A stretch of 37,414 nucleotides of DNA from a virus, in the IMG/VR virus record IMGVR_UViG_3300042465_000616, positions 1-37,414 of that record; one strand, given 5' to 3'. Positions 1 to 37,414 of the stretch are shown in pieces (position 1 is the first letter of the stretch; each line of letters starts with the position of its first letter). The notes under the pieces were generated by a model. It ran no database searches and was not told the origin of the DNA. It saw only the letters and a program-made list of their open reading frames with translations. The position numbers and the translations under genes are program-made.

Positions 1-350
1 GGAGGTTCGGGCGGTAACAGGTGAAATCGGCGCTGGCGCAGACGTTGTTCGTTTTACGGGAGGATTATCGGACAATTTGCCCTCGATCTTCCCGATTTCC
101 TTTGCCTGCATGAAGGGCGTCATGCGTGAGATGCGATCTGCTTCTTTGGGGTTAGAGCCGAGGTAGTAAGCTAACTCAGGTCCAACGTCCGAGGACTGGA
201 TCGTTTCGGCCATCACATCAGTAATTGGGAGCTTGGGGTTGTATGCGACTTGTTCAAAGTCATCATATTTCGTCCGTGCTTCTTCTTCCTTGTCGTGATA
301 ACTCTCAAGAACTTGCGACTGGCGTTTAGCAGACTCACGTTTGGCAATCA
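1..350. repeat. Left copy of 350-bp terminal overlap
   Basis: These 350 bases recur at 37065-37414. The two copies differ at only four positions: 82, 139, 157 and 223 of this copy. All four fall on third codon positions of the scaffolding gene and are silent. The simplest reading is a circular assembly whose ends overlap, built from reads of two co-existing strain variants, not physical direct terminal repeats. A headful-packaging, circularly permuted P22-type genome would give the same result. Confidence 0.9.
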
Positions 351-651
351 GTTCTTCAGCTTTCTGGTAGGCCAATGCGTCAGCATAGGCTTCAGGGCTT
401 TCAAACTGGTCAACAGACTGTGTGGCTGGTGCCCTCAACGTTTGTTGTTCAGACTGGCGTTGCGCTTGATCTCGTTCCCACTTACGTTGCTCTCTTGCGA
501 GGCGTTTGCCAATTGCTGCATCAAGTTCCTCTTGCGAGAATGACTTGGGTGCTGCTTCAGCGATTTCCGGCGATTGAACTTCAGCTTCAGGGGCAGCCGT
601 TGCTTCCTGTTCTGGCACGGGTAGTGACTCCGCTAATACTTCTTCTGACAT
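1..651 (-). CDS. Scaffolding protein, N-terminal part (gene continues at 37064 across the circle)
   Basis: Internal assembly scaffold that directs coat subunits into a procapsid and is then removed. The ATG at 651-649 follows an AGGA ribosome site and the frame runs open to base 1. Because base 1 equals base 37065, the gene continues down to 36945, giving a joined product of about 256 residues (P22 gp8 has 303). This part starts MSEEVLAESLPVPEQEA and is acidic. A Gln/Glu/Arg-rich, probably helical stretch follows. No catalytic motif is seen. The call rests on low-complexity helical composition and on position directly before a P22-type coat gene; sequence similarity to P22 gp8 itself is not obvious. 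Confidence 0.75.
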   Translation of the reverse strand, partial: MSEEVLAESLPVPEQEATAAPEAEVQSPEIAEAAPKSFSQEELDAAIGKRLAREQRKWERDQAQRQSEQQTLRAPATQSVDQFESPEAYADALAYQKAEELIAKRESAKRQSQVLESYHDKEEEARTKYDDFEQVAYNPKLPITDVMAETIQSSDVGPELAYYLGSNPKEADRISRMTPFMQAKEIGKIEGKLSDNPPVKRTTSAPAPISPVTARTS

Positions 652-705
652 TTTTGAATCCTACGATTCCCTGGTTTACCGAGCCAGTACGGTTGTTTGA
701 TTGTA

Positions 706-837
706 TTACAACAAAAATGAAGCGCCGTACTGAGTTAACGAATAGCCTTCACCATTTCTTTGAATCAACCCCATAGACAGCATTTGGTTAAAGTCAACAT
801 CAGCGCCGTCTACAAAATAATCAACAAGTTGTTTCAT
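706..837 (-). CDS. 43-residue protein, possible winged-helix fold
   Basis: Small gene starting MKQLVDYFVDGADVDF and ending in TQYGASFLL. It begins one base after the stop of the gene ending at 839 and precedes the scaffolding gene, so it fits the late operon. The pattern hydrophobic helix, then LSMGLIQRNGEGYSLT, then a final helix, resembles the helix-wing end of a winged-helix domain; this is inference from a short sequence. The function is unknown. Confidence 0.6.
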   Translation of the reverse strand: MKQLVDYFVDGADVDFNQMLSMGLIQRNGEGYSLTQYGASFLL

Positions 838-838
838 A

Positions 839-1252
839 TTAAACCCCTAAGTTACCTGCTGCAATAAATGTGTTGGCGACAGGTGCAATCAAACTAATTA
901 CGGCGTATTGACCCATTGTGCTGAACAGACTGCTATAGGACACCAAGGTAGCCGCACCAGCCGCTACAGTAACTTTACCTGCACCACCTTGAATAATGGT
1001 GCAGTTAAACCCAGCGCCAAGACTTGCGGCACAGGTAATGGTCACAGCCGAGGCGCTGGTGCAATAAATGATCTGGGCATTGTCGGTGGCCGATAGCGTG
1101 CGTGTGGTGCCCGCCTCAGTAATGATCATGCCCGTCATAAGTTGACTGACGCTGACCTTTTGGGTAGAGCTGCTTTTGACAACTGGCAAGACCTCAACGC
1201 CTGTAAGGGGCGGGGTAATTCCGGTTAGCTGGGAAATTTTTAAATCGGCCAT
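839..1252 (-). CDS. Small tail-module structural protein (137 aa)
   Basis: The product starts MADLKISQLTGITPPLTGVE, an opening often seen in small phage tail or fibre-associated proteins. It is rich in Ala, Thr, Val and Gly, as expected for a beta-structured virion protein. An AAGG ribosome site lies before the ATG at 1252. It is co-oriented with, and ten bases after, the LamG-like gene and closes the host-recognition module. It could be a fibre subunit, a fibre chaperone or a decoration protein; there is no catalytic motif to decide. Confidence 0.7.
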   Translation of the reverse strand: MADLKISQLTGITPPLTGVEVLPVVKSSSTQKVSVSQLMTGMIITEAGTTRTLSATDNAQIIYCTSASAVTITCAASLGAGFNCTIIQGGAGKVTVAAGAATLVSYSSLFSTMGQYAVISLIAPVANTFIAAGNLGV

Positions 1253-1261
1253 GATGAATCC

Positions 1262-2479
1262 TTATTTAGAAAATGCTTGAACTTCGGCGTTGGTTAGGCG
1301 TTGCGGCCAATAACGCAAATTTTGCAAATGACCATTAAAGTAGTTGGTGCCATCACTACCCAAACGCGCCTGTGTAACTGTTGGTAGTGTGCCAGAAGCA
1401 GATGTAACCGCCGCCGCGCCATTAATTGCCGTTGCAAAACTAGATGCTTTCCAAGCGCCACCAAGTTTATAGACCGTGTTGGCCGTAATCGTTCCGGCGT
1501 CCAATGTGGCTTGTGGGCTGCCGCCATCAACAACAAACAACTGAGGATCGGCGGCAACACCACGCAAGGCAATAGATTCGTTGGCCGTATTGTCATCAAG
1601 TTGAATTGCAGGGCGTGTATTACTGATTGTGCTTGGAAGTGCTTGAATGACAGCAGCACCTTCGCTAGCGTTATACCAGTCGCTAAAGTTTGCCCCTGTC
1701 ATCGTGGCTACATCAGCGTTGCGTGTGACTGCTGCTGCGACTGTAGGGATGTAGCTGGTAACGAATGCGCCTGCTTCTGTTTGAACACCCCACCAATTAG
1801 TTTGCCCCGCAGAACCGTACTCAGCGCCGCCATAGCAATACACTGACATTGTGATGTGCGTAAGCGATGGCGTAAGACCCCCGCTAATCCTAAACCAGCC
1901 GTTACCGTATGATGTCACTGTAGGTGATGTAACGCTGCCTGTGCCGGTAATAGTGTTTGTATTAAAGTTGTAGTATAAATTTCCAGTTACACTTGGATTT
2001 ATACCGCCTGACGTAGCAAATTCAAATTTTACTGTTGTTGAATTGCCTTTTTTTACAAACGCAGAGCAAATATATGTTGTTAAACCCGTAACAGCTACGT
2101 CTTGTCGCATACGCCAATTATTAGCGGCTGCGCTAATTAAATCGGCGTTTTGTGTTCCGTCAGGTGATATTGCAACATTAGACGAAACAGTTGCCCCGTC
2201 AGCCACCCATGTTGTTGCGAAATCAGAACTTCGTAAAATTAAATTTGTTCGCGCTTCTTCAATCAACAATCCTTTGCAACCAAGTGTTGTTGGGTTGAAA
2301 TCAAACCTAGGCGTGTTTGCAGCCATTGTTTCAACCAGACCACTGGCGTTTACACGAGTTGCTGTTGCGCCAGTTCGCGTAAACGTGATGCGAGAATCTA
2401 GACTGGCTGTAGTGAAATCGAGTGCCAGTTTTGGAAGCACTCGCTCTGTGGCAGTCAAGCTAAAAGAAGGTGTAATCAT
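1262..2479 (-). CDS. LamG/concanavalin-like receptor-binding protein (405 aa)
   Basis: Probable tail-associated carbohydrate-binding protein. The N-terminal part contains the FTRTGATATRVNASGLVE and GLLIEEARTNLI motifs, which are common in phage tail proteins with jelly-roll domains. The middle (about 100-250) is a beta-rich carbohydrate-binding-like segment. The C-terminal part (about 270-405) resembles a LamG/concanavalin-like lectin, ending with FNGHLQNLRYWPQRLTNAEVQAFSK. The start is set at 2479 because that ATG overlaps the stop of the upstream tailspike (TAATG); a GTG at 2506 would add nine residues. It probably binds a surface glycan of the host, together with the two upstream tailspikes. 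No hydrolase residues were recognised. Confidence 0.75.
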   Translation of the reverse strand: MITPSFSLTATERVLPKLALDFTTASLDSRITFTRTGATATRVNASGLVETMAANTPRFDFNPTTLGCKGLLIEEARTNLILRSSDFATTWVADGATVSSNVAISPDGTQNADLISAAANNWRMRQDVAVTGLTTYICSAFVKKGNSTTVKFEFATSGGINPSVTGNLYYNFNTNTITGTGSVTSPTVTSYGNGWFRISGGLTPSLTHITMSVYCYGGAEYGSAGQTNWWGVQTEAGAFVTSYIPTVAAAVTRNADVATMTGANFSDWYNASEGAAVIQALPSTISNTRPAIQLDDNTANESIALRGVAADPQLFVVDGGSPQATLDAGTITANTVYKLGGAWKASSFATAINGAAAVTSASGTLPTVTQARLGSDGTNYFNGHLQNLRYWPQRLTNAEVQAFSK

Positions 2480-4113
2480 TACGCGCTCCGTCCAATCTCT
2501 ACCCACTGTGTGCCATTGTTCAGCAACGTAAGTGTAGAGTTTGCGGAAGATGTGTAGTTTGCGTTTCCAGAAAGGCGCATTGCATTATACGCACCAGTGC
2601 TACTACTAATAATTAGTATATTAGAAAATACTAATGTTACAACACGCCCAGCAGACCCGCCATTTAAACTTCCCATTGTAGTAGTTCCAGTAACTATAAA
2701 CTGACTGCCGTTAACTGGAAGATTTAACGGGTCAATTGATGCAATACTTGGAACAATATACGTTCCAGAAGTTATTGGATTTCCGTCTGCAAAATCAGAT
2801 AAAATTTTTGATATTTGAACTTTACTTGTATCACTAGCAACAGAGAAATTATATGGGGCAACAGCAATACCTTCAAACCTATTTCCGCCCCCGTCAATAA
2901 CTTTAGATTGGGTATTGTTAATAGTTATTCCATAACTCATATCTCTAAAGTTAGACGAGGACACTGAAACGTCGCCACCGGATAGCAATAAGCCGTGGTT
3001 GCCACAAGCCCACGCATTAAAACCAATGACCGTATTCGTCACACCATCAATGGTCGCAATTGAAATGCCAGCAGAATCTTGTGCTGCTGCTTGGCAACCT
3101 ATGAGCCTATTCTCTTGGCCCCCAATTGAAAATCCAATCGACCCTATGTGTGTTGGAACACCAGCAGATGTTGTGTTGTCTGCGCTGCAAGAAAGCAATG
3201 TGCAACTATTAACAGCCGTAAGAGTAAAACCCCGAAAATATCCATACGAGAAGCAATCTGTAAGTTTTGCCCAATCAACCGTATCGTGCAAGTAATAAGC
3301 AGTGCCTGTGCGAATAATAGACGCGCCCGGTGTTCCCGCAGAAGATGCTGCAATTGTGGCAAAAGGCCACCCGTGGCAGGTATTAATATACGGAATATCT
3401 AAACAGTTTGTAATTTCAATACCGTTTACGCAGTCAAACCAAATGTTGTTAATGCGCTGTCGTTGATCGCCGGTAGAATAAATTGCTTTGTTAAAACCAA
3501 GAATTTGACAATGCGAAACAACGGCGTCATCCCCATTAATGGTAATTGCTGTCCCAGCAAAAGCTGTTGCGTTAACTGTGGGAAACGTCATTCCTTTGCG
3601 ATAAATCAGCACTCCGTTAATGGACGCATTGCTAGAGATCGTAATTGTTGCTGTTGAATTAACGATCAATGCGCCGCCCATACTACCGTAAGGTGCTGAA
3701 GTATTGTTACCCGGAGAGCCAACATATTGGTGCGGGCCAACCAACGAGCAATTAACCGGAATTGTCAGATTGGCATCAATCAGGCATCGCATAGAATTAG
3801 GCATAGTAACCGCGCCGCCAGCAGTTCCTAGCGCAGAAAATGCCGCCTGAATAGCGGCAGTGTCATTAGCAACACCATCACCAACAGCACCAAAGTCTTT
3901 AACGCTCACAGTCTCTTGCAATTTAGCTTGGACAGTTGTTACCACTGCACCTGGCGCGTACAAGTAGCCACCGCCTGGGTAGCCCCCTGCCGTAACGCCA
4001 TCGTGAGATATGAGGCCACCATCGTCGGTGTTGTAGGTTAACTCACCAACAGCCCCTGTAAAGGTGCTGTTTTGTGCAGTGGTTCCCCTGCGAAGTTGTA
4101 GTTGTCCACTCAT
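2479..4113 (-). CDS. Second tailspike: Mtd-like N-terminus plus pectate-lyase-type beta-helix (544 aa)
   Basis: Receptor-binding or polysaccharide-degrading tailspike. Residues 1-45 (QLQLRRGTTAQNSTFTGAVG) look like the N-terminal attachment domain found in Mtd-type and other phage fibre proteins. Residues 71-87 (VKDFGAVGDGVANDTAA) are the signature start of the Pectate_lyase_3 fold. The rest has the Asn/Gly/Ser-rich repeats of a right-handed parallel beta-helix. The C-terminus (about 460-544) is a short beta domain. The ATG at 4113 overlaps the upstream stop as ATGA, so translation is probably coupled. The substrate is unknown. The motif 71-87 and its flank are shared with the tailspike at 4277-5932. 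Confidence 0.82.
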   Translation of the reverse strand: MSGQLQLRRGTTAQNSTFTGAVGELTYNTDDGGLISHDGVTAGGYPGGGYLYAPGAVVTTVQAKLQETVSVKDFGAVGDGVANDTAAIQAAFSALGTAGGAVTMPNSMRCLIDANLTIPVNCSLVGPHQYVGSPGNNTSAPYGSMGGALIVNSTATITISSNASINGVLIYRKGMTFPTVNATAFAGTAITINGDDAVVSHCQILGFNKAIYSTGDQRQRINNIWFDCVNGIEITNCLDIPYINTCHGWPFATIAASSAGTPGASIIRTGTAYYLHDTVDWAKLTDCFSYGYFRGFTLTAVNSCTLLSCSADNTTSAGVPTHIGSIGFSIGGQENRLIGCQAAAQDSAGISIATIDGVTNTVIGFNAWACGNHGLLLSGGDVSVSSSNFRDMSYGITINNTQSKVIDGGGNRFEGIAVAPYNFSVASDTSKVQISKILSDFADGNPITSGTYIVPSIASIDPLNLPVNGSQFIVTGTTTMGSLNGGSAGRVVTLVFSNILIISSSTGAYNAMRLSGNANYTSSANSTLTLLNNGTQWVEIGRSA

Positions 4114-4265
4114 ACCAGTACCCCTAAGTCGTATGCAAAAGTTATGTTTGGATCGCTTACCAATCCAAAATCTATGGGAAACGTAAATAACTCTGGCGTA
4201 ATAGTGGCGCCTTCAGACATGCCAGTATCAGGATAGATGACAACCCGCCCTAACACTTGAGTCAT
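4110..4265 (-). CDS. 51-residue protein between the two tailspikes
   Basis: Short gene starting MTQVLGRVVIYPDTG. It is coupled to the second tailspike by an ATGA overlap at 4110-4113 and starts 11 bases after the first tailspike ends. The sequence is mostly beta-prone with no known motif. Because of its position it may be an adaptor or chaperone for one of the spikes, which is inference only. Confidence 0.62.
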   Translation of the reverse strand: MTQVLGRVVIYPDTGMSEGATITPELFTFPIDFGLVSDPNITFAYDLGVLV

Positions 4266-4276
4266 AATACTTAGCA

Positions 4277-5932
4277 TCATGCTGCAATCAAACCCAAATT
4301 AACTAGCGCGGCATGAATGCCTGCGGCAGTTACAGCAACGCCTGTTTGTTTAACAATCGGCGCAGTGCCATAAAAACCAACTCTGTTAAAACCAGAGTTG
4401 CCAAAAATAGTTGAGTTCACATCGGCTGCTGCGTCACGAATACCGGCAGTCACGTTGCCCGTAACATCTACGCCAATGATTCGGTACTCTATAGCGCCAG
4501 CCACAATATCCACGCCGTAACTTTGTAGGTTGGCCGCATAACCAGACCAAACGCCGGAAGTGCCACCCATAACAGACACGCCGACAGCCGTAGCATTGAT
4601 AAGAATGCCTGGTGAATTCGCTGACCCAGATTTGCTGTTATTTGTAACTTGCGCCCGCACATCAACATAACGGCCAGCAATGCTTATACCAGCATCCTCA
4701 CAGTCGTCAATCTTACCGCCAGAAATGCTTACGTGAGAAACCGTGGAGTCAATATAAAAACCATCAGCACCTGCTGCGTGAATGTAGGTGTCCGTAAACA
4801 AAGCAGTGCGAAGGGCTCCTCCAAGACTAATGCCTGCAAGCAATGGAAAATCTACTTGAAAGTCCAACGCCGAAATAAATTGCGGCACAGGCCCACCGCT
4901 TCCATTTTCAACAAGAAGACCTTGGCCCATTGTGGTACATGCTACATGCCGCATATCAAGTGTGTTGACGTTTCCGTCCATAACAACGCCAACGGTTCCT
5001 ACCGTGTTAACGGCGCAAGAAAGTTGCACGTTTTCAATGTCAAACACATCGCTGCGGTTAGCCGCATTACCATACCAATAAATACCGGCTTCACCTCGAA
5101 GGCCATTAACCCATGTATCGCTTAAATAAGTGGCATTTGCCTTTATTACATAGATAAAGTTCCACGGATTCAAACCGATCAGCCTGCGAAAACAAGTCCT
5201 GTCAACCGTGTTAACCGCGATACAGTAGCCGCCAGTCATTCCACCGGCATCAAAGCACAGGTCTTGCATCCCCCCGCCTTGATTACCACCCGTGAAGGTA
5301 AACACGTTAAAATTGCCAACCGGCTCAATAATCGTAGCACCTGGGCCATCGCCAGCAATCACAATGCCATACGATACCGTTAGGCCGCTTGTGATTCTAT
5401 ACGTTCCTGCGGGTACGTGAAGCGTTCCGCCACCTGTCATAGACAGCAAAGCTGCCGCAAAAGCTGCGGTGTCATTGGCAACGCCGTTACCGACAGCGCC
5501 AAAATCTTTGACGCTAATGCTTTCCCGCAATTTTGTTTGTACGGTAGTTGCAACTGATGCTGCAGCCGCAGGCTGGTATCCAACAAGAGATGACCCACTT
5601 GGCGCAGAAAATGCGGCTATTTCGGCGTTTAATTCAACCGCCAATGCACTTACTTGGCCTGCTGCCGAAGTAAGATTATCTACAGAATAAACCAGCACAT
5701 CGTTTGAATTCTTTAATATAAACTTATAGGCATTTTCACCCAACCAAATTGAGGCTTCGCCGTTCGTATCAAGAATTACGGGGTTTGTATTCGGAGTCGT
5801 TCCGTCTGAGGATGTATATGTGACTTGCGGAAGCGTAGTACCTGCCTCATAAGTAAATACTTTTCCGCCAACCAACGGACCCCCCGCACTGTTAAGAAAT
5901 TGCTGTTTAGCGTTTGGTGAAAAAGCAGTCAT
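4277..5932 (-). CDS. First tailspike: head-binding-like domain plus pectate-lyase-type beta-helix (551 aa)
   Basis: Probable glycan-degrading or glycan-binding tailspike. Residues 1-88 (LVGGKVFTYEAGTTLPQVTY, then PVILDTNGEASIWL) have the layout of phage head-binding or adaptor domains that dock spikes on the tail. Residues 90-140 are an Ala/Ser-rich linker. VKDFGAVGNGVANDTAA at 141-157 starts a Pectate_lyase_3-type beta-helix. The helix continues to about 530 with Asn/Gly-rich coils. The ATG at 5932 lies just after the preceding gene. It shares the linker and lyase entry segment with the next tailspike. The two N-termini differ, suggesting different docking points or one spike carried on the other. 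Confidence 0.82.
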   Translation of the reverse strand: MTAFSPNAKQQFLNSAGGPLVGGKVFTYEAGTTLPQVTYTSSDGTTPNTNPVILDTNGEASIWLGENAYKFILKNSNDVLVYSVDNLTSAAGQVSALAVELNAEIAAFSAPSGSSLVGYQPAAAASVATTVQTKLRESISVKDFGAVGNGVANDTAAFAAALLSMTGGGTLHVPAGTYRITSGLTVSYGIVIAGDGPGATIIEPVGNFNVFTFTGGNQGGGMQDLCFDAGGMTGGYCIAVNTVDRTCFRRLIGLNPWNFIYVIKANATYLSDTWVNGLRGEAGIYWYGNAANRSDVFDIENVQLSCAVNTVGTVGVVMDGNVNTLDMRHVACTTMGQGLLVENGSGGPVPQFISALDFQVDFPLLAGISLGGALRTALFTDTYIHAAGADGFYIDSTVSHVSISGGKIDDCEDAGISIAGRYVDVRAQVTNNSKSGSANSPGILINATAVGVSVMGGTSGVWSGYAANLQSYGVDIVAGAIEYRIIGVDVTGNVTAGIRDAAADVNSTIFGNSGFNRVGFYGTAPIVKQTGVAVTAAGIHAALVNLGLIAA

Positions 5933-5935
5933 TTA

Positions 5936-6100
5936 TTACTCCAACAGAATCAAACCACCGTCCTCTTGAACGAGGTTGTCGCCGATTTCGGTTAATAGGT
6001 TGCTTTGCACTGTGGCATCAGCATAACCCGACAGCAGCGACATGACGGCACCCAAGCCAATGGCTATGCCGTTGCGAATAGGGATGCCGAAGTAACTCAT
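5936..6100 (-). CDS. 54-residue protein of unknown function
   Basis: Starts MSYFGIPIRNGIAIGLGAVM. The ATG at 6100 overlaps the stop of the previous gene as ATGA; a longer TTG start is less likely. The N-terminal third is hydrophobic and glycine-rich and could be a weak membrane or packing helix. The C-terminus is acidic. It sits immediately before the first tailspike. No family recognised. Confidence 0.6.
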   Translation of the reverse strand: MSYFGIPIRNGIAIGLGAVMSLLSGYADATVQSNLLTEIGDNLVQEDGGLILLE

Positions 6101-6399
6101 TGCGAGTTGATAGGTTTGCAATAGATTGTGCCATTAGTAGACACGCGAAGTGCACTGACCCGCCATTGACCACCAGAGCCCTGTGGCACTTTGAATGGAA
6201 TTGGTGTAAACGGTGGGATTGGTGTGCTGGCCGCAGTTGCCACAGCGCCTTCACCAACTTCAATGTAGCAGGCTTGGTCAGACCAAACAACAACACCTTG
6301 GGGGCCAGCGGTCCATGTGCCGGTGTTACCAGCGGTATCGGTGTAGGTAACCAATCTGGCAGGGTAGTCCGCTTTGGACAAAGGATTTAAGAGTTCCAT
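6097..6399 (-). CDS. Small virion-associated protein (100 aa)
   Basis: The product starts MELLNPLSKADYPARLVTYTD and is beta-rich, with a TPIPPFTPIPF proline segment near residue 60. It has an AAGGA ribosome site at good spacing before 6399. It lies between the DUF5856-like gene and the tailspike module in the late operon. Similar small beta proteins occur among phage head or tail genes, but no specific role can be assigned. Confidence 0.65.
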   Translation of the reverse strand: MELLNPLSKADYPARLVTYTDTAGNTGTWTAGPQGVVVWSDQACYIEVGEGAVATAASTPIPPFTPIPFKVPQGSGGQWRVSALRVSTNGTIYCKPINSQ

Positions 6400-6408
6400 C
6401 GTGATTCC

Positions 6409-6771
6409 TTACGCTAAGAAGCGGAGTTTGTACAAGGTACGCAAATAAATTTCAATGATATTGTCAATCAATTGTTGCAGCGATGAGTCTGATTTGTCAA
6501 CCACCTCATATCTGCACTTCTCGATCTCGTCAAGCTGGTCCTGCAAGAATTCAATCACATTGGTCGTTTTCTTGGCAGACATCAGGCTAATTGGCCCAAT
6601 CATACCGTGTCTGCCTTGGTAAGCCTCGGCAAAGTCATCGGCAGCGCCAACAATGCGGTCATAAAAGATATTGAGAGCAACGTGCTTGGAGTAACTGCGG
6701 GTGTTCAAGTGAACACTGTGGGTCACATCACGGGCTAGGAATAGCATTCCCATAAAATCACTGCATTTCAT
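6409..6771 (-). CDS. DUF5856-like helical protein (120 aa)
   Basis: Starts MKCSDFMGMLFLARDVTHSV. The run FLARDVTHSVHLNTRSYSKH, followed by FYDRI and DFAEAYQG, matches the DUF5856 family as I recall it, a mostly alpha-helical phage protein with a ferritin-like look. The ATG at 6771 overlaps the end of the portal gene by 14 bases; upstream in-frame codons lie inside the portal gene and are ignored. Known members sit near phage structural genes and have no proven function. Conserved His and Glu residues could bind a metal, which is inference. Confidence 0.72.
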   Translation of the reverse strand: MKCSDFMGMLFLARDVTHSVHLNTRSYSKHVALNIFYDRIVGAADDFAEAYQGRHGMIGPISLMSAKKTTNVIEFLQDQLDEIEKCRYEVVDKSDSSLQQLIDNIIEIYLRTLYKLRFLA

Positions 6772-8950
6772 TTGGCATTCCTTGTGGTTGCATTTGCTCC
6801 ATACCTTGTTCTTCCATTTGCGGCATTTCCTGTGGTTCACGCATCTCAGGGATACCACCTTGCTCCATTGCAGCAGCAACCACACCCATCGCAATGTCTT
6901 GAATCTGTTGTTCAGTCATACCGGCCTGCACAGCGGAGATACGCTGTGTTTCAGCTTGGTATGCCTTGATCTCAGCTTCGTAGTCCTTGCGCTTCATGTC
7001 CTGCATCTCAATCGACTTGCCGACATTCTGGATCATCTGGTGCATCTGCTCCATCTCCTGACCCATCGCCTGCATCTGCTGCTGTGCAGCCTGCAACTCA
7101 GGATTGTCCTCGCCATCGGACATCAGCTTGGGATCAATGGTCTTGGCAAAGCGTTTAGCCATCTCTTGAGCGCCAGGCCAGTCCATGTTCTTGACGAACA
7201 GGTCACCGGCAACTTGCCACAACTGTGGGTTGCCTTGCAGCAACTGGGCCATTGCCTCCAGAGCTTCTTGGCGCTTGGTAGCGTAGCCTGGACCGGTGGT
7301 CGCCACAACATCGTACTTGCCAACGCCCGGATTGTAGATTTTCTCAAGCACGACACCCTGCTGATCCACAATCTTGTTGACTGGTTCAGCTTGGTCAGGG
7401 TTGATCTTGACCATTTTTGTTTCACCATCTTCACCAATGATCCGGGCAATACGCTGGGTATCGTAAATCTTGGGGATCAGGTCCACGAGTTGGCGGGCAA
7501 TGTGACGGACACCACGAGCTAGGTTGTCACCATAGTGATATGTGCCGACATCGCCCTCACGCTGACGGGCCAAGATGGCTTTTCCTGAGCGTTCGTTGCT
7601 TCCCATGCCTAGGGAAGCGTTGTACTGACCTGTTGTGGACTTGATGTCCTCAGAAGCACCAGCCTTGGCCTGTAACAGCCCACTGGAGGCCATTGGTGGC
7701 TGGGCACGCTGGGGTAGTGGCAGAACAGCGCCTTGGCCGTCTGTAACGTCCGGATTGACCTCCAGATACGGCCAGTTGGTCGTGTTGGCGGTTTTCCACT
7801 GGTTCTCATAACCCTCAAACTGACCACCATAGCCAATAAATGGCGCTTTGGGTGCCAAGGCCAACATCTCAGCTTCTTGTGAAACCCAATAGTTGTACAT
7901 GCGCTGGGCATCTTTGGCGTTACGAACTAGGCCCGAAACGTACAGACGGCCATCGACTTCAAACTCATTGCCAACAATCCGAATCACTGGAATCCACTTG
8001 CCAGCCCATTCGTTTTCGGACAGTATCTCGTAACCGTTGATTTTGCAGTACTTGACCCGAGGGCGTTCGGACACCCGTTTGTTCTTGGGTTTACCGAACA
8101 TATCCTTCAAGGCTTTGTCTTCTGGCGTGCCCTCAAACGCTGTTTGATTGCCAGGATACAGGTTCAGCGTGGCGCGGTCATAGTCAACGTAGTAGTAATC
8201 AGCAATGCGAATCGTGTCTTCATTGAGCCAATTAGAGATAGACTGGTCACCAACACCCAGAGACTGGAGAGTCGTGATAGGCGCTGCATCAGGGTACAGG
8301 CGGGCATATTCAGCCTTTGTCAGGTCTTCTGTAACAAAACACCACTTCGCATCCGCACCCGTAGGGTCTTGGATCGTAGGGTCCATGTAGACGCTGAATG
8401 AATTACGTACACGGCCAATCTTGATGTCCTGATCAAATGTATTGTCGTCGCAATACTCAGTCAGCAGACGTATGTAGCCTTCACCGTAGGATACCTGGTT
8501 CTCGCAAGCGGTGTCATAGGCCACGTCAGCGTCAGAGATGTACTCAATGTGCCGGATCATGCCGTTAAAAATGTCAGCAATCTCAACGTCAGCCTTGTCG
8601 TCCACCGGGATGACCTTAGCACCAGGACGGTTCTGCCGTTGGTCGTTGGTGACTTGGCGAACGTGCTGTGGCAGCTTGTTAATGGTCAAACAAGGTCGGG
8701 CGTTGATGGTCTGGCCCTGCACAGCACCACGAGTCGCCAAGACATCTGAGGGCCACTGCCAGTGGTTGTCAGGGGAGCCAGCGTAGAACTTCAGATCGTC
8801 GATCTCGTCCTCACGGGACTCAGACAGTGCCGACATAGCCAAGTCCAGCCGGGCACGGGCGGTAGCCAGCACATCAGCGTTGCTCTTGTCTTTGGATGAA
8901 CCGCCAACAGCAACGGCTGCGGCGGCTACGATGCCTGTTACGTCAGCCAT
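6758..8950 (-). CDS. Portal protein, P22-type (730 aa)
   Basis: Dodecameric portal at one capsid vertex, the channel for DNA entry and exit and the docking site for terminase and tail. At 730 residues it is almost the size of P22 gp1 (725). An N-terminal segment with DDLKFYAGSPDNHWQWP, a QGQTINARPCLTINKLP segment and the VTNDQRQNRP motif are typical of P22-like portals. Residues about 625-700 are a Gln/Met-rich coiled coil like the portal barrel, and the tail is MEQMQPQGMPNEMQ. It lies downstream of terminase. Odd point: the scaffold gene does not follow directly, since about 6 kb of tail genes intervenes. Confidence 0.92.
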   Translation of the reverse strand: MADVTGIVAAAAVAVGGSSKDKSNADVLATARARLDLAMSALSESREDEIDDLKFYAGSPDNHWQWPSDVLATRGAVQGQTINARPCLTINKLPQHVRQVTNDQRQNRPGAKVIPVDDKADVEIADIFNGMIRHIEYISDADVAYDTACENQVSYGEGYIRLLTEYCDDNTFDQDIKIGRVRNSFSVYMDPTIQDPTGADAKWCFVTEDLTKAEYARLYPDAAPITTLQSLGVGDQSISNWLNEDTIRIADYYYVDYDRATLNLYPGNQTAFEGTPEDKALKDMFGKPKNKRVSERPRVKYCKINGYEILSENEWAGKWIPVIRIVGNEFEVDGRLYVSGLVRNAKDAQRMYNYWVSQEAEMLALAPKAPFIGYGGQFEGYENQWKTANTTNWPYLEVNPDVTDGQGAVLPLPQRAQPPMASSGLLQAKAGASEDIKSTTGQYNASLGMGSNERSGKAILARQREGDVGTYHYGDNLARGVRHIARQLVDLIPKIYDTQRIARIIGEDGETKMVKINPDQAEPVNKIVDQQGVVLEKIYNPGVGKYDVVATTGPGYATKRQEALEAMAQLLQGNPQLWQVAGDLFVKNMDWPGAQEMAKRFAKTIDPKLMSDGEDNPELQAAQQQMQAMGQEMEQMHQMIQNVGKSIEMQDMKRKDYEAEIKAYQAETQRISAVQAGMTEQQIQDIAMGVVAAAMEQGGIPEMREPQEMPQMEEQGMEQMQPQGMPNEMQ

Positions 8951-8951
8951 G

Positions 8952-9095
8952 TTATTTCTTTTTCATTGGTTTGGCAGCTTCACGCTTCACCGAATAGGCA
9001 ATTGCCACGCTTTGACTCACAGGTTTTCCGGATTTAATTTCAGCAGCAACATTCTTGCGAAATGCTGCGGGGCTTTTGGATTTGACGAGTGGCAT
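8952..9095 (-). CDS. Small basic protein (47 aa)
   Basis: Starts MPLVKSKSPAAFRKNVAAEI and ends in KPMKKK. It is strongly basic, with the pattern AFRKNVAAEIKSGKP...AIAYSVKREA that recurs in short proteins next to portal genes of podoviruses and siphoviruses. The ATG shares its A with the stop of the preceding gene (TAATG), so the two are coupled. It may bind DNA or assist packaging, inferred from charge and position only. Confidence 0.75.
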   Translation of the reverse strand: MPLVKSKSPAAFRKNVAAEIKSGKPVSQSVAIAYSVKREAAKPMKKK

Positions 9096-9250
9096 TATTT
9101 ACCCTTCTTTGCAGTCTTGGCAGACTCTTTGAATGCCTTGGCAGTAGGTGCGCCCTCAGTGCCAGGCTTACGCATCTTCTCTTTAGAGCCAGCGGCGATA
9201 CGTGCCTGTTTAGCGTGAATATTAGCGTAAAGACCAGGTTTTGTAGCCAT
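9095..9250 (-). CDS. Small basic protein (51 aa)
   Basis: Starts MATKPGLYANIHAKQARIAA and ends KTAKKGK. The GLYANIHAK...RIAAGSKEKMRKPG pattern belongs to a small phage protein family seen beside terminase and portal genes; no function is known to me. About a quarter of the residues are Lys or Arg. Spacing to both neighbours is two bases or less, so it is part of a tightly packed run of three basic genes. Confidence 0.77.
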   Translation of the reverse strand: MATKPGLYANIHAKQARIAAGSKEKMRKPGTEGAPTAKAFKESAKTAKKGK

Positions 9251-9252
9251 GA

Positions 9253-9507
9253 TTAGCACTTCCATCGTTTAAGAGCCGCCTTGGCACGTTCGCCATCTTT
9301 CGCATTAGCAGCTACAGCACCCATCCTAGCGCAAAATGAATCCTTGCGGCCTTGGTCTGCCTTGGTCTTAGGGTTTGGGGCTGGCGGTTTAAGATTAGAG
9401 CCAGTTGCGGCATTGTACTTCTCTCTGCCTTTGGCAGTCAAACCAGCGCCCTTGGATATGGGCAGCTTCTCGCCGCGTCCAACAGATAGTGAAACCGTCT
9501 TCTTCAT
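9253..9507 (-). CDS. Small basic protein, DUF6321-like (84 aa)
   Basis: Starts MKKTVSLSVGRGEKLPISKG and contains GAGLTAKGREKYNAATGSNL, RKDSFCARMGAVA and a final ALKRWKC. These blocks occur together in a phage protein family that I believe is DUF6321, though the label should be confirmed. It is rich in Lys/Arg, lacks an enzyme motif, and follows the large terminase by one base. Its companions at 9095-9250 and 8952-9095 share the composition. Confidence 0.75.
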   Translation of the reverse strand: MKKTVSLSVGRGEKLPISKGAGLTAKGREKYNAATGSNLKPPAPNPKTKADQGRKDSFCARMGAVAANAKDGERAKAALKRWKC

Positions 9508-10992
9508 TTAAGACCCCATCCATGATGTTGCTGCGCTGCCGGACTGCGCGTTTACACGGCGTTCAGTTTTCGCATTATAGTCACGATGCGCCACAGGAAA
9601 GGCAAAAGTTACACAAAGCGCGTCTGCCGCATCAGGTGACGCCAGCCCTCGAGCCTTCATTTCCTTCTTACTCTCCAGCAAAATGGCACCAGCCGAGTTT
9701 GTTTTCCGCATGGGGCCAACCAAGTCGGCCTTCAACTGTCGATCTGCCGAAACACTGGCCGTTTTGAGCCAATCCTTCATCGCGCCCCACATCTCAGCAC
9801 GTTTATTCTGCCACATTATGGGGCTTTTCGCCTTCCAACCGAAGTTCACACCCCGCACCTTGTACCGCTGCTCGGTCAACCTGTCAAGTATCCCGTAGCC
9901 CAGCCCACCCTCGTCGATCACTGTCAACAGGGGCTTGTACTCCTCGATGGCGTCAATAACGTGGCCCACCACGGACATGGTATCCTCACCCTTGTATCGT
10001 TTGATCGCAATGATGTCACGCCCCTGGCGAACACAGATCACGGTGCTGTCCATGCCACCACGCGCCGGGTCAACGCCGATAACGATAGGCGCAGTCATGT
10101 CCTTATATTTTGGCCGTTTGAACGCATCCTCGACCAGCGTGGGCGATATGAACTGGTCCTCACCCGTGGCCGGGAACTCACCATAGACCTCCACCCGCGC
10201 CTCACGCGAGTCGTCCCCATACTCAGCAATGATCTGGTTGTACACAGCCTGATCGGTGCCCTCCACCGTCCGGGCGTCAATCATCTGCCCGTTCCAAAAC
10301 GCCCGCTTGCCGTGGAACGTCTCAAAAAAGTACCCGGTGTTACGCCGTGGGTTCGAGAACGCCAGCCAGTACCTGTCCAATATCTTCTCTGTAAAGAAGC
10401 CGGCCGCCACGCTCCAGATGCCATCAGGTATGCCACTCGCCTCGTCGAAGATAACCATCATGCCATCATGGTTGTGGACACCCGCATAGGCGTCTGGGTT
10501 CTCCTCGCTCCACAGCTTACCCTCGGCTGCCCAGTACCGGGTGCCCTTCTTGAGGTCACGCTCCACTAGGTCAGTCAGCCACGTGGCCGGGACCAGCTTC
10601 GTAGCACTCACCTCCCACCAGTGCGAGTTCACCGCCATCGTGGCCCACTTAGTCAACTCACCCCATGTCACCGTGCGAAGCTGGTTCTCGCTGTTAGCCG
10701 ATACGATGACGGTACTGCCTATCCTGGTACTCAGCATCCACAGTATCAGCCACGCCACCAGTGCCGACTTACCTATCCCCCGGCCAGAAGACACGGCTAT
10801 GCGCAGCGCCTCCATGTCCAGCACACCCTTGTTGTTCTTGATGTGGGTCGTAATCTCACGCAGCACCCTGCGCTGCCACCTGCGCGGCCCCTTGAAGTTA
10901 GCCAGCGGTGTGTTCTCCATGCCCCAGGGGAAGGTAAACAGCACGAAGCTCTCAGGGTCATCCTTGATCTGAGGACTCCACAGCTTCGACAT
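9508..10992 (-). CDS. terL: Terminase large subunit (494 aa)
   Basis: ATP-driven DNA packaging motor and headful nuclease. The ATPase domain has a Walker A motif SSGRGIGKS (residues 68-76) and Walker B VIFDEA (180-185). The RNase H-like nuclease domain has GVDPARGG (Asp308), TVIDEGG (Asp360) and SPDAADAL (Asp454/Asp457). The start at ATG 10992 is preferred because a GAGGAGGAG ribosome site lies upstream; the frame is also open to a TTG at 11034 with no ribosome site. It follows the small subunit closely. All catalytic residues expected for a functional motor are present. Confidence 0.95.
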   Translation of the reverse strand: MSKLWSPQIKDDPESFVLFTFPWGMENTPLANFKGPRRWQRRVLREITTHIKNNKGVLDMEALRIAVSSGRGIGKSALVAWLILWMLSTRIGSTVIVSANSENQLRTVTWGELTKWATMAVNSHWWEVSATKLVPATWLTDLVERDLKKGTRYWAAEGKLWSEENPDAYAGVHNHDGMMVIFDEASGIPDGIWSVAAGFFTEKILDRYWLAFSNPRRNTGYFFETFHGKRAFWNGQMIDARTVEGTDQAVYNQIIAEYGDDSREARVEVYGEFPATGEDQFISPTLVEDAFKRPKYKDMTAPIVIGVDPARGGMDSTVICVRQGRDIIAIKRYKGEDTMSVVGHVIDAIEEYKPLLTVIDEGGLGYGILDRLTEQRYKVRGVNFGWKAKSPIMWQNKRAEMWGAMKDWLKTASVSADRQLKADLVGPMRKTNSAGAILLESKKEMKARGLASPDAADALCVTFAFPVAHRDYNAKTERRVNAQSGSAATSWMGS

Positions 10993-11035
10993 AAGAGTCT
11001 GCTCCTCCTCACCACTATATATAGGCTTCTGCAAG

Positions 11036-11608
11036 TTAGTCCTCGATCCTTGGAGTTACATCTTCTATGTCAGCTAGGTCGATCACCCGGGCGTCAGCCT
11101 GCGCCAGTGCACCTAGGATACTGATCTGACCACCCACATCAATAGTCTTGACCTCACCGTACTGTTTACGATTGTCAGCGCCCATCAGCCACTTCCGAGT
11201 GTCGATCCGCAGCTTGGACCGATTAACGTCCTCCAACGAGTCGTTAGCATCGGCAATCGCAATCATCTCGTTGGCCCATGTCTCCGTGCGAAGCTCCTTG
11301 GCCTCTTTATATAGCTGGTGCCGTATCGGGTCCTTCTTGATCCACCGAAGGAACGCACCATACTCAAACTCACGGAAGTCTTGGTCAATCACTGACTGGA
11401 ACGTCCGGCCCGAGGCAATCTGCTCAAGCGCACGCATAAACACGATTTCGTACTGCGTAAGCATCAAGTCAGTTTGAGCCTTGATGACAATAGGGGAGAT
11501 TGGGATAGTTTGTTCGGGCGCACTGAGCCAATCAGGCAATTCGACTTGGTATGCTGATTGATGTGTTACCTGATCTGTGACAGGTGCGCCTGTGAATTCA
11601 TTATTCAT
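11036..11608 (-). CDS. terS: Terminase small subunit (190 aa)
   Basis: DNA-recognition subunit that selects the packaging start and regulates the large subunit. The gene is first in the leftward late operon, right after the control region. Residues about 50-100 (ALEQIASGRTFQSVIDQDF, then FLRWIKKDPIRHQLYKEA) form the helix-turn-helix and following helices usual for small terminases. The middle (ANEMIAIADANDSLEDVNRS, then RKWLMGADNRKQYG) is a segment often conserved in this family. The ATG at 11608 is the first possible start. The identification is strengthened by the adjacent large subunit. Confidence 0.88.
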   Translation of the reverse strand: MNNEFTGAPVTDQVTHQSAYQVELPDWLSAPEQTIPISPIVIKAQTDLMLTQYEIVFMRALEQIASGRTFQSVIDQDFREFEYGAFLRWIKKDPIRHQLYKEAKELRTETWANEMIAIADANDSLEDVNRSKLRIDTRKWLMGADNRKQYGEVKTIDVGGQISILGALAQADARVIDLADIEDVTPRIED

Positions 11609-11652
11609 AGTGTCTAGATACTATCACACCGTGATGGAACGTGGTGCAAGTG

Positions 11653-11682
11653 AATAGATGACCCAATGGGTTACTGTGTAAA
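11653..11682 (-). promoter_or_regulatory. Candidate leftward promoter before terminase genes, with operator in spacer
   Basis: On the minus strand, TTTACA (11682-11677) is followed after 18 bases by TCTATT (11658-11653). The spacer contains ACAGTAACCCATTGGGT. The same arrangement, -35 box then CAGTAACCCANNGGGT then -10 box, occurs at the rightward promoter 12206-12233, which supports both calls. The -10 box is only a fair match, so the promoter may be weak or need an activator. Confidence 0.5.
11661..11671. repeat. Operator-type near-palindrome, copy 1 (inverted orientation)
   Basis: Sequence ACCCAATGGGT, the reverse-strand form of ACCCATTGGGT. It lies inside the spacer of the leftward promoter candidate and is flanked on the minus strand by ACAGTA, as at other copies. 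Confidence 0.75.
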
Positions 11683-11710
11683 TGAATAAAAAATAAAAAA
11701 TAAAATTGTT
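11681..11710. other. AT-rich patch, possible unwinding element
   Basis: About 30 bases are almost wholly A and T, with three A-runs of five or six bases each separated by single T residues. It lies next to the repeat arrays. Such patches are typical where phage origins melt, but no origin protein or iteron class is identified, so the function is speculative. Confidence 0.4.
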
Positions 11711-11764
11711 CGTGATGCCTCCGTAGCCGTGGCCCATTGGCGCTCGGCCCTACCCACCCCATCG

Positions 11765-11866
11765 GAATCCATTGTGCATTTGGCAACCACAGTGCATCTG
11801 GAATCATTGTGCATATGGTAACAGTAACCCATTGGGTTATCATTATGCACCTAGAATCATTGTGCA
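11765..11866. repeat. Three copies of GAATC(C)ATTGTGCA
   Basis: Direct repeats begin at 11765 (GAATCCATTGTGCA), 11801 (GAATCATTGTGCA) and 11854 (GAATCATTGTGCA). Two are followed by an ATNTGG-like tail. A related CAGTGCATCTGG lies at about 11790. Spacings are about 36 and 53 bases. They interleave with the TAACCC palindromes and probably bind a different protein. Confidence 0.65.
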
Positions 11867-11964
11867 ATAGTCAACAGTAACCCATTGGGTATGTGTAACC
11901 CATTGTCCAATGGTCAACCCATTGGGCACAATTAACCCATTGGGCATAATTGACCCATTGGGTA
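11825..11964. repeat. Cluster of TAACCCATTGGGTTA palindromes
   Basis: The best copy is a perfect 7+1+7 palindrome at 11825-11839. Further copies start at 11878, 11896 (half-site followed by a CCATTG-TC-CAATGG palindrome at 11900-11913), 11916, 11933 and 11953. The core ACCCATTGGG is almost invariant and the flanks vary (GTTA, GTAT, GCAC, GCAT, GTATG). Closely spaced palindromes of this kind suggest cooperative binding of a dimeric regulator. Confidence 0.8.
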
Positions 11965-11980
11965 TGGTGAAATTTGGCGC

Positions 11981-12044
11981 AGTTGTCACAGTTGATGCAA
12001 TAATGCCTATTTTTTAAGCAAATGGTCATGCGAGTGTGACAACT
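11981..12044. repeat. Perfect 10-bp inverted repeat AGTTGTCACA / TGTGACAACT
   Basis: The left arm is 11981-11990 and the right arm 12035-12044, with 44 bases between them. The left arm overlaps GTCACAGTTGA (11985-11995), which is repeated exactly at 12133-12143. GTTGACACAG recurs at 12139-12148 and 12204-12213. This second motif family reaches the -35 box of the rightward promoter, so it may be a separate regulator site. Confidence 0.65.
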
Positions 12045-12161
12045 TGCTCTCCGCACAGGAGACCCAAAAATTAGACTTTTTCTCTTTTCTAGTGCTTTTT
12101 CAAAAACCCCCAAATCATTACCCCCTTGGCTAGTCACAGTTGACACAGTTAAAACAGTGGC

Positions 12162-12177
12162 TAACCCATAGGGTTTA
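12162..12177. repeat. Operator-type near-palindrome TAACCCATAGGGTTTA
   Basis: Variant copy of the TAACCCATTGGGTTA family, 44 bases upstream of the rightward -35 box and 14 bases after a GTTGACACAG motif. It has no credible -10 box of its own, so it is more likely an upstream operator than a promoter. Confidence 0.65.
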
Positions 12178-12205
12178 TCCCTAGAAAATAGTTCACAAGT
12201 AGTTG

Positions 12206-12233
12206 TTGACACAGTAACCCAACGGGTTATACT
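12206..12233 (+). promoter_or_regulatory. Rightward early promoter with operator in its spacer
   Basis: A perfect TTGACA box (12206-12211) and TATACT (12228-12233) are separated by 16 bases, a strong sigma70-type promoter. The spacer is filled by TAACCCAACGGGTTA (12215-12229), the palindrome family of this region. A protein on that site would block RNA polymerase. The start of transcription would be near 12240, about 40 bases before the first early gene. It probably drives 12282-14013. Confidence 0.8.
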
Positions 12234-12240
12234 TACACCA

Positions 12241-12258
12241 CTGCACAAAATCGTGCAG
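12241..12258 (+). other. Hairpin at the 5' end of the early transcript
   Basis: CTGCAC (12241-12246) pairs with GTGCAG (12253-12258) around a six-base AAAATC loop. It lies at the predicted first bases of the early mRNA, ten bases before the AAGGA ribosome site. Such 5' stem-loops can protect mRNA from decay; it could also be one more DNA-binding palindrome. Confidence 0.5.
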
Positions 12259-12281
12259 GTAACTTGTAAGGACAATTCACC

Positions 12282-12494
12282 ATGAGCAAAGAGATTTTGA
12301 TTTACGGCCTTGAGCAAAACGAGACACGTGATTACATGGAATCATTGCTTGCATGTTTTCCAGTGACTGACAAAGCCCCCTCGAACATTGAAGCGGTTAA
12401 AGCCGCCGCAACGGCCGAGGGCTATCATTCTTTCCGCGTTGCCGGGTTTGTTCCCGGTACAGTGCCAAACTTTGCCAAAGCGGTGACTGTATGA
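12282..12494 (+). CDS. Early protein of unknown function (70 aa)
   Basis: First gene behind the early promoter. The AAGGA ribosome site at 12268-12272 sits nine bases before the ATG. The product starts MSKEILIYGLEQNETRDYME and is mixed alpha/beta with no motif I recognise. Its stop overlaps the next start as ATGA. First genes of phage early operons often encode host-takeover factors, but nothing in the sequence proves that here. Confidence 0.75.
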   Translation: MSKEILIYGLEQNETRDYMESLLACFPVTDKAPSNIEAVKAAATAEGYHSFRVAGFVPGTVPNFAKAVTV

Positions 12495-12664
12495 AATACG
12501 TCATCATCGAAAAAGCTAACCCGTTAGCCGTGCACTGTATTTGCGACACACGCGAGCGGGCGCAACATTGGATTGACGTTAATGCCCCCGAATACGTAGC
12601 TAAAGGCTATTTCATGGATAAAACGTTAACCGCCGATAGTTTCACAATCAAGGTGCGGCCATGA
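12491..12664 (+). CDS. Early protein of unknown function (57 aa)
   Basis: Starts MKYVIIEKANPLAVHCICDT and ends FTIKVRP. ATGA overlaps join it to both neighbours (12491-12494 and 12661-12664), which is strong evidence that it is translated. It has a short beta-alpha-beta look and no family was recognised. Confidence 0.75.
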   Translation: MKYVIIEKANPLAVHCICDTRERAQHWIDVNAPEYVAKGYFMDKTLTADSFTIKVRP

Positions 12665-12873
12665 ACTTTGCCAACTTACCCAACCAAGCCGCCACTATGG
12701 CCGCGAATGCCAAAAGTGGCACATTGACTCTAGCCGGTCAAAAGTACACGTTAACCTTTACCCCTGAGTGGGTGTATGAGGTTGCTGATAGCAGCGGCGA
12801 AGTGCTGACACGCTTCAACACTAAAAAGCTAACAGTAGCCCGTCAATGGCTGCGTGACTATCTGGAGAATTAA
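12661..12873 (+). CDS. Early protein of unknown function (70 aa)
   Basis: Starts MNFANLPNQAATMAANAKSG. The part TLTLAGQKYTLTFTPEWVYE looks like beta strands, and the C-terminal RQWLRDYLEN is a helix. It is coupled to the gene before it by ATGA and followed after two bases by the next. No family recognised. Confidence 0.75.
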   Translation: MNFANLPNQAATMAANAKSGTLTLAGQKYTLTFTPEWVYEVADSSGEVLTRFNTKKLTVARQWLRDYLEN

Positions 12874-12875
12874 CC

Positions 12876-13028
12876 ATGCGTGAACATTACACCCCTCCCC
12901 GTCACCATCGTATCGGCAAACGGCTCGCAAGAGAGCAACGCACTCAGGCCGTGGCCGACTACCTAGCCGCACTGGCTATCGGCTTGGCACTAACTGCCCT
13001 GGCACTGGCTTATTTTGATATTCTGTAA
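12876..13028 (+). CDS. Small early membrane protein (50 aa)
   Basis: Starts MREHYTPPRHHRIGKRLARE. The first half is basic and the second half (about 28-47, ending LALTALALAYFDIL) is one hydrophobic helix long enough to cross a membrane. This gives a single-pass protein with the basic end inside. Early phage membrane miniproteins often act on the host membrane or block superinfection; no specific role can be read here. Confidence 0.65.
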   Translation: MREHYTPPRHHRIGKRLAREQRTQAVADYLAALAIGLALTALALAYFDIL

Positions 13029-13054
13029 CCCGTAACCCGTAAGGAAAATTTATT

Positions 13055-13309
13055 ATGCAAGCTATTCAAACCCGCTATCTCGGACCAACCAACTCACGCG
13101 GCTCGCGCATCAAGGCCTGGGCTGCTGCTGGATCAATCACTATCCCTTACCCGCACGAGTTATCGGGCCAAGCGTGCCACCGTGCCGCTGCTGAAGCCCT
13201 GGCCCTGAAGTGCGAATGGGATACGCCCTTCTATGGTTCACTACTTGGAGGTCAGTTGGCCAACGGTGACTATGCGTTTGTGTTCAACAATGAATTCTCA
13301 AAGGACTAA
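13055..13309 (+). CDS. Early protein of unknown function (84 aa)
   Basis: Starts MQAIQTRYLGPTNSRGSRIK after an AAGGAAAA ribosome site. The TRYLGPTNSRGSRIKA block, the run of Ala/His/Cys in ACHRAAAEALALK and the end DYAFVFNN form a pattern I have seen in small phage and plasmid proteins of unknown role. The upstream bases hold two tandem GTAACCC half-sites (about 13025-13040), reminiscent of the control-region operators. Confidence 0.75.
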   Translation: MQAIQTRYLGPTNSRGSRIKAWAAAGSITIPYPHELSGQACHRAAAEALALKCEWDTPFYGSLLGGQLANGDYAFVFNNEFSKD

Positions 13310-13313
13310 CACC

Positions 13314-13442
13314 ATGACCCCAATTGCATACTATGCGGAACTGTGCGGCCGTCACCGTGCCTACTCATGGGCGCCGCCGATACCTTATGACCGATGGCTA
13401 ACCCTATGGTGGCCCACGATCAGTAAACAAGTTAACCCGTAA
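13314..13442 (+). CDS. 42-residue early protein
   Basis: Starts MTPIAYYAELCGRHRAYSWA, four bases after the preceding stop. It is rich in Trp, Tyr and Pro, with no clear membrane helix or motif. It is supported by compact spacing and strand only. Confidence 0.5.
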   Translation: MTPIAYYAELCGRHRAYSWAPPIPYDRWLTLWWPTISKQVNP

Positions 13443-13461
13443 CATTGAAGGGACCGACACC

Positions 13462-13707
13462 ATGACCAACCTAATGACAATCCCCGCTACTGAGGCCGAG
13501 CGCCTGGCCTATGCTGAGGGCTTCACCCGTACCGCTGACCTATTCGCCCGGGTAGCTGATCTGGAGGCAACCCAGGCCGTGCTGGACCAGGAGATAGACA
13601 ACCTTCAAGCTGAGTTGAAAACCGCCCATGCTGATTTGCACGATGCCGTGAGCCATGCTGAGAGCTTGGCCGCTGAACTTGCGCAGCACCGCAGGGCTGA
13701 ATGGTGA
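13462..13707 (+). CDS. Early coiled-coil protein (81 aa)
   Basis: Starts MTNLMTIPATEAERLAYAEG. Residues about 25-78 (RVADLEATQAVLDQEI, DNLQAELKTAHADLHDAV, SHAESLAAELAQH) show clear heptads, so the product is a helical, probably oligomeric coiled coil. A GAAGGGA ribosome site precedes it. Function unknown. Confidence 0.72.
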   Translation: MTNLMTIPATEAERLAYAEGFTRTADLFARVADLEATQAVLDQEIDNLQAELKTAHADLHDAVSHAESLAAELAQHRRAEW

Positions 13708-13757
13708 CGCTCGCCCTGCTTATCGTGGCCGTGCTGGCCGCGCTACTTAACCTTTGA
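13701..13757 (+). CDS. Possible 18-residue membrane peptide
   Basis: The ATG at 13701 overlaps the end of the coiled-coil gene and reads MVTLALLIVAVLAALLNL, a single hydrophobic stretch. It might be a translated micropeptide, but such short open frames also arise by chance. Confidence 0.25.
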   Translation: MVTLALLIVAVLAALLNL

Positions 13758-13767
13758 ATTGAACAAT

Positions 13768-14013
13768 ATGAACCAAATAACCAACTTACGCACTCGCTTG
13801 GGCCTGTCCGTGGCCCAGATGGCCTACTACCTGGGTGTGAGTGCCCATACGATTATCAAGTACGAGAACGACACCCGGCACCCCGGGGGCGCCCTGCTGC
13901 GCCTAATCGAGGTACTGCAGACCCTCGAAGTGATGGCGCCTGCTATCCATGCCCATATGATGCCCAGCGTGGCACCGGATAGCCCCGTGGAGGAGGGGTT
14001 ACCTACTGACTAG
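13768..14013 (+). CDS. XRE-family helix-turn-helix regulator (81 aa)
   Basis: DNA-binding regulator of the Cro/CI type. Residues 7-40 (LRTRLGLSVAQMAYYLGVSA, then HTIIKYENDTRHPGG) are a standard XRE helix-turn-helix: helix 2 SVAQMAYYLG, turn VS, recognition helix AHTIIKYEN. The C-terminal third is short and may form the dimer surface. The ATG at 13768 is chosen over a TTG nine bases upstream. It is the last gene of the first early operon, ahead of a terminator. It is the best candidate to bind the TAACCC palindromes and to repress its own operon and the late promoter. Confidence 0.85.
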   Translation: MNQITNLRTRLGLSVAQMAYYLGVSAHTIIKYENDTRHPGGALLRLIEVLQTLEVMAPAIHAHMMPSVAPDSPVEEGLPTD

Positions 14014-14035
14014 GGCACCTGTAGCCCAGACGTTA

Positions 14036-14058
14036 AAAAGCCCCTTGATGGGGCTTTT
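14036..14058. terminator. Bidirectional rho-independent terminator
   Basis: AAAAGCCCC (14036-14044) pairs perfectly with GGGGCTTTT (14050-14058) around TTGAT. It has a T-run on both strands and lies between two genes that converge (XRE regulator rightwards, primase-helicase leftwards). It would end both transcripts. Confidence 0.9.
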
Positions 14059-14059
14059 C

Positions 14060-16528
14060 TCATTTGTTGCCGTGGACCTTGGGTTTGTCCCTTGTGCTGA
14101 GATTGTATATCTCGTTAAGCTGGCGCTGCTTGGCCGCTATCACTTTGGCCCGGTAGTCGCTGAAGTGAGTGACTAGACGCGGGTTAATGGCCCACTGGGC
14201 AATATGTCTATGTTCCTGGGTCCGGTCATCTATCCTGATAACCCAGCGTGCATCCTCGAGTGATGCTATAGCGTTGATCACTGCCTGATCAGCCTGATGG
14301 GGCATTGACTTCTCAAGCTGACGCCGTGCTGACCGTTTGATCTCTGAGAGGGTGAGTATCTGCTCATCGGCGTGGTGAATGATGTAATCCTTAAGCCATA
14401 ACTCGAAGGTGCTGATGCCGCCCAAGTCTGAGAGCGCGTATCGGAAAACGGGAATAAAGTAGTTTTTAGCTAAGCTGATGGCCCGGCTGATCAGTTCGGC
14501 CGACACTATGGGATTGAAGGGTGACTCCATGAGGTGGAACATGAGCGCGAGTCGCCCGGTAAGCCCTTCGACCTTGCCGAATGCCGTCATGAACACATCA
14601 TCCGACTGTAGCAGTCGCTCATCTTTACGCTTGCCGTCATACCATACTTGGAACTCTTGGTAGAGTAACTTGGCCTCTTGACTAAGCGTATAGGTCATGG
14701 GTGGCAGTGCATACACAACTCGCAGGGTCTGTTCCCATGCTGCTTCGTTTGTCAGGAAGTCGGGTATTTCGCGGGGCACCGTGGTCAAGTCGCCATTGAG
14801 TACGCAGGGAATGAACCGTTGAATCAGGCCGTCAGCACTCAAATTGTGCAGGTGTTCTTTGAACACGCGAGGCTGAATATTGCCGTAAATGCTGATTGCC
14901 AAGTTCTCCACATGGATCGACCCGCTGCCCACCCGGTCCATCTCGTAGCTGGCCGACTCGTAAGCCTGGACCCAAGCTGACCGATCCTCGCCGCTGGTCT
15001 TGTCGGTCATCTTTTTGACCCAGGAGTTCATCTCGTCCAGGTAACAGAGCAGGCCGCGTGGCCGGTCTGCTGCCAAGCGTACTAGCTTCTGGCTGGTCAC
15101 ATCTTTGACCGTGATCCGCAGATTGGCCGGCATGGGTGGCATCTCGTTGACTATTGGGGCACCGTCCATCGAAAGCATACCCTCAGCACTCTGAGCGAAG
15201 TCGAGGAAGGCCTTCTTTGATGATGCATAGGCCGCCTCTCTGCCCTCCCAGTCAAGCATCTCCTTCTTGTGCCTGGGCAGGTCCTCAAGCTCTAGCTTAC
15301 GCAGAACTGACATCATGGGGCTTGATCCTGGGGTCTTCTTGTCAGCCGGGGCGCCGATGGTCATCAACCACAGCACCGGAGGCACCAGGAAGCCCTTGAT
15401 CAGTTCTAATCGGCTCCGAGCATCCACCACCCCGCAGACAGCCGATAAGCCTGCAAAGAGTGGCACCAAAGGGTCGCAGCCCACACTTTCCCCGACCTCG
15501 GTGGCCCGCCGGGCGATGACACTAGGCCACAGGGACAGGTCCATCCTGGGCGCTGGTGCCATCATGTCATTCATGAGGTCACTGGGGCTGGTGGGGTTTT
15601 CCAGAGCAGCGAATAAGCCGGCAATGTCGGGCGCTGGTCTGGTCCAGCCGTGGTCCTTGGCAATGTGGAATAACGTGCCCAGCTTGACGCCGGTAGCCTT
15701 GTCTGACTTGAAGCTGCCCCACTGACTGATCATTTCACGCGCACCGGGGTACTTCTCCACCGACTGGGCGCTCCACTCGTTCCACAGGTAGAGTGCTTGG
15801 TCCATCTCGTTTGTCTGGGTCGCTGCCCAGTGCAGCGCCATGCCCACCGACACCCACTCTTCACGGGCGCAGCTTGCCGGGATATGCTCCATCGCCGACC
15901 TGATGTCTTCCCATGACGCCTTGAGCGCGTCACCCGTGGACAACACCCGGTCCTTTTCTTTGTCAAGCATAGACTGCCACAGGTCGAGTAGTGCTTCAGG
16001 GATGATGGGCAGACGCATCCAGTTGCCGTTACCTGCCCAGCGGTAAGGCTGCTTGGTGTCAGGGTGGATGCTGGGTGGTAGTACGTCCTGCACCGTCACG
16101 CCGTTGGCCGTGGCGCAGCGCAGCTCGTAACTGGTGTTGCCGTTGATGATGATCTTCTTGGAGGGCAGCGCCAAGCCGAATGGCATCCGGTAGATCAGCT
16201 TGCCGCGACCACTGCGCCCACTGTCCACAATAACAGCGTCAGCGGCACCGTAAAGTGCGTTGAGGTCGATGCCGTGGGGCAGCAGTGCAGCAGACGCCGA
16301 CACCCACTCGTCTATGTCCAGCGCCATCGTGCCGCTGTAGGCGTGGGCCAGACCGATGCCAAATCCCTGGGGTAGTTCGGACTGGGACTTGATGGCGTTC
16401 TCTTTGAGGTTCCATCCTGGGGTGCGTGGCCCCTTGGTGCCTGCTGGAATCGGCACAAGGCTCCAGCCATGTCGTATATAGGCATCAACTGATGCTGGAT
16501 GCTGGGTAACTTGTGTTGCTGTATTCAT
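14060..16528 (-). CDS. Primase-helicase: prim-pol domain plus DUF3987 ATPase (822 aa)
   Basis: Replication initiator that would make primers and unwind DNA. Residues about 10-180 form an archaeo-eukaryotic prim-pol domain with the metal-binding LDID pair (Asp71, Asp73) and SGRGKLIYR (106-114). Residues about 200-295 (WEDIRSAMEHIP...EEWVSVGMALHW) match PriCT_2. From about 330 it is DUF3987, with Walker B CYLDE (Asp498, Glu499). The Walker A region GAPADKKT (392-399) lacks the usual second Gly, and the prim-pol SGxxKH histidine appears as Leu111; both may be normal for this subfamily. The gene is opposite in strand to all nearby early genes, with its own promoter region at 16529-16618. Confidence 0.85.
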   Translation of the reverse strand: MNTATQVTQHPASVDAYIRHGWSLVPIPAGTKGPRTPGWNLKENAIKSQSELPQGFGIGLAHAYSGTMALDIDEWVSASAALLPHGIDLNALYGAADAVIVDSGRSGRGKLIYRMPFGLALPSKKIIINGNTSYELRCATANGVTVQDVLPPSIHPDTKQPYRWAGNGNWMRLPIIPEALLDLWQSMLDKEKDRVLSTGDALKASWEDIRSAMEHIPASCAREEWVSVGMALHWAATQTNEMDQALYLWNEWSAQSVEKYPGAREMISQWGSFKSDKATGVKLGTLFHIAKDHGWTRPAPDIAGLFAALENPTSPSDLMNDMMAPAPRMDLSLWPSVIARRATEVGESVGCDPLVPLFAGLSAVCGVVDARSRLELIKGFLVPPVLWLMTIGAPADKKTPGSSPMMSVLRKLELEDLPRHKKEMLDWEGREAAYASSKKAFLDFAQSAEGMLSMDGAPIVNEMPPMPANLRITVKDVTSQKLVRLAADRPRGLLCYLDEMNSWVKKMTDKTSGEDRSAWVQAYESASYEMDRVGSGSIHVENLAISIYGNIQPRVFKEHLHNLSADGLIQRFIPCVLNGDLTTVPREIPDFLTNEAAWEQTLRVVYALPPMTYTLSQEAKLLYQEFQVWYDGKRKDERLLQSDDVFMTAFGKVEGLTGRLALMFHLMESPFNPIVSAELISRAISLAKNYFIPVFRYALSDLGGISTFELWLKDYIIHHADEQILTLSEIKRSARRQLEKSMPHQADQAVINAIASLEDARWVIRIDDRTQEHRHIAQWAINPRLVTHFSDYRAKVIAAKQRQLNEIYNLSTRDKPKVHGNK

Positions 16529-16565
16529 GCTTTGCCTGTTGGAAAATTATTTTTGCAATTTATGT

Positions 16566-16593
16566 TTTACATTGTAGGTCAACGTGCTACACT
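16566..16593 (+). promoter_or_regulatory. Candidate rightward promoter for the replication operon
   Basis: TTTACA (16566-16571), a 16-base spacer and TACACT (16588-16593) lie 26 bases before the ribbon-helix-helix gene. The site is in the 90-base gap between that gene and the leftward primase-helicase gene, so both probably start here. No TAACCC palindrome is present, suggesting a different regulator from the main switch. Confidence 0.6.
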
Positions 16594-16618
16594 TGCGGCA
16601 ACAAATCAGGAAATATTT

Positions 16619-16813
16619 ATGGCAACCAAGCAAATGACCAAATTTTTGACCGTGAGGCTCACGCCTACCGATCACAAAGCATTTCACCGCAAGGCTGACC
16701 GATACGGGAAACCGTCCGATCTCTTGCGTGAGATAGTGCAAGCGTTCACTGAGGACAGACTTGTAATTCAACCACCTGTAAACCCAAAAGAAAGCCTCTA
16801 TGTTAGAACTTAA
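16619..16813 (+). CDS. Ribbon-helix-helix regulator (64 aa)
   Basis: Small Arc/CopG-like DNA-binding protein. Residues 9-15 (FLTVRLT) are the beta strand that enters the major groove, followed by helix A (PTDHKAFHRKADRYG) and helix B (KPSDLLREIVQAFTED). The ATG at 16619 follows AGGAA at good spacing; longer upstream reading would pass through the promoter. First gene of the replication operon, divergent from the primase-helicase, and likely to regulate both. It overlaps the next gene by 14 bases. Confidence 0.8.
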   Translation: MATKQMTKFLTVRLTPTDHKAFHRKADRYGKPSDLLREIVQAFTEDRLVIQPPVNPKESLYVRT

Positions 16814-17192
16814 AATTGAATCCCTGACCGCCGCCATCAACACACTGATCGACGCAATCAACAAACAAGGTACTCATGCGCCAGTTGCTCCTATGGTTGC
16901 TCCTGTTATTGCAGCACCTGCCCCAGTAGCTGCGCCTATCGTAGCTGCTACACCAGCCATGCCAGCCCCTCCCACGTTTGCTGCCCCAGTGGCTGCACCT
17001 GTGCCAACTGGTGCCCCATTCAGCGACCCCAAGGGACTGATTGAGTTCGTGATGACATCGTACAAGAACCTGGGACCAGCCAAGGGCGCTGGCATCCAGG
17101 GAGTTCTGACTGGCCTTGGCTACCAGAACATCAATGATGTGAAAGCCGAGCATTATGCAGCGTTGTACTCTGGCATTGAAGCATTGAAATGA
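16800..17192 (+). CDS. Protein with Ala/Pro linker (130 aa)
   Basis: Starts MLELKIESLTAAINTLIDAI, a short amphipathic helix suited to oligomerise. Residues about 30-78 are an Ala/Pro/Val-rich linker made of repeated APVAAP-like units. The C-terminal domain (DPKGLIEFVMTSYKNLGPAK, then GAGIQGVLTGLG) is compact and helical. It is coupled by ATGA to the DUF2800 nuclease gene. The layout resembles phage replication or recombination accessory proteins, but no family is recognised. Confidence 0.75.
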   Translation: MLELKIESLTAAINTLIDAINKQGTHAPVAPMVAPVIAAPAPVAAPIVAATPAMPAPPTFAAPVAAPVPTGAPFSDPKGLIEFVMTSYKNLGPAKGAGIQGVLTGLGYQNINDVKAEHYAALYSGIEALK

Positions 17193-18490
17193 GCGCACAC
17201 GCCCAACTGTCTCCATCGAAGCGCAACCGTTGGGCCTTGTGCCCCGGTTCGATTCGGGAGGAGGCCAAGTACCCTGAACAGGAATCTGGCCCTGCCGCCG
17301 CCGATGGCACCCACAGCCACACGCTGCTGGAAAAGTGCATTGAGGCCAATTTGGCTGACCCTACCGGCATGGCAGGTGTCAAGATGGTTGACCATGAAGG
17401 TGAGTTCACCATTGACGCTGACCGTGCTGCACGGGTCAAGGTCGCAATTAAGTACATCACTGAGCAGTCAATGAATGGTTTGCTGAAGGTTGTATCCGAG
17501 CAGCGTGTTGATCCTGCGTTTTTATTGGGCCGTGATGACCTGTCAGGTACAGTTGACGTTCAGATTCTGGGCAATGATATGCTGGAACTGATCGACTACA
17601 AAGATGGTATGGGTATCGTTAGCGCCAAAGGCAACTTGCAGCTTGAGCAGTACGCTTATGGCGTCCTGGCTGGCTACAAGCTGCCCGTTAACGGTGCCTA
17701 TCCCTTCAACACGGTACGCATGACCATCATCCAGCCTAAGCTGGCGCTGCGTGGCATGAATGCAATCAGTTCGCATGATGTATCTGTTGCTGACTTGATG
17801 GCGAACATGGGTACAATCATCAAACAAGCTGCTGCCACTGATCAACCAGATGCACCGCTTGTGCCGGGTGATAGTCAATGTAAATTCTGCCGTGCTAAGG
17901 GGTCATGCTCCGCACTGGCAAGTAACGTAATGAAAGAGGTCGGAATCATGTTTCAACCAATTGCTAGTAAACCACTCGACATTGCGCAGCAAAGCGCCGA
18001 TAAAGAACCGTCCACAATGGACGATACCCAGATCGCTCAGATCATGGAAGCAGCCCCCCTAATGCGTCAACTTCTCGAAGGTGTAGAGAAGGAAGCCCTG
18101 CGCCGCCTGAAAGCCGGTCAAACTATTGCTGGCCTCAAGCTGGTCAATGGTCGCGGCTCTCGCACTTGGTCATTGAACGATGAAGAGACTGCTGCCCGAC
18201 TGATCAAGATGGGTGTGCCCAAGGGTGCGGTCTACGAAACCAAACTGGTGTCTCCTGCCAAAGCTGAGAAGCTGACCTGGGAGAAGACCAAGGCTGGTGA
18301 GAAAGTCAAAATGCAACTGTCAGATCGTCAACTCAAGACGATGAACACCGAGTACGTCACAAAGCTGGCCGGTGCCCTTACAGTTGCTCATGAGTCTGAT
18401 GAACGCGCTGCGGTCATCATGAACGCTGCACCTCTGTTTGGTGCAGTGGAAGCGCCGGTAGTGGAAGCACTGCCAGCATGGTTACAGTAA
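17189..18490 (+). CDS. DUF2800 PD-(D/E)XK nuclease with likely Fe-S cluster (433 aa)
   Basis: RecB/Cas4-like exonuclease of the phage recombination module. It starts with LSPSKRNRWALCPGS (Cys18) and EESGPAAADGTHSH-like residues, the DUF2800 N-terminus. The nuclease core has GTVD (Asp123) and LIDYKDG (Asp136, Lys138). A Cys-x2-Cys-x5-Cys set follows (Cys231, Cys234, Cys240). One early Cys and three late ones is the Fe-S staple pattern of AddB/Cas4 nucleases. The C-terminal 170 residues are a helical extension. It is followed by a DUF2815 protein, the usual partner. Confidence 0.87.
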   Translation: MSAHAQLSPSKRNRWALCPGSIREEAKYPEQESGPAAADGTHSHTLLEKCIEANLADPTGMAGVKMVDHEGEFTIDADRAARVKVAIKYITEQSMNGLLKVVSEQRVDPAFLLGRDDLSGTVDVQILGNDMLELIDYKDGMGIVSAKGNLQLEQYAYGVLAGYKLPVNGAYPFNTVRMTIIQPKLALRGMNAISSHDVSVADLMANMGTIIKQAAATDQPDAPLVPGDSQCKFCRAKGSCSALASNVMKEVGIMFQPIASKPLDIAQQSADKEPSTMDDTQIAQIMEAAPLMRQLLEGVEKEALRRLKAGQTIAGLKLVNGRGSRTWSLNDEETAARLIKMGVPKGAVYETKLVSPAKAEKLTWEKTKAGEKVKMQLSDRQLKTMNTEYVTKLAGALTVAHESDERAAVIMNAAPLFGAVEAPVVEALPAWLQ

Positions 18491-18507
18491 ATCAACGAAA
18501 GTAAAAA

Positions 18508-19167
18508 ATGTCAGATATTATCTTTTTGTCGAATGTCCGTTTGTCTTTCCCCCACCTCGCAGAACCTCAGAAGCAGGTGAACGAGCAGACTGGTCAAACT
18601 CGTATCAGTTACAACTCTGAGTTCCTGATGCCCCAAGACCATCCTGGGTTCCAGCAGTTCATGAAACGCTACGGTGAACTGGCTCTTGCCAAGTGGGCCG
18701 AGCATGCCAACACAGTCATGGGCATGATCCAAGTGGATCGCAAACTGCGCTGCTTTGGTCTGGGCTCTGAGAAGGTCAACAAGAAGACCTTCAAACCCTA
18801 CGATGGTTATGACGGCAACGTCTATATCACCGCTGGCCGTGATCAGGCTCCTCAGATGATCCAGGCTGACGGCCAAGCCATTGACCCCAGCAACACGATG
18901 GCATTTCAGCAACTGGCCCGCAAGATGTACGGTGGCTGCCGCGTCAACGCTGCTGTGAAGCCTTGGCTGCAAGTGAACAAGCATGGCAATGGCATTCGCT
19001 GTGACTTGGTAGCCGTTCAGTTTGCTGCTGATGACACTGCGTTTGGTGAAGGTGCTGCTGATGCGTCAAGCATGTTTGGTTCCGTGGGTGCTACACCTGC
19101 CGGTATGCCTGCTGCCTTTGGTATGCCTGCTGCACCGTTTGCTGGCCTACCCTCGTTCTTGACGTAA
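18508..19167 (+). CDS. DUF2815 ssDNA-binding protein (219 aa)
   Basis: Single-strand DNA-binding protein for phage replication and recombination. It starts MSDIIFLSNVRLSFPHLAEP, the usual opening of the DUF2815 family, with an OB-like beta-rich body and GNVYITAGRDQAPQ in the middle. It ends in an acidic and then Ala/Pro/Gly/Phe-rich flexible tail (from about 175) like those of other SSBs. It is paired with the DUF2800 nuclease upstream and the DNA polymerase downstream. Confidence 0.85.
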   Translation: MSDIIFLSNVRLSFPHLAEPQKQVNEQTGQTRISYNSEFLMPQDHPGFQQFMKRYGELALAKWAEHANTVMGMIQVDRKLRCFGLGSEKVNKKTFKPYDGYDGNVYITAGRDQAPQMIQADGQAIDPSNTMAFQQLARKMYGGCRVNAAVKPWLQVNKHGNGIRCDLVAVQFAADDTAFGEGAADASSMFGSVGATPAGMPAAFGMPAAPFAGLPSFLT

Positions 19168-19170
19168 TGT

Positions 19171-19260
19171 AATTGGGGGGAAAGCGGATGCTGTGAACGA
19201 TCGCGGAACTCGGTACGGTGAGTTCGGACAACGGCGCAGACGCAGCGAGTACCCCCACCT
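19171..19260 (+). ncRNA. Candidate structured RNA leader before DNA polymerase
   Basis: The 107-base gap has nested complementary blocks in order: GGGGG (19175-19180), GCTG (19190-19193), GCG (19203-19205) and GAACTC (19206-19211). An eight-base loop follows, then GAGTTC (19220-19225), CGC (19235-19237), CAGC (19243-19246) and CCCCC (19252-19256). This gives a long rod-like hairpin with internal loops. It sits directly before a polymerase start that lacks a clear ribosome site, so it could control translation. Confidence 0.4.
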
Positions 19261-19274
19261 AATTGGTAACAGTA

Positions 19275-21110
19275 ATGAGTAACGACTATGTTTATGACAT
19301 CGAGACATACCCCAACGTCTTCACGCTGGCGGTGGAGCATACAGAAGCGCCGCTACGCTGGTCTTTTGAAATCAGCCCCTGGCGCAATGACAGCAAAGAG
19401 ATCATCTCGTTTCTCCAGTATCTCAAGGATACGAATGCCCGGATGGTCGGGTTCAATAACCTGGGGTTCGACTATCCCGTCCTGCATACGCTGATCCGCA
19501 TGGGCAACAGTGATGCCCGTACCCTGTACGACAAGGCTATGGCGATCATCCACGGCCAAGATGAGGGTGACCGTTGGATGCACTCAGTTAAGCCGTCTGA
19601 CCGCTATGTCGAGCAGATTGATCTGTACAAGATTCACCACTTTGACAACAAGGCCCGGTCCACCAGCCTGAAGGTGCTTGAGTTCAATATGCGAAGCGCC
19701 AGCATCGAAGACCTGCCGTTCCCGGTGGGCACCGAGTTGACCCAGGACCAAGTGTTTGTGCTGAAGCAGTACAACGCACACGATGTGGATCAGACCAAGG
19801 CGTTCTACTTCAAGACGATGGACATGATTGCGTTTCGTGAAGACTTGACCAAGAAGTATCAACGTGACTTCATGAACCACAACGACACCAAGATTGGCAA
19901 AGATTACTTCACAATGAAGTTAGAAGAAGCCGGTGTGCCCTGCTATGAGTTTGGCCCAAAGGGGCGAGTACCCAAACAGACCAAGCGCCCCACCATCGCA
20001 TTGAGGGAAGCCATCCTGCCTTGGATCGAGTTCCAGCAGCCCGAGTTCACCAGGATTCTCACTTGGCTCAAGGGTCAGGTCATCACGGAAACCAAGGGAG
20101 TGTTTGAAGATGTTACCTGTAATATTAAAGGTTTTACTTTTGTGTTCGGACTTGGTGGCATTCATGGTTCTGTTGAATCATCCATCGTGGAGTCCGATGA
20201 CAAATTTGTTATTGTTGATCTGGACGTTAGTTCTTATTACCCGAACCTTGCCATCGTTAATAAGTTTTACCCGGCTCACTTAGGCGAACAGTTCTGCGAC
20301 ATCTACCAGCACTTGTACGAACAGCGCAAGACATACGGCAAGAAGACCGCTGAAAACGCCATGCTGAAGCTGGCGCTCAATGGTGTGTATGGTGACAGCA
20401 ATAACCCGTTTAGCGTGTTCTACGACCCGCTGTTCACTATGAGCATCACGCTCAATGGTCAACTGCTGCTGTGCTTGCTGGCCGAGGGGCTGATGCACAT
20501 TGATGGCCTGAAGCTGATCCAAGTGAACACCGATGGCCTGACTGTCCAGGTGCCCCGTGATAACAAGTGGATGGTGGACATGGTTCGGGCAGCATGGGAA
20601 TCACGCACCAAGCTCCAGCTTGAGGAAGCCATCTACTCCAGGATGTTTATCCGGGATGTCAACTCGTACATTGCCCAGTATGTCAACGGCTCTGTGAAGC
20701 GCAAGGGTGCTTATGAGTACGACATGGAATGGCACCAGAACGCTGGTGGTCTTGTGATTGCCAAGGTGGCCGAGAAAGTGCTGATTGATAACACCCCTAT
20801 CCGTGAGACTGTGGAGAACTGGCCCGACATCATGGACTTCATGTTGCGTACCAAGGTGCCACGGTCCAGCCATCTGGCATGGGGTGAGACAAAGGTGCAG
20901 AACACCAGCAGGTATTACATTGCCAAGGACGGCAAGCCTCTGATGAAGTGGATGCCACCGTTGGCTAAGAAGCCTGATGTGTGGCGTCAGATTGGCGTGG
21001 AGTCGGGGTGGAATGTGCAGATATGCAATGACATTGCTGATGCCACCATGCCTGTTGATTTTGATTACTACATTCAAGAAGTGGAGAAGTTATGCCTGGG
21101 TCTAGCGTGA
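19275..21110 (+). CDS. Compact family B DNA polymerase with 3'-5' exonuclease (611 aa)
   Basis: Replicative DNA polymerase. The exonuclease domain has all three motifs: Exo I DIETYP (Asp8, Glu10), Exo II NNLGFD (Asp66) and Exo III YNAHD (Tyr166, Asp170). The polymerase domain has motif A DVSSYYPN (Asp317), motif B KLALNGVYG (Lys365, Tyr372) and motif C VNTDG (Asn418, Asp420). Family B motif C is normally DTD; here the first Asp is Asn. Only 48 residues separate motif A from motif B, so fingers and any TPR1 insert are very short. The ATG at 19275 is preferred to an in-frame TTG at 19263. No terminal-protein gene was recognised nearby. Confidence 0.9.
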   Translation: MSNDYVYDIETYPNVFTLAVEHTEAPLRWSFEISPWRNDSKEIISFLQYLKDTNARMVGFNNLGFDYPVLHTLIRMGNSDARTLYDKAMAIIHGQDEGDRWMHSVKPSDRYVEQIDLYKIHHFDNKARSTSLKVLEFNMRSASIEDLPFPVGTELTQDQVFVLKQYNAHDVDQTKAFYFKTMDMIAFREDLTKKYQRDFMNHNDTKIGKDYFTMKLEEAGVPCYEFGPKGRVPKQTKRPTIALREAILPWIEFQQPEFTRILTWLKGQVITETKGVFEDVTCNIKGFTFVFGLGGIHGSVESSIVESDDKFVIVDLDVSSYYPNLAIVNKFYPAHLGEQFCDIYQHLYEQRKTYGKKTAENAMLKLALNGVYGDSNNPFSVFYDPLFTMSITLNGQLLLCLLAEGLMHIDGLKLIQVNTDGLTVQVPRDNKWMVDMVRAAWESRTKLQLEEAIYSRMFIRDVNSYIAQYVNGSVKRKGAYEYDMEWHQNAGGLVIAKVAEKVLIDNTPIRETVENWPDIMDFMLRTKVPRSSHLAWGETKVQNTSRYYIAKDGKPLMKWMPPLAKKPDVWRQIGVESGWNVQICNDIADATMPVDFDYYIQEVEKLCLGLA

Positions 21111-21325
21111 ACAACATTCAGCACGGTGGTACGCACTACAAAGATAAGTCAATGCAACCGTGGGACTACATTGCAGCCAATAATCTTGGTTACTTTGAAG
21201 GAAATATAGTGAAGTACGTCAGTCGATGGCGTGAGAAAGGTGGTGTTGAAGATTTACGCAAGGCTCGTCACTACCTTGACAAATTGATTGAACTGGAGAC
21301 ACAAAATGTTGGAAAAACAAATTGA
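21092..21325 (+). CDS. DUF3310 protein (77 aa)
   Basis: Starts MPGSSVNNIQHGGTHYKDKS. The blocks HGGTHYKDKSMQPWDYIAAN, EGNIVKYVSRWREKGG and DLRKARHYLDKLIELE are the hallmark of DUF3310, a short helical phage protein usually found among replication genes. Some relatives are annotated as nucleotide kinase-like, without proof. It overlaps the polymerase end by 19 bases, with GGAG as its ribosome site. Confidence 0.88.
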   Translation: MPGSSVNNIQHGGTHYKDKSMQPWDYIAANNLGYFEGNIVKYVSRWREKGGVEDLRKARHYLDKLIELETQNVGKTN

Positions 21326-21590
21326 GGCTAAAGTCTGCGACTATGCCAAATCAAAAGGTGTGCTTGCTTACAAATTCACCAGTCCAGCTAGAGCTGCGGT
21401 GCCTGATCGTTTGTTCATTGCACCAGATGGCAGTGTGTGGTTTTGCGAGTTCAAGCGAGAAGGTGCCAAGCCCACTGATGCTCAAGAAAGAGAACACACC
21501 CGACTTAGACAACAAAAGGTAAACGTGTTTGTGATTGACAACGTGGACCAAGGCAAACTGATGGTTGATCTAATGGTGGGTTCATGCTAA
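21306..21590 (+). CDS. VRR-NUC domain nuclease (94 aa)
   Basis: Stand-alone VRR-NUC nuclease, a PD-(D/E)XK fold enzyme that cuts branched DNA such as Holliday junctions. The motifs are Glu7 in the first helix, VPDR (Asp34) and CEFKREG (Glu48, Lys50), followed by a Gln/Arg-rich helix. The ATG at 21306 has GGAG upstream; a TTG further up is not needed. It is fully overlapped with its neighbours (20 bases before, 7 after) and is usually partnered with SNF2 helicases, as here. Confidence 0.88.
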   Translation: MLEKQIEAKVCDYAKSKGVLAYKFTSPARAAVPDRLFIAPDGSVWFCEFKREGAKPTDAQEREHTRLRQQKVNVFVIDNVDQGKLMVDLMVGSC

Positions 21591-22990
21591 CCACCAATCT
21601 ATTGCACGGTTACCAGCAAAAGGCCGTTAACTTTCAATGCACTCATCCTAACTCGATGCTGTGGCTGGACATGGGTCTGGGTAAAACCGTGATCACTTTG
21701 ACTAGCATTGCGCATTTGATCCGCACTCAGTTTTTACGCGGCGTAATTATTGTGGCTCCAATCAGGGTGATCCGACTTGTTTGGCGTCAGGAGGCTGCCA
21801 AATGGGAACACACCAAGCATCTGACGTTCAGCATGATCACCGGCACTAGGGATCAGCGCACCCGTGCCCTGCTGCGTCCTGCTGATGTTTATTTGGTAAA
21901 TTACGAAAACCTGAAATGGTTATCGGAAACAATCCAAACGTACTTTATTAAGAAGAACCGTCCCTTGCCGTTTACCGGCATCGTGTGGGACGAGATCAGC
22001 AAGATGAAGAACTCGGCAACTGATCGGGTCAAGGCCACCAAGAAGATACTGGATCACTTTGTCTGGTCTACCGGACTCACCGGCACCCCGGCCAGCAACG
22101 GCTACAAAGACCTGCACGGCCAGTTCCTAGTGGTCGACAAGGGTCAGCGCCTAGGCGTGTCCAAAACGGCCTTCAGAACACGGTTCTACCGCAAGGCTGG
22201 CCCCTACAAAGAAGTGCCCTACGAGGACACCGAGGACACCATCAAGAAGCTGATTGGTGACATCACGCTTGAGATGAGCGCCGAGGACTACAACCCGCTG
22301 CCCGACTTGATGGTCAACAACATCGAGATCGAAATGCCGCCTGAACTACGGGTTCGCTACGACAAGATGGAAAAGGAGTTCTTCTTGATGCTCGACAGTG
22401 GTGCCGAGGTGGAGATGTTTAACCAGGCATCGCTGACCAACAAGTGCCTCCAGTTCTCCAATGGTGCCATGTACCCGGTGGCCGGGATGCCATTGTGGGA
22501 AGCAGTGCATGACCTGAAGCTAGAGGCTCTTGAGGACATTATTGACGAAGCCAACGGTAGCCCCATCCTGTGCTCGTATGCTTATCGGTCAGACGCCGAA
22601 CGCATCATGACGAAGTTCAAGCACCTGCGCCCTATCAATTTGACCGAGTGCAAGACCGAGTCGGCACTGGTAAACGCCATGCACCGTTGGAAGACTGGCG
22701 ACTGTGACCTGATGATTGGGCACCCCGCCAGCATGGGCCACGGCATTGACGGACTCCAGAGGAACGGCCACATCGTTGTGTGGTACGGACTCAACTGGAG
22801 CCTTGATCTTTATGACCAGATGAATGCGCGAGTACGTAGGCAGGGACAGGGCGCACCAGTCATCTGCCACCGCATCATGATGCAGGACACACTTGATCAA
22901 GCCCAAGCAATTGCCCTGGATGACAAAGCCCAGACGCAAGCTGGTTTGAGAAACGCAATAAAAGAATATAGACAGTCCAGAAAGCTGTGA
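21584..22990 (+). CDS. SNF2-type DNA helicase/translocase (468 aa)
   Basis: ATP-dependent DNA translocase of superfamily 2. Motifs in order: Q-like GYQQKAV (residues 9-15), Walker A DMGLGKT (29-35), motif Ia APIRVIR (58-64), Walker B region WDEISKMKN (135-143), motif III LTGTPASN (165-172) and motif VI QMNARVRRQGQ near 405. It has no extra N- or C-terminal domains, as in many phage SNF2 proteins. Partnered with the VRR-NUC nuclease, it probably remodels replication forks or recombination intermediates. Confidence 0.92.
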   Translation: MLTTNLLHGYQQKAVNFQCTHPNSMLWLDMGLGKTVITLTSIAHLIRTQFLRGVIIVAPIRVIRLVWRQEAAKWEHTKHLTFSMITGTRDQRTRALLRPADVYLVNYENLKWLSETIQTYFIKKNRPLPFTGIVWDEISKMKNSATDRVKATKKILDHFVWSTGLTGTPASNGYKDLHGQFLVVDKGQRLGVSKTAFRTRFYRKAGPYKEVPYEDTEDTIKKLIGDITLEMSAEDYNPLPDLMVNNIEIEMPPELRVRYDKMEKEFFLMLDSGAEVEMFNQASLTNKCLQFSNGAMYPVAGMPLWEAVHDLKLEALEDIIDEANGSPILCSYAYRSDAERIMTKFKHLRPINLTECKTESALVNAMHRWKTGDCDLMIGHPASMGHGIDGLQRNGHIVVWYGLNWSLDLYDQMNARVRRQGQGAPVICHRIMMQDTLDQAQAIALDDKAQTQAGLRNAIKEYRQSRKL

Positions 22991-23026
22991 TACACTGTGC
23001 AACACCGTAACCAACCAAGGACTGTA

Positions 23027-23182
23027 ATGAAGACAAATATGTTAACCAGAGTACGCCAGCACTTCAATTGTGCTGATGCCAAGACTAACCGGCACAATCA
23101 ACGTGCCTGGGTACGGTCCATCCGTTTCCTAGGCGACAAGTGGCTGCTGGCCGCACCTATTGCCAAACGGAGCGCGACATGA
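23027..23182 (+). CDS. Small basic early protein (51 aa)
   Basis: Starts MKTNMLTRVRQHFNCADAKT, 36 bases after the helicase gene. Ribosome site AAGG. It is very basic (many Arg and Lys) and could bind nucleic acid. It is joined to the next gene by ATGA at 23179-23182. Confidence 0.62.
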   Translation: MKTNMLTRVRQHFNCADAKTNRHNQRAWVRSIRFLGDKWLLAAPIAKRSAT

Positions 23183-23421
23183 GAATCAATGCCAAATCCG
23201 AGACACACACCTTGCCAGTGCAGTCCGACAAAGCCAATAAGCGCACACACGGCACTGAGGGGTACACACCCCGCATCAAGCGAAGGAACGAGGCAACACC
23301 GCCAACTTTAGACCTGTGGAGCCGTGACACTTACCGAGTGGGTGACGGTGAAGTTCGCGGGGCTATGCGCCCCGGCTCTGAGGATGCCATGAAGCTGCCA
23401 AGCCGGGGGTACTCGACATGA
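23179..23421 (+). CDS. Early protein of unknown function (80 aa)
   Basis: Starts MRINAKSETHTLPVQSDKAN. Polar, low in hydrophobic residues and probably partly disordered. The start at 23179 is chosen because it forms an ATGA overlap with the upstream stop; its own stop overlaps the next start the same way. No motif recognised. Confidence 0.65.
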   Translation: MRINAKSETHTLPVQSDKANKRTHGTEGYTPRIKRRNEATPPTLDLWSRDTYRVGDGEVRGAMRPGSEDAMKLPSRGYST

Positions 23422-23516
23422 CCACCTTACTCATCTCATTGCTGGCCGTCGTAGTAGTCATCGTCATCGTTGCCGGCATCTTGGTCTACATCATGAAGGA
23501 TGACAATGGATACTAA
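23418..23516 (+). CDS. Small membrane peptide (32 aa)
   Basis: Starts MTTLLISLLAVVVVIVIVAG. Residues 3-26 are an almost unbroken hydrophobic helix, followed by KDDNGY. It is coupled by ATGA to the gene before and overlaps the next by 11 bases. Single-pass early membrane peptide; role unknown. Confidence 0.6.
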   Translation: MTTLLISLLAVVVVIVIVAGILVYIMKDDNGY

Positions 23517-23607
23517 TTGGCCCTTCCCCACCCAACTGCCGGTAGCCCCGGCCAACGGCCCTGTGCCGAAGTTCAACCCTGAAAATTACGAGGATGCATT
23601 GTTATGA
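23506..23607 (+). CDS. 33-residue proline-rich peptide
   Basis: Starts MDTNWPFPTQLPVAPANGPV and ends NYEDALL. Its stop overlaps the following start as ATGA (23604-23607), which supports translation. It is proline-rich and probably unstructured. Function unknown. Confidence 0.5.
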   Translation: MDTNWPFPTQLPVAPANGPVPKFNPENYEDALL

Positions 23608-24083
23608 AACGACCAAACGAATCTGACTACACCAGCCACGTTGCATACGCCCGTGCGCTTGAAGAATATTGCGATGTGGTGGCACAACCAGCGCAGGAGC
23701 CGGTGGCGTGGATGCGTCCCAGCGAGGAAGGGTACGACTCAGCATTTCGTGACCACAGCACTGTAGTGGCTTGCACAGGCAACCCGTGGACTGGCTGGAT
23801 TCCACTTTACACCGCCCCACCCGCAGCACAGCCAGCACCTGTGCAGTTTATGGCGTCCGATGAATTGATGCCGCGCACACCAGCCGAAAAGAAGGCGTAC
23901 CTTGAAGGCGTTAGGGATGGAAAAATGTACGCCGTTCGTGATGGGCTTGCATCAGCCCCACCCGCAGCACAGCCAGAGCAGGAGACTCACAATTTCTGCC
24001 CTCGCTGCGGTAAGCGTTTGCAAGGGGTACTTGGACAACCGCAGGTTCATACCTGCACACCACCACTATGGGGGCACAAATGA
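23604..24083 (+). CDS. Early protein with zinc-ribbon end (159 aa)
   Basis: Residues 31-76 carry the EPVAWM...WIPLYTAPPAAQP pattern found in many accessory phage proteins (seen, for example, in Ea22-like proteins), of unknown role. The C-terminus has Cys132-x2-Cys135 and His149-x-Cys151, a possible zinc site. An APPAAQP linker occurs twice (71-77 and 118-124) and is encoded by a 22-base exact repeat. It is coupled to both neighbours by ATGA. Confidence 0.75.
   Translation: MKRPNESDYTSHVAYARALEEYCDVVAQPAQEPVAWMRPSEEGYDSAFRDHSTVVACTGNPWTGWIPLYTAPPAAQPAPVQFMASDELMPRTPAEKKAYLEGVRDGKMYAVRDGLASAPPAAQPEQETHNFCPRCGKRLQGVLGQPQVHTCTPPLWGHK
23814..23976. repeat. 22-base exact direct repeat within a gene
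   Basis: The same 22 bases lie at 23814-23835 and 23955-23976, encoding the APPAAQP linker twice. Recombination between them would delete 141 bases in frame (47 codons), so the locus could vary in length between strains. Confidence 0.75.
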
Positions 24084-24274
24084 ACCACACCATCAACAGC
24101 ACAGGAACCGCTGCGGTGGCAACCGACTACTACTGGATACCCATCGACGCCAACACGCCACGAGGCGTGAAGCTACAGCTACTCGGAAATGGCGGCGTGG
24201 CTGCATACGGTAACTACCAAGGTGCCCCATTCTGGAGTCACTGGGCACCATTACCTAAGAGGAAAGCAGAATGA
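24080..24274 (+). CDS. Early protein of unknown function (64 aa)
   Basis: Starts MNHTINSTGTAAVATDYYWI. The DYYWIPIDANTPRGVKLQLL and YGNYQGAPFWSHWAPLPKR blocks occur in small phage proteins of unknown function. Both ends are ATGA overlaps; the start at 24080 is preferred over an ATG 12 bases upstream for this reason. Confidence 0.68.
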   Translation: MNHTINSTGTAAVATDYYWIPIDANTPRGVKLQLLGNGGVAAYGNYQGAPFWSHWAPLPKRKAE

Positions 24275-24561
24275 ACTGCCCCAACTGCAACGCTGAAAAT
24301 ATGCGTACCACTGAGACATTTAAGACTCCCAAGGAGACTGTACGTACAAAGCAGTGTCAGGTGTGCTACTGGAAATTCACGTCGAGGGAAACTATTTCAG
24401 ACGATATCGTAATCCCACGCTCAGTGCGGAACATGAAATCTAAACGAAAGCCTGTGCCTCAGTCTTTACTGCTGCAATCCGAGCCGTCCAGCCTTTACCA
24501 AACGTCTTCCAAGTTGGTAGGTCAAGTAGAAACGACAATCGACGGCGCCCGTAGTCGTTAA
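24271..24561 (+). CDS. NrdR-like zinc-ribbon protein (96 aa), last early gene
   Basis: Starts MNCPNCNAENMRTTETFKTP. Cys3, Cys6, Cys29 and Cys32 (CPNC...CQVC) and the following YWKFTSRE match the zinc ribbon of NrdR, without its ATP-cone. It may bind DNA or RNA polymerase. It overlaps the end of the convergent endolysin gene by 122 bases; the last 40 residues may therefore be constrained by that gene. As last gene before the late block it is a candidate late regulator, which is inference. Confidence 0.72.
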   Translation: MNCPNCNAENMRTTETFKTPKETVRTKQCQVCYWKFTSRETISDDIVIPRSVRNMKSKRKPVPQSLLLQSEPSSLYQTSSKLVGQVETTIDGARSR

Positions 24562-24949
24562 TCAACTGAGTAGCGTCAAACGTATTGACGGCGGCAAGAG
24601 TCTTTGGGCCAATGTCGCCGTCAACATCTACACCAACACAAGCCTGGAGCCACTTGGCCGCACGACCTGGGCCACTGTTTACAGCAGCATCAAACACCAC
24701 GAGATCAACACCTGCTGGCAACTCGTCACCTTTGATCTTGTCCCAATACTTACGCCGGTACATTGGAGCCACTTTAACGGGGGTTAGATCGGTCATTTGA
24801 CGGACGGTGACCGGATGCCCTGTCCATTCTTCCCAGACGCGCCTAGTGACGCCTAGGTTGGTCATGCCACCTGGGTCAAGCGGATGGTCAACAAAGCCAC
24901 CCTCCTCGCGCAATACCGTTTGCAGTGCCTCGGCAAAGTTGGATTTCAT
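24440..24949 (-). CDS. Endolysin, GH108 family (169 aa)
   Basis: Peptidoglycan-cutting lysozyme (N-acetylmuramidase) that releases progeny. Residues 12-35 hold the family motif, with catalytic Glu16 in REEGGF, then DHPLDPGGMTNLGVT. The C-terminal part (about 85-115) has RAAKWLQACVGVDVDG and IGPKT, the PG_binding_3 motif. No signal peptide, so a holin is needed. The ATG overlaps the holin stop by ATGA. It is the last late gene and faces the last early gene, sharing 122 bases. Confidence 0.92.
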   Translation of the reverse strand: MKSNFAEALQTVLREEGGFVDHPLDPGGMTNLGVTRRVWEEWTGHPVTVRQMTDLTPVKVAPMYRRKYWDKIKGDELPAGVDLVVFDAAVNSGPGRAAKWLQACVGVDVDGDIGPKTLAAVNTFDATQLINDYGRRRLSFLLDLPTWKTFGKGWTARIAAVKTEAQAFV

Positions 24950-25314
24950 TTCTTGAAGCTGGCAACGATGCGGCTACCGAACAAGAAACCGAAAGCAATG
25001 TTGGCCGCTTCTAGGGCGATACCTTGGATACGCACATCGACGGGAGCATACAGGGTGCTGATGCCCACTGTAATGACCGCCAAAGCACCGATGTATCTAG
25101 CGGAAGCCCGGAGGTCTACAACCCACTGCGAGGGCTGTCCTATGGGCTTGTCGAGTTCTGCCAGTGCCTTGATCTTCTCAATCTCATTGGTGTCCAGCTT
25201 GATCTGGTCTTCGATGCTGGTGGCCTTGACGCCACCGAAGAAGTTGGTCATCAGTTGCTTGATGCCCTCGACACCCACAGGCACCAGAGCGCCAATGATT
25301 GATTCAATAATCAT
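24946..25314 (-). CDS. Holin, 3TM type (122 aa)
   Basis: Membrane protein likely to permeabilise the inner membrane at lysis. It starts MIIESIIGALVPVGVEGIKQ. There is a hydrophobic N-terminal segment, a charged middle (SIEDQIKLDTNEIEKIKALA), then YIGALAVITVGISTLYAP and AANIAFGFLFGSRIV as two further hydrophobic helices. This layout matches the holin family with three membrane spans known from phages and gene transfer agents. ATGA overlaps join it to both neighbours. The ATG at 25314 fits that coupling. Confidence 0.8.
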   Translation of the reverse strand: MIIESIIGALVPVGVEGIKQLMTNFFGGVKATSIEDQIKLDTNEIEKIKALAELDKPIGQPSQWVVDLRASARYIGALAVITVGISTLYAPVDVRIQGIALEAANIAFGFLFGSRIVASFKK

Positions 25315-25553
25315 GGTTTGTAACCGTGAGTTGTGGCCCAATTCAATACTACGTAACCGAAACCAACAACAGCAGACCAAGCTAATCCACTAAGCGTTTT
25401 TTCAATGACTGCCTTGCGGAGTTCAATACTCTGAGCTTCCTTTTGGATTGCCATCTTCACCCACCGCTGCTCATCCTGAGACAATGCGATTGTTGATTTA
25501 TTGATGGCGAAGGATATGTCAAGAACGAGTTGTTCCATTTCTTCAGGTGTCAT
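25311..25553 (-). CDS. Small lysis-cassette membrane protein (80 aa)
   Basis: Starts MTPEEMEQLVLDISFAINKS. A long charged helix is followed by a C-terminal hydrophobic span (LSGLAWSAVVGFGYVVLNWA, about 54-74). The tail is THGYKP. It may be a second holin, an antiholin or an accessory. ATG 25553 is preferred over a TTG two codons upstream. It is coupled to the 3TM holin by ATGA. Confidence 0.72.
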   Translation of the reverse strand: MTPEEMEQLVLDISFAINKSTIALSQDEQRWVKMAIQKEAQSIELRKAVIEKTLSGLAWSAVVGFGYVVLNWATTHGYKP

Positions 25554-25640
25554 GATCAAATATGCTTTCCGCTAGTGTTAATAAAAATCCAACGGCGATA
25601 TTTATTGTTTGACAAACATTCTATCAGTTGGTCAAAGGGT

Positions 25641-25862
25641 TTATTTGTCTACTTTCCCGTCCAGTTTGTCAAACACCTTGTTCATGATTTCTTTCAAGTC
25701 ACGGATGTCTTCCCGGTAATCAATTCGTGCCACATAGCTGGCTGGCATACTTCTAACATCCTGGTCAAGACGCTCAAGAGACTTGGTAATCGTGTTGAGT
25801 GTCCAGCCGCCGAAGAAGGACGCCAGCATAACGGCGCCGTTAAAGAGAACCTGATAATCCAT
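25641..25862 (-). CDS. Small membrane-anchored coiled-coil protein (73 aa)
   Basis: Starts MDYQVLFNGAVMLASFFGGW. Residues 5-24 are a membrane anchor. The remainder (RIDYREDIRDLKEIMNKVFD, then KLDGKVDK) is a charged helix. Similar one-span proteins precede endolysins in other phages without proven function. It could be an inner-membrane spanin half or a holin; no lipoprotein partner was found. Confidence 0.7.
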   Translation of the reverse strand: MDYQVLFNGAVMLASFFGGWTLNTITKSLERLDQDVRSMPASYVARIDYREDIRDLKEIMNKVFDKLDGKVDK

Positions 25863-25866
25863 AATG

Positions 25867-28317
25867 TTACTTTTTCCCGCTTGTGCTAGTGCCGCGAATC
25901 TCGACGCGGTAGGTTGGTTCTGCTAATGCGTTTTGAATTTCCTGCTCTGGTGTGAGCATGTTACGTTGGAATGCGCGGGTCTTTGGACCCTGACCACCTT
26001 TTTGGACTGGCCGGGCTTTGCTGAACCGTTCTTCCAGATCGGCAAGTTGCCCGTTCACTTTTTCACGTTCCATTAATGCTACTTGACGGGCGCGTTCTGT
26101 AGTGGCACGGGCAGCAATGGCCTCATTTGCAATGGCTTTGTCTTTGACTTTCTGGATTGTGTCAGCGATCCATTGACGGTCCATCACTTTTGCTGCAACA
26201 GCCTTATCGGACAATTTGGTAAGACCGGGGTCTACCGCTGCCAGATCAACTTTGGTCCTTTCCCAAGCCACTTTCTCAGCAGCGTCAAGATCAAACAGTT
26301 TTCCAGCAGCAACTTTGTCGGTGGCCGACTTAAGCGATGCGCCTGTGTCAGCTTGGAATATTTCAGGTGTAGCACCTTTGACACCAGCACCACCAACTTT
26401 GTAAGTGCCGGTGATGGGATCGAACTCCAACATGCTGCCAGCACCTGTAGGCTGACGGCCTGCTGCTGCTTGAGCCGCTTGCTGTTGTTCTGTCTGTTGA
26501 CCCAATGTGCGCGACATTGCAGCAGCACGGGCACGTTCAGCAGCAATAGCAGCCATCGTGGCTTCACCGCTGGGTGCACCCAATTGAGCAGGACCACCTT
26601 GAGGCATACCTGCTGTAACCTGTGCTTCTGGGCGACCAAAGATGAAGTTTGGTTGTTCACCAGGCATTACGACAGACTGAGCGTAGTTGTAGGGCACCAG
26701 ACCATTGGTCACGACATTTGGCTCTACTGGGCGCAACATGTTAACTGATGGCCGATAATCTTTGGGCATAGCGTAGGCAGCCTGATATGCTGGTGTAGCC
26801 ATTCGTTTTGCGGCCAAACCACTACCCAAACTGCCAGCGGCTGTGCCTGCAATTAAACCAGCAGTGGCTGTAATAGGTCCACCGAGAGCGCCTATTGCAG
26901 CACCAGTGGCTGCACCTATCCCAGCGCGTGACAAACGTGGCATACCTTTTACTTCGGCAGGTGTCAATGTAAAATATTCTGGAAATATTGACGCTGCTTT
27001 GGCGATATCTGATGCAACACCAGTAATCTTGCCTTGGCTTTCCTCAAACATTTTTACATATGCTTGCGGGTCAACTTTTTCCTTAGCGTAATCCAATGCT
27101 CTTGAGTGTTGATAAATTTGAGCCATCTTAGTACGCGCTGCCTGAAGTTCAGCAATCATTTTGGGATCACGAACATTGGCATCAATCAAATCCTCAAGAG
27201 CATTTGCAATACCCATACGGGCGTCAGCAGCAGCTACGTCTGACGGTGGGGGGTTGTTCCCCTTATCGCGTGATTTGTAAACGTTTTGCGCTTCTCTGCG
27301 TAGTTGCCGAATGTCATCAACAACCAAAGCACCAGACCTGCCTTGGTTAATCTTACTCACAGCATCGTCAATTAGACGGCTTACAGCAGCAGTACTTGCT
27401 TCACCACCAATCAATGCCGGACCACGCAACGATTCGATTGATTGAACAACGTCAGCATCCGGGGTCAAACTGGATATCTTACGAACCGACTCGTATGGTG
27501 CGCTTTGTTTGTCCAATGCTGTTTCAATTGCGCTTGCATTCAATCGTTCGCTAGGCGCCAAACCTAAATCTTTGCGAACCTTGTCGGTAACAGCAACCTC
27601 ATTCTTTTTGGCAAATACTTCTTGCATCTCAGGGCCAATAAATTTGCCCTTTATCAGATTGCTAACTGTGGGATTCGATACGGCTGGCGGTACAGCACCA
27701 CCGAGGCGTTGAGCAGCCTGTGCAGCGTCGATTGTGGGAGCGTTTGCATAACTTTCGGTAGCACGAGCTTCCTGAATCCGGGCAGCACGACCCGCAAGTG
27801 CTTGGTTAACTGCACCGCCTACCAGTTGACCTTCTGCCCGAGCAACATCACCAACAGCACGGGCTGCTGGTGCAAGAGTTCCAGTTGGTCCACCCATTCG
27901 AAGTCCAGCAAAAGGCGGGACCATCTCACCAATAGCTTGCACATTGCGTTGTGCTTCTGGTGTGCGGGGCTGATAGAACTGTTGCTGTACCCGTTGTCCA
28001 AACTGGGCGGCAGCAGCTTTACCTTGTGGGGTAAATGCTTGACCCTGGGTCAGTTCATAACCAAGTTGGGCGATGGGGGCAACCACACCACCAACAGCAC
28101 CACCAACCATTGCGGGGATCGTTTCAATGTTTCCCATCGCACGTTCAAACATGGAACGCTCAGGTGCAGCAGTAGGTGTCAGATTTGCACCAGGTTCAGT
28201 TGGGATACCAGTGACGCCTTGACGACCAACAGGTACACCGCTGCTAACTTGCCCAGATGCCTTAGCCTCCAGTTCAGCCATGCGGCGCAATGCCGTCAGT
28301 TCTTCACGAGGGTCCAT
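25867..28317 (-). CDS. Ejection protein, gp16-like by position (816 aa)
   Basis: Internal virion protein delivered into the host with the DNA. It sits third in the series that corresponds to P22 gp7, gp20 and gp16, and is longer than P22 gp16 (609). It has glycine-rich hydrophobic segments at about 70-92 and 463-505 (AGIGAATGAAIGALGG, ATAGLIAGTAAGSLGSGLAA) that could insert in a membrane. Long Ala/Gln/Glu helical stretches lie around them. No lytic transglycosylase motif was seen. The function comes from gene order and composition more than from sequence similarity. Confidence 0.72.
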   Translation of the reverse strand: MDPREELTALRRMAELEAKASGQVSSGVPVGRQGVTGIPTEPGANLTPTAAPERSMFERAMGNIETIPAMVGGAVGGVVAPIAQLGYELTQGQAFTPQGKAAAAQFGQRVQQQFYQPRTPEAQRNVQAIGEMVPPFAGLRMGGPTGTLAPAARAVGDVARAEGQLVGGAVNQALAGRAARIQEARATESYANAPTIDAAQAAQRLGGAVPPAVSNPTVSNLIKGKFIGPEMQEVFAKKNEVAVTDKVRKDLGLAPSERLNASAIETALDKQSAPYESVRKISSLTPDADVVQSIESLRGPALIGGEASTAAVSRLIDDAVSKINQGRSGALVVDDIRQLRREAQNVYKSRDKGNNPPPSDVAAADARMGIANALEDLIDANVRDPKMIAELQAARTKMAQIYQHSRALDYAKEKVDPQAYVKMFEESQGKITGVASDIAKAASIFPEYFTLTPAEVKGMPRLSRAGIGAATGAAIGALGGPITATAGLIAGTAAGSLGSGLAAKRMATPAYQAAYAMPKDYRPSVNMLRPVEPNVVTNGLVPYNYAQSVVMPGEQPNFIFGRPEAQVTAGMPQGGPAQLGAPSGEATMAAIAAERARAAAMSRTLGQQTEQQQAAQAAAGRQPTGAGSMLEFDPITGTYKVGGAGVKGATPEIFQADTGASLKSATDKVAAGKLFDLDAAEKVAWERTKVDLAAVDPGLTKLSDKAVAAKVMDRQWIADTIQKVKDKAIANEAIAARATTERARQVALMEREKVNGQLADLEERFSKARPVQKGGQGPKTRAFQRNMLTPEQEIQNALAEPTYRVEIRGTSTSGKK

Positions 28318-28319
28318 AA

Positions 28320-29798
28320 TTATTTCCCAAATCGTTTGCGAAGTGCGTCTAACTCGGTTTGTTCCGCTTGGGACAGTTTACCACCGGCTGCGGGTGTCGC
28401 AGCGGGTGCAGCAGCAGGTTTACCAGCAACAGATGGGGTTTCCTCATATGTAAGATCAAACTTGTCCTGCATGTTCTTAGAAAGCACACGTGCTTGGCGA
28501 ACAACATCGCGCATCTGTTCGTCAAGATTTCCAGCAGTTGGCTTAATTGCTTGAACAGCGTCTGAAACCATTTGCCATTCTTGAACTGCCATGTTTCCAA
28601 GTTTGCCTTCTTGCGATGCAATTGCGCGCCCAAGTGCCTTGATTTTCCCCTTAAACGTTTCTAACTTTTGTTCTGCTTTGGCTGCCTCACCTGTTGGAAG
28701 TGAGGGCAACATACCAGTGTAGCCCGTAATGCCACCTAAACCCGGATGCGGTTTAACGCCCTTAACCGGATTACCAACCAACTCGTCAGTTAACTTTTCC
28801 AGTTCATTTGCGGTATCAGTTGCCGATTTAATTTTTGATGTGTCGTTTGCAAAATCTTTTTTGTACGCTTGTTTTTGCAAATCTGTCATTGGTTTGCTTG
28901 CGGCAGGGCCGCCAGGTATCGGTTCTAATTCCCCAGTTGGGGTAACTCGATAGCCAGAGGGTGCCTTTGCAACACCGGCACCGGGTGGACGACTGGCTTG
29001 TGCAATCCGTATTCTTTGAGCCTCCTCAAGCGGCGTAAGCATTCGCTCTTGTCGTTGGGCATCACGATAAGCCTGATACCCAGCCTGCGTGGGTGGGTAA
29101 CCCAGTGCCCGCATCGTAACAATTTCTGGTGTATCAGATGTTTTGGACGCCAATGCGATATCTCTGTCCAATGCACCGGCTGCCGCAATACTTTGCGTTG
29201 TACCCATTGCCAATAATTGATCACGCTTACGGCGCATCTCATTGATAGCGCCTTGATCTAAACCAGCAGTTGGTGCCAATGCATTCACGGGTGCGGCAGG
29301 TGCGGCGGCAGCAGGTGCCAACGCATTCATGGTCGCAACAGGTGCCGGAGCATTTGGATCAAACGTGCCGCTGCCCATTGCACCAGGTGTGACTGATGTT
29401 CGAATAGTTGGAGCAGCCGATGGGGCACCGCCGCCCATGATGTTGGCAAATTGTTTTTGCTCAAGAACCTTTTGCTTAATTTTTGAACCAAGGTCCACAT
29501 AATGTTGTATGCCGGAAGCAATCATTGCGTCAGCATTTGACTCAAGGTCTGGTGATTTACCATTTGCAACAAACTGTTCTTGCATTTTGGTGAGTGCGTC
29601 ACGATCACGTTGCAGTTGGTCCATCTGCATTTGTGTGTGTCGCTGTGTCAATTCAGCACCAGCCATTTGCTGTTTACTGGCTGCTAGTTGCTGCTGTGCG
29701 AGTTCATTTTTCTGCACTTGTTCTTGGGCCTGCTGGCGCCCGGCCATAAACTGACCACCGACATTTACCGGCTGAAGGATTCCGAAATTAAGTGCCAT
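28320..29798 (-). CDS. Ejection protein, gp20-like by position (492 aa)
   Basis: Internal virion protein, similar in size to P22 gp20 (471). The first 110 residues are a Gln-rich coiled coil (QQAQEQVQKNELAQQQLAAS, QMQMDQLQRDRDALTKMQEQ). The middle (about 120-200) is Ala/Pro-rich, and the C-terminal half is helical (GEAAKAEQKLETFKGKIKAL, VRQARVLSKNMQDKFDLTYE). It starts 30 bases after the gp7-like gene. No enzymatic motif. Confidence 0.73.
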   Translation of the reverse strand: MALNFGILQPVNVGGQFMAGRQQAQEQVQKNELAQQQLAASKQQMAGAELTQRHTQMQMDQLQRDRDALTKMQEQFVANGKSPDLESNADAMIASGIQHYVDLGSKIKQKVLEQKQFANIMGGGAPSAAPTIRTSVTPGAMGSGTFDPNAPAPVATMNALAPAAAAPAAPVNALAPTAGLDQGAINEMRRKRDQLLAMGTTQSIAAAGALDRDIALASKTSDTPEIVTMRALGYPPTQAGYQAYRDAQRQERMLTPLEEAQRIRIAQASRPPGAGVAKAPSGYRVTPTGELEPIPGGPAASKPMTDLQKQAYKKDFANDTSKIKSATDTANELEKLTDELVGNPVKGVKPHPGLGGITGYTGMLPSLPTGEAAKAEQKLETFKGKIKALGRAIASQEGKLGNMAVQEWQMVSDAVQAIKPTAGNLDEQMRDVVRQARVLSKNMQDKFDLTYEETPSVAGKPAAAPAATPAAGGKLSQAEQTELDALRKRFGK

Positions 29799-29828
29799 GA
29801 TTAACGTCCTATGTAAGTTTCGGTGTCA

Positions 29829-30536
29829 TTAGCCCATAGACGGACGGAATGAACCACCTGCCGCAACGCCTGATGGTGTGACGCCACCGCCAAACATACC
29901 ACCAAATTGCGGATTTGTCTGACCGTACAGTTTGGCAATATCGCCATACGCCGATGTGCGTGCCTGTGCGCCTGCAAGCAAGGCATTACCTTGGTTTGCA
30001 CCCTGCTGAGTGTACAGATTGCCCACATTTGCACCGTATTGACCTGCTGCTTGACCAAGTGTATTTGCAGAAGTTTGGCCTACGCCAGCAAGACTTTGCA
30101 ATGGTTGTAAACGCGCAGTACGCTCGGTCTGATAGCGGTTAAACGCATTGGTGTATTCTTGTGAACCTGCTTCTTGACCATACCGAGTGGCAGCTTTTAA
30201 CGCACCACCGGAGATCAACCCGCCACGGGCAGCAGCACTTCGCTCAAGAGCTTTTTGACCTTCACCCAATCGAAAGGCGTAACCAGGATCAGCTTGAAAT
30301 TGACTCATACCAAACGGAGTATATTCAGCAGCAGTCTGAAGTTTACCCAACGCATTGACACCTGCTTGACGGTAGGGTTCCTGCGCCGCCTGCTGTTGCT
30401 GAAACATCCTGTACTGCAATTCAGCAGCACGATCAGAAGCCGCAGCAGTTGTACCGGCTGCACTTTCGGCGGCACTAGCTTGCTTGCTTGCACCAAACAA
30501 CGAAACAGCAGCAGGGATAATAAACGACCAAGGCAT
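29829..30536 (-). CDS. Ejection protein, gp7-like (235 aa)
   Basis: Smallest internal virion protein, comparable with P22 gp7 (229). It starts MPWSFIIPAAVSLFGASKQA, a hydrophobic N-terminus that could act as a membrane or capsid-internal anchor. An Ala/Gln-rich helical region follows (RAAELQYRMFQQQQAAQEPY), then a Gly/Gln-rich tail. Proteins with the pattern FQQQQAAQEPYRQAGVNALG are widespread in P22-like and related phages, next to the larger ejection proteins. Confidence 0.8.
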   Translation of the reverse strand: MPWSFIIPAAVSLFGASKQASAAESAAGTTAAASDRAAELQYRMFQQQQAAQEPYRQAGVNALGKLQTAAEYTPFGMSQFQADPGYAFRLGEGQKALERSAAARGGLISGGALKAATRYGQEAGSQEYTNAFNRYQTERTARLQPLQSLAGVGQTSANTLGQAAGQYGANVGNLYTQQGANQGNALLAGAQARTSAYGDIAKLYGQTNPQFGGMFGGGVTPSGVAAGGSFRPSMG

Positions 30537-30539
30537 AAC

Positions 30540-30878
30540 TTACTCCTTTAAACTTTCAGCCAGCGTGTGCATTTCGGCATCATTGCCGGTCACAATTAAT
30601 ACTTCGTCTATTTCGTCAGTATCTGTGCAATCAGTTGCGTGAATACAGTACCACACTACATCTGTTAGCGATTTTACGCCATGATGCTTGTTTGCCTCAA
30701 TCGTTAAACACGCAGGGGCATGAATAACTGATTTAACACCGTCGACAACCAATTCCACTGACCCACTTGCCAAAACAGACAAGTGATCATGCTTGTGTTT
30801 ATGTTGTACAAGAATGCTTCCCGCAGGAATGCGTGTTTCTTTTGCATACACACCAGCACCAAAATGATGACTGATCAT
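30540..30878 (-). CDS. Cupin-fold protein in the tail operon (112 aa)
   Basis: Single-domain cupin. His26, His28, His30 and His32 in HKHKHDHLSVLASG form the first metal-binding motif, and His65/His66 near ANKHHGVKS lie in the second. The fold could bind a metal and sugar-like ligand, or act structurally. It lies between an Ig-like small protein and the gp7-like gene and is coupled to the former by TAATG. A few other phages encode a cupin here; the biological role is not known. Confidence 0.8.
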   Translation of the reverse strand: MISHHFGAGVYAKETRIPAGSILVQHKHKHDHLSVLASGSVELVVDGVKSVIHAPACLTIEANKHHGVKSLTDVVWYCIHATDCTDTDEIDEVLIVTGNDAEMHTLAESLKE

Positions 30879-31213
30879 TACGAAACCTCGCGCCCTGATG
30901 CACGAATGTTGATTGCTGTGGCAGTACCTGCTAGTGTAGATATAAACGCACCCGGTGACAATACCTGGCCCACTAGCTCGGGGAATGTGTACACCTCGGT
31001 AGGCTGCAACGTCTTGGTCTTGGTGATCAAGTTGGCATCCCCAGCCGAGCCGGACACTGTGACCAAGTTGACACTGATAGTGGCAGCACTGGCGCTGTAG
31101 TTCGTGGCAGTGAACTTGTCAATGATCGTAGTGACACCATTAGCTGTGTACTGGGTGACTTGGGTGGCCTCTGCAATCTTTGCAGGGATCAGGACTTTGA
31201 CTGTGACTGTCAT
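30878..31213 (-). CDS. Small beta-sandwich virion protein (111 aa)
   Basis: Starts MTVTVKVLIPAKIAEATQVT. The NGVTTIIDKFTATNYSASAA, TISVNLVTVSG, then KTKTLQPTEVYTFPELVGQV pattern is like an Ig-type sandwich found in small phage tail proteins. It is coupled by ATGA to the needle-like gene. Location matches P22 gp14, but similarity to gp14 is not evident. Confidence 0.72.
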   Translation of the reverse strand: MTVTVKVLIPAKIAEATQVTQYTANGVTTIIDKFTATNYSASAATISVNLVTVSGSAGDANLITKTKTLQPTEVYTFPELVGQVLSPGAFISTLAGTATAINIRASGREVS

Positions 31214-32061
31214 TGAAAACCTCCGATGTTGTTGTTGACTGTGAGAATTATGGACGGGATGGCTGGCACTGGTGCAGCCGCAGGAAAGGCGGTAATCTCG
31301 ACGCTGAGGGCGTTGACCGAGAACATTAACTCGACATAGTCGTTGGCCTTGAGGTCAAAAAAGTAATTCAGCGACGAGAAAATTTCAGCGTTGTTGCCTT
31401 GAATCCTGATCTGGCTGGCGCTGTCTGGCACGTCTGTGCCGTTGAGTCGGAACCAGAAATAAAACTCAGCCAAGCCGCCTGAAGTTTTGTCCAGTTGGAA
31501 TGAGGTGTCAAAGTTGTAGATGCCCTCGCTGTCCACGTACACCCTTGATGTTGGGGTGCCAAGATACACACCTCGGCTCAAGTCGGTGTTGTTGAACGTG
31601 ATGGCCTTGGCCGTGTTGATCGTGGTGGCCGTTTGAGTCGTGGTGTCGTAGAACGAGCCGTAGCGAGATGCAGCAAATTGGCGCGGAGGCGGGGTCACTT
31701 GAAGACCCTCGATCTGCTTTTGCAACTCGGCCACTTGTGATTGCATGACATTGACATCGTTGGTAGACGCCAACCCTTGTAGCTGTTTTTCTATTTCAGC
31801 GATCTGCGATTCTTGAGTAGACCCGGCAGCATAAGCAGCAAAGCCAGCAGGGGCTGGGTCAACAATGGTCAAGTCAATCTCTTGAACTGGTGGCCCTACC
31901 TGCAAGTCGGTCAATGACGCATAGTTAGTACCGCTGCCAGTAAGCTGGAACAGATTGAAGAAGAATCTGTACCATTCACGCGAGATCAGGCCAGTCCGGG
32001 AATCCGTAAGAGGAACCCGAGGTGGCGTGATATTCGTGAGGATGACGTTTGGTTCACTCAT
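31210..32061 (-). CDS. Tail needle-like protein with knob domain (283 aa)
   Basis: Candidate tail plug/needle, in the P22 gp26 position after gp10. Residues 1-60 (PPRVPLTDSRTGLISREWYR, then FFFNLFQL) are an N-terminal docking segment common to many podovirus tail proteins. Residues 82-122 are a coiled coil (ESQIAEIEKQLQGL, MQSQVAELQKQIEGL). The C-terminal about 150 residues form a C1q/TNF-like jelly-roll (RGVYLGTPTSRVYVDSEGIY, then FDTSFQLDKTSGG). A needle with a TNF-like knob is known from phage Sf6. The coiled coil is shorter than in true needles, so a short fibre is the alternative. Confidence 0.65.
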   Translation of the reverse strand: MSEPNVILTNITPPRVPLTDSRTGLISREWYRFFFNLFQLTGSGTNYASLTDLQVGPPVQEIDLTIVDPAPAGFAAYAAGSTQESQIAEIEKQLQGLASTNDVNVMQSQVAELQKQIEGLQVTPPPRQFAASRYGSFYDTTTQTATTINTAKAITFNNTDLSRGVYLGTPTSRVYVDSEGIYNFDTSFQLDKTSGGLAEFYFWFRLNGTDVPDSASQIRIQGNNAEIFSSLNYFFDLKANDYVELMFSVNALSVEITAFPAAAPVPAIPSIILTVNNNIGGFQ

Positions 32062-33500
32062 GCGTTTGTCGGGGTTACGTAAAGTTCAGCACCCATGATG
32101 GCAATCTTCACGGGGTCGGTGCCAGACACCTCATACACCCGGTCACGCAGCTTGAGGGTCATGCCCAGACGCCGCCAGATGGTGCGGTAACCGTACTGAC
32201 CAATGGCACCCATAAGCTGCCAATGCTCGTTGCTCCAAGTGTGACCACCATCGTCCGACCAGCGTAGCATGGCTTCTGGCTGGCTACCCTGGCCCACAAC
32301 CAAACCAACACCTGTCTCAGCATCAAGCTGGAGACTATGGTGCGAAGTGCGCTTTAAATTGTTCTGACCTGGTGCCAACGCACGCCATGACCGAAGCCAT
32401 TTCTGAGGCTGGCTATTGTCAGCATAGATGTCTAGGTCAAACGTGTAAATGTTAGCGTTTTCAAAGTCACCGACAACAGTGTTGCCTTCAAAGTTGCACT
32501 GGCAATTAGAACGATGGCGAGTAAACGCACCATTCACAAATCCGGCACGCTCATGCCACATTTGTGTGGATACGTCATACACCCAAGTTGCATTGGCAGT
32601 TGGGAAGATCAGCACATAGAACGAGTGGCCTTCTTGCTGGTACGTGTAAGCCAAAGCGTCAGAAATGTTGCCATACTGGGCGATAGCGTACTCGATAGCA
32701 TGAGTAGAAACCCTAGTGCCTGTGTATCCGTTGGCCCGGTAGACGATACCTTGTCCACGGGCGTCTGTGCCTAGCCAAAACAGGCCATTGTCGAGCTTGG
32801 CAACCGAGTACGCAGCTACACAGCCAATTTCGTTAAAAGCGCCTTGAATACGCGCCAATGGAAAATCAGGATTGCCTGCGTTATACCAGACCTCAACGGA
32901 ATCAGAACCAAACAGCCAGGCTTCGCGGTGGTCAACTATCAGCGCCACCAGTCCGTCAGGTGAACCTTCGGCACTGGCAAAGTCAAGAGGATCGACTGAT
33001 AGGCCATCAAGCAGGCTGGTAACCCAAACGCGCTGGCTGTTGGGTTCGTTGAATACGAAGTACCCGTCAAGATAACCAACTGTTACAGCGCCTGGGAAGT
33101 CAGGGTCTGTAATCTGGGCAAAGACGTTGGTGACTTCGTTGTAGATGTAACTTGGACCGTTGCAGGCAATAAATAACTGTGTGCCGTTGTCAGCAATCGA
33201 GACAGGCCCAGTGCCAGACACATTGCCCAGCTTAACGGGTGTACCTGTCAGGCTTGTCAGTTTAAAGAACTCAGTGCCCGAGACAACGTAAAAGTCAGAG
33301 CCATTGGTCTGGTGTGCCCACAAAGCCCGGATTGGGCCAAGACCGACAGTTTGCAAAAAATTGAGGCCAGGGGCGCGGTTTAAGAATCCAGACTCTTTAC
33401 CGCCTTCTGGGATCAGTTCCGGGAACAGATTGATCATGCGATTGTCAGCAGCGTTGACGCTGCGAGCAACATACGCTGAACCGAGAATCTGGGTTTTCAT
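32058..33500 (-). CDS. Packaged DNA stabilisation protein, P22 gp10-like (480 aa)
   Basis: Tail hub component that closes the portal channel after packaging. It is 480 residues, close to P22 gp10 (472). The N-terminus has AYVARSVNAADNRMINLFPE, LIPEGGKESGF and LNRAPGLNFLQTVG, which are typical of the family. A beta-propeller-like body follows. The C-terminal MLRWSDDGGHTWSNEHW and YRTIWRRLG motifs are conserved in gp10-like proteins. It is coupled to the neighbours by overlapping start and stop codons (TAATG before, ATGA after). Confidence 0.92.
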   Translation of the reverse strand: MKTQILGSAYVARSVNAADNRMINLFPELIPEGGKESGFLNRAPGLNFLQTVGLGPIRALWAHQTNGSDFYVVSGTEFFKLTSLTGTPVKLGNVSGTGPVSIADNGTQLFIACNGPSYIYNEVTNVFAQITDPDFPGAVTVGYLDGYFVFNEPNSQRVWVTSLLDGLSVDPLDFASAEGSPDGLVALIVDHREAWLFGSDSVEVWYNAGNPDFPLARIQGAFNEIGCVAAYSVAKLDNGLFWLGTDARGQGIVYRANGYTGTRVSTHAIEYAIAQYGNISDALAYTYQQEGHSFYVLIFPTANATWVYDVSTQMWHERAGFVNGAFTRHRSNCQCNFEGNTVVGDFENANIYTFDLDIYADNSQPQKWLRSWRALAPGQNNLKRTSHHSLQLDAETGVGLVVGQGSQPEAMLRWSDDGGHTWSNEHWQLMGAIGQYGYRTIWRRLGMTLKLRDRVYEVSGTDPVKIAIMGAELYVTPTNA

Positions 33501-34216
33501 TAATAGTTACCGGCGTAGATGTTGAAACGCTGGCGAGTCGCCACAATAGCGTAAGGCATCGACATCACATCGTCAGGGTTATTAATGCGTTTCAGGTTAC
33601 GCTTGCTGGTCATGGAGATGCGCGACACCTGGGGGCTGGGTTCTACGCCAAACTCAGGTGCAAACTCCATTGCCAGGTTATACGTAAACGCCCGCATGTA
33701 ACCCGGTGGGAAGTGCAACTCGGTCGCCAAAGTAGCAGGCTGAGTCAATTCTTGCACCGACACAAAGTGCCATTCAAGGTCACGAGTTGGTCGGGGGTAG
33801 ATCGACATGGTGATGTCGGGGAAGCCCATGTTCACAAAGCAGACCTGCGGATACGTGCTGGTTACAGTCTTGACGGCAATGCCGTTGTACTGCTGCTGGT
33901 TAATGAACTTGATGCCAAAGGACACGTTTGTGCCCGGATCACGGAAGTAAGTAGCGTCATCCAGCATTACAGGACGCAGGCCAATAAAGTTACCAGAGGG
34001 GCCAAGTGTGCGGATGTACTCACCGGCAGGCCATGTAAATACTTGATCTTGGGTGCAAAACACGGCCAAACGCTCAATAGACCACGAGTCGATCATTTGG
34101 TTTAACGCTATCAGCGCATCTTGCGACATGGCAGCGGACGGCGTTTCACCTTCGGCAAGAATGCCAAGCAATCGGAGCGCCCTGTTGATCTGGTCATTCG
34201 CCGTGTAAGTTGCCAT
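33500..34216 (-). CDS. Tail accessory factor, P22 gp4-like (238 aa)
   Basis: First factor to bind the portal after DNA packaging, on which gp10 docks. It starts MATYTANDQINRALRLLGIL, with EGETPSAAMSQDALIALNQM and IDSWSIERLAVF following, as in head-to-tail proteins of this family. The GLRPVMLDDATYFRDP and MRAFTYNLAMEFAPEFG blocks are also typical. It is longer than P22 gp4 (166), which also has peptidoglycan hydrolase activity; that activity is not evident here. Coupled to gp10-like by TAATG. Confidence 0.92.
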   Translation of the reverse strand: MATYTANDQINRALRLLGILAEGETPSAAMSQDALIALNQMIDSWSIERLAVFCTQDQVFTWPAGEYIRTLGPSGNFIGLRPVMLDDATYFRDPGTNVSFGIKFINQQQYNGIAVKTVTSTYPQVCFVNMGFPDITMSIYPRPTRDLEWHFVSVQELTQPATLATELHFPPGYMRAFTYNLAMEFAPEFGVEPSPQVSRISMTSKRNLKRINNPDDVMSMPYAIVATRQRFNIYAGNY

Positions 34217-34217
34217 A

Positions 34218-34424
34218 TCAGATTTCCTCGGTTACAGCCTTGCGCGTGTATTTGCGCTTGATGCCCAGCGCATTCATTGTCACTTCAATCTCAGTGTCAG
34301 AAGCTGGAACAGGCGTATCGGGATTGTACCGCGACCAGCCATTTGTTTCATCAAATACAGCTTCAAGTTCCATAGTAGCGATTTTCCTACCGTGTATTGA
34401 ATGCTCAAGATAAATCAGTGACAT
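34218..34424 (-). CDS. Small protein before gp4 (68 aa)
   Basis: Starts MSLIYLEHSIHGRKIATMEL. A beta-hairpin-like centre (WSRYNPDTPVPAS) is followed by a basic C-terminus (GIKRKYTRKAVTEEI). It lies one base from the gp4-like gene. Small proteins with this KRKYTRK end are common near phage head genes; function unknown. Confidence 0.7.
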   Translation of the reverse strand: MSLIYLEHSIHGRKIATMELEAVFDETNGWSRYNPDTPVPASDTEIEVTMNALGIKRKYTRKAVTEEI

Positions 34425-34566
34425 CAGTGTTTTCCTGTTTCAATTGCTCAAGCCAGTATCCGCAGTCTTGTAACGCACCGAGCGTTGCGTCCAAATCGGA
34501 ACGCAAACGCTCGGCTTGTTTTTGCAGACTTTGCACCCGATCCATAATCACTTCACGGGTGATCAT
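34405..34566 (-). CDS. Small coiled-coil protein (53 aa)
   Basis: Starts MITREVIMDRVQSLQKQAER. The pattern QAERLRSDLDATLGALQDCG, then YWLEQLKQE, is a short helical hairpin found in many phages near head genes. It overlaps the next gene by 20 bases. Role unknown; a chaperone or head accessory is possible. Confidence 0.75.
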   Translation of the reverse strand: MITREVIMDRVQSLQKQAERLRSDLDATLGALQDCGYWLEQLKQENTDVTDLS

Positions 34567-34568
34567 CT

Positions 34569-35204
34569 TTAGGCAGCAATAGCAGCAGTCACATACAGCG
34601 GCAGATAGCGAATGCCATCAGGCGTAAGGACCTTAAGAGCTTGAACTGGACGGATTGTTGCACCGGATGTCGTGTCTTGTAGAAGTTTACCCGAACCTTT
34701 ACTCACACCAGCCAGATTGAACAAAGTACCGCTTGTGTCAAATGTTGCTTTGTCAGCGCCATAAGAGCTCAAGTAGAGGAACGATGTATTTGTACCAGTA
34801 ACAGCGCCGCTAGGCATACCAACTTCAGCTTCAATTGCAGCGTAGGTTCCTTGTGTGCAACCAGCAGACAAGACGACTTCGCCAACCGTACCCGAGGCCA
34901 AGCCAGTTACGCGCCCACTTGCACCAAATGCCAAGTAGCCATACAGACCGTTAGCGTATGCGCCCAATGCAACATTTGCTTCCAAGTCCGATTTGCTTGC
35001 CCAGCCCACGCCACCAGCACCTGTCATGGTGAGTGTGGTTGTAGATGCAGCAGCATCGCTACTACCAGTAGTGGCGTTTGTCACAGCAATGTTAGACACT
35101 GCACTAGACGTTACCGTACCAGTAATAGTTGAGTTGTTGATAACCGCACCGTCTAGATACGGGTCTTCGTACGCAACACCAATAGGTTTTGTATTCGTAG
35201 CCAT
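34569..35204 (-). CDS. Virion structural protein (211 aa)
   Basis: Starts MATNTKPIGVAYEDPYLDGA. Rich in Thr, Ser, Ala and Gly, beta-structured, with a middle part GLYGYLAFGASGRVTGLASG and a compact end VLTPDGIRYLPLYVTAAIAA. An AAGGA ribosome site precedes its ATG. It lies after the coat gene and a terminator hairpin. It could be a head decoration protein; no family is recognised. Confidence 0.72.
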   Translation of the reverse strand: MATNTKPIGVAYEDPYLDGAVINNSTITGTVTSSAVSNIAVTNATTGSSDAAASTTTLTMTGAGGVGWASKSDLEANVALGAYANGLYGYLAFGASGRVTGLASGTVGEVVLSAGCTQGTYAAIEAEVGMPSGAVTGTNTSFLYLSSYGADKATFDTSGTLFNLAGVSKGSGKLLQDTTSGATIRPVQALKVLTPDGIRYLPLYVTAAIAA

Positions 35205-35215
35205 GATTTTCCTTT

Positions 35216-35236
35216 AAAAACAGGGGCCGAAGCCCC
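35216..35236 (-). terminator. UUCG-loop terminator after 35245 gene
   Basis: On the minus strand GGGGC (35236-35232) TTCG (35231-35228) GCCCC (35227-35223) is followed by TGTTTTT (35222-35216). The very stable UUCG tetraloop and the T-run make this a rho-independent terminator. As later genes are co-directional, it probably lets part of transcription through. Confidence 0.88.
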
Positions 35237-35244
35237 CGTTAGGT

Positions 35245-35655
35245 TTAAGCAATACGATAGCAGGTGTAAGTGCCATCACCCGTCTTGCGAGCGCGGAAGT
35301 ACGCACCAATGCCAGAAGCAGGAGTAGCGCCAGAGCCAACCAAAGTCCAGCCAGTGTTGACGGTCACAGTAGCCACACCAGAACTGGTGGAGATAACGAA
35401 GAAGTCAAACGTGCTGCCAACTTTAGCGCTGCTGATGCGATCATCAACGCCGCCCACGCCAGCCACCAGCGGAAGCTGGAAGTTGTTGGCGTTAGTTTGT
35501 GTATACACAATCAAGCCACCTTCGAGTTCGGCCACGGTCAGGACAACGCCTGCGTTAGCTGTGTAAGTCGAGGGTGCTGGGCTGTAACCCAGGGTAGTTT
35601 CGTTCAGGTTGCCGTCACCGAGTTGGTAACCGCCTGCGCCATTAGGGAGTGCCAT
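35245..35655 (-). CDS. Virion-associated protein, possible head decoration (136 aa)
   Basis: Starts MALPNGAGGYQLGDGNLNET. Gly/Thr/Val-rich, with FDFFVISTSSGVATVTVNTG and WTLVGSGATPASGIGAYFRA. Similar beta-rich small proteins lie behind major coat genes in many phages and may decorate the head. It is flanked by two UUCG-loop terminators, so its level may be set between those of coat and downstream genes. Confidence 0.75.
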   Translation of the reverse strand: MALPNGAGGYQLGDGNLNETTLGYSPAPSTYTANAGVVLTVAELEGGLIVYTQTNANNFQLPLVAGVGGVDDRISSAKVGSTFDFFVISTSSGVATVTVNTGWTLVGSGATPASGIGAYFRARKTGDGTYTCYRIA

Positions 35656-35682
35656 GATAATTTCCTTAAAAAGAATGATTTA

Positions 35683-35704
35683 CGAAGAAAGGGGCCGAAG
35701 CCCC
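35683..35704 (-). terminator. UUCG-loop terminator after the coat gene
   Basis: On the minus strand GGGGC (35704-35700) TTCG GCCCC (35695-35691) is followed by TTTCTTCG (35690-35683). The T-run is imperfect, suggesting partial termination. It is eight bases after the coat stop codon and uses the same stem and loop as the hairpin at 35223-35236. Confidence 0.82.
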
Positions 35705-35711
35705 ATTCAAT

Positions 35712-36923
35712 TTAGCCCCAGATGCGGGAAGCCATTTGTGGACGAATGACGGCGCTGCCGAACAAGACATCAATCCGGCATGGCATGCGGTCATTATTAA
35801 TGTCATATTGACGAACAATACGCAAACTAATACCATTATGCACAGCACGAGCAGCCATGTCGACACCTTGTGGGAGCAACAGGTCAGCAGTGGCAAACGT
35901 AATGGCGTCCTTGTGGTACACCAAGTTCTGTGCGTACTGGCTAGAGGCAGCACCGAGGAACGTAACCACACCACCAGTAGCGGGCAGAACGTTCATGGTA
36001 GCCAGAGCGTGAGAAGCAGAGTACATGGGGTACACGGTCACAGTCCAAGTGCCGGACGAAGCGGTAGCGTCAGCCAGGGCAACGAACTGATACAGAGAAC
36101 CAGTAGACTCACGAGTCTGAGGATTCACTGCGTAGCAAGTTGACACGGTAAACACGTCACCAGCTTTGATGGTGGTCGATACTGAACCTTGCTCCAACAG
36201 GATGGTCGCAGAACCTTCGGAAGTCACGCCAGGAGTCTTCACCAAAGTGGAGGCAGCAGCGTCACGAGAGCCGGTGGTGTGCTGTTTGATCGACTGAGAC
36301 ATGTTGACTTCATCAAAGCCCAACACGCCAGTGCCCATCATGCCGTTACGGAACTGCTTGCTGATGGTGTCTGTTGGATTAAACAGACCCTTCATACCTT
36401 CAACCAGGCCAGCGTTGGCGGCAGGGTTAACGGTAGCGTAACGTGGAGACATAACAGCAGCGTTCTCATTCAGCTTCTGCTGGGCTTGCAACAGCACCAA
36501 AGAAGTCGAAGGAGTAGTGCCTGGGGTGCCAACGGAGTTACCGATGTACTTGTAGGCATTGGCAACGTCAGCGTCGATGCTGGAGGCCAACTGGCTGATA
36601 CGAGGCTTCAACACACGTTCTGCGAAGTCATCCAATTGCATGGTCAGTTCAGCAGATGTGAAGTTGACACCAATGTGCTTTTGGTTGGAAACAGACAAAG
36701 TGGTGAACTGCTCGTTGTCGTCCTGAACTTGCAGGGCGGCACCGTCAGTAACCAGGGCGCGGTCAGGCAGGCGAATCCGCAGAGTAGAACCAATCTTGGC
36801 ACCTTCAACAGCAAAGCTGTCGTCGTACTGACGGTTTACGTTACGGGTCAGAACAAGGTTATTCTCCAGAATTTCCAGAGCCTTGCGGGTGATCATGTCG
36901 ATCGTTAGGATGCTATTAGACAT
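35712..36923 (-). CDS. Major coat protein, P22-type HK97 fold (403 aa)
   Basis: Forms the icosahedral capsid. It belongs to the P22 coat family: NSILTIDMITRKALEILENN and LVLTRNVNRQYDDSFAVEGA open the N-terminal arm, with KIGSTLRIRLPDRALVTDGA following. A VSNQKHIGVNFTSAELTMQL segment corresponds to the core. At 403 residues it is slightly smaller than P22 gp5 (430). An AAGGAC ribosome site precedes its ATG. It lies 21 bases after the scaffolding gene and before a UUCG terminator, which is consistent with very high expression. Confidence 0.95.
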   Translation of the reverse strand: MSNSILTIDMITRKALEILENNLVLTRNVNRQYDDSFAVEGAKIGSTLRIRLPDRALVTDGAALQVQDDNEQFTTLSVSNQKHIGVNFTSAELTMQLDDFAERVLKPRISQLASSIDADVANAYKYIGNSVGTPGTTPSTSLVLLQAQQKLNENAAVMSPRYATVNPAANAGLVEGMKGLFNPTDTISKQFRNGMMGTGVLGFDEVNMSQSIKQHTTGSRDAAASTLVKTPGVTSEGSATILLEQGSVSTTIKAGDVFTVSTCYAVNPQTRESTGSLYQFVALADATASSGTWTVTVYPMYSASHALATMNVLPATGGVVTFLGAASSQYAQNLVYHKDAITFATADLLLPQGVDMAARAVHNGISLRIVRQYDINNDRMPCRIDVLFGSAVIRPQMASRIWG

Positions 36924-36944
36924 TTCAAAAAGTCCTTAAAAAAG

Positions 36945-37414
36945 TTAGCGGATACGTTGCGATTCCCACTTCTTCGCCTGTCGTGCCCTATCAGCTTCAA
37001 TCCACTGGCTGGTTGTCATGGTCTTGATAGACCGTGGGTCAGTAGTGTCATGTGCTGGCGAACCGGAGGTTCGGGCGGTAACAGGTGAAATCGGCGCTGG
37101 CGCAGACGTTGTTCGTTTTACGGGAGGATTATCGGACAATTTGCCTTCGATCTTCCCGATTTCCTTTGCCTGCATGAAGGGCGTCATGCGTGAGATGCGA
37201 TCAGCTTCTTTGGGGTTAGAACCGAGGTAGTAAGCTAACTCAGGTCCAACGTCCGAGGACTGGATCGTTTCGGCCATCACATCAGTGATTGGGAGCTTGG
37301 GGTTGTATGCGACTTGTTCAAAGTCATCATATTTCGTCCGTGCTTCTTCTTCCTTGTCGTGATAACTCTCAAGAACTTGCGACTGGCGTTTAGCAGACTC
37401 ACGTTTGGCAATCA
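36945..37414 (-). CDS. Scaffolding protein, C-terminal part (gene starts at 651 across the circle)
   Basis: This stretch continues the scaffold gene. The frame is open from the right edge to the stop at 36945. It overlaps the left part through the 350-base repeat; new information is 36945-37064. The C-terminus, SIKTMTTSQWIEADRARQAK then KWESQRIR, is a basic helical end, as P22 scaffold uses to bind coat. Taking an internal ATG at 37280 as the start would be an artefact of the linear cut. Confidence 0.8.
   Translation of the reverse strand, partial: IAKRESAKRQSQVLESYHDKEEEARTKYDDFEQVAYNPKLPITDVMAETIQSSDVGPELAYYLGSNPKEADRISRMTPFMQAKEIGKIEGKLSDNPPVKRTTSAPAPISPVTARTSGSPAHDTTDPRSIKTMTTSQWIEADRARQAKKWESQRIR
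37065..37414. repeat. Right copy of 350-bp terminal overlap
   Basis: Same sequence as 1-350 except T for C at 37146, A for T at 37203, A for G at 37221 and G for A at 37287. All are silent in the scaffolding frame (Glu, Ala, Gly, Ile codons). This marks a circular molecule of 37,064 bp with strain variation at the joint. Confidence 0.9.

Follow-up and report, generated by a model that had tools for sequence, protein, structure and literature searches.

The catalytic aspartate triad of the RB69 polymerase is formed by D411, D621 and D623 (PMC3792054). Other arrangements of motif C in family B DNA polymerases (PolBs) are described in Kazlauskas et al. (2020, PMC7544198), where profound differences in motif C and in the KxY motif are reported for the crAss-like PolB group, and where PolB_SITDG, found in cyanobacteria and algae, has a hydrophobic residue in place of the first motif C aspartate and keeps the second. 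Among the Caudoviricetes, 2,857 PolBs have been counted, and PolA and PolB have been swapped in place in clades that include Sashavirus, Nonanavirus and Barbavirus (Yutin et al., 2024, PMC11348598).

The PolB studied here is encoded in a 37.4-kb virus contig (37,414 nucleotides, analysed whole and called the window below) and has NTDG as its motif C. The PolBs of Salmonella phages Sasha and 9NA, of the Rheinheimera Barba phages and of Phage DSL-LC05 are 47-78% identical to it over the full length, carry NTDG, have the same 48 residues between motifs A and B, and also match it in the exonuclease motifs and in the context of replication genes. The barbavirus enzymes are longer, with 729 aa versus 611, and otherwise there is no notable difference. 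The Crassvirales PolBs cr110_1 and cr115_1 (PMC7886860) are homologous at 24-28% identity and carry NTDG, although some Crassvirales PolBs have longer fingers, with an A-B spacing of 59 in cr110_1 versus 48 here. Given this homology, the present group may correspond to the crAss-like group of PMC7544198, with a place in the EpsilonN-like clade. With PolB_SITDG, the enzyme shares the loss of the first aspartate and the retention of the second, and it differs in the hydrophobic replacement and in the hosts. The phi29-type polymerase is likewise small and has an exonuclease but, unlike this PolB, has TPR1, TPR2, a DTDS motif C and a terminal protein.

A polymerase typical of its group

Numbered from the ATG at 19275, the protein has ExoI at D8/E10, ExoII at N61..D66 and ExoIII at Y166/D170, so that all the acidic residues of the exonuclease were located, in agreement with the initial annotation, which had read these motifs as complete. 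Motif A is D317 (DVSSYYP), motif B is K365 (KLALNGVYG), motif C is N418-T-D420-G421 and a KxKGxY motif lies at 475-480. This placement confirms the 48 residues between Asp317 and Lys365 and the retention of the second aspartate, Asp420, in motif C; the B-C spacing is 55. The GC content by codon position (0.53/0.33/0.68), together with the fact that close homologues begin at the same residue, indicates a real gene with its start at this ATG. It is the sole match of its kind in the 37.4-kb record.

The initial annotation had regarded this compact enzyme with an altered motif C as unusual. The A-B spacing is indeed short against classical PolBs (149 in T4 gp43, 134 in phi29 and 74 in E. coli Pol II, the last counted from motif A D419 to a K493 taken from alignment), but it is ordinary inside its own group. 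The protein matches the PHROG profile phrog_1252, 'DNA polymerase', end to end (residues 2-606, E=1.1e-193), and homologues were found in 910 of 50,697 phage records, 777 of the 910 being covered over at least 80% of the length. In 17 annotated relatives, ranging from 78% to 22% identity, D317, K365 and the N-T-D core are kept in all, the exonuclease residues are kept wherever the N terminus aligns, and the A-B spacing is 44-75. A larger set of 231 relatives consists of proteins read from fetched loci, for which closer alignments were used because the 18-sequence alignment was too divergent for the locus search. Of these, 140 have an A-B spacing of 48 and 77 have one of 50, the last 14 ranging over 44-76, and their motif C is NTDG in 228 and NTDA in one (the reading of the Enterococcus phage EFA1 PolB), while the remaining two, WTDA and ETDA, may be misassignments by the regular expression. 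In an alignment of diverse members, N418, T419, D420 and G421 are invariant (109/109), as are the catalytic D317, K365 and D420; 103 of the 109 have 48-50 residues between motifs A and B, and the exonuclease residues are kept in 105/105 where aligned (D8/E10), 108/108 (D66) and 109/109 (D170).

The maximum-likelihood tree, built without T4 gp43, E. coli Pol II and phi29, groups the protein, with full support, with the polymerases of Sasha, 9NA, Barba, Milano, Curvibacter P26059A and Klebsiella 1611E-K2-1. An earlier tree that included these three as outgroups had long branches and put phi29 among the close relatives without support. Homology across phrog_1252 extends to crAss-like, Casjensviridae, Septimatrevirus, Leuconostoc, Enterococcus and Listeria phages. 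Membership of a supported clade that shares NTDG and short fingers makes it clear that the enzyme is not unusual, and an aberrant enzyme of a single phage is ruled out, given that both features are common to the whole group. Short two-helix fingers and N-T-D-G are fixed traits of the phrog_1252 group, not peculiar to this phage, and the polymerase is an ordinary member of a known, common PolB group present in hundreds of phages. In Flavobacterium phage Fpv2 (L087 2983-6050), the PolB of this group is annotated as two genes around a homing endonuclease.

Predicted fold, motif C and protein priming

The structure predicted by AlphaFold2 from the 109-sequence alignment (pLDDT 93.3, pTM 0.89) is that of a PolB in which the fingers between motifs A and B are two bare helices, 339-351 and 359-374. 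A single helix, 385-406, lies between motif B and the motif C strand (413-418), leaving no room for TPR2, and the model has no TPR1. The best folds in the PDB for this model are archaeal PolBs and Pol alpha, and among predicted viral folds the top matches come from other phage PolBs, crAss-like included. The group profile matches solved archaeal and eukaryotic PolBs, with a best E=6e-13 for the 'DNA polymerase I' chain 1s5j. Motifs, profile matches and predicted fold thus back the family B enzyme with compact fingers and putative proofreading put forward in the initial annotation. We regard the motifs, the family and the predicted fold as established, and we infer catalytic activity.

Motif alignment suggests that N418 occupies the position of RB69 D621, and D420 the position of D623. 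An asparagine instead of the first aspartate may mean reduced or altered use of metal, and this loss, like the presence of recombination-type genes in the operon, would fit an auxiliary or catalytically weakened polymerase, active in gap filling or recombination while the host replicase replicates the genome, with NTDG as a mark of relaxed catalysis. The invariance of N-T-D-G across very divergent members speaks against decay and suggests that N418 is a working alternative; in addition, the record holds no second match of its kind, and PolA replaces PolB at the same locus in related phages, an interchange at the level of the replicase (PMC11348598). An auxiliary role is therefore considered improbable. 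No enzymology of any NTDG member was found in the freely available literature searched. Three proteins were considered in this respect: the IME199 polymerase was rejected as a characterised relative since it is phi29-like, for YerA41 DNAP01 membership in the NTDG group was not established, and the PolB-like protein of the enterococcal phage vB_EfaS-271 is known from annotation and mass-spectrometry detection alone.

The length of the protein, 611 aa, is near that of the phi29 polymerase (572 aa), and the fingers of phi29 are short too once TPR1 is set aside, as would be expected if this were a protein-primed enzyme in which the TPR1 insert has been lost or displaced. The initial annotation had taken the absence of TPR1 as an argument against protein priming. 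The absence itself stands, both in the A-B spacing of 48 and in the AlphaFold2 model, but as an argument it is weak when taken alone, given that every nucleic-acid-primed PolB also lacks TPR1. The case is strengthened by the profile comparison with the phi29 polymerase, which showed no similarity in the polymerase domain (probability 0.3%), and by the genome type, the nearest whole relative being a circular P22-like record. Moreover, there is no space for TPR1 (A-B 48 versus 134 in phi29) or for TPR2 (B-C 55 versus 75), and the best-scoring PDB entries listed, whether by profile or by fold, include no phi29-type polymerase. With TPR1 and TPR2 absent and no profile similarity to phi29, protein priming was discarded, and we consider it highly improbable.

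Operon, genome type and probable source of primers

The structural genes of the window have matches in the portal, terminase, capsid and head-closure families. Phage DSL-LC05 (37.6 kb, circular), the nearest relative with a sequenced genome, shares the gene order around the polymerase; it also encodes P22-type proteins for DNA transfer and for stabilising packaged DNA. The operon runs from the DUF2800 exonuclease through the SSB, PolB, DUF3310 protein and small endonuclease to the SNF2 helicase (Table 1). In close loci with enough flank, DUF2800 and SSB lie upstream of PolB in 102/102, and a VRR endonuclease and SNF2 lie downstream in 119/119. The Xanthomonas, Seuratvirus and Septimatrevirus relatives (L088, L094, L095) have a replicative clamp or beta-subunit-like gene directly upstream of PolB; no clamp gene adjoining PolB was seen in the window.

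Table 1. Features of the polymerase locus, in window positions.
Feature	Position	Strand	Basis or remark
PrimPol (AEP) + PriCT-2 + DUF3987 primase-helicase	14060..16528	-	likely source of primers; transcribed divergently from the PolB operon
DUF2800 / RecB-like PD-(D/E)XK exonuclease	17189..18490	+	domain/profile matches
Enc34-type ssDNA-binding protein (SSB)	18508..19167	+	domain/profile matches
Structured leader element in the SSB-PolB spacer	19175..19256	+	ends 18 nt before the PolB ATG; outside 19275-21110
PolB of 611 aa with exonuclease, palm, short fingers and thumb; NTDG as motif C	19275..21110	+	motif, profile, predicted structure, tree
DUF3310 protein	21092..21325	+	domain/profile matches
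Small endonuclease	21288..21590	+	PHROG endonuclease + Holliday junction resolvase family matches
SNF2-family helicase	21584..22990	+	domain/profile matches

The prim-pol primase that the initial annotation had proposed as the source of primers is present in the same genome as a PrimPol-PriCT-2-DUF3987 gene, and all 34 close relatives with sufficient flank keep a divergent PrimPol. In the protein of the window, the first AEP motif is present as DID, but GKLIYR and ELR stand where the later His and Asp AEP motifs would be expected, so that its primase activity is not certain. A protein of the Finegoldia magna plasmid pFMC (L282 4878-7001) has an N-terminal NTDG PolB palm, which belongs to the same group as the phage PolB and is without exonuclease, and a C-terminal PrimPol with PriCT-1. 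Its PrimPol part scores slightly below the Pfam threshold (22.5 versus 22.8 bits), whereas PriCT-1 exceeds its own; a Pfam search with the ORF upstream of this fusion (4160-4888) gave no match. In this plasmid, as in the HelPrimPolB fusions described in PMC7544198, PolB and PrimPol are in one chain, while here they are two divergent genes. In Listeria phage P40, the polymerase gene adjoins a primase gene. The conserved neighbourhood, the Finegoldia fusion and the adjacency in P40 make it plausible that PrimPol primes this PolB. The occurrence of other primases in relatives, of the TOPRIM type in barbavirus and of the P4 type in a Leuconostoc phage, indicates that the pairing is not obligatory across the group.

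The sequence of PolB would also be compatible with a primer-independent (piPolB-like) polymerase that starts DNA synthesis itself. The dedicated PrimPol alongside PolB in all 34 relatives speaks against this, as does the grouping of piPolBs with pPolBs and crAss-like PolBs in the main group by Kazlauskas et al. (2020, PMC7544198), and we consider this reading very unlikely.

Most likely, then, the PolB is replicative, proofreading and nucleic-acid-primed. We hold with considerable confidence that a P22-like podophage uses it as its replicative polymerase, and that it is a compact, proofreading member of the phrog_1252 PolB group, probably extending primers made by PrimPol. The primase-helicase would lay RNA or DNA primers, which PolB would extend on a template coated by the SSB, and the SNF2 helicase, the RecB-like exonuclease and the small endonuclease would act in recombination and fork processing. 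The conserved operon and the conserved PrimPol neighbour are established; the priming partner and the arrangement for processivity are what we infer.

A structured leader before the polymerase gene

The leader of the PolB gene is 105 nt long and carries a hairpin. The closing stem is formed by GGGGG (19175-19179) and CCCCC (19252-19256), followed by an internal loop of GAAAGC (19180-19185) opposite GCGAGTA (19245-19251), which we take to resemble a bulged-G/loop-E motif, and by a variable tip. The element is found in 30 of 99 distinct SSB-PolB spacers of relatives, and some of the other spacers have different hairpins at the same place. These spacers range from 39 to 1071 nt (e.g., L071, L134, L131, L053), and the long ones appear to hold extra ORFs. 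The fold of the single sequence is unremarkable (z=-1.36), so the case rests on covariation: in 23 sequences, the two closing pairs that vary do so on both sides of the stem, without a single break (CG, GC, UA at one; GC, UA, CG, UG at the other), and the covariation is 0.348 versus 0.077 in shuffled and at most 0.147 in slid controls.

An Rfam search with three instances of the element gave no credible match. Skipping-rope RNA (RF02924) was rejected as its identity, given that the covariance model gave no hit (E<=10) anywhere in the record, and so was a tRNA, since ARAGORN finds none in the window or in 60 loci; for one relative, L017, Rfam gives a borderline tRNA call (29.9 versus 29 bits). 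The tip is tRNA-like, with a T-arm, a D-arm-like part and a shortened anticodon arm, in L017 (4887-4981), L013 (1444-1538), L102 (2891-2981), L347 and L058.

The exact two-part core occurs in at least 120 stretches in viral contigs versus 4 in 257 Gb of prokaryote genomes, where we estimate about 0.01 by chance. At least 175 distinct instances were collected, mostly from virus contigs, in counts that ignore relatedness among them. The core is fixed by the search pattern, so that stem, tip and position alone are independent evidence. In the 175 instances listed, the closing stem is paired at five successive positions in 99, 97, 98, 92 and 70% (49, 55, 78, 72 and 41 when shuffled), and among those listed the tips are distinct in 154/164. 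An ORF starts within 60 nt downstream on the same strand in 120/175 and on the opposite strand in 52/175, compared with 45% at random places, and mostly 10-30 nt away. The downstream genes fall into 51 clusters, with names assigned by eye that include winged-helix-like, PolB, MazG-like, VRR-like nuclease, HTH, PolA-like polymerase and primase. The orientation and the U-G pairs suggest that the leader acts as RNA, not DNA. We see about an even chance that an undescribed, virus-specific class of mRNA leader controls PolB as a site of RNA processing or translation control, with a hypervariable and sometimes tRNA-like tip, 10-30 nt before the starts of PolB, PolA, primase, MazG-like and HTH genes. 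If true, a structured RNA with a variable tip before unrelated phage replication genes would offer a handle on the timing or processing of early mRNA.

For the polymerase itself, the seemingly aberrant active site is a fixed state of a common group of phage replicases, and the role of N418 would tell how a PolB works with an asparagine replacing one aspartate of the triad.
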